Assembly: GCF_000188195.1 (NCBI RefSeq)
Contig: NZ_GL830951.1
Location: 1-42,876 of the forward strand
From: Succinatimonas hippei YIT 12066
GTDB taxonomy: Bacteria > Pseudomonadota > Gammaproteobacteria > Enterobacterales > Succinivibrionaceae
DNA: 42,876 nucleotides
Direction of reading: 5' to 3'
A model generated the notes under the pieces. The model was not told the origin of the DNA. It saw only the letters and a program-made list of their open reading frames with translations, and did no database searches. The first letter of the stretch is position 1. Every line of letters begins with the position of its first letter. The translations under genes were made by a program, and so were the position numbers. This document shows positions 1-42,876 of this stretch, one piece after another.

Positions 1-125
1 CTGGTAACTTTCACCTAAAGCTTGAGCGGTGGAGACTCCAAAAGTTAATTTATTGAAAAATAAGGAATTACTGCAAAGTAGCCAAATAAATCCAGCTATA
101 TTTAACTTGCTGGTAACTTTCACCT
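1..125. repeat. Pair of 16-bp direct repeats
   Basis: The 16-base word CTGGTAACTTTCACCT occurs at 1-16 and again at 110-125, a period of 109 bp. The following bases are also loosely similar (AAAGCTTG versus GAGGCTGTTG). The word is partly self-complementary (GGT...ACC). The first copy touches the window edge, so more copies may lie to the left. No open reading frame explains the match. Spacing is far too long for a CRISPR array. Nature unknown. Confidence 0.5.
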
Positions 126-172
126 GAGGCTGTTGAATGGTGAAGTGTCCTTTGTTCATAAAAGAACTATAG

Positions 173-268
173 TGACTCATTTTTGACAACAAAAAATTTG
201 AAAAGCTTAAAAAATAGGTTTAATTTAGAAAATTTGAAAAAATAAAAATATTTAATATCAATAAGATA
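173..268 (+). repeat. Long direct repeat, left copy (A)
   Basis: Bases 173-204 match 6625-6656 exactly (32 of 32). Similarity continues with scattered substitutions to about 268 and about 6718, ending in a shared ATATCAATA word. A third in-register copy lies at 5473-5527. The repeat contains a TTGACA box at 183-188 and is very AT-rich after it, so it could be promoter-like, a recombination scar, or the end of a lost element. This copy lies just beyond the 3' end of the helicase gene and bounds the left side of the helicase/ATPase/nuclease block. Confidence 0.75.
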
Positions 269-328
269 AATTATAAATACTTTTATAAATATTGAGTGGG
301 AATAGTTAGTTTTTAACTTTTTTCATAA

Positions 329-376
329 AAGGCCCTGATTTACATTTTAAAGGATGTAAGTCGGGGCTTAATTTTT
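329..376 (+). terminator. Rho-independent terminator, plus strand
   Basis: A long hairpin pairs 329-345 with 354-369 (AAGGCCCTGATTTACAT against ATGTAAGTCGGGGCTT, two G-U pairs and one bulge). The T-rich tail AATTTTTG follows. No plus-strand gene is visible upstream inside the window, so it serves either a gene left of the window or a short transcript starting near the TTGACA box at 183. Confidence 0.65.
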
Positions 377-384
377 GTTGCTTT

Positions 385-416
385 CATAAAAAGAAATTCC
401 AGACACTGTCTGGAAT
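385..416 (-). terminator. Terminator of the helicase gene
   Basis: A near-perfect palindrome at 396-416 (ATTCCAGACA, one base, TGTCTGGAAT) is followed on the minus strand by TTTCTTTTT (395 down to about 385). It lies 50 bp beyond the stop codon of the minus-strand helicase gene, so it is its likely terminator. The loop is short, and pairing would probably start at the eighth base. Confidence 0.7.
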
Positions 417-466
417 ATTTGAAGGAAAAAGAACTCTCTTAAATTTCAAGGTGGTTTTCAAAAAGG

Positions 467-3400
467 CTAATTGTATAGAATACTTTTACTTAAATATTTA
501 GCAGGAATTTCATTTTGAAGTTTTAACTTAAAGTTGATTGGAGATTCTCCTTCGTATGAGATAGGAGTTGCAAATCCAAGACAAGCATATGGAGCTCGTG
601 TTTTATTCTTATTGTATTTTTTATCACGAACAAATAGCAGCATATTGTTTTTAGAGTTGATTAAACGTTGTCCCTCTTTAGATTCTATTTTTACATTATT
701 TGACGTTTGCCAGTGGAAGGTTTGGTTGTCGATGGCATAGTCTTCATAAAGGGTGTTTTCGCTGTACTCATTAAGATTCTTATGTAATGTCACCATTAAG
801 ATGTTGATGTTATTTTTTTTGTCGTAAAAATGACCTTTGACCTGTGTAGTAGGGTTATCGTAGTCAAGAGCACTCAATAATTGATCTCTTGTATAAGTTC
901 CGTAAAGATCAAGAGGGCTGTTAGTAGTAAGTGGTTTTAAAGGTACATCAATATTATTTTCTAAGACTGCAATTAACTGCTGTAGTTCATCTTTGATGTT
1001 TTTACTAAACAAAAATCTCTTAAAGGCTTCAATATCTCCATTCTTTTCATCCCTGTAATAACTTATAAATAGCATTTTAAAAAATTGATTGGTGATATCA
1101 ATTTGTTCTTCTAAAAGAGATTCTTTAATAAAAGATAAAAAACGCTGACTATTTATGTGACTTATCTTTTGGAAGAATTGAAAGCCTTGTTTTGAGTTGG
1201 TATAAAAATCTTCTTTGATGATTAATGCGTTAGTTAGCAATGAGCTAAAACTACGATTATTGTTGTATATATCACCTAAATCTAGTTGATAATACTCTAT
1301 AAATTCTTGTAAAGAAGGAACTTTTTCAATCTGATCTCTAAGCTGCATTATTTTGGTTGTAAGATTTTTATTAGTATTTTGGGCAGATTTTATGTTGTCT
1401 AAAACGTTCTTCATGGCCTCTTTTTGAAGCTCAATAAAGCAATTTGGAGGTAAATTAATAAACCCGTCTTTAATTTCGTCTTGCAGGCTTTTCGTTCCTT
1501 TATTAAGAAGAGCTTGAAAACGCGAGCTGTAATTAAAATTGCGAGCTGCTTTTGCAATAAAGTCCAATACAACTAGATGATCTTTTCCAGGATATAAACG
1601 CAGTCCACGGCCTAATTGCTGCAAAAATATGGTTAAAGAATTTGTAGGGCGTAAAAAGAGGACAGTATTTACTTGGGGAATATCTACACCTTCATTGTAA
1701 AGATCGACTGTAAAGATGATAGAAATTTTTCCATCAATTAGCTCTTTTTGGGCATTGGCACGTTCTTGTGAACTGCTGCGCGAATTTAAGGCTAATGCTT
1801 TTATATCGCTGTTTTGGTTAAAAAAGTTAGCCATGTATTGGGCATGCTTTATATTTACACAAAAACCTAAAGCTTTTGTTTTTTCGATATTATCAACATA
1901 ATGTAAAAGTGTTTTTATTATATTGTCTGCTCTATAGAATGCGCTTTTAGAGTCGTCAACAAATACTTTTTCAAGTTGCTTTGTGTCATATTCGCCATTT
2001 TTCATGGCTATAGAGCTTAAATCAACAGTGTCGCTGATGCCAAAATAAGCAAATGGGCAGAGAAGACCTTTTTCTAGAGCTTGCGGTAACCTGATAGCAG
2101 CCGTTACTCCGTTATCAAAGTATTGGAAAATTTGGCGGTCGTCGTTTCGCTCTGGCGTAGCAGTAAGACCAAGAAGAATTTTTGGTTTTAAATATTTAAA
2201 TAAATCTTGATAACTATCAGCTCCGCCATGATGAGCTTCGTCAACGATAATAAAATCATAAAAATTAGCGCCACCATTGACTGTACAAATGTTTCTTACA
2301 TCTAAGGATTGGATGGTAATAAATAGATTCTCTCGTGAAATTGGTTTTTCACCCGAACAGCATATTTCTCCAAAATTTGGATTTCTTAAAATATATCTAA
2401 ATGTTTGTAATGCCTGTTCAAGAATTTCTTTTCTATGCGCAACAAAAAGAAGACGCGAGGTCTGTTTGTTTTTATCTTGTTGTTGCTTAAAACGCAGGTA
2501 GTCAAATGCAGCAATAACCGTCTTTCCTGTTCCTGTCGCCGCAACTATTAGATTTTTATTGCGGTTATAAAGTGTTCTTTGTATAGCTAGTTTATCTAAG
2601 ATTTCTTGTTGATAATCATATGGTTTGATATTAAAAAAAGTTGTATTTTGCGTATTTGTAATATTATTTTTTGGATTTTTTTCTTCCTGAAGAGCGTGTC
2701 TTAATTTTTCTATTTCTTCTACTTTTCCGCTAAACTCCTCAAAATCTGGAGAATTTAAGAAAAAATCAAAAGAATTTAGGACTTTTTGATATAAAAAGAA
2801 GTCGTAAAGTTCAGAAATCTTAATATTCCATTCAAGTCCGGAATTAAGCGCGGATCGTGATAGATTAGAAGAACCTACGTAAGCAGAACCGCAGCCGTTA
2901 TTTCGTTTGAAGATAAAAGCTTTAGCATGCATGCGAACTTTTTTACTGTCGTAGCATATTTTTATATGAGTATTTTTAAGCTTGGAAAACTCTTCTAATG
3001 CGCGAGATTCTGTTGCACCAATATACGTTGAAGTTAAGATTGTCAGGTTTCCGCCTCTATCTAAGAAGTCTTTAAGATCTTTTTCAATTTGCAAGAAACC
3101 GTAATATTTTATAAATGATATGAAAAAGCAGATATTATCGGCACTTCTAATCTCTGCTTTAATTTCATTGATAAAAGGGATTTCTCCATTTACGCCAGTA
3201 AAAATTTGGTTGATGTTTAAAGGTAGAGAAGGTCTTGAATATGTTGGAATTAATTCACTTTTTCTTATTTCTTGTAATATAGTGAGAGGATTTACAGGAG
3301 CGCTAATGGTAGATGATGGTAATTCTCTTATAGTTTGGTTAAGTATTTTGTATAGACTTGGCAGTAGATTTTTATCATCTTCATGTTCATTAATATATGA

Positions 3401-3553
3401 TCTTAAAATGTTTTTAATAAAATTAACAATTGATGAGATTCCCTCTGGATCTGCTCTAACAGATTTAGTTTCTTTGATTGTAATTTTTTCTTCTTCAAGA
3501 TCATTTAGATCTGCAAGCGTCAGCAAACGATCGTAAATTCCGTTATGTAGCAT
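467..3553 (-). CDS. PLD-nuclease / DEAD-box helicase / DUF3427 protein
   Basis: This 1028-residue protein joins three modules. Residues about 120-270 are phospholipase D-like: HAKAFIFK at 209 and GSSNLS at 228 form one HKD-type site. Residues about 310-670 are a superfamily 2 helicase: Walker A ATGTGKT at 339, DEAH at 438, TATP at 464, NEGVDIP at 620 and QLGRGLR at 646. The C-terminal third matches the layout of DUF3427-family helicases. Such proteins are thought to act on nucleic acids, and the PLD module may cut or bind DNA, but no substrate is established here. The ATG at 3553 is the only good start. The gene is transcribed alone and ends at a strong hairpin. It neighbours an AAA ATPase and a YhcG nuclease, which suggests a defence or DNA-repair island. 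Family call is firm, role is inferred. Confidence 0.88.
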   Translation of the reverse strand: MLHNGIYDRLLTLADLNDLEEEKITIKETKSVRADPEGISSIVNFIKNILRSYINEHEDDKNLLPSLYKILNQTIRELPSSTISAPVNPLTILQEIRKSELIPTYSRPSLPLNINQIFTGVNGEIPFINEIKAEIRSADNICFFISFIKYYGFLQIEKDLKDFLDRGGNLTILTSTYIGATESRALEEFSKLKNTHIKICYDSKKVRMHAKAFIFKRNNGCGSAYVGSSNLSRSALNSGLEWNIKISELYDFFLYQKVLNSFDFFLNSPDFEEFSGKVEEIEKLRHALQEEKNPKNNITNTQNTTFFNIKPYDYQQEILDKLAIQRTLYNRNKNLIVAATGTGKTVIAAFDYLRFKQQQDKNKQTSRLLFVAHRKEILEQALQTFRYILRNPNFGEICCSGEKPISRENLFITIQSLDVRNICTVNGGANFYDFIIVDEAHHGGADSYQDLFKYLKPKILLGLTATPERNDDRQIFQYFDNGVTAAIRLPQALEKGLLCPFAYFGISDTVDLSSIAMKNGEYDTKQLEKVFVDDSKSAFYRADNIIKTLLHYVDNIEKTKALGFCVNIKHAQYMANFFNQNSDIKALALNSRSSSQERANAQKELIDGKISIIFTVDLYNEGVDIPQVNTVLFLRPTNSLTIFLQQLGRGLRLYPGKDHLVVLDFIAKAARNFNYSSRFQALLNKGTKSLQDEIKDGFINLPPNCFIELQKEAMKNVLDNIKSAQNTNKNLTTKIMQLRDQIEKVPSLQEFIEYYQLDLGDIYNNNRSFSSLLTNALIIKEDFYTNSKQGFQFFQKISHINSQRFLSFIKESLLEEQIDITNQFFKMLFISYYRDEKNGDIEAFKRFLFSKNIKDELQQLIAVLENNIDVPLKPLTTNSPLDLYGTYTRDQLLSALDYDNPTTQVKGHFYDKKNNINILMVTLHKNLNEYSENTLYEDYAIDNQTFHWQTSNNVKIESKEGQRLINSKNNMLLFVRDKKYNKNKTRAPYACLGFATPISYEGESPINFKLKLQNEIPAKYLSKSILYN

Positions 3554-3727
3554 TTAATTTTGTCCAAACTGTAACATTTATTTATGCAGCATAAGGAAAA
3601 ATTAATGGCAATTAAATAGTGAAACTCCACAATTTTTAAGTTTGCTTTCTTTTAATAAATATAGGCAAGATAGAAAAGTACATGGAAAGATAAACTTGAA
3701 CCCATTTAGGAAGGAGTTAGCAATAAA

Positions 3728-5005
3728 TTAATCTTTTAGGCATCCAATCGGAATAACAAAAACACCATCCGGACGTTTATATCCATACTCGGTTCCTGTT
3801 AAAACTATTTTAAGGTCAGGTAATCTCATAGGAACCTGTTTTTCTTTTTCGTTATATTGCCTTACTAACTCCTCAATTTTACAGAGGTGTTTTGCTCCAG
3901 CATCGATTTCGTTTGAACCAAGCTTAATCTCAATAAGTGCATAACGGCCGTCGCCAAGATGTAATACTGCATCGGCTTCTAAGTCATAGCGATCATGATA
4001 GTATGATACTTGTCCTTCTTGGAGGCTTGAGTACACTCTTAAATCACGTATGCACAGAGATTCAAAAAGAAAACCTAAAGTTTTAAAATCAGTATTAAAG
4101 TATTCCGGAGTTAATCCTAAAGCGGCAACCGCAATAGAAGGGTCTATAAAATTTCGTTTGTCTTTTGAACGTATTGCTGATTTTGAGCGAATAGCCGGAT
4201 TCCATGCCGGGACATCTTCAATAATGAAAAGTTTTTCTAGTGCCTCTACATAGTTCCAAAAAGATGATTCTGATATTCCGCAATTTTGAATATCTTTAAA
4301 AATTGTTTGTAATGTGCTTAAAGTGCACAAATTACGAGCATATGATCTTATTAGGTTTTGAGTCCATAATTTATTTCTTTTCGTCCCGTCAATGTTTGAA
4401 ATATCTACAGAGCAGGTCTGGGCAAACAGATCTTTTGCAATTTGTAATTGAGCTATTGGAGTGGTGTTGTTGATTGCGCTAGGCCATCCTCCGCGGCAAA
4501 TAGCAAAAATCAGTTTATCTATGCTTAAGTCGGAATGGCATCCATCAAATGAGTTAGGATCGTTGAATAATTGAGAAAGAGAAACCGTACCGTTGGATTC
4601 TTCACTTTCATAAAGACTCATCGGATACATTTTCATTGTTGAAATTCTGAGCGTTCCGCTATGAGGTGTCTGCACATTTTGTGAAGTTGATCCTGTAAGG
4701 ATATATAGTCCGTTTTTCTGTTCATCATCGATGGATTTTCTTATAGCTCCCCAAATTTTTGGAGCATCCTGCCACTCGTCAAACAGGCGCGGTTTTTCTC
4801 CTATTAATAATTTTGACGGTTGCACTTGAGCCACGGATAGTAAATTATCACGAAGATCTTCATCTTGAAATTCAACAACACTTTTGGCCTTTTGCTTGCC
4901 GGTTGTCGTTTTACCGCATCCTTTAGGTCCGGTGATGAGAGTTGCACCGAATGATTCTAATTTTAGCTCTAATAAACCGTCAACAATACGCTTTTTGTAA
5001 ATCAT
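3728..5005 (-). CDS. AAA ATPase with DUF4143-type C-terminal domain
   Basis: The protein has 425 residues. The N-terminal AAA domain shows Walker A GPKGCGKTT near residue 27 and a Walker B-like stretch LFDEWQD near 73. The C-terminal half resembles DUF4143: it ends in a PD-(D/E)XK-like core, with an acidic residue in YDLEADAVLH followed by the strand ALIEIKLG. Proteins of this kind are widespread in bacteria and archaea, but their function is largely unknown; toxin-antitoxin, mobile-element and defence contexts are common. The ATG at 5005 directly follows an AT-rich leader, and a 23-bp tandem repeat array begins 56 bp upstream, which may control this gene. About 170 bp separate its stop from the helicase start, so the two genes may be separately transcribed. 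Confidence 0.85.
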   Translation of the reverse strand: MIYKKRIVDGLLELKLESFGATLITGPKGCGKTTTGKQKAKSVVEFQDEDLRDNLLSVAQVQPSKLLIGEKPRLFDEWQDAPKIWGAIRKSIDDEQKNGLYILTGSTSQNVQTPHSGTLRISTMKMYPMSLYESEESNGTVSLSQLFNDPNSFDGCHSDLSIDKLIFAICRGGWPSAINNTTPIAQLQIAKDLFAQTCSVDISNIDGTKRNKLWTQNLIRSYARNLCTLSTLQTIFKDIQNCGISESSFWNYVEALEKLFIIEDVPAWNPAIRSKSAIRSKDKRNFIDPSIAVAALGLTPEYFNTDFKTLGFLFESLCIRDLRVYSSLQEGQVSYYHDRYDLEADAVLHLGDGRYALIEIKLGSNEIDAGAKHLCKIEELVRQYNEKEKQVPMRLPDLKIVLTGTEYGYKRPDGVFVIPIGCLKD

Positions 5006-5060
5006 ATTTTTTGCTTTTAACTTATTAATATTTATAATTAATTATAGTTCAAGATTTTTA

Positions 5061-5198
5061 TTGTTACAACTTTTTGCGGTATTTTGTTACAGTAATTTGC
5101 GGTATTTTGTTACAGTAATTTGCGGTATTTTGTTACAGTATTTTGCGGTATTTTATTACAGTATTTTGCGGTGTTTCCTTACAGCTTTTTGCGATTCT
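5061..5198 (+). repeat. Tandem array of 23-bp repeats (iteron-like)
   Basis: Six head-to-tail units of 23 bp start at 5061, 5084, 5107, 5130, 5153 and 5176. Each reads approximately TTGTTACAGT then AATTTGCGGTATT. Units 2 and 3 are identical, unit 4 differs from them by one base, units 1 and 5 by a few, and unit 6 is decayed. The array ends 56 bp upstream of the ATPase start on the opposite strand. A period of two helical turns fits side-by-side protein binding (operator or iteron), but replication slippage of a neutral minisatellite is also possible. Confidence 0.9.
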
Positions 5199-5545
5199 TG
5201 TGGCATATAAATAAGAAAAACGAAAGTAAAATTTTGAACGGTATCGAAAATCTCCAGTAGTCTAGCCATCCTATGCCAATAAATGGGCCAAGTTGTGCCA
5301 ACTTTTGGGCCGCTGATTTTTAGCTCTTTTTCTTTATACTATTATCTAATTTAAGATTTATTTTTCCATAGTCTCGATTTTGCTGTGTTTATAAGGAAAA
5401 ATTTATAGCTAAACCATATTTGGCATTCTCCATTCGTGAGGTTTCATTTTGCTCAAAAAAGATTTGTTGCGGCTCATTTTTGATGTCCAAGAATTTTAAC
5501 ACGTTGAATAATAATATTAATTTAGAACCGATCTGGGGTAATTTT
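5199..5545. other. Intergenic region between ATPase and YhcG genes
   Basis: About 350 bp hold no convincing gene. An imperfect hairpin at 5286-5311 (GGCCAAGTTG against CAACTT, TT, GGGCC) followed by a T-rich run to about 5338 looks like a plus-strand terminator, although no plus-strand gene precedes it. A third copy of the long direct repeat lies at 5473-5527. Open frames extend upstream of the nuclease start to a TTG at 5420, but this extension has no family resemblance. Confidence 0.45.
5473..5527 (+). repeat. Long direct repeat, degenerate middle copy (C)
   Basis: Aligned without gaps to 176-230, this stretch shares about 41 of 55 bases. The first 11 bases (CTCATTTTTGA) and the last 11 (TTAATTTAGAA) are identical and in register. 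It ends 18 bp before the probable ATG of the YhcG-type nuclease. The match is weaker than that between the outer copies, and AT-richness inflates it, but the two exact end blocks at fixed spacing are hard to explain by chance. Confidence 0.5.
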
Positions 5546-6613
5546 ATGGTTTTAGAAACGGCAGTTAGAATTAATTCAATGCAAGATGCTATCCATGATA
5601 TACATCGAATTCTTTTATCTTCTAGAGATAAAGTTGCTCACCGGATCAATAACGAACTTTTATCTGTTTATTGGAATGTTGGTAAAAAAATTTTTGAGTT
5701 TCAACAGAAGTTTAAAGATCAAGTTGTTGATGAGCCAAAAAGCTTGAAGGAAATTTCTAAATCCTTAACTAGCGACTTTGGGACTGGTTTTTCAGTTTCA
5801 AATTTGCGTTTGATGAAGCTCTTTTATTTAACCTATCCACAGCAACAGACACTGTCTGTTTCGTTATCTTGGGCACATTATTGTGTGCTTTTGACAATTT
5901 CAGATCCATATAAACGCAGTTTTTATGAAAAAGAATCTGTTTATGCAAATTGGTCTGTCCGTGAGCTAAAACGCCAAATTGAAAGTTCGTTGTTTGAGAG
6001 ATTAATGTTGTCACAAGGTGAAGCAAATAAAGAAAAGCTCCTTTCTCTTGCGCTAAAAGACAATGAAATTTCGCAACCGAAAGATATTTTACAAGATCCT
6101 CATGTTTTTGAGTTTTTAGGCATTCCGGAAGACAAAACTCTTGTGGAAAGTGATCTTGAAAAAGCACTAGTTCAACAAATAAAGAAATTTCTTTTGGAAT
6201 TAGGTCGCGGCTTCATGTTTGTTGGAACGCAGCAACCTGTAACCATCAACAATACGCATTATTATGTCGATATGGTCTTTTACAATAAAATTTTGCGGGC
6301 TTATGTTTTAATTGAAATAAAGACGACAAAGTTTACTCCTGAGGCTGCAGGTCAAATTAATATGTTCCTTAATTATTATGCTTCTGAAGTAAATGATTAT
6401 GATGACAACCCACCTATAGGCATTATTTTGTGTACTAACAAAGATAGTGTCTCTGCAGAATACGCTTTAGGTGGGTTGGCGAATAAAATTTTTGCTTCCC
6501 GCTATGTTTTGTACATTCCAAACAAGGAACAGCTGATTTCTCAGGCTGAGGCTGTTTTGCAGAAATGGCATGGCAAGTCAGACGATAAAGATGACAAAGA
6601 TTCTCCCAACTGA
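5546..6613 (+). CDS. YhcG-type PD-(D/E)XK nuclease domain protein (DUF1016)
   Basis: From the ATG at 5546 this is a 355-residue protein matching YhcG in length. The N-terminal helical, winged-helix-like part contains NNELLSVYWNVGKKI. The C-terminal nuclease-like core runs through YYVDMVFYNKIL, with D as the first acidic residue, LIEIKTTKFTPE as the E-x-K motif, then GQINMFLNYY and PIGIILCTNK. YhcG proteins are linked to DNA processing and often occur with helicases or restriction systems; the cellular role remains unproved. GGGGTA lies five bases before the chosen ATG, whereas the frame continues upstream to a TTG at 5420 through sequence unlike the family. A repeat copy sits immediately upstream. 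Confidence 0.88.
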   Translation: MVLETAVRINSMQDAIHDIHRILLSSRDKVAHRINNELLSVYWNVGKKIFEFQQKFKDQVVDEPKSLKEISKSLTSDFGTGFSVSNLRLMKLFYLTYPQQQTLSVSLSWAHYCVLLTISDPYKRSFYEKESVYANWSVRELKRQIESSLFERLMLSQGEANKEKLLSLALKDNEISQPKDILQDPHVFEFLGIPEDKTLVESDLEKALVQQIKKFLLELGRGFMFVGTQQPVTINNTHYYVDMVFYNKILRAYVLIEIKTTKFTPEAAGQINMFLNYYASEVNDYDDNPPIGIILCTNKDSVSAEYALGGLANKIFASRYVLYIPNKEQLISQAEAVLQKWHGKSDDKDDKDSPN

Positions 6614-6624
6614 AAGTAAAGAGC

Positions 6625-6718
6625 TGACTCATTTTTGACAACAAAAAATTTGAAAAACTTAAAGAATAAGATTAATTCCGGATATTTGAAAATTTTTGTT
6701 AAATATCAATATAATAAA
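6625..6718 (+). repeat. Long direct repeat, right copy (B)
   Basis: It begins 12 bp after the YhcG stop codon and repeats 173-268. The first 32 bases are identical, the next roughly 20 nearly so, and similarity fades to about 6718. Together with the left copy it brackets 6.4 kb carrying helicase, ATPase and nuclease genes. It also lies upstream of the acetyltransferase gene and includes a TTGACA box at 6635-6640 that might serve as a promoter element. Confidence 0.75.
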
Positions 6719-6799
6719 CAAAGTCATATGTTAATTAAAATTAAGTGGATATAAGAATAAATCGGCAAAACCAATAAAAATAAGTTGAAAGGTGACAGA

Positions 6800-7339
6800 A
6801 TGGTTAATGATTTTTTCTTGATGTCAAACCGGATAGGATTTTCAAAGTGGCAGAAAAGTGATAGTAAATTAGCAGAAATACTATGGGGCGATCCTGATGT
6901 TACAAGATATATTTGTGCAAGCGGCGCGTTTAGTGCGGACGACATTTCTGCTCGGTTAGAAAAAGAAATAAATAATGAAAAAGAATATCATGTTCAATAT
7001 TGGCCTATTTTCGAACTTTCATCAAAGGCTTTTATTGGATGTTGCGGCCTAAGACCATATCGTATGAATAAATATGAAATGGGCTTTCACTTACGTCCGC
7101 AATTTTGGGGAAAGGGGTATGCAACAGAAGCCGCAAAGGCTGTAATAGACTATGCGTTTTCTGTTTTGAAAGCAGAAGCTCTTTTTGCAGGACATAATCC
7201 CAACAATATTGCATCTTCAAAGATCTTACTTAAACTTGGTTTTAGCTATATCGGCAATGTGTTTTATGAGCCAACAGGTTTAAACCATCCGTCTTATGAA
7301 TTAAGACAAAAATTTTATAAAACACATATAAAGCTTTGA
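6800..7339 (+). CDS. GNAT acetyltransferase, RimJ/RimL-like
   Basis: The 179-residue protein has the GNAT fold of the ribosomal-protein/aminoglycoside acetyltransferase branch (Acetyltransf_3). It shows YWPIFELSSKAFIGCCGLRPY, the acetyl-CoA loop FWGKGYATEAAKAVIDYAF, and the C-terminal HNPNNIASSKILLKLGF. Such enzymes transfer acetyl from acetyl-CoA to an amino group of a protein or small molecule; the substrate here is unknown. The ATG at 6800 is preferred to the upstream TTG at 6785 because GAAAGGTG lies six bases before it. It stands alone, directly after the right copy of the long repeat, and may belong to the accessory block or mark its edge. Confidence 0.85.
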   Translation: MVNDFFLMSNRIGFSKWQKSDSKLAEILWGDPDVTRYICASGAFSADDISARLEKEINNEKEYHVQYWPIFELSSKAFIGCCGLRPYRMNKYEMGFHLRPQFWGKGYATEAAKAVIDYAFSVLKAEALFAGHNPNNIASSKILLKLGFSYIGNVFYEPTGLNHPSYELRQKFYKTHIKL

Positions 7340-7384
7340 TTTATCGAAAAAATGCAAATTTTGTTGGCTAGGCAAGGATTGAGA

Positions 7385-7410
7385 TATGCAGAATATAAAA
7401 ATTCTGCATA
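7385..7410 (+). terminator. Hairpin after the acetyltransferase
   Basis: A perfect 10-bp stem (TATGCAGAAT at 7385-7394, ATTCTGCATA at 7401-7410) with a six-base loop lies 45 bp beyond the acetyltransferase stop. It is followed by A-rich, not T-rich, sequence, so it is a weak terminator candidate or an RNA end-stabilising structure. Confidence 0.35.
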
Positions 7411-7570
7411 AAAAGCATAATTCTAAAAAAAACTTACACATGCGTCTGAATATAATGTTTTGTAATTTTTTTTTACTTAAATCTTAAGCATGGTCGCGTT
7501 TTTGATATAGCTTAATGTATATCATTTAATCTCCTTAATTTAACCTGCTCAATAATTTAAGAATAAAACT

Positions 7571-7666
7571 ATGCGTAATAAACCTGTTTTTGTTACTCTC
7601 TTTTCCATCATTTTAATCGTTTACATTCTGTTTGGCGGTGATTCTGAGGCTGTTTCATTTCTTTAA
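7571..7666 (+). CDS. Possible 31-residue membrane peptide
   Basis: An ATG-to-TAA frame encodes a short basic N-terminus (MRNKPVF), one hydrophobic stretch (VTLFSIILIVYILF) and an acidic tail (GGDSEAVSFL). This is the usual layout of a small single-pass inner-membrane protein with the N-terminus inside. The ribosome binding site is weak (AAGAATAAA). A perfect 12-bp hairpin at 7704-7730 lies shortly downstream and would end the transcript. The 440-bp gap between acetyltransferase and LysR genes is otherwise empty. No family is recognised, and a chance ORF of this size is possible. Confidence 0.4.
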   Translation: MRNKPVFVTLFSIILIVYILFGGDSEAVSFL

Positions 7667-7703
7667 GCCTTAAAATCGTTTTTATTAGCAAATCCAAAGT
7701 TCT

Positions 7704-7738
7704 TTTCTGCAAAGATATTCTTTGCAGAAAGATTTTCT
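7704..7738 (+). terminator. Strong hairpin, probable terminator
   Basis: TTTCTGCAAAGA at 7704-7715 pairs perfectly with TCTTTGCAGAAA at 7719-7730 across a three-base loop. The plus strand continues GATTTTCT. It would terminate the small ORF at 7571. It also faces the end of the minus-strand LysR gene (stop at 7787), but no clear T-run exists in that direction. Confidence 0.6.
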
Positions 7739-7786
7739 ATTATTGGGAGATCTTTAAGTCAAAGAGAAACTTTTAAGCAAGAAAGA

Positions 7787-8677
7787 TTACTCCTTATTTA
7801 GAACACGTCTAAGATTCTCAATAAATTTTGTAGCGGCTTTGCTTGGTGTTCTTTGCTCTTTCCATACTAAAAAACCAGAAGCTTCAAGAGCGGGTTTTAG
7901 CGGTATGAATTTCATTTGCGAATTTTGTTTTAAGTTTACGCAGTCTTTAAGACATACCATGTCGGCAAGATTGGCTTCAGCTAGCATATAAGCGTTTTGC
8001 GGCAGATTATAAGTACAAACTATATTAAGTTTTGAAGTGGGGGCATTAAGCCAGGAACGAAATTCTTCGTTTCTTAGTGATTGGCTAGAAAACAGCAGCG
8101 GAACTTTTTTTAAATCGTCCGTAGTAACACATTCTTTATCATATAAGGGACTTTCAGGACGTACGAGTACACCCCAGGAATTTTTAAGCGGCAGCGTCAG
8201 GTATGAGTATTCGTTAAGTCCGATTTCACTTGCTGAGATCATGACGCCGAAATCACAAACTTCGGTTTTAAGAAGATAACGCACAGTATCATCATTGCAG
8301 CTTACTATGTTGAATTTTAGTTTTGGATATTTTTGTTTTAACTCCGTCAGATTGTGGGCCAAAAAATTCAGTACCGGTGATTCGCCCATAGCTATGCTGA
8401 TAGTGCCGCTTACTTCATCGTTTTCTGCGCCGATCTCGGCTTTGGTGTTGTTGAATAATTCCAAGATCATTAAAGCTCTGCGGTAAAACAATTCTCCTGC
8501 ATCAGTAAGCGTGATACGACGGCTGCCGCGTTCGAAGAGTTTTTTCCCAAGCTCATCTTCAAGCTCTTTAAATTGCCGGGATAAAGTAGGTTGGGTAATG
8601 TGTAAAGCTTCAGCAGCTGCAGTGACGCTTTTAGTTTCAGCGACGGCAATAAAATAGCGTAATACCCTGATATCCAT
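7787..8677 (-). CDS. LysR-family transcriptional regulator
   Basis: The protein has 296 residues, the usual LysR length. The N-terminal winged helix (MDIRVLRYFIAVAETKSVTA, then HITQPTLSRQFKELEDELG) is typical, and a periplasmic-binding-protein-like effector domain follows from about residue 90. The gene is divergent from the exported hydrolase gene, with 153 bp between the starts. This is the classic arrangement of a LysR regulator controlling its neighbour and often itself. The likely targets are the hydrolase and possibly the MFS exporter after it. The effector cannot be deduced. Confidence 0.93.
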   Translation of the reverse strand: MDIRVLRYFIAVAETKSVTAAAEALHITQPTLSRQFKELEDELGKKLFERGSRRITLTDAGELFYRRALMILELFNNTKAEIGAENDEVSGTISIAMGESPVLNFLAHNLTELKQKYPKLKFNIVSCNDDTVRYLLKTEVCDFGVMISASEIGLNEYSYLTLPLKNSWGVLVRPESPLYDKECVTTDDLKKVPLLFSSQSLRNEEFRSWLNAPTSKLNIVCTYNLPQNAYMLAEANLADMVCLKDCVNLKQNSQMKFIPLKPALEASGFLVWKEQRTPSKAATKFIENLRRVLNKE

Positions 8678-8830
8678 AATATTTTATCCTTAAGAACAAA
8701 ATTCTAAAGCATGCTTTGTAGGCATGAAATTACATAAAAAGATAGTATTTGATTATAGATTAACACTAATTCATACTTAAATCACATAAAGAACTTCAAT
8801 TATTCATCAAAAGCATGGAAGGAGATAAGT

Positions 8831-9859
8831 ATGAAAAAGATTATTAAGGTCTTGGTATTAAGCTCAGCTTTATCTTTAGCATTAGGCGTATCAGCTGCCG
8901 AAGACCCTGATAACTTTTATAAAAGTGATGTAGTTTATTTACAAAAGGTAAGTTTTAATAACTTGTTCCAAATGAAGGTTGGGGCAAATCTTTATCTGCC
9001 TAAAGATTACAAACAGGGAGTTAAATATCCTGCAGTGATTATCGGTCATCCGATGGGTGCGGTTAAAGAGCAGGGATCAAACCTTTATGCACAAAAACTT
9101 GCCGAAAAAGGCTTTGTTACCTTGGCAATTGATTTAAGTTTCTGGGGTGATTCTGAAGGTCAGCCGCGCAATGCCGTATTGCCTGATGTTTATGCCGAGG
9201 ATTTTTCGGCTGCCGTTGACTTTTTAGGCAGCTCGGATTTTGTTGATCGCGATAAAATCGGTGTTTTAGGTATTTGCGGTTCAGGATCTTTTGCAATTTC
9301 TGCAGCTAAGATCGATCCTCGTATCAAGGCCGTAGCGACCGCTAGTATGTACAACATGGGCAATGCCGTACGCCACGGACTTAACAATTCATTTACCAAA
9401 GAACAAAGAGATGAACTGTTAGCACAGGCTGCAGAGCAAAGATATGTCGAATTTGCAGGCGGCAAGCCTTTGTATACTTCAGGCACACCGCATGAAATTA
9501 ATGACAAGTCATCTGATATTGAAAAAGAATTTTACAGCTTCTATCGCACCGAGCGCGGTGAATTTACTCCTGAAGGTGTAGATGAGAGTACTACCACTCA
9601 TCCGACATTAACCTCGCACGTTAAGTTCATAAACTTCTATCCCTTTGAAGATATTGAGACAATTTCTCCGCGTCCGATGCTCTTTATCACCAGTGATAAC
9701 GCTCATTCAAAAGAGTTCAGTGAAGACGCTTATAAGAAAGCAGGCGAGCCTAAGGAGCTTTATATCGTCAAGGGAGCAAATCACGTTGATTTGTATGATG
9801 ATACCTCCAAGATCCCTTTTGATAAGATAGCCGATTTCTTTAATAAGGCTTTTAATTAA
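8831..9859 (+). CDS. Exported alpha/beta hydrolase (dienelactone hydrolase-like)
   Basis: The 342-residue protein begins with a signal peptide (MKKIIKVLVLSSALSLALGVSAA), so it is probably periplasmic. The alpha/beta-hydrolase body shows PAVIIGHPMGAVKEQ, FVTLAIDLSFWGDSEG and a nucleophile elbow GICGSG in which cysteine 149 occupies the usual serine position, as in dienelactone hydrolases. PMLFITSDNAHS and GANHVDLYDD near the C-terminus probably supply the acid and histidine. The substrate is unknown, probably an ester or lactone. GGAAGGAGATAAGT precedes the ATG. Divergence from a LysR gene suggests inducible expression. Confidence 0.87.
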   Translation: MKKIIKVLVLSSALSLALGVSAAEDPDNFYKSDVVYLQKVSFNNLFQMKVGANLYLPKDYKQGVKYPAVIIGHPMGAVKEQGSNLYAQKLAEKGFVTLAIDLSFWGDSEGQPRNAVLPDVYAEDFSAAVDFLGSSDFVDRDKIGVLGICGSGSFAISAAKIDPRIKAVATASMYNMGNAVRHGLNNSFTKEQRDELLAQAAEQRYVEFAGGKPLYTSGTPHEINDKSSDIEKEFYSFYRTERGEFTPEGVDESTTTHPTLTSHVKFINFYPFEDIETISPRPMLFITSDNAHSKEFSEDAYKKAGEPKELYIVKGANHVDLYDDTSKIPFDKIADFFNKAFN

Positions 9860-9887
9860 TTTTTGATTTTCTTTAATCGCTAAAAAT

Positions 9888-9914
9888 AAGGTCGGAGCGA
9901 TCCGGCCTTTTTCT
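9888..9914 (+). terminator. Terminator after the hydrolase gene
   Basis: AAGGTCGGA (9888-9896) pairs with TCCGGCCTT (9901-9909) around a GCGA tetraloop with one T-G pair. TTTTTC overlaps and follows the stem. It separates the hydrolase from the MFS gene, which begins 20 bp later. Confidence 0.8.
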
Positions 9915-9933
9915 GTTCTAAAAAAGTTAAAAA

Positions 9934-11148
9934 ATGCAGACAATTATTAAAAGTTCACCGCAAAACGCGTTAAGCCCGGTACTTATTACTTTATGTTTGG
10001 GCGTAACCTGTCTTATAGCTTCAGAATTTATTCCCGTAAGCTTGTTGTCGCTTATTGCTGAAGATTTGGAGATTTCTAAAGGAACAGCAGGACAAACGGT
10101 AACTGCCGTAGGCGTGGTTTCGTTTTTCTCAAGCTTGTTTTTATCTTCACTTTTTAAAAATTGGGATCGAAGAACCTTACTGCTGTTGTTGGCTGTAATT
10201 TTAGTTGTGTCTAATTTAATTATTGCGTTTTCCTTTAATGCGATAAGTTTGTTCACGGGGCGGGCGCTTTTGGGAATTAGCGTAGGAGGTTTTTGGTCAT
10301 TATCAAACGCACTGGTGCAAAGACTAATCGTACCTGAAAAATTGGCTCAAGGATTTAGCACAATGCTTTCAGGTGTTTCGATAGCGACGATTATCGCCCT
10401 GCCGTGTGCCAGTTGTTTGTCCCTTTACATTTCTTGGCGAACTATCTTTGTTTTGACGGCAATCGTAAGTACTTTTACTTTTATAGCTTTGCTTGTGACT
10501 TTGCCTTCATTACCTCCAAAACAAGGTACGGGGATGAAAGTCCTAAAGGAGCTCATTACAACTAAAATTGTATTTTTCGGGCTCTTGGGTACGTTTTTAA
10601 GTTATATGGGCTACCACGTAATTTTTACTTATATAAGACTGTTTTTTGAAGAAAAACTACATCTTGCAGATGAGTTTTTAACTTTTGCTATGCTGTTTTA
10701 CGCAGGATTAAATATTGCAGGAACAATAGCGGCAGGAAAATTATTTTCCCGATCTTTTAAACGCTTTTTCCGCTTGCTGCCGCTTTTCATGCTCGTATGC
10801 GTCATGTCGATGCTGCTTCTTAATAACTCGTTATTGATGGCACTTCCTTTGTTTTCCTTTGCTTTTGGGTTCGGTCTTATTCCTGTTGCCTGGTCTTTGT
10901 GGGCAATTTACGTCATTCCGGATAAAACGGAAAGTGCAGGAGGACTCTCGGTTGCAGTAACTCAGCTTGCAGTGGCTTTGGCGGCACTTATCGGCGGCAG
11001 GGTGTATGATTCCTTTAATCTTGATTATATTTTGTATGTGGCGCTTGCAATTGAAACAGCATTATTTTGCATTGTCGGTAAGTGTCTTAAAAAAGAAAGA
11101 ACAACCGTAACTTGTGAATATAACAAAACAAGCGAATCATTAAGCTAA
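9934..11148 (+). CDS. MFS exporter, DHA1 (AraJ/NepI-like)
   Basis: The 404-residue protein has about 12 membrane segments. The first helix carries LGVTCLIASEFIPVSLL, as in the sugar- and nucleoside-efflux branch of the DHA1 family. FTGRALLGISVGGFWSLSNALVQRL is the helix 4/5 region typical of NepI/AraJ-like proteins. These are proton-coupled inner-membrane exporters of small molecules; the substrate here is unknown. It follows the LysR-linked hydrolase but behind a terminator, so it may have its own promoter. The start has no strong Shine-Dalgarno sequence. Confidence 0.87.
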   Translation: MQTIIKSSPQNALSPVLITLCLGVTCLIASEFIPVSLLSLIAEDLEISKGTAGQTVTAVGVVSFFSSLFLSSLFKNWDRRTLLLLLAVILVVSNLIIAFSFNAISLFTGRALLGISVGGFWSLSNALVQRLIVPEKLAQGFSTMLSGVSIATIIALPCASCLSLYISWRTIFVLTAIVSTFTFIALLVTLPSLPPKQGTGMKVLKELITTKIVFFGLLGTFLSYMGYHVIFTYIRLFFEEKLHLADEFLTFAMLFYAGLNIAGTIAAGKLFSRSFKRFFRLLPLFMLVCVMSMLLLNNSLLMALPLFSFAFGFGLIPVAWSLWAIYVIPDKTESAGGLSVAVTQLAVALAALIGGRVYDSFNLDYILYVALAIETALFCIVGKCLKKERTTVTCEYNKTSESLS

Positions 11149-11239
11149 ATCCTAGTAAAATTCACAATTAGTTGGTGTAGCCCTGAGTTTGCGGATAGTA
11201 AAATCAGGGTATGCTTTTGTTGAAATGTTTTAATCGGTA

Positions 11240-11971
11240 TTGTTATCAAAAGTGCGCTTACATTTTTTAATTTCATTATGTTCACTGTCGCTATCCTGTT
11301 TTGCAATGCTAGGCGGTGCAGCACAGGCAATGGATTCATTTAATGCAGCCAAAAAGATTTTGCCTTCAATTTATAAGCAATTGGATGAACCCAAAAGCGT
11401 TTATTGCGGATGCGATCTTAATATAACGCGCAATCGCTTTTCAGTTGATCTAAAGTCCTGCGGCTATGCCGTACGTAAACAGCCTAAACGAGCTGCCCGC
11501 GTGGAAATTGAGCATATTATGCCCGCATGGGAATTTGGACATCAATTAAAATGCTGGCAGCAGGGCGGGCGCAAAAATTGCTCTAAAAACAGTAAAGAAT
11601 TTAAGGAAATGGAAGGCGATCTGCACAATCTTTTTCCGTCGGTAGGAGAGGTTAACGGTGATCGATCCAATTATCGCTTTCAATTGTGGAACGGTAAGCC
11701 TTACCAATACGGCAAGTGCGAAATGTTGGTTGATTTTAAAGGTCGGCGGGCACAACCGCCTGAAAGATCGCGCGGCTTAATTGCCAGAGCTTATCTTTAT
11801 ATGGTTTCGCATTATGAGGGTTTGACTCTGGCAAGACAGCAAAGGCAGCTGTTTGAAGCGTGGAATAAAATGTATCCGCCAAGTGAGAATGAATGTCTGC
11901 GCAACGAACTGATTAAAAAGAAGCAAGGGAACGATAATCCTTTTGTAACCGAGAAATGTGTAAGCAAATAA
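11240..11971 (+). CDS. endA: Endonuclease I, periplasmic DNase
   Basis: This is a member of the EndA/Dns nuclease family, non-specific periplasmic DNases that cut double-stranded DNA and use a His-Cys/beta-beta-alpha-metal site. Key motifs are [12 protein letters not shown] (catalytic His about 92), [22 protein letters not shown] and paired cysteines (CGCD, KSCGY, LKCW, KNCSK). An N-terminal hydrophobic stretch ending AAQA forms the signal peptide. The start is uncertain: the TTG at 11240 gives a 30-residue signal peptide, and a GTG at 11252 would also work; neither has a clear ribosome binding site. A hairpin overlaps the stop codon. Confidence 0.92.
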
Positions 11972-12000
11972 GCGTTGTTACTTATTTGCTTACAGTATTG
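11960..12000 (+). terminator. Terminator of endA
   Basis: GTAAGCAAATAAG (11960-11972, including the stop codon) pairs perfectly with CTTATTTGCTTAC (11981-11993) over an eight-base loop. A moderately T-rich tail, AGTATTGTTTTG, follows. It lies between the convergent endA and nrdB genes and may act on both. Confidence 0.7.
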
Positions 12001-12026
12001 TTTTGTCGGTATATCAAGGTTTTGGA

Positions 12027-13007
12027 TTAAGCACCTTTGCCCCAAACGTCTGACCAGTCGCCTGACAAAGCGCCTTTGGCATAGTCCACCACACGATTTT
12101 CAAAGAAGTTCGTGTGGGTGACTCCGAGCATGGCATCCACCCACGGCAGTGGGTTTTTCTTTTCGTTGAATATTGCTTTCATTCCCATTGCCGATAATCG
12201 GCGGTCGGCAATAAAGCGGATATATTTTTTTACATCTTCTTTTGCAAGCTTTTGCATCTGGTTTACGCCAAAAGCCAGATCGATAAAGCTGTCTTCAAGT
12301 TCTACCATTTTTTCTGCAATAGAGTAAATGGTAGACTTTAAATCATCATTCCACAGCTGAGGATTTTGTTCTATATATTCACGAAAAAGCTTAATCATGG
12401 ACTCTGTGTGCAAGGTTTCATCATTGATGGACCAGGCTATGATCTGTCCCATGCCGCGCATGGTTCCGTTGCGGGTAAAATTTAACAGCATGACGAAGCT
12501 TGAAAAAAGCTGCATTCCTTCGGTAAAAGCGGAAAAAGCCGCCATTTTAGCAGCGATGTTTTCGTTTTGATTAAGTCTTAAGCCGTGAAAAAACTCATGT
12601 TTGGCCGCCATAGCTTCATATTGCAAAAACTCGTTGTATATAGCATCCGGCATGCCGATGGTTTCAATTAAATGAGAATAGGCGGCGATATGTACGGCCT
12701 CTCTTGCGGCAAAGCTTGAGAGCATCATCCTTATTTCAGGCTGCGGAAAAGCGGGAAGATAGGTATGAACATAGGCGGAGCTGACATCAATGTCGCCTTG
12801 GGTGAAAAAGCGGAATACCTTAGTCAGAAAGTCGCGTTCATTATCGTTAAGACGCATTTTCCAGTCTTTGACGTCTTCAACCATCGGAACTTCGGTCCAC
12901 AGCCAATGCATTTGTTCGCTTTGCATGAATGCTTCGTAAGCCCAAGGATAAACGAATGGTTTGTAATAGTCACGGCTTTGCGTTAAAAGATTGCGTTTTT
13001 CTGTCAT
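12027..13007 (-). CDS. nrdB: Class I ribonucleotide reductase, small subunit
   Basis: The beta subunit supplies the radical for ribonucleotide reduction. Diiron ligands and the radical tyrosine can be placed: D72 (GDIDV), E103 and H106 (REAVH), Y110, then the glutamate in AFTEGMQ and E/H in NDETLH. The 31-residue spacing from D72 to E103 equals that in E. coli NrdB (D84-E115), and Y110 sits where Y122 does. At 326 residues it is shorter than the E. coli protein (376). The ATG at 13007 is chosen over a TTG at 13028 because GAAGGTTAA, the nrdA end, forms its ribosome binding site. It starts four bases after the nrdA stop, so translation is probably coupled. Confidence 0.93.
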   Translation of the reverse strand: MTEKRNLLTQSRDYYKPFVYPWAYEAFMQSEQMHWLWTEVPMVEDVKDWKMRLNDNERDFLTKVFRFFTQGDIDVSSAYVHTYLPAFPQPEIRMMLSSFAAREAVHIAAYSHLIETIGMPDAIYNEFLQYEAMAAKHEFFHGLRLNQNENIAAKMAAFSAFTEGMQLFSSFVMLLNFTRNGTMRGMGQIIAWSINDETLHTESMIKLFREYIEQNPQLWNDDLKSTIYSIAEKMVELEDSFIDLAFGVNQMQKLAKEDVKKYIRFIADRRLSAMGMKAIFNEKKNPLPWVDAMLGVTHTNFFENRVVDYAKGALSGDWSDVWGKGA

Positions 13008-13011
13008 GTTT

Positions 13012-14787
13012 TTAACCTTCACAGGCAAGGCAGGTGTTATCGTTAAGCAAAGACTGCATATTGATATCGTCTTCGATTTTTTGTCTTTTGATGCTGATCC
13101 CGATGCGATCGGCTTTACGCAGTTTATCGCTGCGGCAATAGTAAAGAGATTTAAGTCCCTTTTTCCATGCTAGATAGTGGCAGGCATGCAAATACTTTAT
13201 TGACACGTCAGCAGGGAAGAACAGATTGACTGATTGCCCCTGATCGATAAATTGCTGTCTGTCGGCGGCAAGATCGATGATAAAGCGTTGATCTATTTCC
13301 TGTGCGGTTTTGAATACGTCGCGGATTTGCTGCGGCAGGATATCAAGGTGCTGTACACTGCCGTCATGCGCAATGATATCCGTCCAAATTTCTTCGGTAT
13401 CAAGATTAAGCTCTTTAAGCGCTTGCTGTAGGTGGCGATTTTTCGTGATATAGGCACCTGAAAGCGTATCTTGACGGTAAACATTGGCTCGACGCGGTTC
13501 AATTGACGGTGAGGTATTGCCGACAATTAAGCTTGAAGAGGCATTCGGGGCTATCGCCATCCAATGCGAGAAGCGACGCATTACTCCGGCATCGGACGCA
13601 TCTGGACAAGGTCCTCTTAATGCGCACAGCCGTTTATCAGCAAGCTCACAACATTGTCTTATATGTGAAAAAATTTGTTTGTTGATGCTTTTGGCGATAA
13701 CGCTTTCAAAGGGGATCCCCTTCTTTTGTAAATAAGAGTGAAATCCCAATGCGCCGAGGCCTACCGATCTTTCTTTGAATGCTGACAATTTGGCTCTTTT
13801 AATAGAATTGGGCGCATGTTCAATAAAGTATTGCAGTACATTATCCAAAAACTCCATGACATCGTCTATAAATTGAGAATCATGGCGCCACTCGTCAAAA
13901 TACTCAAGGTTTAAAGAGCTGAGGCAGCAAACGGCGGTGCGCTGCTCATTTGTCGGTAAAAATATTTCCGTACATAAATTAGAGCCGTTGATATGCAGAT
14001 TTTTTGTTTTAAGCCAATGTGGAAGAGCTTTTTCTGCAGTGTCGGTAAATATTAGATAGGGTTCGCCGGTTTGCATGCGCAATTCTAAAATTCTTTGCCA
14101 CAGATCGCGTGCACTTACGGTTTCAATAATTTTTTTGCTGTGCGGGTCGATAAGCTGCCAAGAGTCATCCGCATTGTCATCCTGCATGCATTTTGTAATT
14201 TTTTGCATGAAAGCGTCGGAAATATTGATTCCGTGGTGCAGGTTTAACGTGCGCATGTTTTGATCGCCCGTCGGTTTACGCATTTCGATAAAAGGAATGA
14301 TGTCAGGATGAGAAATGTCTAAAAAAGCGGCATAAGATCCGCGACGGGTTGTTCCCTGACGGTAAGCAAGACATGCCGCGTCGTAAATTTTAAGATGGGG
14401 CATGACGCCTACGCTTTTTTCGTCGGCGCTGCGGATCCCTAAATGAATACCGATGCCTCCGCCTAACATTGAAAGGCGGTTTACTTCAGATAAGGTTTCA
14501 ATAAGTCCGTCTGCACTGTCTTCCATATATGAAAGAAAGCAGCTTACCGGCAATCCTTGCGAAGTTCGTCCAAAAGAGAGTATTGGCGTAGAAAAACTCA
14601 GCCAATGACGGGACGCGTAATCATAAATTCTTTGAGCATGTTCTTTATCAGAACCGAAAGTTTCGGACACAAAAGCAAAACGCTCTTGAGGGGACTTTTC
14701 TTCAGGTCGCATATAACTTTCTTTAAGACGCGTAATTCCCAGGTCATCAAATAAATTATCTTTGGTTAAATCTATTTTTAAGGACAT
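13012..14787 (-). CDS. nrdA: Class I ribonucleotide reductase, large subunit without ATP-cone
   Basis: The catalytic alpha subunit reduces ribonucleoside diphosphates. Visible active-site residues are C83 (LPVSCFLS), N270/C272/E274 (GSNLCTE), the second redox cysteine at about 287-288 (AVCCLSS), the tyrosine pair in SLYYCRS, and a C-terminal shuttle pair (TCLACEG, C586/C589). At 591 residues it is about 170 shorter than E. coli NrdA. It starts essentially at the catalytic barrel and lacks the roughly 100-residue N-terminal ATP-cone. Overall-activity inhibition by dATP through that domain should therefore be absent. AGGAAAAAAAG precedes the ATG. It forms an operon with nrdB. Confidence 0.93.
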   Translation of the reverse strand: MSLKIDLTKDNLFDDLGITRLKESYMRPEEKSPQERFAFVSETFGSDKEHAQRIYDYASRHWLSFSTPILSFGRTSQGLPVSCFLSYMEDSADGLIETLSEVNRLSMLGGGIGIHLGIRSADEKSVGVMPHLKIYDAACLAYRQGTTRRGSYAAFLDISHPDIIPFIEMRKPTGDQNMRTLNLHHGINISDAFMQKITKCMQDDNADDSWQLIDPHSKKIIETVSARDLWQRILELRMQTGEPYLIFTDTAEKALPHWLKTKNLHINGSNLCTEIFLPTNEQRTAVCCLSSLNLEYFDEWRHDSQFIDDVMEFLDNVLQYFIEHAPNSIKRAKLSAFKERSVGLGALGFHSYLQKKGIPFESVIAKSINKQIFSHIRQCCELADKRLCALRGPCPDASDAGVMRRFSHWMAIAPNASSSLIVGNTSPSIEPRRANVYRQDTLSGAYITKNRHLQQALKELNLDTEEIWTDIIAHDGSVQHLDILPQQIRDVFKTAQEIDQRFIIDLAADRQQFIDQGQSVNLFFPADVSIKYLHACHYLAWKKGLKSLYYCRSDKLRKADRIGISIKRQKIEDDINMQSLLNDNTCLACEG

Positions 14788-14994
14788 CTTTTTTTCCTAA
14801 ATCCGCATTGAGCGCTAAAGGATACAACAGCATGTGATTATTTGCCTAGGAAGGTTTTGATTAAAAACAAGCAAATAATAATTTTTATCTAAAGAGATCA
14901 GTGGCAAAAACCACGTTCTTCAGTCGGAGATCTCCACGGAAATAAAACCGGTTGTTAAGTCGGCGTTTTTTGCTGCTCAATATATTGCCAGATA

Positions 14995-15257
14995 GTGGAT
15001 ATGGGAGTCCCGCTGCAGGAGAAAGCGAAAAAAAACGGCGACCGTAAAGCATTTCCTCATGCAAATGGACTAATGAAAAAGTTGATTTAGGCGTATTGGA
15101 ACATTTGTCTTTAAAAAGCAAATTGTTTCCTTGTTTGCATAATCATTTGTTTGTTTTTGCAAAAAACGGCTTTACTCAAGGTTGCAAAGAAAAAGCAAAA
15201 AAGATGGGAAATGTGTCTTTAGTGACATTTTCTGAAATGGCAGAAGCGTTTGACTGA
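14995..15257 (+). pseudogene. Remnant of a DUF234-type AAA ATPase (C-terminal end)
   Basis: Two plus-strand frames encode pieces of one C-terminal domain. Bases 14995-15057 read VDMGVPLQEKAKKNGDRKAF. Bases 15060-15257 begin CKWTNEKVDLGVLEHL, continue with HLFVFAKNGFTQGCKEKA and GNVSLVTF, and end at TGA. The order matches the conserved end of DUF234/archaeal-type ATPases: an ID...KAxxGECKW nuclease-like motif, then a FSKSGFT-like block. The GE before CKW is missing and a frameshift lies at about 15057-15060. The AAA domain is absent. It is therefore a decayed fragment, possibly marking a past mobile-element event. No gene otherwise occupies 14,788-15,299. Confidence 0.6.
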
Positions 15258-15286
15258 AAATTTCTCTTCCGATTAAGGAAGAGAAA
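15257..15286 (-). terminator. Terminator of the pst-pho cluster
   Basis: TTTCTCTTCC (15261-15270) and GGAAGAGAAA (15277-15286) form a perfect 10-bp stem around a six-base loop. On the minus strand the stem is followed by TTTTC. It lies 14 bp beyond the phoR stop codon. Confidence 0.75.
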
Positions 15287-15299
15287 TATAAATCTACGG

Positions 15300-17054
15300 T
15301 TATTCCTTATTTTGCTCTTCGGTATCAGCAGCTTGTTCTTGTGTCTTATCCGCGGCCAAGCGTTTTTTAAAGCATACGATAAAGGTAGAACCGACACCTT
15401 CTTTACTTTCAAGCTTGATTTTGCCTTTATGGAATAAGACTACACGCTTGACGATGGAAAGACCAAGGCCGGTCCCGCCCATACGGCGGGGGGGACTTTT
15501 GTCTACGCGGTAAAAACGTTCAAAAATTCGGGCTTGATGTTCAATAGGTATGCCGATGCCGTTATCTTTTACTTTAATGATGATCTTTTTCTCGGTCTCT
15601 TCAGTAATAACTTTGACGTATCCTTGGTCTTTTCCATATTTAACGGCGTTATCACAAAGATTATAGATAAGTTCGTAAAGATAGCGGTAAACTCCGTAAT
15701 AGGTGATGTCAGGACCTTCTTTTATAAGCTCTATATGATGTTCTTCAGCTTTATGAGCAATGCTTTCAAAGACCTCTTTGGTGATTTGATTAAAACTTAC
15801 GGTCTCGTGCATGCTTTCATGGAGCTCATCAAGACGGGAAAGAAGAATGATGTCTTCAATAAGTCGCACCAAGCGGGATCCTTGAGAGCGGATCCGTCCG
15901 GCAAAAGCTTCCAGATCTCCGTTTTTAACAAGTCCGTTTTCAATAAGCTCGGCACAACCGATAATTGATTGCAGCGGGGTTTTTAGCTCATGGGATACGT
16001 TTGCCGTGAATTCCTGGCGCTGCCTCTCGGCTCGACGCTTTTCCGTTACGTCAATAACAATCAAAGCAAAACCGGCAATACGATTATTGACAATGATTTG
16101 ATTGTATCGAATTTGGTAGTCTCGTCCGTCTTTTTGTATTTCTACGATTTTCTGTTTGGTTTTTTTGTCAAGCAGTAAAAATTCTTGAGTGTAGGTATTG
16201 GTTCTGTCGATACTTAGAATGCTTTTGCCGATGCAGTCTTCAGAAACATTGAAAATCTTACGGGCGGTTTTATTGACGGTAAGAATGATGCCTTGGCGAT
16301 TAAGCAGCAGCAAACCTTCCGTCATGCTCTTGGTAATAACGAGAAATTCCTCGTTTTTACTTACAAGTTCTTCAAGTTGGGATTCAATTTGCAGCTGTTG
16401 TTTTTCTATTTTTCTTAAAAACGGTTGTACTTCACTGTATGCATCATTGCATAAAGGATGATTTAAATCGATTTCGTTAAGCGGTTTTACAATTGAATTG
16501 GCAAGCCAGGCTGCAAACAGGTATGAAATCATGCCTAAAAATACGATGATTACTGCAAAGTATACTGCCATATGTGCAGTAACCGTCAATAAGCTGACAG
16601 TAGTTACAGCAGCACGTAAAATAGCGTCATTATCAAGTTTTACCGCGTAATAATATGTCTGCGTTTCCATAGTGTGGGAAAAGCGCATACCTTCGCCTGT
16701 GCCTGAAAGACGTGCTTCTTTTATTTCTTCGCGCTCAAAATGATTTTCCATCGTGCTGGTGTCGCCTTCGTTATCAAACAGCACGGTGCCGTCTTTGGCT
16801 ATATATGTAAGACGGTATTGATTGTTTATGAGATTGTGCGCGAGGAAGCTTAAGCCTAAATGATTTACTTCGGCTGCGGCATTTTGTGTAAATTGCTGCA
16901 GTCGTGTTTTTTCATTGCTTACATAAGAGTTGTGCATGATTACGAGCGCAATGGTAAGAGCCGCAATCAAGACAAGTAAAAAAGAACTAAAGACCGTCCA
17001 GAAAATCTTACGCTTCATGCTGATATTGGAGGCCTTTTCAATCACTTTAATCAA
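15300..17054 (-). CDS. phoR: Phosphate sensor histidine kinase PhoR
   Basis: The 584-residue membrane kinase has a first transmembrane helix at about 17-40, an extracytoplasmic region of some 110 residues, a second helix at about 160-187, a PAS domain at about 235-340, a HisKA motif ANVSHELKTPLQ with the phosphorylated H355, and an HATPase domain with NLCDNAVKYG, DNGIGIP and GGTGLGLSIVK. The large outer domain is longer than in E. coli PhoR and resembles the Firmicutes type. The TTG start overlaps the phoB stop (TTGA) with AAGGCGG upstream, favouring it over an ATG at 17018. Its partner PhoB and the Pst genes are in the same cluster. Confidence 0.9.
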   Translation of the reverse strand: MIKVIEKASNISMKRKIFWTVFSSFLLVLIAALTIALVIMHNSYVSNEKTRLQQFTQNAAAEVNHLGLSFLAHNLINNQYRLTYIAKDGTVLFDNEGDTSTMENHFEREEIKEARLSGTGEGMRFSHTMETQTYYYAVKLDNDAILRAAVTTVSLLTVTAHMAVYFAVIIVFLGMISYLFAAWLANSIVKPLNEIDLNHPLCNDAYSEVQPFLRKIEKQQLQIESQLEELVSKNEEFLVITKSMTEGLLLLNRQGIILTVNKTARKIFNVSEDCIGKSILSIDRTNTYTQEFLLLDKKTKQKIVEIQKDGRDYQIRYNQIIVNNRIAGFALIVIDVTEKRRAERQRQEFTANVSHELKTPLQSIIGCAELIENGLVKNGDLEAFAGRIRSQGSRLVRLIEDIILLSRLDELHESMHETVSFNQITKEVFESIAHKAEEHHIELIKEGPDITYYGVYRYLYELIYNLCDNAVKYGKDQGYVKVITEETEKKIIIKVKDNGIGIPIEHQARIFERFYRVDKSPPRRMGGTGLGLSIVKRVVLFHKGKIKLESKEGVGSTFIVCFKKRLAADKTQEQAADTEEQNKE

Positions 17055-17716
17055 AATTCCGCCTTATAGCCGATACCGCGGACCGTTTTAATTATATAGT
17101 CCATGGACATGAGTTTTTGTCTTAAGGTTCTTATGTGTACATCAACGGTACGACTCTCGCCGTCATAATCGGTTCCCCAGACGATATCCAGAAGCTGCTC
17201 GCGTGAATATACTCGTCCTTCATGCTTTACAAGAAGGAGAAGAAGTTCAAATTCTTTATAAGTAAGATCCACTTCTATGTCATTAACGGAGATGGTGCGG
17301 CTTTCTTCATTAATCTTTAGTTTATCGACAGTGATTACGGAAGAGGTATCTTTATGGCAGCGGCGCAGTACGGCTTTTACTCTTGCCGCCATTTCAATCA
17401 TGGAAAACGGTTTAGCAAGATAATCGTCAGCTCCGATATCAAGCGCTTGTACTTTTTCAAATTCAGCGCCGCGTGCAGTTGCCATTATCACCGGCAGATC
17501 TCTTGTTTTATGATTGGATTTAAGGCGTTTTAAAATTTCGATACCGTCAAGATCGGGAAGCATGACGTCTAGAATAACGAGATCGGGAACGTTATTTTCA
17601 AGAGCGGTAAAAAAAGCTTTTCCGTCTTCAAAACCTTCGGCTTCAAGACCTAAAGATTTTAAAGTGTAGATTTCTATTTCTCTTATGTTGGTATCATCTT
17701 CTACACAGTAAATCAT
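17051..17716 (-). CDS. phoB: Phosphate response regulator PhoB
   Basis: The 221-residue OmpR/PhoB-family regulator has a receiver domain with acidic pocket EDD (6-8), phosphoacceptor D50 (LVILDVMLPDLDG), the T/A switch MATARG and K in DDYLAKPF. The C-terminal winged helix carries YKEFELLLLLVKHEG, SREQLLDIVWG and VDVHIRTLRQKL. It activates Pho-regulon promoters when phosphorylated by PhoR. The ATG at 17716, preceded by GAGGT, is chosen over an upstream extension. It follows phoU by 50 bp containing a hairpin and overlaps phoR by four bases. Confidence 0.94.
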   Translation of the reverse strand: MIYCVEDDTNIREIEIYTLKSLGLEAEGFEDGKAFFTALENNVPDLVILDVMLPDLDGIEILKRLKSNHKTRDLPVIMATARGAEFEKVQALDIGADDYLAKPFSMIEMAARVKAVLRRCHKDTSSVITVDKLKINEESRTISVNDIEVDLTYKEFELLLLLVKHEGRVYSREQLLDIVWGTDYDGESRTVDVHIRTLRQKLMSMDYIIKTVRGIGYKAEF

Positions 17717-17731
17717 AATGACCTCATAAAT

Positions 17732-17759
17732 GCCCTTAACCGCATTTAAGGCTAAGGGC
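17732..17759 (-). other. Hairpin between phoU and phoB
   Basis: GCCCTTA (17732-17738) and TAAGGGC (17753-17759) form a 7-bp stem just before the phoB ribosome binding site. An alternative inner pairing CCTTAA/TTAAGG also exists. No T-run follows, so it is more likely an mRNA stability or translation-control element than a terminator. Confidence 0.4.
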
Positions 17760-17766
17760 GTTATCT

Positions 17767-18420
17767 TTAGATAATTTCGCCGGAGGAATGATGTCCGGTT
17801 ATTGCGAAAATTATCCAATTGGCGACATTACATGAATGATCGGCGATTCGCTCAAGATATTTGGCAATTAACAGCAAATCAAGAGGAATTCTTGCTTCAT
17901 GATCGTTTTTCTCGATTAAAGAGATAAGGCGTGAACGCATATTAACAAAATGCTCATCCACAATATCATCTTGAGCTAAAACGTTTTTTGCCGTTTCAAT
18001 ATCTAATTTTACGAACGAGTCGATAGCTTCTTTGAACATTTTTTGAGTCTGTTTGGCCATTTCTGACAGTTCTTTGAAGTTTTCGTTGTCTTCGTATTTA
18101 AGACGTAAAGCGATTTCAGCGATATCGCAGGCCTGATCGCCGATGCGCTCTAAGTCAGTGATGATCTTAAAGCTTGATGATATTAAGCGTAAATCGGAAG
18201 CAACCGGCTGCTGATGGAGAATCAGCGATAAGCATAATGCTTCAATTTCGCTTTCCTTGATATCGATTTTATCATCCGACTCTGCAATGACTGATGCTTT
18301 AGTGTCATCGTTTTGTTCAAAAGCGTCAAGAGCGTCTTTTAACATGTTTTCACATAAAGATCCCATTAAAATGAGTTCTTTTTTAAGATCCTCAAGCTGC
18401 TTTGCATAGTTGTTTCTCAT
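17767..18420 (-). CDS. phoU: Phosphate signalling regulator PhoU
   Basis: The 217-residue all-helical protein has the two PhoU repeats. Metal-binding-type motifs are visible as DLERIGDQACDIAE in the first half and YLERIADHSCNVANW in the second. PhoU links the Pst transporter to PhoR and holds the Pho response off when phosphate is plentiful. Its ATG overlaps the pstB stop by one base (TAATG) with GGGAG upstream, so it is translated with pstB. It is located in the cytoplasm, at the membrane face. Confidence 0.95.
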   Translation of the reverse strand: MRNNYAKQLEDLKKELILMGSLCENMLKDALDAFEQNDDTKASVIAESDDKIDIKESEIEALCLSLILHQQPVASDLRLISSSFKIITDLERIGDQACDIAEIALRLKYEDNENFKELSEMAKQTQKMFKEAIDSFVKLDIETAKNVLAQDDIVDEHFVNMRSRLISLIEKNDHEARIPLDLLLIAKYLERIADHSCNVANWIIFAITGHHSSGEII

Positions 18421-19175
18421 TATCCGAATCTCCCGCTAATGTAATCTTCGGTTCTTTTATCTTTTGGAGTGTTGAAAATCTGATCGGTTTTACCGTACTC
18501 AATAAGGTCGCCCAATAAGAAGAAGGCTGTAGTATCCGAGATACGGACTGCCTGCTGCATATTATGGGTAACGATAATGATGCTATATTTTTGTTTCAGT
18601 TCAAGGACCAGATCTTCAATTTTTGAAGTAGAAATCGGGTCAAGAGCAGATGTCGGTTCGTCCATTAAAAGGACATCGGGTTTTACGGCAAGAGCTCTTG
18701 CGATGCACAATCTTTGCTGCTGACCGCCGGATAAGCCTAAAGCTGAAGTCTTAAGACGATCTTTTACTTCATCAAAAATTGCAGCGTCAATTAATGATTT
18801 CTCAACGATTTCGTCAAGCTTTGCTTTGCTTTTAATGCCGTGAGTGCGGGGGCCGTAGGCAATATTGTCGTAAATGCTCATCGGAAAAGGATTTGGTTTT
18901 TGGAAAACCATGCCTACCTGACGGCGCAAAGAGGTAACGTCAAGGTTCTTGTCTAAAATTTCTTCATTGCGGTACAGAATCGAACCTGTGGTTCTCACTG
19001 ACGGAATGAGATCGTTCATACGATTTAAAGTTTTAATGAAGGTCGACTTGCCGCAGCCGGACGGTCCGATAAGAGCGGTGATGGCATTTTCATCGATATC
19101 CATATTGATATCAATTAGTGCGCGGTGATCGCCGTAATAAAGATTGAAATCTTTAACTTGAAATACTTTAGCCAT
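18420..19175 (-). CDS. pstB: Phosphate ABC transporter ATP-binding protein PstB
   Basis: The 251-residue ABC ATPase shows Walker [10 protein letters not shown], a Q-loop in [17 protein letters not shown] (the Pst-specific signature), [15 protein letters not shown], Walker [13 protein letters not shown] and the switch IIIVTHNM. It powers phosphate import by the PstSCAB complex at the inner membrane. It begins five bases after the pstA stop with AAAGG upstream. Confidence 0.97.
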
Positions 19176-19180
19176 GAGTA

Positions 19181-20038
19181 TTAACCTTTACTTTTTTGAA
19201 ATCTTCTGCCCACGTAAGAGGCTGACATATTGGTAATGAAAGATAGTACCAGGAGGATTGCCGCGATAACGAAAGCTACTTCGAACTCACCTTGCTCTTT
19301 TGCATAAACGTACAGAGCAACGGTCAAGGTGGCACCGGAGTGAGTTAAAGCGTCAAAGAAGCCGTTTAACGCATGCGCAAAACCTGCGGTAAAGAGCAAA
19401 GCGGCAGATTCGCCGATCATGCGGCCGGTTGCCAAAATACAGCCGGTGACGATACCGTCGATGCAGCAGGGCAGAACCACGGTTCTAATCATATGCCATT
19501 TGCCGGCACCGAGTCCGAATGCGCCTTCGCGATATCCTTGCGGAACGGTTTTAAGGCTTTCCTGGACGGTACGGATAATGGTCGGCAGGTTCATAATTAC
19601 CAAAGTTAAAGCACCTGACAGTAATGAGGTCTTTAGTGAAAAGAATTGGCAGAAAATGAGCATACCGGTAAGACCGTAAATAATAGAAGGGATACCGGCC
19701 AAAGATTCGATTGCATACTCAATCATACCGACCAGCTTTTTGGATTTTGCGTACTCGGTAAGATAAATGGCAGCACCGATGCCTAAAGGCAGAACGAATA
19801 CCAAAGTTGTGATAATGATATAAATGGTATTTAAAATATCCGGCAGCACGCCGATGCTGTCATCAAGATAGCTCGGTTTGGTGGTTAAAATTTTGACGGA
19901 AAAATGCGGAATTGACTCGACTGCTATGTAAATAATGAGGAAGAAGGTCAAAGCCACGGTAATGCCGGTGCACAGCAGCATCATAAAATTCATGGTGCCG
20001 CAGTAGGCTTTACGTCTTAAAGGAAGATTGTTTTGCAT
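19181..20038 (-). CDS. pstA: Phosphate ABC transporter permease PstA
   Basis: The 285-residue inner-membrane permease has about six helices. The conserved [30 protein letters not shown] and the coupling-helix region [23 protein letters not shown] mark it as PstA. It forms the channel with PstC. It overlaps the pstC stop by one base (TAATG), implying translational coupling. Confidence 0.96.
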
Positions 20039-20916
20039 TAATTTTTACCTCTATGTTTTAAGACGAGGTTCAAAGTTGCATTAATGAGCATAATGAAAAC
20101 GAACAGAACTAATGCAATAGAGAACAATGCGTCGCGCTGCAATCCTGAGGAGTAGGACATTTCACTTGCTACAGCGGTTGTCAGGAAGCGAACGCTTTCA
20201 AAGAGTGACGGCATGTTCGGAGCATTACCCGCAACCATCATAACAGCCATTGCTTCACCGATGGCTCGGCCTACGCCCAATACCACGGCGGCAGCGATAC
20301 CGCTCTTGGCGGCAGGAACCATCACTTTGTAATAGGTTTCAATTTCAGTAGCGCCTAAGGCAAGAGAGCCTAATTCATATTCTTCAGGCACGGCTTGAAT
20401 TGCGGTAATTGATACTTTAATGATAGAAGGCAAAATCATGATTGCCAACACAAGAATTGACGCAAGTAAGCTTGAACCGTCAGGCAAATTGAAAATAACC
20501 TGAATTCCCGGAACCAGAACTAACATACCGATAAAACCGTAGACTACGGAGGGAATTCCGGCTAACAAATCAATTAACGGAGAAACGAACTTGTAAACAG
20601 GGCGCGGTGCAAATTTTGCAAGATAAACGGCAGTAAAAAAGCCCAAGGGTAAACCGATAATGATTGCGCCTGCAGTACCGTAAATGGAAGTTAAGATAAA
20701 CGGCAAAATACCGAATTGCGGATTAGCTGCGGTAGATGCCCATTTGGTTCCGAAGAGGAAATCGACAAGACCGATTTCTTTGATGGCCGGAAGACCTGCG
20801 ATAACCAAGTAGATGCAGATGACCAGCACGAAGCCGACGTTTATGATGCCGAGAAACAAAAACACCATATGGGCGATTTGTTCGACATTAATGCCGGTAC
20901 CTTGTTTTTTTAGCAT
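20038..20916 (-). CDS. pstC: Phosphate ABC transporter permease PstC
   Basis: The 292-residue permease has GLPLGFFTAVYLAKFAP, IDLLAGIPSVVYGFIG and ALGATEIETYYKVMVPAAKSGI (coupling region), followed by GRAIGEAMAVMMVAGN. It is the PstA partner in the phosphate channel. The ATG at 20916 with CGGAAC upstream is preferred; an in-frame ATG at 20943 lies inside the pstS-pstC hairpin and has no ribosome binding site. Confidence 0.95.
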   Translation of the reverse strand: MLKKQGTGINVEQIAHMVFLFLGIINVGFVLVICIYLVIAGLPAIKEIGLVDFLFGTKWASTAANPQFGILPFILTSIYGTAGAIIIGLPLGFFTAVYLAKFAPRPVYKFVSPLIDLLAGIPSVVYGFIGMLVLVPGIQVIFNLPDGSSLLASILVLAIMILPSIIKVSITAIQAVPEEYELGSLALGATEIETYYKVMVPAAKSGIAAAVVLGVGRAIGEAMAVMMVAGNAPNMPSLFESVRFLTTAVASEMSYSSGLQRDALFSIALVLFVFIMLINATLNLVLKHRGKN

Positions 20917-20924
20917 ATTTTTGT

Positions 20925-20962
20925 TCCGAAAAAAGCAGGTCATCGGGGTTTACGACCTGCTT
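20925..20962 (-). terminator. Internal terminator-like hairpin between pstS and pstC
   Basis: AAGCAGGTC (20933-20941) and GACCTGCTT (20954-20962) form a perfect 9-bp stem. Reading the minus strand, the stem is followed by TTTTC, overlapping A-T pairs at its base. Placed between the binding-protein gene and the permease genes, it would let only part of the transcription continue and so give PstS in excess. Confidence 0.75.
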
Positions 20963-20999
20963 GTGGCACATTTGATATTGGTTTTAAGTATTTTTAAGA

Positions 21000-21806
21000 T
21001 TACTTCTTGGCAACAGGAACAACACCGGCCTTGATAAGGATAGGCTTGGCTTCCTCGGAGAAAGCAAAGTCGATAAACTTCTGAGCACCTTCAGAGAGTT
21101 GGGCACCTTTCTTGGTAACTAAAACAAACGGTCTTTGAATCTTGTAGGTGCCGTCGGCGATGGTCGGCTCGGTAGCGGCGACGCCTTCAACGGTAACTCC
21201 CTTGACCTTGTCGTTCATGGAGGCTAAGGAGATGTATCCGATAGCATTTTCATTCTTGGAAACTACGGTCATAACGTCACCGGTGGAGGTGAGTTCCTGA
21301 CGGTATTTGCAAGAATCTTTGGTGTTGGTGATGGTTTCAAAGCCGTCGCGGGTACCTGAACCTGCTTCACGTCCGATAAGAACGATCGGGGTATCAGCGC
21401 CGCCGACATCTTTCCATGAAGTTACTTCGCCTTTGAAAATCTTGGAAATCTGATCAATTGATAAATCGTTTACTTTGTTTGCAGGGTTAACGACAACGAC
21501 GATGCCGTCTAAAGCTAAGGTGGTGCCGTCCAAAGTCTTGGCTTCATCAGCTTTTAAAGCACGGCTTGACAAACCGATATCGCAGCGTCCTTCTTGAGCT
21601 GCGGTGATGCCTGAACCTGAACCGGTAGGATTGTAGGTGAAGGTTACATCGTCATATTTATTGGAAAAAGCTTCACCCAAAGAGCCGATAACCTTTTCCA
21701 TTGAGGTTGAACCGTCGGTTGAAACGGTCATTTCGGCAAAAGACGGGGTAGCGACAGCTGCAGTTAAGCACATAGCGGCTAAAACTGAAACGATTTGTTT
21801 TTTCAT
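21000..21806 (-). CDS. pstS: Periplasmic phosphate-binding protein PstS
   Basis: The 268-residue protein starts with a signal peptide (MKKQIVSVLAAMCLTAAVATPSFA). Phosphate contacts are visible: STDGSTSMEKV, TGSGSGITAAQEG, GLSSRALK and GREAGSGTRDGFE. It captures phosphate in the periplasm for PstCAB. The ATG at 21806 with TTGGAG upstream is chosen over a start four codons earlier. It is the first gene of the pst-pho cluster and is preceded by an AT-rich leader with GTTAAA repeats. It is one of the shorter PstS types, similar to those with an SBP-like 'PstS family' layout. Confidence 0.95.
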   Translation of the reverse strand: MKKQIVSVLAAMCLTAAVATPSFAEMTVSTDGSTSMEKVIGSLGEAFSNKYDDVTFTYNPTGSGSGITAAQEGRCDIGLSSRALKADEAKTLDGTTLALDGIVVVVNPANKVNDLSIDQISKIFKGEVTSWKDVGGADTPIVLIGREAGSGTRDGFETITNTKDSCKYRQELTSTGDVMTVVSKNENAIGYISLASMNDKVKGVTVEGVAATEPTIADGTYKIQRPFVLVTKKGAQLSEGAQKFIDFAFSEEAKPILIKAGVVPVAKK

Positions 21807-21869
21807 AATACACTCCAATTAGTTTTTCGTTGTCGCTAAGATTAAAGGTGAAGTGTAAAATTCAAAGCA

Positions 21870-21893
21870 GTTAAATGTTAAATTTAAGTTAAA
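21870..21893 (-). promoter_or_regulatory. Candidate Pho box upstream of pstS
   Basis: GTTAAA occurs at 21870, 21877 and 21888 on the plus strand. Read towards pstS the pattern is TTTAAC repeated with 11-bp phasing, the spacing of PhoB/PhoP direct repeats. The sequence departs from the E. coli TGTCA half-site and looks closer to the TTAACA type. Position, about 65 bp upstream of the ATG, is suitable. The region to 22,098 is extremely AT-rich and contains no gene. Confidence 0.4.
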
Positions 21894-22098
21894 CGGCTTA
21901 TTTATTTGAAATACAAGAAAATTTTCTATTAAAAATTTAAAAAAAATATTTTTTTTAATCTAAATTTAACAATTCATTTAATAATGTTTAATAAGAAAAA
22001 TTAAAAAAAATGGCACAAATACGCTTTAACTGCAGTATTTAAATGAAGTTTGCACTTAATGTTAAAAAGGGAAATTTTAAAACTGAGCTTCTGTAAAA

Positions 22099-22175
22099 TG
22101 GCGTCTCTGGGCAGATTCGAACTGCCGACCCCTCGCTTAGGAGGCGAGTGCTCTATCCAACTGAGCTACAGAGAC
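22099..22175 (-). tRNA. tRNA-Arg (anticodon CCT)
   Basis: A full cloverleaf is readable on the minus strand. The acceptor is GTCTCTG/CAGAGAC with an encoded CCA, the D-arm is in GTAGCTCAGTTGGATAGAGC, the anticodon stem is CTCGC/GCGAG with loop CTCCTAA (anticodon CCT, reading AGG), and the T-arm contains GTTCGAATC. Length is 77 nt including CCA. Confidence 0.96.
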
Positions 22176-22190
22176 AAAATATCGGGCTTC

Positions 22191-22218
22191 ATTATAGCAA
22201 TTACGGTGCGGCAATCAA
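22191..22218 (-). promoter_or_regulatory. Promoter of tRNA-Arg
   Basis: On the minus strand a TTGATT -35 box (22213-22218) and a consensus TATAAT -10 box (22191-22196) are separated by 16 bp. The tRNA 5' end lies 15 bp after the -10 box, so transcription would begin very close to the mature end. Confidence 0.7.
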
Positions 22219-22308
22219 GGCAAAAGCTTAAGTCTGTAATTAAAATGTTTACTTGGTATGCATTTGAGACTATAACTAAAAAAGTAAAGAGTCTTTGGAG
22301 AAATGAAC

Positions 22309-22893
22309 ATGAAAAAGGTTTTGATTTTAGATGCCGGATGCAAGATATTCGGAGAAGGCGGATCGCTTAATCATTTTTTTACGTCGGTAATGAAGGAAGA
22401 GCTTGAAAAACTAGGTTTTGCAGTAAGTGTAACTAAAGTTGAAGATCCTTATATCCCGGAAGAAGAGGCTCGTAAAATTGCCGGCAGTGATTTTGTTATT
22501 CTGCAGATGCCGGGATGGTGGATGTCCGCTCCGTGGCAGTACAAAAAGTATGAAGATGAAGTTTTCGGCCATGAGTTAATCTGCGGCGGTGACGGAAGAT
22601 CGCGGCATGATGCGACAAAACTTTACGGTACCGGCGGAAAGTGCGTTAATGCTTACTACATGGTTTCATCTACTTGGAATGCCCCTCTTGAGGCTTTCAA
22701 CGATCCAAAGCAATTCTTTGAGGGTGCTGGAATTGACGGGGCTTTGATGGGAATTCACAAGCCGTTTCAATTTATCGGTATGAGGAAGCTGCCTTCATTT
22801 ATTGCCAATGATGTAATCAAAAATCCGCAGATTGAAAAGGATACCGAACGTTTGCGTCTGCATATTAAGGATGTTTTCGGACCTTTGGTCTAA
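22309..22893 (+). CDS. mdaB: NAD(P)H quinone oxidoreductase MdaB-like
   Basis: The 194-residue flavodoxin-fold protein matches MdaB along its length. Motifs include the N-terminal KVLILDAGCKIFGEGGSLN, QMPGWWMSAPWQYKKYEDEVF, YGTGGKCVNAYYMVSSTWNAP and LPSFIANDVIKNP. MdaB reduces quinones by two electrons with NAD(P)H and protects against oxidative stress. GGAG lies eight bases before the ATG at 22309, making it a better start than the ATG two codons earlier (22303). Confidence 0.94.
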   Translation: MKKVLILDAGCKIFGEGGSLNHFFTSVMKEELEKLGFAVSVTKVEDPYIPEEEARKIAGSDFVILQMPGWWMSAPWQYKKYEDEVFGHELICGGDGRSRHDATKLYGTGGKCVNAYYMVSSTWNAPLEAFNDPKQFFEGAGIDGALMGIHKPFQFIGMRKLPSFIANDVIKNPQIEKDTERLRLHIKDVFGPLV

Positions 22894-22950
22894 TGAAGAA
22901 AAAGCAATTTGCATTAAAAATATTTTTTAGCTTTTTTTGCGAAATTTTTA

Positions 22951-22986
22951 ATCAAGGAAAAAATACCCCTAAATTTTTTCTTTGAT
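22951..22986 (+). terminator. AT-rich hairpin after mdaB
   Basis: ATCAAGGAAAAAAT (22951-22964) pairs with ATTTTTTCTTTGAT (22973-22986), 14 bp with one G-T pair and an eight-base loop. No T-run follows the stem, but T residues fill its 3' arm. It probably separates mdaB from the SSB-like gene. Confidence 0.45.
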
Positions 22987-23098
22987 ATATAAGCCGTTTG
23001 TAAAGAGGTTGTCTCACTTTTGCAGTGTTTCTTAGCTTTCTTCCTATAAATTTCCTGTAAGGTAAGCGTCATTTAAGTTAATGAAAAAGAGGTGTTAA

Positions 23099-23557
23099 TT
23101 GATAGCTTGCAACCAGGTGATTTTGATTGGTGAGATTGTTTCTGAGGAAATAAATTTAAGCTCTCAGTCAAACGGCAGTCAGTATTTAGCTTTTAATTTG
23201 CTTACTAAAGAGAACTGGTATAACAGACAGACTGGAACCTATACTGAGCATAAAGAAACGCATCGGATAGTATTACGGGACAACGGAGCCTATAAGATGG
23301 CTTCTCGCTATAAGAATGTGCTTAAAACCGGTGAAAAATTGCTTGTTTCAGGACGCTTGCGCTATAAGAGTCGTACTCAAGAAGACGGATCCGTAAATCG
23401 TTTTGTGGAAATTGATTGTATAGGAATTGAGAAGCTTTATTCTGAAAATGCCGAATTAAAAAGTCAAACGCGTATTGAAGAGAATAAAGAAAGTTCTTTA
23501 GCTAATTTTCGATCCGAGTTTAATTCTTTGGGGATAGATTTTTCGGCACAACGTTAA
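23099..23557 (+). CDS. Single-stranded DNA-binding protein-like (OB fold)
   Basis: The 152-residue protein has the SSB OB-fold pattern: NQVILIGEIVSEEINLSS, YLAFNLLTKENWY, THRIVLRDNGAYKMASRY and GEKLLVSGRLRYKSRTQEDG. It lacks the usual glycine-rich linker and the acidic DDIPF-type tip, ending instead in an uncharged-to-basic FSAQR, so it is probably a specialised paralogue and not the replication SSB. The start is TTG, supported by AGAGGTG six bases upstream. It precedes an AAA+ ATPase by 19 bp, likely in one transcript. Confidence 0.8.
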   Translation: MIACNQVILIGEIVSEEINLSSQSNGSQYLAFNLLTKENWYNRQTGTYTEHKETHRIVLRDNGAYKMASRYKNVLKTGEKLLVSGRLRYKSRTQEDGSVNRFVEIDCIGIEKLYSENAELKSQTRIEENKESSLANFRSEFNSLGIDFSAQR

Positions 23558-23576
23558 AGTTAATATCCGATTTATT

Positions 23577-24509
23577 ATGAAACATTGTGATTTACAGCAA
23601 GCCTTTACGCCGGCAAAGCTTATTGTCAGTACCGTTAAAACGCCTGCAGCAGCATTGGGATTTATTCCCGCAATTGATTCTTCATATGTTTTCAATGAAG
23701 AATTTTTAAATAATGTTCTATTGTTTTTGGATAAACCTTTAAATGACGCTCTTTATATTGCAGGGCCTTCAGGCTGCGGTAAAACTTCGGCGGTTTTACA
23801 AATCGCCGCACGTTTAAAGTGGTCGGTTGAACAGGTAACTTTTTCAAATCGCAGTGAAGTTCAGGATCTGCTTGGACATTTTAGCGTGCAGGATAGGAAT
23901 GTAACTTTTAATTACGGTCCGTTATCAAGAGCTATGCTTAACGGTTCGATTTTACTTTTAAATGAAATTGATCTGGTTAATCCCGGAGATCTGGCTCTTT
24001 TAAATGACGTGATAGAGGGCAGGCCTTTGTGCATTTTACAAAACGGAGGCGAGATAGTATTTCCTCATCCGTTTTTTAGGGTAATCGCTACAGCCAATAC
24101 CAAAGGCTCCGGAGATGAAAGCGGTTTTTATAATGGTACCAGAATATTAAATCAGGCCTTTTTGGATAGATGGCGTTTTATTGAATGCAGCTATCCTGAT
24201 GAGAAATTTGAAAGAATCCTGCTTAAAAATAAAATACCCGGACTAAACGGCGAGCTTATAAATAAGCTTTTGCAGTTTGCTTTAGAGTTAAGAAGGGTAA
24301 GCACGGAAAGAACCGAATCGATCGGATCTTTATCCGCACCTTTTTCGACTCGAGTATTATTAAGGCTTGCCGGTCTTTTAGCTCAAAGTTCAAAGCTGAA
24401 CATTTATGCTGCGCTTGATTTGGCGTATGCTTCGCGCCTTTCTCAAATAGAACGCGAATACGTCAAACGCTTATGTTTTGATGTTTTCGGGAGTCAGGAA
24501 AGGCGCTGA
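23577..24509 (+). CDS. AAA+ ATPase, CobS/MoxR-like
   Basis: The 310-residue protein is a single AAA_5-type domain. Walker A is GPSGCGKT at 63-70, Walker B LLLNEID at about 127-133, and FFRVIATANT gives the sensor 1 region, followed by the arginine-bearing AFLDRWRF. These CobS/MoxR-like ATPases remodel partner proteins and are normally encoded with a von Willebrand A-domain partner (CobT-like), which is absent here. The gene follows an SSB-like gene, an association reminiscent of phage and plasmid replication modules. There is no clear Shine-Dalgarno sequence. Function is unknown. Confidence 0.8.
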   Translation: MKHCDLQQAFTPAKLIVSTVKTPAAALGFIPAIDSSYVFNEEFLNNVLLFLDKPLNDALYIAGPSGCGKTSAVLQIAARLKWSVEQVTFSNRSEVQDLLGHFSVQDRNVTFNYGPLSRAMLNGSILLLNEIDLVNPGDLALLNDVIEGRPLCILQNGGEIVFPHPFFRVIATANTKGSGDESGFYNGTRILNQAFLDRWRFIECSYPDEKFERILLKNKIPGLNGELINKLLQFALELRRVSTERTESIGSLSAPFSTRVLLRLAGLLAQSSKLNIYAALDLAYASRLSQIEREYVKRLCFDVFGSQERR

Positions 24510-24531
24510 AATTTACATATATGACAGAGGA

Positions 24532-24681
24532 TTATCTATTGATTTTTTTGATTGAGCACTTTTGATTATTGCATGCAGTGCAGTCCGTACATTTCTTTTT
24601 GGTCCTTTTTATCATACCGAAGATTGCCGCGCTTGAACACGCGGCAATGATTAAAGCTAAAATCAGATCTACAAAACCCAT
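24532..24681 (-). CDS. FeoB-associated Cys-rich membrane protein
   Basis: A 49-residue frame starts exactly at the end of feoB (TAAATG). It encodes an N-terminal membrane helix (GFVDLILALIIAACSSAAIFGMI), a basic patch and a cysteine cluster CTDCTACNNQKC, then a lysine-rich tail. This is the layout of the FeoB_associated family, small proteins encoded after feoB in many anaerobes and thought to assist ferrous iron uptake. It has no separate ribosome binding site and is probably translated by coupling. It is convergent with the AAA+ gene, 22 bp away. Confidence 0.85.
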   Translation of the reverse strand: MGFVDLILALIIAACSSAAIFGMIKRTKKKCTDCTACNNQKCSIKKINR

Positions 24682-26778
24682 TTATAAAAACAAAGTTCCT
24701 GCCGTGTTGTAAATGATAAAGGTTATAACGTATGCCGTTACCAGCTGGAAGGATGCTGATAAGGCCACGTACGCAAAAGAGCCTGATTCTTTTTTGACGG
24801 TAGCCAAAGTTGCGACGCACGGAATATACAAAAGGCAAAACACCATGAGGCAATATGCGTTTAATGAGTTAAAGCCGATTGATTGTAACTGCTCTGCAAA
24901 AATCTGCATACCGACATCCGAGTTAGCGTTAACGACGCTAAATAAGATAGCCATAGAAGAAACCACGACTTCTTTGGCGACGATTCCTGCAATAAGCGCC
25001 AGTACGATTTGCCAAAAACCGAGTCCTAACGGAGCAAATAACGGACTTAGAGCTTGTCCTACTACAGCGCCGAAGCTGTCTGACATGGACAATGTGAAAC
25101 CGTTTGACCCAAAGTGCAGTAAAGCCCACACGGCAAGTGTCATGACGAAAATAGTAGTTCCTGCTTTGCTTAAATAGTCTTTTAATTTATCCCATACGTA
25201 AATGGATACGGTATGCAGATCAGGAAGCTTATAGGCAGGAAGCTCAATTAAAAGATAATTGGTAAGAGATCCTTTTCTGTCTAAGAACTTTAGGATAAAA
25301 CACACGATAAGCGCTACGACTATACCGATTAGATAAAGTGAATAAGCGACAATCATCGCGTTTTCATGAAAGAACATTTCTGAAAACAGTACGTAGATGG
25401 TAAGCCGCGCATTGCAGCTCATAAAAGGAGTCACGAGCATGACTTTTAATTTGTCATGGCGGTGTTCCAAAGCACGGGTGGCCATAATGGCCGGGACGGA
25501 GCATCCGAAACCTAAGATCATCGGGATAAAAGCTCTGCCTGAAAGCCCGAGTTTTTTCATGATACCTTCCATTACGTAAGCAACACGTGCCATGTAGCCT
25601 GTATCTTCAAGGAATGCAAGGGCCAGAAAGAGCACGAAAAGATTAGGCAGAAAGGTAATTACCACGCCCACGCCGCCGATAATGCCTTCAACGATAAGAG
25701 AAATAAACATAGGTGAGGCGTTAAGCGAACTTAAGTAGTCAGAGGCCTTGGTTGAAATTAAATCAATGGCGATTTCAAAAAATCCCTTAATGAAGTCACC
25801 GAAATTGAAAGTCAGAATAAAGACTACGGCCATAATGGCAAGGAATGCCGGAATGCCGAAAAAAGGATGGGTGAATACTTTATCGATTTTTTCGGTAAGC
25901 TTATCCTGACGTTCTTTGTTAACTAAAACTTCAGTGATGACATCATCGATAAAATCATATTTTTCATTAATGATGCGGGCTTCGAAATTTTTACCGTCAG
26001 GAAAAATGTCTTGGGTATCAATAGGGTATTTGCTGCTGATTTCATGATCGCCTTCCAAGGTTTTTATGGCGTAATAGCGATAATTGATAAGATTTGGATA
26101 TTTTTCCTGGAGTCGCGGGATGATTTGATCGATTTTATCTTCAATAAAATCCGAGTACACCATCGCAAACTCTTGATGGTGATCGTGTTTGTGTTCAAAA
26201 GTTTCTTTATGTTCGTGAATTATAGGATCGGGAGTTTTGGCTCCTTGGTGATGAATGGCGGCATGAAGCAGAATATCAAGACCCATGCGTTTTCTCGCCG
26301 ATACCGGAATAACCGGAATGCCGAGCATTTCAGGCAGACGGTGGAGGTCTATTTCCATTCCCCTTTTCAACACGATGTCCATCATGTTAAGTGCCATGAC
26401 TACAGGCTTTCCCAGCTCTAAAAGCTGCAGTGTCAGGTACAAGCTTCTTTCAAGAGCGGAGGCGTCTACAACATTTATTATGACGTCAACCTCGCCTGAT
26501 AGTATGAAATTGCGCGCTACCGTCTCCTCCATTGTGTATGAGGTAAGTGAATAGGTGCCGGGGAGATCGACAAGTCTTATATTGCGGTTATGGGAATGGA
26601 TGGCGCCTTCAACTTTTTCGACGGTGACGCCGGGCCAGTTAGCAACTTTTAAATTTGCACCTGTAAAAGCGTTAAAGAGCGTGGTTTTTCCGCAGTTAGG
26701 GTTTCCGATAAATCCGATGGTTAAATCGGTTTTATTTTGTGTAGTATGGTGCGGCAGAATTGAGTGCAGTGATTTCAT
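24682..26778 (-). CDS. feoB: Ferrous iron transporter FeoB
   Basis: The 698-residue inner-membrane Fe(II) transporter has an N-terminal G domain with G1 GNPNCGKTTLFN at about 26-37, switch residues NWPGVTVEKVEG, G3 DLPGTYSL, G4 NMMD and G5 SARKRMG. The helical spacer is histidine-rich (HEHKETFEHKHDHHQE), unusual and possibly metal-binding. The membrane part carries the two Gate motifs, including GFGCSVPAIMATRALE and FMSCNARLTIYV. It lies 11 bp after feoA and directly before the Cys-rich small gene in one operon. Confidence 0.96.
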   Translation of the reverse strand: MKSLHSILPHHTTQNKTDLTIGFIGNPNCGKTTLFNAFTGANLKVANWPGVTVEKVEGAIHSHNRNIRLVDLPGTYSLTSYTMEETVARNFILSGEVDVIINVVDASALERSLYLTLQLLELGKPVVMALNMMDIVLKRGMEIDLHRLPEMLGIPVIPVSARKRMGLDILLHAAIHHQGAKTPDPIIHEHKETFEHKHDHHQEFAMVYSDFIEDKIDQIIPRLQEKYPNLINYRYYAIKTLEGDHEISSKYPIDTQDIFPDGKNFEARIINEKYDFIDDVITEVLVNKERQDKLTEKIDKVFTHPFFGIPAFLAIMAVVFILTFNFGDFIKGFFEIAIDLISTKASDYLSSLNASPMFISLIVEGIIGGVGVVITFLPNLFVLFLALAFLEDTGYMARVAYVMEGIMKKLGLSGRAFIPMILGFGCSVPAIMATRALEHRHDKLKVMLVTPFMSCNARLTIYVLFSEMFFHENAMIVAYSLYLIGIVVALIVCFILKFLDRKGSLTNYLLIELPAYKLPDLHTVSIYVWDKLKDYLSKAGTTIFVMTLAVWALLHFGSNGFTLSMSDSFGAVVGQALSPLFAPLGLGFWQIVLALIAGIVAKEVVVSSMAILFSVVNANSDVGMQIFAEQLQSIGFNSLNAYCLMVFCLLYIPCVATLATVKKESGSFAYVALSASFQLVTAYVITFIIYNTAGTLFL

Positions 26779-26789
26779 AGTCTTTGCGA

Positions 26790-27011
26790 TTAAATCTTTT
26801 CAACTTCAATGTTTTTTGTTATATCTTCACCTAAAGCGTATTGAGAACCGCGCAGTTTTATAATTAAAGTTCCTTTCCCTTTGCGGTTAACTACTTCAAG
26901 TTTTGAATGTTCGGTCATGCCTAAAGCTTCAAGACGGTGGGCAAGACTTTCTTCAAGATTTAATTTGCAAATAAGGCAATGCTGCCGCTTTTCCATCTGA
27001 CTTAAAAGCAT
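26790..27011 (-). CDS. feoA: Ferrous iron transport protein FeoA
   Basis: The 73-residue SH3-like protein supports FeoB function in the cytoplasm. The characteristic core is LAHRLEALGMTEHSKLEVV followed by GTLIIKLRGSQYALGEDI. The ATG at 27011 is chosen because AGGAG lies eight bases upstream; the frame stays open further but the family starts here. A short cysteine pair (HCLIC) near the N-terminus is notable. It is first in the feoA-feoB operon. Confidence 0.93.
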   Translation of the reverse strand: MLLSQMEKRQHCLICKLNLEESLAHRLEALGMTEHSKLEVVNRKGKGTLIIKLRGSQYALGEDITKNIEVEKI

Positions 27012-27121
27012 ACATATTCTCCTAAAATGCTTTAGACAAGATAAAAAAGCATGCATATTGTAACAGGATGTATAAAACAGTGATTTATTTTTGTGTTTAA
27101 GAGCGTTATTGAAGTGCAAAG

Positions 27122-27146
27122 ACGGCTAAGTTTTTACTTTAGCCGT
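27122..27146 (-). terminator. Hairpin after the metallo-hydrolase gene
   Basis: ACGGCTAA (27122-27129) pairs with TTAGCCGT (27139-27146) around a nine-base loop. It lies 18 bp beyond the metallo-hydrolase stop and upstream of feoA. The minus-strand tail CTTTGC is only weakly T-rich. Confidence 0.5.
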
Positions 27147-27164
27147 AAAGGTTGTGCGAAAAAA

Positions 27165-27947
27165 TTAAAAGGAAAAAGTTTGTCCGTCGTTAGGGATCTT
27201 CAGTTTGGTTAATTGGTTTTCCCGGGCAAAGTCCCTTAATAATGATCGAGTTACGGTCGCATGCGACACACCTTCGACATGAGTGGCAATGACTTCAATT
27301 TCAGGAAACTTTCGCATCAGCACCAAGACGTCATATTGATTCATGATAAGAGCATGTCCTAAAGGAAACTGAGCTCCGGCTGCATTTACGGCGATAACTT
27401 GCGGGCGATATTGGCAGATTGCGTTGCTTACTCCCTGGTAAAAGATCGTATCTCCTGCAAGGTAAAAGGTTTTTTCTCCGTTTGCCTTAAACACTACTCC
27501 GCAGGCATCTTTTTCAAGATCTGCTTCTTGATAGAAAAAAGAAGTAACTGCATCAGATGATCCGTGATCGCACGGAGTTTTAATTAAAGTGATGCCGCTG
27601 AATGTTATGCCGTTTTCATCAAGGATCCTGACATCTTTAAAGCCGGATTCATTGAGCTTTTCGGCATCTTCTGCCGATTGACTGAATAAAGGCAGATGTT
27701 TGGGTAAAAGTTTGGCCGCGGTTTCATCAAAATGATCAAAATGCAAATGAGTGACGATAACGGCATCGACATTCAGTAAATCTTCAATCTGACAAGGTAA
27801 TTCACAATCGGGATTTCCTTTCCCTGTTGATACTGTATAAGGGATAGCAGGATAGGTTCCTTGCGGAGCCAGCATCGGATCTATAAGAAAACGCTTGTCA
27901 GCGTAGGTTATGATGGATGTTGCGCTGCGAATTTGTTGAAAAATCAT
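27165..27947 (-). CDS. Metallo-beta-lactamase-fold hydrolase (UlaG-like)
   Basis: The 260-residue protein carries the metal site THLHFDHFD, PCDHG, LAGDTIF and a C-terminal histidine in ATHVEGVSH. The arrangement is that of the UlaG/YtnP-like branch of the superfamily. Substrate is not evident; lactones or phosphodiesters are typical. GGAGAG precedes the ATG. It is divergent from a merR gene, and the intergenic region holds a MerR-type promoter reading towards this gene, so it is probably the regulated target. Confidence 0.87.
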   Translation of the reverse strand: MIFQQIRSATSIITYADKRFLIDPMLAPQGTYPAIPYTVSTGKGNPDCELPCQIEDLLNVDAVIVTHLHFDHFDETAAKLLPKHLPLFSQSAEDAEKLNESGFKDVRILDENGITFSGITLIKTPCDHGSSDAVTSFFYQEADLEKDACGVVFKANGEKTFYLAGDTIFYQGVSNAICQYRPQVIAVNAAGAQFPLGHALIMNQYDVLVLMRKFPEIEVIATHVEGVSHATVTRSLLRDFARENQLTKLKIPNDGQTFSF

Positions 27948-28001
27948 GAAGCTCTCCTTTTTTATGCTAAGTTGCGGATAAAGTTTTTTCTTGTTATCGT
28001 C

Positions 28002-28032
28002 ATTATAAAAGCTATAGTAACTATAGGTTCAA
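28002..28032 (-). promoter_or_regulatory. MerR-type promoter with 19-bp spacer and operator dyad
   Basis: Reading the minus strand, TTGAAC (28027-28032) and TATAAT (28002-28007) are separated by exactly 19 bp instead of 17. A perfect dyad CTATAGTTACTATAG (28012-28026) fills the spacer. This is the standard architecture of promoters twisted into shape by MerR-family activators. It drives the metallo-hydrolase gene. The merR start lies 20 bp on the other side. Confidence 0.85.
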
Positions 28033-28051
28033 GCGGTTTTGAGGACAGATA

Positions 28052-28471
28052 ATGAAAATCGGAGAGTTGTCGGCAAAAACGGGATGTCCCGTGACCAGAA
28101 TTCGTTTTTACGAACAAAAAGGCGTGATGTTAAAACCAAAACGCGGAATAGGCGGGCAGCGTGAATATGGGGATGAGGATCTTACACGGCTTGAGTTCAT
28201 TATGTCCTGCCGCGTTAACGGAATGAAGCTTGAATGTGTTAAGCGTTTTATTGAGTATGTAGATAAAGGCAAAGGAACTTTGTGGCTGTACGATAGAGTT
28301 AATGAATATTTAAAAGAGGTGGAAATTAAACGAAGGCAACTTGATTTGGTGGAAGATTTTTTGACTAGAGTAAAAATCAGGCTTCAAAACGAGCTTTCCG
28401 ATAATTGCAGCAAGGTTCTTAAAGATCGCTTTTTAAAAGAGCTGACAGATAGTTCTAAACAGGAAAAATAA
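28052..28471 (+). CDS. MerR-family transcriptional regulator
   Basis: The 139-residue protein has the MerR winged helix MKIGELSAKTGCPVTRIRFYEQKGVMLKPKR, then the dimerisation coiled coil at about 80-120. Cysteines occur at CPV, SCRVNGMKLEC and DNCSKVL. It lacks the canonical mercury-type triad, and the region around GMKLECVKRF resembles the thiol/aldehyde-responsive NmlR-AdhR branch. GAGG precedes the ATG by eight bases. It faces its probable operator, and a nitroreductase gene follows 50 bp downstream, suggesting electrophile or redox stress as the signal. Confidence 0.9.
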   Translation: MKIGELSAKTGCPVTRIRFYEQKGVMLKPKRGIGGQREYGDEDLTRLEFIMSCRVNGMKLECVKRFIEYVDKGKGTLWLYDRVNEYLKEVEIKRRQLDLVEDFLTRVKIRLQNELSDNCSKVLKDRFLKELTDSSKQEK

Positions 28472-28521
28472 GTTTTGTTTGCATAAGATATAATCAATAC
28501 AAAAGCGTAAGGAGAATTAAA

Positions 28522-29034
28522 ATGAAAGATTTTTTTGATTTAGCTAAAGAAAGATTTTCCTGTAGATCTTATGATCCGACCCCTTTGACTGATGATGAAA
28601 TAAATAAGCTTTTATCTGCGGCAAAGCTTGCTCCGACCGCGTGTAATCGTCAGCCGTTTACTTTGCTTGTGGTAAGAGGGGAAAGCCTTAAGAAAATTCA
28701 AAATTGTGCATGGCTGTACGGAGCTCCGTTAGCGATTGTGGTATGTACTAACGAGAGTGAAGCGTGGCAAAGAAAATATGACAGGCAGAACTTTGCTGTA
28801 GTTGACGGAGCCATAGTGATGACGCATATGCTGTTGCAAGCGGCAGATATGGGGCTTGGATCTTGTTTTATAGGTGCGATTAAAACCGACCTTTTAACTG
28901 AAGCTTTAGAGATTAAGGAGCCGCTTAGAGCTCAGTTTATTATGGTTGCAGGACATATGGCATCTGACGTAAAGCCCGATAAGCTGCATTTTGAAAGAAA
29001 GGATTTAAAAGATCAGGTCATTTATCTTAATTAG
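28522..29034 (+). CDS. Nitroreductase-family flavoprotein
   Basis: The 170-residue protein has the FMN-binding N-terminus RFSCRSYDPTPLTDDEI, then AAKLAPTACNRQPFTLLVV and the later MLLQAADMGLGSCFIGAI. This is the short nitroreductase type, dimeric, using NAD(P)H to reduce nitro compounds or quinones. The physiological substrate is unknown. AAGGAG precedes the ATG. It lies behind merR on the same strand and may share its transcript. Confidence 0.92.
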   Translation: MKDFFDLAKERFSCRSYDPTPLTDDEINKLLSAAKLAPTACNRQPFTLLVVRGESLKKIQNCAWLYGAPLAIVVCTNESEAWQRKYDRQNFAVVDGAIVMTHMLLQAADMGLGSCFIGAIKTDLLTEALEIKEPLRAQFIMVAGHMASDVKPDKLHFERKDLKDQVIYLN

Positions 29035-29042
29035 GCGGTTAT

Positions 29043-29072
29043 TTTTCGGGCAACATGCAGTTTGCCCGAAAA
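29043..29072. terminator. Hairpin between convergent nitroreductase and anmK
   Basis: TTTTCGGGCAA (29043-29053) pairs with TTGCCCGAAAA (29062-29072) around an eight-base loop. It lies 8 bp after the nitroreductase stop and 8 bp after the anmK stop on the other strand. Neither side shows a proper T-run outside the stem, so it may act weakly in both directions. Confidence 0.5.
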
Positions 29073-29080
29073 CACAAGTT

Positions 29081-30244
29081 TTACTTTAAGCGTGATTTGA
29101 CGAAATTGCCGTTCGGCGCCGGGCAAAGACAGCCTAAAATTGTCGGATATTTTGCTCCTGTGGAATGGGTAAGATCGATTGGCTTGCCGTTTATGCACAT
29201 ATAAGTAAACCAGGCAAAAGCTTCAGCTTCCATATATGCAGGATGAATGCCGACTTCATCGGAGCGCATTACATTTAAATTCAGATTACGGCAATACTCT
29301 TCAAAGCGTTGTTTGATTAAAGGGTTGTAAGCACCGCCGCCGCAGAGAATAAGATCTCCTTCCTTTAAGTTTTTAAAATGCTCTTTGATTTTAATGATTT
29401 CAACGATAACGGCTTTTACTGAAAACTCACAAAGGGTGGCAAGCAAATCAGCCCCTGATGCTTCTTGGTTTTTTACAAGATTAAGATATTTTTTAACGGT
29501 ATTTTCGTTAAAATCTTCACGCCCGCTTGATTTGGGAAAATCTCTTTTTAAATAAGGATGAGTTAAAAGCTCGTAAAGCCAATCTTTCCTGACTCTTCCC
29601 GTAGAGGCGATTTTTGCGTCTTTATCATAAGGTTCATTAAACAGTACGCGGCAGCTTAGATCAAGCAAGGTATTGGCAGGGCCGCAGTCAAATCCTGCTA
29701 GGACTTTCCCGCCTTTTTCAATTACGGTTAAATTGGATATGCCGCCTAAATTCAAAATGTAGCGATCGCGGTAAGCATGTTTTAACATCATTTGATGAAA
29801 TGCAGGAGTAAGGGGCGCTCCATCCCCTCCTGCAGCAAGATCTGCCGCTCTAAAATCAACTACGGTATCGATTCCGGTTAAAGCGGCGGTAAGCGGTCCG
29901 AGATCCAGCTGTTTTGAAAAGCGTAATTTCGGTCTGTGCCTTACGGTTTGACCGTGAGTACCTATGGCGATGATATCTTCATTTTTAAGTTCAGCTTTGG
30001 ATAGGAGATGATTAACCAACTCTGCTTGTTTTTTGGCGATAAAGACGCAGGCTTTGCCTTCTTTTTCGATTTCATCACTAGAACTTTGACAAAGCTCATG
30101 CAAGGCTTTTGCTTCTGCTTCTGACCATTTACAGCTGTCAACGTCAATAACTTCAGGTTTGCCGTTTTGCATATCGATAAGACAGGCGTCAAGTCCGTCA
30201 ATACTGGTTCCTGACATCAGTCCGATGTAAAGTTCTTTAGACAT
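29081..30244 (-). CDS. anmK: Anhydro-N-acetylmuramic acid kinase
   Basis: The 387-residue kinase of cell-wall recycling converts 1,6-anhydro-MurNAc to MurNAc-6-phosphate. Family motifs include [69 protein letters not shown] and [12 protein letters not shown]. The ATG at 30244 overlaps the bioA stop by eight bases, so it is read from the bioB-bioA transcript, an unrelated pathway. The histidine-aspartate pair [16 protein letters not shown] closes the fold. Confidence 0.95.
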
Positions 30245-31532
30245 AAAGATTTTTATTCTCCGTGACTGCGGCAATAGCACTGCACAGCTTTTCGAGCTCT
30301 GTATCGCTGATTATAAACGGCGGCATTAAATATATAAGATCACCCATCGGCCTTATCCATACGTTAAGTTCAATAAAACGCTGCATGATTTCCCGCATTT
30401 TGACCACTGTTTTAGTTTGAACTACGCCGATAGCGCCTAGTACTCTTACATCTTTTACTAAGCTTTTTGCTTTGAGCGGAATTAAAAGTTCTTTTAACTT
30501 TGTTTCAATATGTTTGACTCGTGCTTGCCACGGAGAATTTAAAAGCAGTTTAAAAGAGGCAATTCCAACCGCACAAGCCAAGGGATTTGCCATGAATGTC
30601 GGGCCGTGCATAAATGCATAAGGCGGATTATTTGAAATAGCAGCGGCAATTTTGTCAGATGCAAGTACTGCAGATAAGGTCATATATCCGCCGGTAAGTC
30701 CTTTGCCGATGCACATTAAATCGGGAACGACATCGGCATATTCAAGGGCAAAAAGTTTGCCGGTTCGACCGAAGCCGGTGGCGATTTCATCAAAAATAAG
30801 CAGAATATCGTATTTTTTGCAAAGTTCATTAAGGCGCTTTAAATAAACCGGATGATAAAAGCGCATGCCGCTTGCTCCTTGTACTATCGGTTCAACGATT
30901 ACAGCCGCAAGCAGATCCTTTTTACTTTCTATAAGCTTTTTCATCGGCAGAAAATCATTTTCATCCCACGGATCATCAAAGCGGCATTGCGGAACCGGAG
31001 CAAAGAAACGTACCGGTAAGGCCGAGCCGAAAATTTTATGCATGCCGGCAATAGGATCGCATACGGACATTGCGTTCCAAGTGTCACCGTGATACCCGCC
31101 GGAGATTGTCGCAATTTCGCTTTTACGTAAGTTACCTTTGGCAAATTGATATTGAACTGCCATTTTTAAGGCTGCTTCTACGGCAACCGATCCGCTGTCG
31201 GCGTAAAAAATTCTGGTCAATTCGTGAGGTACGTACTTTAAGATCATTTTGCCAAGTTCAATTGCCGGATCGTGAGTAAGTCCTCCGAACATCACGTGGG
31301 CCATGGATTGTAATTGTTCGCACAGAGCATCATTTAATTCTTTTACGTTGTAGCCGTGAAGTGCGCACCACCATGATGAAGTTCCGTCAATAAGCTTCGT
31401 TCCGTCAGATAAAGTTATGGTACATCCTTTAGCTTCTTTGACTTTAAACGCAGGAAGCGGATTTAATATTGAGGTATAAGGATGGATAAGGTGATCTCTG
31501 TCAAAGGGATCAATGAGATTATCAAAGTTCAT
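30237..31532 (-). CDS. bioA: Adenosylmethionine-8-amino-7-oxononanoate aminotransferase
   Basis: The 431-residue PLP enzyme transfers the amino group of S-adenosylmethionine to KAPA, giving DAPA, the third step from pimeloyl-ACP. Motifs: [11 protein letters not shown], the [15 protein letters not shown] phosphate region, [15 protein letters not shown], and the lysine in [11 protein letters not shown]. The ATG at 31532 with GGAGG upstream is used; it overlaps bioB by 11 bases. It is followed by anmK with overlapping ends. Confidence 0.96.
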
Positions 31533-32478
31533 ATCCGGCCTCCGCAAAACGCTTTTTGTCAGTATCGATATCCGAGCCTAAAGTGGTAAGTAAATCGCCT
31601 ACTATTGCCGAGTTTATGCCTGCGTATAAAGCTTGTCTTAAAGTTTTTTCGCTAAGCCGCGCTCTGCCTCCTGCAAGACGCAAATAGGCATGCGGCAGAA
31701 TAAAACGGAAAAGAGCGACGGTTTTTAAAATTTCCAAGTCACTTAATAAAGGAATATTTTCAAGCGGAGTGCCGGGGATCGGGTGCAGGATATTAAGCGG
31801 AACCGATTGAATTTCAAGATCTCTTAATGTAAGAGCTAGATCAGCTCTGTCTTCCATGCTTTCTCCCATCCCGATAATTCCGCCGGAGCAAACTTCAAGT
31901 CCGACTTCTTTTGCTGCTTTGATAACCGCAATTTTTTGGCTGAATTTATGGGTTGAACATAGATTTTTGAAATAATTTTCCGAACTCTCCAAATTGCAGT
32001 GATAGCGGGAAAGACCTGATTCTTTTAGTTTTTTCAAATCATTTTTATTAAGAAGACCTAAGGATGCGCATAAAGCAATCTTGCTATTTAGCTTCAGATA
32101 TGTCAGTAAAAGGTTAATTTCTTTAAGCTCATTTGGAGAAGGCTTACGTCCTGAAGTTACCAAAGAAAACCTTTTAACGCCTTTTTTCTCGCAATGGAGA
32201 GCTTCTTTAAGACATTCCTCATTATTAACGAGAGGATAAACGGCAATATTTGTTTTATAGTGTGATGATTGGGCACACCATTTGCAGTCTTCCGTGCAAA
32301 GACCTGATTTTGCATTTATTATGGAGCAGGAATCAAATTTTCGGGAAGCAAATTTTAAAGTTATTTTATGGGAAGAGAAAATAAGCTCTTCCACATTATC
32401 GTAAGCAATAATGTATGATATGTCTTCACGCGTAATTGCTTTTCCATCAAGGATTTTTTGAGTAATTAAATTAAGCAT
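31522..32478 (-). CDS. bioB: Biotin synthase
   Basis: The 318-residue radical-SAM enzyme inserts sulfur into dethiobiotin. The 4Fe-4S motif appears as [11 protein letters not shown] (Cx3Cx2C). [11 protein letters not shown] and the C-terminal RLAGGR with the unusual arginine ligand region are present. The ATG at 32478 with TTTGGAAA upstream is the family start; the upstream open frame is not coding. It is divergent from bioF, with 56 bp between starts. Confidence 0.96.
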
Positions 32479-32492
32479 TACGATTTTCCAAA

Positions 32493-32511
32493 GCGATAAA
32501 AAATTTTTCGC
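32493..32511. promoter_or_regulatory. Near-palindrome in the bioB-bioF control region
   Basis: GCGATAAAAAATTTTTCGC is a palindrome broken by one extra base, centred between the divergent bioB and bioF genes (56-bp gap). It is a candidate operator. It does not resemble the BirA site (TTGTAAACC...GGTTTACAA), and no such site is visible here. Confidence 0.35.
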
Positions 32512-32534
32512 AAACAAAGGTAAAAACAGAAAAA

Positions 32535-33713
32535 ATGACGGATCAAATGATAAGCGCCTTTTTAGCTTCATGTAAAGCAAACGGATCTTTGCGATCGGTT
32601 AACCCTCATCGTCAAAACGATATTTATATTGATTATAACGGTGAAAAGCTTATTAATTTATCGTCAAATGATTATTTAAATTTAGGTCATGATTTGACTA
32701 TACGCCAAGAATTTTTAGCATTCCTTTCAGCCTCAGATGCCCTTTTTTCATCAACTAGCTCAAGACTTTTAACCGGTACTTTTGCCGAGCATTCATTATT
32801 TGAAGAAAAAGCAAGCAAGTTATTTCATAAATCCTGTCTTATGTTCAATTCCGGTTTTGATGCCAACAGCGGTATTTTGCAGGTGTTGGGAGGGAAAGAA
32901 ACGTTGTTTCTTGCCGATAAGCTTATCCATGCTTCGATGATTGACGGTATAAAAGGATCCGGCGCTAAATTCATGCGTTTTGCTCATAACGATATTGAAC
33001 ATCTTGAGACTTTGATTGTTAAGTATCAAGAAAAATTTAAGGAAATTATTATCATAACTGAAGCCGTTTTCAGCATGGACGGAGACTTTGCACCTTTAAA
33101 TAAGCTTGTTTTACTTAAAGAAAAATATCCTTTAATCAAATTGTATGTGGATGAAGCTCATTCCTTCGGTGTATATGGTAAAAGCGGTTTGGGTTTATGC
33201 TGTAAACTCAATATATTAGATAAAGTTGATTATATTTTGTGTACTTTGGGAAAAGCTGCAGGCAGCTGCGGAGCTTTTTTCTTGTGCGACGCGATGACAA
33301 AAGAGTATTTGATGAATACGGTACGGCCTTTTATTTTTACGACCTCATTGCCTCCCGTTAATGCGCTGCATGCATCGTTTATGCTCAATAAGCTTAACGA
33401 AGCAGAGAAAAGACGGGAATCTCTTGAAAAGGCAGCCGGACAAGTGAGAAGTTGTCTTAAAGATCTGGGGTTTAATGTAATAAGCTCAAGTCAGATAATT
33501 CCAATTGTCGTCAATACTAATGAAGCTGCTGTCAAAGGTTCCGAGTTTTTTAAAGAGCACGGTTTTTTCGTTCTTCCCATTCGTCATCCTACCGTACCTG
33601 TAGGACAGGCACGATTACGTCTTTCATTAAGTGCCGGTATGGATGAAACGGTTATTGAAAAACTTTGCGCAGTAATAGAAAAATTTAAAGACTTTTTAGA
33701 GAAGGACAAATGA
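32535..33713 (+). CDS. bioF: 8-amino-7-oxononanoate synthase
   Basis: The 392-residue PLP enzyme joins pimeloyl-ACP and alanine to form KAPA. Motifs include SSNDYLNLGHD, SSTSSRLLTGTFAEHSLFE, MFNSGFDANSG, VDEAHSFGVYG and the PLP lysine in CTLGKAAGSCGAFF. It heads the rightward arm bioF-bioG-bioC-bioD and overlaps bioG by four bases (ATGA). The only ribosome-binding match, AAAGG, is rather distant from the ATG. Confidence 0.96.
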   Translation: MTDQMISAFLASCKANGSLRSVNPHRQNDIYIDYNGEKLINLSSNDYLNLGHDLTIRQEFLAFLSASDALFSSTSSRLLTGTFAEHSLFEEKASKLFHKSCLMFNSGFDANSGILQVLGGKETLFLADKLIHASMIDGIKGSGAKFMRFAHNDIEHLETLIVKYQEKFKEIIIITEAVFSMDGDFAPLNKLVLLKEKYPLIKLYVDEAHSFGVYGKSGLGLCCKLNILDKVDYILCTLGKAAGSCGAFFLCDAMTKEYLMNTVRPFIFTTSLPPVNALHASFMLNKLNEAEKRRESLEKAAGQVRSCLKDLGFNVISSSQIIPIVVNTNEAAVKGSEFFKEHGFFVLPIRHPTVPVGQARLRLSLSAGMDETVIEKLCAVIEKFKDFLEKDK

Positions 33714-34354
33714 AAACAAGACTTTTAAAAGGTACGGCTCAAGATACGCTTAAAGTGGTATTTCTGGGGTTCGGTCAGGATTTAACTCCGTTTTTTTCAT
33801 TAAAACTAAGCTCAGATACTCTTTTTGTTTATGACTATGAAGATGACAGCGCTGATTTTGGTGTTATTTACAAATATGAAAAATATGATGTGATTGCATG
33901 GTCGCTTGGCGTAATGATGGCGGATATTTTTGTAAGCAAGACGGAGAGAAAGCCGCGGAAAATGATTGCAATAAACGGTACTCCATTTGGCGTCAACAGT
34001 GAAAAAGGAGTAGATTCTGCACTTTATCAAGCTACTTTGGCTAATTTAAGCGAGGACAATATGATGCGATTTTATCGCAGAATGTGCGGACGCGGACAAG
34101 AGTTTATTGCTTTTTCTAAAGTTAAGCCGCTACGTTCTATTGATTCATTTAAAAATGAACTTATTTTTTTAGCCGGTAAGTCGGCATCGCATTGCCCCGG
34201 TGAAAACATTTGGGATGAGGCTTTTATCGGACTTAAAGATGCTATTATTGCGCCTTTAAATCAAGAGCGCGGGTGGCGGGATCTTGCTTTAAACGTTGTC
34301 AAGCTTGATGTGTCCCACTATAGTGCTCAATTTTTTAAAGAAAAATTGGAATGA
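33710..34354 (+). CDS. bioG: Pimeloyl-ACP methyl ester esterase BioG
   Basis: The 214-residue protein resembles BioG (DUF452), the alternative to BioH that removes the methyl ester from pimeloyl-ACP to stop chain growth. The family hallmark FLGFGQDLTPF near the N-terminus, VYDYEDDS, and the nucleophile serine in VIAWSLGVMMAD are present, as is AINGTPFGV. It sits between bioF and bioC with 4-bp overlaps on both sides, the usual BioG position. Confidence 0.93.
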   Translation: MKTRLLKGTAQDTLKVVFLGFGQDLTPFFSLKLSSDTLFVYDYEDDSADFGVIYKYEKYDVIAWSLGVMMADIFVSKTERKPRKMIAINGTPFGVNSEKGVDSALYQATLANLSEDNMMRFYRRMCGRGQEFIAFSKVKPLRSIDSFKNELIFLAGKSASHCPGENIWDEAFIGLKDAIIAPLNQERGWRDLALNVVKLDVSHYSAQFFKEKLE

Positions 34355-35115
34355 ATAAAAATTTAATTAAAACCCGTTTTTCTAAGGCGGCTTTGAGTTA
34401 TGAAAATGCCGCTTTTAAGCAAAAGCTTATGGCAGAGGATTTAATTGGGTTAATTGATCCGAAGTTATGTGCAAATAAGGTTTATGAAATAGGCTGCGGT
34501 ACCGGATTTTTAAGTGAACTTTTACTTAATAAACTTGATATTAAGACGCTTTATATAAATGACATCAGCTCTTTGATGCTAAATTATTGTGAAGATAAGT
34601 TACTACATTTAAAAGAAAATATTCCTGAAATTTTTTTTATTGAAGGTGATGCGACATGTTTGTCTCTTAAGCAGTCATGCGATTTAATCGTAAGCAACGC
34701 GGTCTTTCAGTGGTTTGTTGATTTTAAAAAGGCGCTTTTGCATATAAAAACCAATTTAAAGCAGGGCGGAACGTTGTGTTTTTCAACTTTTTTAAGCGGT
34801 ACCTGTGTTGAACTTGAGTCTTTAGGACTGCCATGCATTAAATATTTAACCGAACAAGAACTTTTAAGCATTTTAGAGGAATGCGGCTTTGAGATAGATA
34901 TTTTTGAGTTGCAAAAACAAAGTCTAATCTTTGAAAATCCGTATAAACTTTTAAAGTTTTTTAAAGAAACCGGAACTAATTCGCTTATTTCTCACCAATG
35001 GACTCCTGGGATCCTGAAAAGATTTATGTGGGAATATGAAGCAAAATTTAAAGTACCAAACGGGGTAAATTTAAGCTGGATCCCGTGTTATGTTAAAGCT
35101 CGTTTAAGGAATTAA
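34351..35115 (+). CDS. bioC: Malonyl-ACP O-methyltransferase BioC
   Basis: The 254-residue class I SAM methyltransferase masks malonyl-ACP as its methyl ester so that fatty acid synthesis can build pimelate. Motif I is VYEIGCGTGFLSELLL, an acidic residue follows in LYINDISSLML, and motif DLIVSNAVFQWFVD is characteristic of BioC. FSTFLSGTCVEL is the later strand. It overlaps bioG by four bases and is followed by bioD after two bases. Confidence 0.95.
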   Translation: MNKNLIKTRFSKAALSYENAAFKQKLMAEDLIGLIDPKLCANKVYEIGCGTGFLSELLLNKLDIKTLYINDISSLMLNYCEDKLLHLKENIPEIFFIEGDATCLSLKQSCDLIVSNAVFQWFVDFKKALLHIKTNLKQGGTLCFSTFLSGTCVELESLGLPCIKYLTEQELLSILEECGFEIDIFELQKQSLIFENPYKLLKFFKETGTNSLISHQWTPGILKRFMWEYEAKFKVPNGVNLSWIPCYVKARLRN

Positions 35116-35117
35116 AA

Positions 35118-35801
35118 ATGAAAGCTGTTTTTGTGACCGGTACCGATACCGATATCGGTAAAACCTATGTAAGCGCATTAATATGCAAGTCATTAGTTAA
35201 GCAAAATTTAAATGTCGGATATTACAAAGCGGCAATAAGCGGAGAAGACAACATTAAAAACTCTGATGCAGGTTATGTGAAAGATGTCGCGGGACTTAAA
35301 CAGAGCTATGAAAGCTTATTGTCATATTTGTATCAGGATCCGTTGTCTCCTCATTTGGCTGCACGCATTGAGCAAAGATTCGTCGATCTTAAAAAGGTAA
35401 GTGAAGATTTTCATCAAGTAGCAGCGCTTCATGATTATGTTTTAATGGAAGGATCCGGTGGTATCGTTTGTCCTATTGTCTATGAAAAAGACAAGAAAAT
35501 TTTGCTTGAGGACATCGTTAAGCTTTTATGTCTGCCTGTTGTCATTGTTGCCGATGCCGGTCTTGGTACTATAAATCAGACGACGCTTTGCTGTCATTAT
35601 TTAAAATCTAAGAGTATCGCAATTAACGGCATAATCCTTAACAATTTTGATAAAAATAAAACGATGCATCAGGATAATCTAGCGATGATTGAAGATATTA
35701 ATAAAGTTAAAGTCATTGCAACCGTTGCAAGTCAAGCTGCAGAGCTTTCTATGAGAGTAGGCTCATTGTCTGATGCTTTTTCTTTAATTACTAAATTTTA
35801 A
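35118..35801 (+). CDS. bioD: Dethiobiotin synthetase
   Basis: The 227-residue ATP-dependent carboxylase closes the ureido ring of dethiobiotin. The P-loop is GTDTDIGKT at 7-15, YYKAAISGE holds the conserved lysine, and LMEGSGGIVCPI gives the Walker B-like region. Last gene of the rightward bio operon. No terminator is obvious before tyrS; 212 bp separate its stop from the tyrS start. Confidence 0.95.
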   Translation: MKAVFVTGTDTDIGKTYVSALICKSLVKQNLNVGYYKAAISGEDNIKNSDAGYVKDVAGLKQSYESLLSYLYQDPLSPHLAARIEQRFVDLKKVSEDFHQVAALHDYVLMEGSGGIVCPIVYEKDKKILLEDIVKLLCLPVVIVADAGLGTINQTTLCCHYLKSKSIAINGIILNNFDKNKTMHQDNLAMIEDINKVKVIATVASQAAELSMRVGSLSDAFSLITKF

Positions 35802-36013
35802 AAAATGATATATTGATTTGATAGTTATATATACATGCTATAACAAGAGTTTCGTTAAGGCTTGAAAGCATCTTGTCCGAAATCTTAGGCAAACTTTAAT
35901 TTTACTGTGTATTAAAAGCGGGGGTTTGCGTAAAAACCTTTGTTTTACTGCAAATGACCGTTAAATCGTTTAGAATAGTCTGCATTTTAAAGAATTATTT
36001 TTTAGGAGAGTCA

Positions 36014-37201
36014 ATGGTAGACGTACAAACAGCGCTTGACGAGATTTGCCGCGGCGCAGAAGAAATTATCCCGATTGAAGAGTTAAAGAAGAAACTGGAA
36101 AGCGGTCGTAAGTTAATTGTAAAACTCGGAATGGATCCTACCGCTCCTGATATTCATTTAGGCCACACCGTTATTTTAAATAAATTGCGTACCTTTCAGG
36201 AGCTCGGCCACCAGGTCGTTTTGATTATCGGTGATTTTACTGCATCGGTAGGAGATCCTTCAGGTAAAAACACCACTCGTCCGCAGCTTTCACGCGAGAA
36301 GATTTTAGAAAATGCCAAAACTTATGCCGAACAGGCATTTAAAATTTTGGATAAAGACAAGACCATTATCCGTTATAACAGCGAGTGGCTCGGTAAACTC
36401 GGGGCTGAGGGCACAATCCGCCTTGCCTCAAAGCTTACCGTTGCAAGAATGCTTGAGCGCGACGATTTTACCAAGCGTTATCAGAGCGGACAGCCAATTG
36501 CCATCCATGAGTTCTTATATCCTTTGTTCCAAGGATATGACAGTGTGTGCTTGAAAGCCGACATTGAGCTTGGCGGTACCGATCAGAAATTCAACCTTTT
36601 AATGGGTCGTGAGTTGCAAAAAGACGCCGGTCAGGAGCCGCAATGCGTATTAATGATGCCGCTTTTGGTAGGTCTTGACGGCGTTAAGAAGATGTCAAAG
36701 TCTGCCGGCAACTATATCGGTGTTCATGACGCTCCTAATGATATGTTCGGTAAGATCATGTCTTTAAGCGACGATTTGATGTGGACTTATTTCGATTTAT
36801 TGTCTTTCCGTCCTTTAAAGGAAATTGCCGAGCTTAAAGCTAATTGTGCATCAGGGCAGATGAACCCGCGTGATGCCAAGATGGAACTCGGTCGTGAAAT
36901 CGTAGCCCGTTATCACGGTAAGGAAGAAGGAGATAAAGCAGTAGAGTCTTTTATCAATCAGTTTGCCAAAGGGGCTGTCCCTGATGAAATGCCGGAGCTT
37001 ACTTTAGATAATGCTCCTCTTCCTACTTTGCTGAAAAACTCACAACTTTGCGCTTCAACTTCAGAGGCTATGCGCATGATTAAGCAAAATGCGGTTAAAA
37101 TTGACGGTAAGGTAATTGCTGATAAAGATGAGGCAATTGCTAACGGCACTTATGTTTTCCAAGTCGGCAAACGTCGTTTTGCGCGTATTACTTTAAAGTA
37201 A
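36014..37201 (+). CDS. tyrS: Tyrosyl-tRNA synthetase
   Basis: The 395-residue class I synthetase charges tRNA-Tyr. It has the HIGH signature as HLGHT (in [13 protein letters not shown]), the KMSKS loop as [12 protein letters not shown], and a C-terminal S4 RNA-binding domain ([19 protein letters not shown]). Length and motif form match the TyrZ-like branch. TTTAGGAGAGTCA precedes the ATG at 36014. rpiA follows after 10 bases, so the two share a transcript. Confidence 0.96.
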
Positions 37202-37211
37202 GGAGCATCTC

Positions 37212-37874
37212 ATGACTCAGGATGAGTTAAAGGTAATGGTTGCGGAGGAGGCGCTTAAATATATTCCCAAAGACGGAATATTAGGCGTAGGGTCGGGATC
37301 TACCGTAGTCAAATTTATTGAAGCAATCGATCGTTTTAAGATTAAAGTTGATGCGGCGGTAAGCAGTTCCAATAAGACCACCAAGATGCTTCAGGATATC
37401 GGTATTCGCGTACTCGATCCTAATGATGTAGAGCCTTATGGCGTGTATATTGACGGCGCCGATGAAGTTAATCCTGCTTTTGACATGATCAAAGGCGGCG
37501 GAGCTTGCCTTACGCGTGAGAAGATCTTAGCTTCAATGGCAGAGAAGTTTATTTGTATCGTCGATAAGTCCAAATTGGTGCCGACTTTAGGTAAATTCCC
37601 GTTACCGGTTGAAGTTATTCCTATGGGGCGAGAGCAAGTTGCGCGTTCTTTAAGAGCTTTAGGCGGAAATCCTATTTTGCGTCAGGGCTGCATTACTGAT
37701 AACGGCTGTGAGATCCTTGATGTTCATGACTTCATGATTGAAGATCCGTTAGCGATGGAGGCCAAGATTAACGCAATTCCTGGTGTAGTTACCGTAGGAC
37801 TTTTTGCCAAGCGCGGTGCCGATATGGTGCTTTACGCCACAGAGGAAGGCGTTTCAGTAAAAGTTCGTCCGTAA
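37212..37874 (+). CDS. rpiA: Ribose-5-phosphate isomerase A
   Basis: The 220-residue enzyme interconverts ribose 5-phosphate and ribulose 5-phosphate in the pentose phosphate pathway. Family motifs [40 protein letters not shown] and the later [10 protein letters not shown] are intact. AAGGAG overlapping the tyrS stop is its ribosome binding site. A strong terminator follows. Confidence 0.97.
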
Positions 37875-37896
37875 TAAAAATAAATCAAAGTTAAAT

Positions 37897-37928
37897 AGCC
37901 CGTAGAAAATTATTCTTCGGGCTTTTTG
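37897..37928 (+). terminator. Terminator of tyrS-rpiA
   Basis: AGCCCGTAGAA (37897-37907) pairs with TTCTTCGGGCT (37913-37923), one mismatch, followed by TTTTT. It lies 22 bp after rpiA and may also work in reverse for the convergent acetyltransferase gene, although the T-run on that side is weaker. Confidence 0.85.
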
Positions 37929-37948
37929 CTTTTAATCGGCAAAGATTT

Positions 37949-38392
37949 TCAGGCTTTTTTTAAGTGTAAAATGGGAAAAGCTTTTCTCTGCGGATCGAAT
38001 TCGTCTCGTCCTATAATTTCATAGCCTTTATTTAAGTAAAAATTAAGTCCCTGTTGATTTTCTTCATTCACGTCAACACGTCCGATGCCTTTTTTAGTGT
38101 AGGCAAACTCAAGAAGTGCACTGCCGTAGCCTTTTCCTTGCTGAGCAGGATGCACAAAAAGCATTTCTACCATATGATCACTTAAACCTAAAAAAGCGGC
38201 AATTTTGTTGTATTCATCATGGATAACAAATAGTTTGACGGCTTTAAAGTATTGATTGCAAATTAACGGCTTGAAAAAAGCAATGTCTTTTTCACTTAAG
38301 AAAAAGTGAGAGCTGCGTACGGCCTTGTCCCATATTTCGATTAATTCGCTTATAGTTTTGTCATCAAGTAAGGTACACGGTTTTATCTGCAT
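37949..38392 (-). CDS. GNAT acetyltransferase, YjaB-like
   Basis: The 147-residue protein resembles E. coli YjaB along its length: ELIEIWDKAVRSSHFFLSEKD, HMVEMLFVHPAQQGKGYGSALLEFA (acetyl-CoA loop QGKGYG), VNEENQQGLNFYLNKGYEIIGRDEFD, and a conserved C-terminal LHLKK. YjaB has been described as a protein lysine acetyltransferase; the target here is unknown. It starts 11 bases from the upstream PHP gene stop, probably in one transcript, with only a weak ribosome binding site. Confidence 0.88.
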   Translation of the reverse strand: MQIKPCTLLDDKTISELIEIWDKAVRSSHFFLSEKDIAFFKPLICNQYFKAVKLFVIHDEYNKIAAFLGLSDHMVEMLFVHPAQQGKGYGSALLEFAYTKKGIGRVDVNEENQQGLNFYLNKGYEIIGRDEFDPQRKAFPILHLKKA

Positions 38393-38403
38393 GAAAAGTT
38401 ACT

Positions 38404-39291
38404 CTAAAGTAAGGATATAAGCTGTTTTTCCATTTCTTCCGCGGTTAAAGTGCAATGATGCTGACCTAAACGTATCGCCGGTTTTATTTTGCCGTGATAA
38501 TCACTGCCGCAGGTGGTGAAAAGATGATTTTGTTTTACGATATCAAAAATATACGCAGCTTGTTCTTTGGTATGGTAACTGCTGAAAGCTTCAATTCCGT
38601 CTATTCCTGCTTTTATGATATCAGTAAGAAGCTGCATCTTGCCTTTAAGGTTGACGCAGGGATGGGCTAAAACTGCATAGCCGTGAGTTTGATGAATGAT
38701 ATCTATGATATTAGTCATGTCGGGATATGAAGCTTTAACAAAGCAGGATCTTCCTTGTGCAAAAAAATCCCAATAAAAATTGGCAAGCGGATTATCGCTG
38801 CGCTCCCCTCCTGATCTGAACGGCTTTAATAAAGGATGATCTTTATAATCCGGGTGATTTAAGACAATTTCAGCAAACATTTCACCGGTCCATGTTTCAG
38901 GCCAGAAACTGTGTTTTGAAAGAGCATGAAGATCGTCTTCTTTTATATTAAAGCCAAGCTCGCGGATTTTTTGAAGTCGTGAATACGAGATTGTCTGTCC
39001 TTGAGTACGGATATTGTTTTCTATCTCTTTGTAGACTGCATCATTAAAATTAATACCTAAACCTAATACATGAAAATTAGTATTTTTAAAAGTGCAGTCA
39101 ATTTCTATTCCGGGAATATAGTCAATATTATGTTCTAATGCAGATTTCTTAGCTTCACCTGTTGCGGCTACGGTATTGTGATCGGTTATTGCCATGACGT
39201 TGATGCCGCTTTTAACGCATTGCCTGACAAGATCTGTAGGTGAATATTCACCGTCATTGCTGTATAAGCTGTGAATATGTAAATCAAACAT
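38404..39291 (-). CDS. PHP-domain phosphoesterase
   Basis: The 295-residue protein shows the PHP metal motifs in order: FDLHIHSLYSNDGE, AITDHNTV, GIEIDC, VLAHPC and CGSDYHG. The layout resembles RNase AM/TrpH-like 3',5'-bisphosphate or 5'-exonuclease proteins, but it carries an insert at about 110-190 (including FWPETWTGEMFAE) that TrpH does not show clearly, so the substrate is left open. The ATG at 39291 is the family start; an upstream TTG at 39300 adds three residues. There is no strong ribosome binding site. Confidence 0.85.
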   Translation of the reverse strand: MFDLHIHSLYSNDGEYSPTDLVRQCVKSGINVMAITDHNTVAATGEAKKSALEHNIDYIPGIEIDCTFKNTNFHVLGLGINFNDAVYKEIENNIRTQGQTISYSRLQKIRELGFNIKEDDLHALSKHSFWPETWTGEMFAEIVLNHPDYKDHPLLKPFRSGGERSDNPLANFYWDFFAQGRSCFVKASYPDMTNIIDIIHQTHGYAVLAHPCVNLKGKMQLLTDIIKAGIDGIEAFSSYHTKEQAAYIFDIVKQNHLFTTCGSDYHGKIKPAIRLGQHHCTLTAEEMEKQLISLL

Positions 39292-39450
39292 AATGGACAA
39301 GAGAAAAGAAAAAATAAAAGAATATTGTAACGTTGTTGCAATATTTTATCGCGCAGTCTGTGTGTTTTTTGAAGTCGTGTAACTCTTTTTTACAAAGCGA
39401 ACTTTACTATTAATGCACGATAAAAATAATAAAATCAAAAGGTAAGAATA

Positions 39451-40605
39451 ATGATAAAGACAAATGATTCTAGCAACAAAGAAGAAAAATCGGTAAAAGA
39501 GACTTTATTTACACGTAATTATCTTTTAATGATTTTAACTAACGGTTTTTTGTTCTTCGGTTTCCAATTTTACCCATCAGGTTTGCCTCCGTTTTTAAAG
39601 TCTTTGGGAGCAGATGATTTTATTTTGGGCTTGGCTACTGCTTTGATTTCAGTTCCTGCTATTGTTTCACGGCTTATTGCCGGAAATCTTCTTGATCGCT
39701 TCGGTCGATTTAAGGTGTTGTCCTGCGGCTTGCTTTTAATGACGATCCTGGCTTATTTTTTAGGTGTATTTCAGACGATTTTTATGATTTTGGTGATAAG
39801 AACGCTTCATGGAATTGCCTGGGGTGTTGCTGCGACCGGATCTGTAACGGCTGTAACTGATTTTATTCCCCGTTCACGTCTCGGTGAAGGAATGGGGTAT
39901 TTTTCGCTGTCCTGTTCACTTGCTATGGCGATAGCGCCGGCTTTGGCTTTAAGTCTGCCGTTTGAATGGATGTTTCGTTTAGGGACATTGTTTTTTGCCG
40001 GGGCTTTTATCATTTGTCTTTTGGTTAAATATAAAAAGATTGAGGTTAATCCCCATAAAAAGCGTACGCTTATTGAAAAACGTTCTTTAATGCCGTCTTT
40101 TATTGTTCTGTGCTCAAATGCCTCCTATGGCGCGATTGTAACTTTTGTAGCCTTATTCGGACAGGAGCACGGGGTTTCGCATGTGGGATTGTTTTTTGCT
40201 TTTTTCGCGGCAGCTTTAATGTTCAGTCGTCCGTATATAGGTAAACTTGCAGACAGAATAGGCTGTAAAGCGGTTATCGGTCCAGGAATAATCGCTTTGT
40301 CTTTATCTTTGGTTTTACTGTCGTTCTCTTTTAATACTGTAACTTTTTTAATTTGCGGCGTGTTGTACGGTTTGGCACAAGGTGCTGTGATGGCGGCGAC
40401 TCAGACTTTGGCTGTTTTACGTGCTCCAAGTGATCGCGTTGGGGCTGCAAATGCTACATATTCAAGTTGTTTTGATTTAGGACTTGGACTTGGCGCGCTG
40501 TTGTTTGGATTTGTTGCAGAGTTTACAGGATACGGCATGATGTTTTTGATTTGCGGATTATCGCAGGTAATTCCTTATGTAATTTTAAAGCTCGATAAAA
40601 AATAG
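39451..40605 (+). CDS. MFS transporter
   Basis: The 384-residue protein has about 12 membrane helices in two halves. The first half carries the loop 2-3 motif GNLLDRFGRFKVL, the second half its echo GKLADRIGCKAVIG, and TLHGIAWGVAATGSVTAV lies in helix 4-5. The substrate is unknown. A hydrophilic N-terminal tail (NDSSNKEEKSVKETL) precedes the first helix. AAAGGTAAGAATA precedes the ATG. It stands alone, and no regulator is adjacent. Confidence 0.9.
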   Translation: MIKTNDSSNKEEKSVKETLFTRNYLLMILTNGFLFFGFQFYPSGLPPFLKSLGADDFILGLATALISVPAIVSRLIAGNLLDRFGRFKVLSCGLLLMTILAYFLGVFQTIFMILVIRTLHGIAWGVAATGSVTAVTDFIPRSRLGEGMGYFSLSCSLAMAIAPALALSLPFEWMFRLGTLFFAGAFIICLLVKYKKIEVNPHKKRTLIEKRSLMPSFIVLCSNASYGAIVTFVALFGQEHGVSHVGLFFAFFAAALMFSRPYIGKLADRIGCKAVIGPGIIALSLSLVLLSFSFNTVTFLICGVLYGLAQGAVMAATQTLAVLRAPSDRVGAANATYSSCFDLGLGLGALLFGFVAEFTGYGMMFLICGLSQVIPYVILKLDKK

Positions 40606-40793
40606 AGTGGTGTAACTTTGCTTAGTTGGATGTTTTAGCAGTATTTTTTTAAGATTAGGTAACTTTTTAATTAAATATGCACTTATTAAGAGCAAATTTT
40701 ATAGAAACTTAAAGTTTGTATGGATTTAAATTTGGTCATCGGTAACAATCTTAAAGCTAAAAAAATCAACTATAAATTTTAAGGATAAATATA

Positions 40794-41918
40794 ATGGCAC
40801 ATGTTAATCCTCCTTATCGTGCCGACCATGTCGGATCTTTTTTGCGTTCTTCTAAAATTGTAAATGCGCGTCGTTTTTTCCAAGACAACAAGATCACTAG
40901 AGCAGAATTAACTCAAATTGAAGATGAGGAAATAGCTGCTTTGGTTAAGCTTGAAATCGATAACGGCTTAAAAGCCGTTACCGATGGTGAATTTCGTAGG
41001 GCTTTCTGGCATTTGGACTTTTTGGCAGCATTAAACGGTATTGAGCATATTAAAGCAAAAGCCTGGTCCGTAGAATTTGCTGAGCGTCAGCCTAAAGCTG
41101 AGACGATAAGAATTGTGGGTAAAATCGCTTTTTCAAACGAGCATCCTTTTTTGGAGGCCTTTTCTAAATTAAAGAATATAGCCGGCGAGCACCAAGTTAA
41201 ATTCACTATTCCATCGCCTTCAATGCTGCATTTGATTTGCTGTGTACGAGAAGCCAACTACGAGCCGATTGAGCTTTATAAAAATAATGAAGAAGCTCTA
41301 TTTGAGGATATTGCCAATGCCTGGTGCGATGCGGTAAAAGCTTTGTATGAACGCGGCTGCCGTTATTTGCAGCTTGATGATACTTCTTGGGGTGAGCTTT
41401 GTTCTCTTGAAAAACGCGAGAACTACGCAAAGCGCGGCATTGATCTTGATAAACTTGCTGAAAATTATGTAGCGGTTATCAATCGCATAATGCAGTCAAA
41501 ACCAGAGGATATGGTTATTTGCATGCATATTTGCCGCGGTAATTTCCGTTCTACATGGTTCTCTTCAGGCGGGTATGAGCCGATTGCCCCTGTCTTGTTT
41601 GGAAAATGTGCTGTGGACGGCTTTTTCCTTGAATATGATACCGATCGGGCCGGTGATTTTTCGCCTTTGCGCTTTATTAAAGATCAAACCGTAGTTTTAG
41701 GTTTGGTTTCTTCTAAGTTCGGACAGCTTGAAGATAAGGAAGTTGTTAAAAAGCGCATTATAGAAGCTTCTAAGTTCGTACCGCTTGATAGATTGTGTTT
41801 ATCTACTCAGTGCGGTTTCTCTTCAACTGAGGAAGGCAATATTTTAAGTCATGAAGAACAATGGGCTAAAATTCGACTTGTCTGCGAAATAGCTAAAGAA
41901 GTATGGGCTGATGCATAG
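40794..41918 (+). CDS. MetE C-terminal-domain-like methyltransferase
   Basis: The 374-residue protein corresponds to the cobalamin-independent methionine synthase catalytic barrel without the N-terminal half, as in YxjG/YxjH-type proteins. It has YRADHVGSFLRS, VTDGEFRRAFWHLDF, YLQLDDTSWGEL, and zinc-ligand candidates in CMHICRGN, FFLEYDTDRAG and LSTQCGFSS. The methyl donor and acceptor are unknown; homocysteine methylation from a donor other than folate is plausible. AAGGATAAATATA precedes the ATG. No SAM riboswitch or MetJ box is visible in the 188-bp leader. Confidence 0.9.
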   Translation: MAHVNPPYRADHVGSFLRSSKIVNARRFFQDNKITRAELTQIEDEEIAALVKLEIDNGLKAVTDGEFRRAFWHLDFLAALNGIEHIKAKAWSVEFAERQPKAETIRIVGKIAFSNEHPFLEAFSKLKNIAGEHQVKFTIPSPSMLHLICCVREANYEPIELYKNNEEALFEDIANAWCDAVKALYERGCRYLQLDDTSWGELCSLEKRENYAKRGIDLDKLAENYVAVINRIMQSKPEDMVICMHICRGNFRSTWFSSGGYEPIAPVLFGKCAVDGFFLEYDTDRAGDFSPLRFIKDQTVVLGLVSSKFGQLEDKEVVKKRIIEASKFVPLDRLCLSTQCGFSSTEEGNILSHEEQWAKIRLVCEIAKEVWADA

Positions 41919-41944
41919 CCTTTAGTATTGAGTTTAAGCGTTAA

Positions 41945-41975
41945 AAGGCCCGACTTTTGCCGGGCCTTGTTATAC
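41945..41975 (+). terminator. Terminator after the MetE-like gene
   Basis: AAGGCCCG (41945-41952) pairs with CGGGCCTT (41961-41968) around an eight-base loop. The tail TGTTATACCTT is only moderately T-rich. It separates the MetE-like gene from queC. Confidence 0.7.
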
Positions 41976-42015
41976 CTTGTAGTTATATATAAATTTTTAG
42001 AAGGGATAGCATTAA

Positions 42016-42708
42016 ATGTTAAAAGCACTGGTTTTAAGCAGCGGCGGCGTAGATTCAACTACATGTCTTGCTTTTGCAGTTGATAAGCTGGGAGCGGAAA
42101 ACGTAAGTTCCGTGTCTATTTTTTACGGTCAAAAACATAAAAAGGAATTACAGTGTGCCGCACAGCTTGCTGATTACTATAAGGTAAAACATTATGAGCT
42201 TGATTTGAGCATGATGTTTAAAAATAGTAATTGTGCTTTACTTGAAAACTCCTCTCAAGACATTGAAGAAGGATCATACAGTACTCAAATAGCCGTCCAT
42301 GGTAAAGTAAATACCTATGTGCCGTTTAGAAACGGTTTGTTTTTAGCAAGTGTCGCAAGTCTTGCCGGCTCTATTTATCCTGATGATGAGGTAGAGATTT
42401 ATTTAGGTGCCCACGCTGATGATGCCGCTTTAAACGCTTATGCGGATTGTTCAATGGAATTTATTGAGGCAATGAATAAGGCTATATCATTAGGTACTTA
42501 TTCAAAAGAGCGAATTGTCGCTCCTTTTGCCGGACAAAATAAGGCAGAAGTCGTTAAAACCGGATTAAAACTTAAAGTTCCGTATGAAATGACGTGGAGT
42601 TGTTATGAAGGTAAAGATAAACCCTGCGGAAAATGCGCGACGTGTATAGACCGCAGGAAGGCGTTTGAAGCAAACGGAGCAGTCGATCCTGTAGAGTACA
42701 AGGAGTAG
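42016..42708 (+). CDS. queC: 7-cyano-7-deazaguanine synthase
   Basis: The 230-residue enzyme makes preQ0 from 7-carboxy-7-deazaguanine, ATP and ammonia in queuosine tRNA modification. It has the PP-loop SSGGVDSTT near residue 8, GAHADDAALNAYADC, and the C-terminal zinc site CYEG...PCGKCATCIDRRKAF. GAAGGG lies upstream of the ATG at somewhat long spacing. No preQ1 riboswitch is visible in the short leader. Confidence 0.95.
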   Translation: MLKALVLSSGGVDSTTCLAFAVDKLGAENVSSVSIFYGQKHKKELQCAAQLADYYKVKHYELDLSMMFKNSNCALLENSSQDIEEGSYSTQIAVHGKVNTYVPFRNGLFLASVASLAGSIYPDDEVEIYLGAHADDAALNAYADCSMEFIEAMNKAISLGTYSKERIVAPFAGQNKAEVVKTGLKLKVPYEMTWSCYEGKDKPCGKCATCIDRRKAFEANGAVDPVEYKE

Positions 42709-42740
42709 AGACTAAAGGATAGTGGCTGATTAGAAATAAA

Positions 42741-42776
42741 AAAGCTCGTGCTTTAGGAAGTATGAGCTTTATTTTT
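42741..42776 (+). terminator. Terminator of queC
   Basis: AAAGCTC (42741-42747) pairs with GAGCTTT (42764-42770), followed by ATTTTT. It lies about 30 bp after the queC stop. The remaining 100 bp to the window end show no gene. Confidence 0.7.
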
Positions 42777-42876
42777 AAGCGAGAGGGGAAGTAAGTAGGA
42801 AAGAAGGTGACGGAAAACTAAAGGTATTAGAGGTAAGGAGATAAAAAAATTTTAAATAATTTTAATGTGAGCAAAA

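Follow-up and report, generated by a model that had tools for sequence, protein, structure and literature searches.

A conserved 23-bp tandem array at the promoter of PDC-S01 ATPase-nuclease genes and its possible role in self-regulation

Described relatives of the ATPase-nuclease and its array

STAND transcription activators of the MalT and SARP/AfsR type unite a nucleotide switch with a winged helix and use tandem sites that lie in register upstream of the −35 box. Plasmid iterons, repeated in tandem with units of about 20 bp, adjoin the gene for the Rep protein that presumably binds them. BrickBuilt of Porphyromonas gingivalis has been described as 23-nt imperfect tandem direct repeats (PMC4596501). 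According to the available text of one report, PDC-S01, in which a PD-(D/E)XK-superfamily domain is joined to an ATPase, is the fourth most common defence across prokaryotes, and validation of most PDCs is pending (PMC12988326); according to that of another, a rumen survey met it more often than any other individual locus (PMC13356809). Furthermore, COG1373 appears among the genes common to several gut genera in the available text of a third (PMC10782964). PDC-S01 is a common defence candidate for which the available text of the two reports gives no mechanism (PMC12988326, PMC13356809), and a tandem array at PDC-S01 is not mentioned there: the word 'tandem' occurs 0 times in PMC13356809, and where PMC12988326 speaks of repeats, other matters are meant. 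No paper linking DUF4143 with tandem repeats was found in the open-licence literature. What was known is the protein family as a defence candidate; what the present study adds is a conserved promoter array, undescribed in the open-licence literature searched.

The window, i.e., the whole stretch of 42,876 nucleotides analysed here from Succinatimonas hippei YIT 12066, encodes an ATPase that is a member of PDC-S01 by whole-protein profile. It resembles the STAND activators in its STAND-like switch with a winged helix and in the tandem sites in register; a Foldseek row with a maltose-system title (8bob_C) reached a TM-score of 0.28-0.29 to the ATPase model. In contrast to these activators, the protein shows no visible sensor domain and has a PD-(D/E)XK-like domain instead, and sites of its array were seen only at the ATPase's own gene. 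The array is like iterons in that units of about 20 bp stand in tandem by a gene and exist in many mutually different sets. Unlike iterons, it lies at a promoter, occurs on chromosomes, plasmids, and phage contigs, and gives no indication of an origin or replication function. With BrickBuilt, compared by description and not by unit sequence, it has in common 23-nt tandem direct repeats in a Bacteroidales genome, whereas BrickBuilt is described as lying between various genes, inside transposon-like elements; neither 'ATPase' nor 'DUF4143' appears anywhere in the main text of that paper (PMC4596501).

The ATPase-nuclease protein and the array upstream of its gene

The ATPase gene (3728..5005, minus strand) encodes an AAA_14 ATPase, a winged-helix-like region, and a PD-(D/E)XK-like DUF4143 domain, and it is a PADLOC candidate of the PDC-S01 type (PDLC04790, E 6.8e-52, residues 5-381 of 425). 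The Walker A (GPKGCGKT) and Walker B (LFDEWQ) motifs are intact, and G26, C30-T33, D76, and E77 are invariant in 18 sequences. In the DUF4143 core, D345 and E359 are also invariant; the window protein reads E-I-K, and R replaces the K in 2 of the 18. By motif, DUF4143 would have a PD-(D/E)XK-type core, and the protein presumably acts as a nuclease with a role in defence.

A sequence-profile search with the ATPase against the PDB gave no match up to E 0.01. In the AlphaFold2 model (pLDDT 90.8), we read an ATPase core, winged-helix-type helices at about residues 212-265, and a C-terminal alpha/beta domain, the winged helix being named from secondary structure and the STAND matches. VIA-align rows, which cover residues 1-332, are headed by PABY2304 (Z 15.4, 257 aligned, 4.7 Å) and Sso1545 (Z 14.3, 253 aligned, 4.3 Å), and the next ranks are STAND proteins of the NLR, CED-4, and Apaf-1 type. 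The modelled ATPase core appears STAND-like, and likeness of fold says nothing on function. The Card1/Cdn1 nucleases listed by Foldseek had low TM-scores (0.17-0.28) and added little.

Upstream of this gene lies a 23-bp tandem array of 5.8 copies (5061..5193, minus strand), whose unit on the gene's strand is ACAAAATACCGCAAAATACTGTA. It sits between the divergent ATPase and YhcG genes. The period is shared by the relatives. The best autocorrelation lag of the upstream region was 23 or 46 in 96 of 100 relatives, a sample that includes the best 80 of 581 from a genome scan of named species and so leans to close relatives; a viral collection was scanned as well. Control regions, taken in front of other ORFs at these loci, had no common lag (top lag, 23/304). 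Besides, TRF reported an array of period 23, 46, or 69 upstream of 79 of the 100 relatives (again including the best 80 of 581); the corresponding counts were 1 of 92 for downstream regions and 1 of 304 for the regions in front of other ORFs. Five of 105 loci that were incomplete or had less than 300 bp upstream (L098, L144, L159, L179, L187) were left out of the periodicity count; L212, a copy of L206, and the fragments L213 and L214 were likewise dropped before counting, and L124 is the same contig as L205.

Over 96 arrays, the mean copy number is 4.0 (up to about ten), the array ends at a median of 53 bp before the start codon, and the units, read along the gene's strand, have the consensus aYAAAAtaCCnCAAAAnnnnnnA, with the C at position 12 present in 89%. 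Within the same taxonomic family, most close relatives of the ATPase have upstream arrays of equal period and other sequences, and the distant relatives L102-L110 have no upstream array. By label, the hosts of array-bearing genes span many bacterial phyla and include Bacillota, Bacteroidales, Spirochaetia, Coriobacteriales, Verrucomicrobia, and Thermoguttaceae, among others; two contigs under the archaeal label Methanomethylophilaceae (L145, L147) also carry an array gene, these being MAG-derived with contamination possible. Several viral contigs carry an array gene too, and lag 23 was found in 4 of 4 fetched records of this clade, namely plasmids of Bacteroides uniformis (pBUN1), B. ovatus, and Collinsella aerofaciens and one phage record. 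Genes read as phage head and tail surround both gene and array on one viral contig. In flanks of about 1.5 to 4 kb, no neighbour family was shared by more than 4 of the 100 loci. The ATPase-nuclease with its promoter array is a self-contained unit that spreads horizontally.

The array is not a property of all DUF4143 proteins: only 7 of 44 other members had a best lag of 23 or 46, of which five are convincing (L306, L310, L312, L348, L349; about 25-27% identity) and two, L118 and L303, are at noise level. The paralogues in the window's own genome, L321 (the same as L339), L340, L341, and L342, have no array; L343 was left out of scoring. Within the wider DUF4143 family, the array is thus confined to some members, among them a clade of PDC-S01.

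Each array appears to be matched to the protein encoded behind it. In 38 genomes holding such a gene, there were one to eight matches each, some of them partial; among 69 distinct genes of 25 genomes, the period was present in 67, and the units differ between paralogues. Array similarity follows protein identity with a Spearman coefficient of 0.62 for 77 sequences (the 96 arrays reduced at 85% protein identity) and 0.47 for 122 sequences; arrays descend together, so these counts are not independent. Successive units in one array are 84% identical on average, whereas below 50% protein identity the likeness between arrays (0.46-0.49) is near that of shuffled units (0.45). At equal protein identity, the same-genome pairs, which are few (84), did not differ from different-genome pairs, so that the array goes with the protein rather than with the host. 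Since no neighbour family recurs and the array follows the protein, the simplest partner of the array is, we infer, the protein itself. In 77 sequences, residues 231-280 gave the top partial correlation with array similarity. With 122 sequences, this correlation peaked at 136-190 (highest) and at 236-265, the latter coming first among pairs of 42-85% identity; these partial correlations are only 0.1-0.16, and the winged helix accounts for a single peak out of two or three. The pattern is suggestive of the winged-helix stretch as the part that may read the array.

We also considered solo arrays acting in trans. The window's own genome has none, no second array of the window's sequence being found there, and 8 further genomes are likewise without any for the one array tested: with the Hoylesella buccalis array as query, the 4 matches each lie directly before such an ATPase gene. 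A lone unit, 96% identical over 25 bases, occurs in the own genome at C124:10476, 3′ of two genes.

Promoter register and possible modes of action

The place of the array relative to the promoter bears on how it may work. In the window, the predicted −35 box TTGTAA (5064..5069, minus strand) falls within the last array unit and is followed, after a 17-bp spacer, by TATAAT (5041..5046, minus strand), which is predicted as the −10 box for the ATPase gene. Between array and gene, many Bacillota-labelled loci have a σ70-like promoter, and many Bacteroidales-labelled loci have TTTG-N-TAnnTTTG. Promoters here are consensus calls; among the strong calls in 153 arrays, the −35 box lies within −15 to +10 of the array end in 33 of 63 σ70-like and 40 of 60 Bacteroidetes-like cases and elsewhere in 30 and 20, respectively. 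In the clear-motif arrays (motif score ≥9, 100 of 153), with the promoter search starting 5 bp ahead of the conserved C, this C of the last unit stood 41-44 bp from the −10 box at 16 of 31 promoters of the one type and 39-41 bp from it at 28 of 40 of the other. Most of the remaining distances are shifted by about one or two helical turns, with side classes near 20, 30, 52, and 63 bp that are about one turn apart; the window gene, with 30 bp from the last unit's conserved C, belongs to the 30-bp and not to the 41-bp class. When one locus was kept per 70% protein cluster, 9 of 20 Bacteroidetes-type distances fell at 39-43 bp (shuffle mean 0.2, maximum 2), and the σ70-like register, at 6 of 46, was indistinguishable from the null (mean 2.8, maximum 9).

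An activator that contacts RNA polymerase while bound to DNA is in keeping with a place just upstream of the −35 box, with a register on one face of the helix, and with the occurrence at either type of promoter. We therefore consider it reasonably probable that each ATPase-nuclease binds its own array and controls, most likely activates, its own transcription, both the binding and the activation being what position and pairing suggest. The protein would contact the array of its own gene via the winged helix, with one or more protomers per 23-bp unit beside RNA polymerase. Bound there, it would regulate, most likely activate, its own promoter, and the PD-(D/E)XK domain would act as the effector.

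The same cognate-pair evidence would also serve if the array were an autorepressor operator, at which the protein shuts its own promoter and a toxic nuclease is kept low until a trigger frees it. Tight self-limitation suits a nuclease, and in the window and several other loci the last unit overlaps the predicted −35 box. However, most units lie upstream of −35, and helical phasing with the −10 box, seen for two promoter types, is what one would sooner expect of an activator, which leaves repression as a rather unlikely reading.

The composition of the unit suggests another explanation, in which no cognate protein is required. The unit is 51% A, its A-tracts are about 10 bp apart, and the array often adjoins the −35 box, which is the position of UP elements; the array would then be an extended UP element whose phased A-tracts bind the alpha subunit of RNA polymerase and make a strong constitutive promoter. 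The resemblance of the A-rich phased units to UP elements speaks against the activator reading. In an UP element, however, neither the conserved cytosine at position 12 (89%) nor a mean unit identity of 84% over as many as some ten copies would be expected; furthermore, the units of some paralogues are A-poor, and divergence is tied to the protein. On balance, we regard a simple UP element as improbable.

In type III toxin-antitoxin systems, a repeat RNA acts on the toxin of the gene downstream. An array that is transcribed as an RNA antitoxin or guide would agree with tandem repeats directly before a nuclease gene and with an A-rich, G-poor strand. However, in many loci the predicted promoter lies between the array and the gene, so that the array would be outside that transcript; a second promoter further upstream is possible. 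To our knowledge, the ATPase-DUF4143 family is also unrelated to known type III toxins, and such an RNA seems hardly probable at all.

A broader view suggests itself, which we offer tentatively. A clade of PDC-S01 may consist of self-addressed switches, in which every gene has a private 23-bp address without cross-talk, keeps working once it has passed into another phylum because its address suits the promoter of the new host too, and uses occupancy of the address to store the protein and set the nuclease trigger. One genome has six or seven such genes, which would then run side by side. The conserved array predicts DNA binding, a site per gene, self-regulation, and insulation between paralogues. 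Besides, it helps to identify members of the family and supplies mutually different protein-operator pairs.

The neighbouring genes and the long repeat

The original prediction took the ATPase gene and its two neighbours, bracketed by a long direct repeat (R), as one unit that arrived or could leave by recombination. Its description of the block holds: Pfam agrees on three genes with the named modules between the copies, the GC content of 1-6720 is 33.1% as against 40.0% in the rest of the window, and there is no integrase among the genes of the block. The first gene (467..3553, minus strand) is assigned by Pfam, PADLOC, and PDB comparison to the SauUSI-type type IV restriction enzymes with PLD, SF2 helicase, and DUF3427 domains. 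Its protein matches PADLOC mREase_IV at E 1.5e-171 (PDLC03659, residues 106-1021) and PDB 7clg_A ('Putative helicase', 953 aa) at E 8.4e-80 (residues 128-848), the latter presumably being the SauUSI structure. The likeness lies in a single chain that unites a PLD nuclease, an SF2 ATPase, and a C-terminal domain; the C-terminal DUF3427 of the window protein is seen by Pfam, mostly beyond the 7clg_A match. SauUSI is described as a type IV restriction enzyme in the available text of PMC7913695. Cutting of 5mC/5hmC DNA is the trait of the SauUSI type, to which the window protein is putatively assigned from its sequence. The third gene encodes a YhcG-type nuclease with DUF1016_N and YhcG_C domains (5546..6613, plus strand; mechanical ORF from 5420), identified by Pfam and as PADLOC PDC-S02.

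Copy 1 of R (173..304, plus strand) matches the R1 model, of which it is itself a row, and copy 2 (6625..6746, plus strand; found by alignment and model) follows directly 3′ of the YhcG stop codon. As predicted, positions 173-204 and 6625-6656 are identical in direct orientation (32/32 bp) and likeness continues to about 95 bp, BLAST giving 81% over 98 bp; weaker alignment similarity extends to about 120-130 bp. The pair scores 102, compared with 47 for the top of 500 dinucleotide-preserving shuffles. R is, however, found beyond these two ends. The same genome has a third, partial copy across the start of another gene (AlbA_2) on contig C24. A genome from a different genus, G033, has a YhcG gene 87% identical over 1049 bp to that of the window, directly followed by 132 bp that match 173-304 at 93% identity. 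Helicase and ATPase matches were absent from G033 (genome 89% complete, YhcG gene cut by the contig end).

A sequence model of R, built from the 4 known copies, found 4 places in 56 genomes of the family, i.e., the two in the window, C24 (partial), and G033; at least 3 of these are rows of the model and none is new, and the filters used lose weak matches. One exact 22-base scan of viral contigs gave 0 matches. With only 4 places under this filtered search, R is unlike a common dispersed repeat in the family, which had been named as a finding against the prediction.

A unit entering or leaving by recombination between the repeats has in its favour that R is real and direct, that the block is AT-rich, and that 32 identical bp are long enough for recombination to occur. 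The copies at the AlbA_2 gene and behind the YhcG gene of G033, a genome that gave no match to helicase or ATPase, and the lack of an integrase inside the block make this explanation very improbable; an R-bounded cassette as the defined unit is rejected on account of the C24 and G033 copies. Nor did the three families occur together elsewhere: among the fetched loci, taken for helicase and YhcG with at most 1.5 kb of flank, only L184 had as many as two of them, so a conserved three-gene system was not found. The trio is, as far as seen, indeed undescribed; the claim of an undescribed system fails for the genes singly, each of which is either known in defence or a candidate for it. What this AT-rich island contains here is three separate defence modules of one gene each, lying next to one another.

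R is flank DNA, up to about 130 bp long, common to several genes of this island, and the best-supported statement is that it accompanies YhcG in two genera. C24 at its end and the window at its start have a 34-bp stretch in common at 94% identity, so the two contigs may be adjacent; if so, R would recur as a boundary sequence within a larger defence island. A weak R-like stretch (5448..5527, plus strand; 72.5% over 80 bp) also spans the YhcG start. Its score against the C24 copy is no better than chance (22; best shuffle 36) and against the copy at 6625 is barely above it (40; best shuffle 37), and against the copy at 173 it reaches 50, with 33 as the best of 500 shuffles.

Origin of the 23-bp array

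Upstream 23/46-bp periodicity was also observed in a second DUF4143 group (loci L306, L310, L312, L348, and L349), whose members share ~25 to 27% identity with the ATPase-nuclease of the window. Because the periodicity extends to this group, the array may be older than a single clade. The Succinatimonas hippei YIT 12066 genome itself carries five more DUF4143 genes (contigs C79, C44, C105, C1, and C109), and the 23-bp array was found in none of the four of these that were scored.

Contig ends and the C24 gene cluster

The sequence CTGGTAACTTTCACC occurs at the start of the contig, at window positions 1 to 16 and again at 110 to 125 (spacing of ~109 bp), and also at the end of contig C24 of the same genome (positions 1 to 34 of the fetched locus L085). 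This recurrence perhaps represents a tandem repeat at which the assembly broke. C24 and the window may be adjoining contigs. In L085 (1 to 8981), a cluster of six genes in a single orientation encodes an MmeI-type methyltransferase, close to the contig end, an SF2 helicase-like protein, a GIY-YIG/T5orf172 protein, a transglycosylase domain-containing protein, a small product lacking any Pfam match, and an AlbA_2 protein. The transglycosylase domain is an odd member for a cluster of this make-up.

Features flanking the block

A GNAT acetyltransferase gene (window 6785 to 7339) adjoins the block. Its paralogue in the same genome (C139, 1590 to 2102) is 58% identical, and the top match among the 58 other genomes searched reached 32%. 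Furthermore, a palindrome, CCAGACA[C/G]TGTCTGG, lies 3′ of the long direct repeat at window 399 to 413, and likewise 3′ of the repeat in G033, a genome of another genus (L046, 1243 to 1257).
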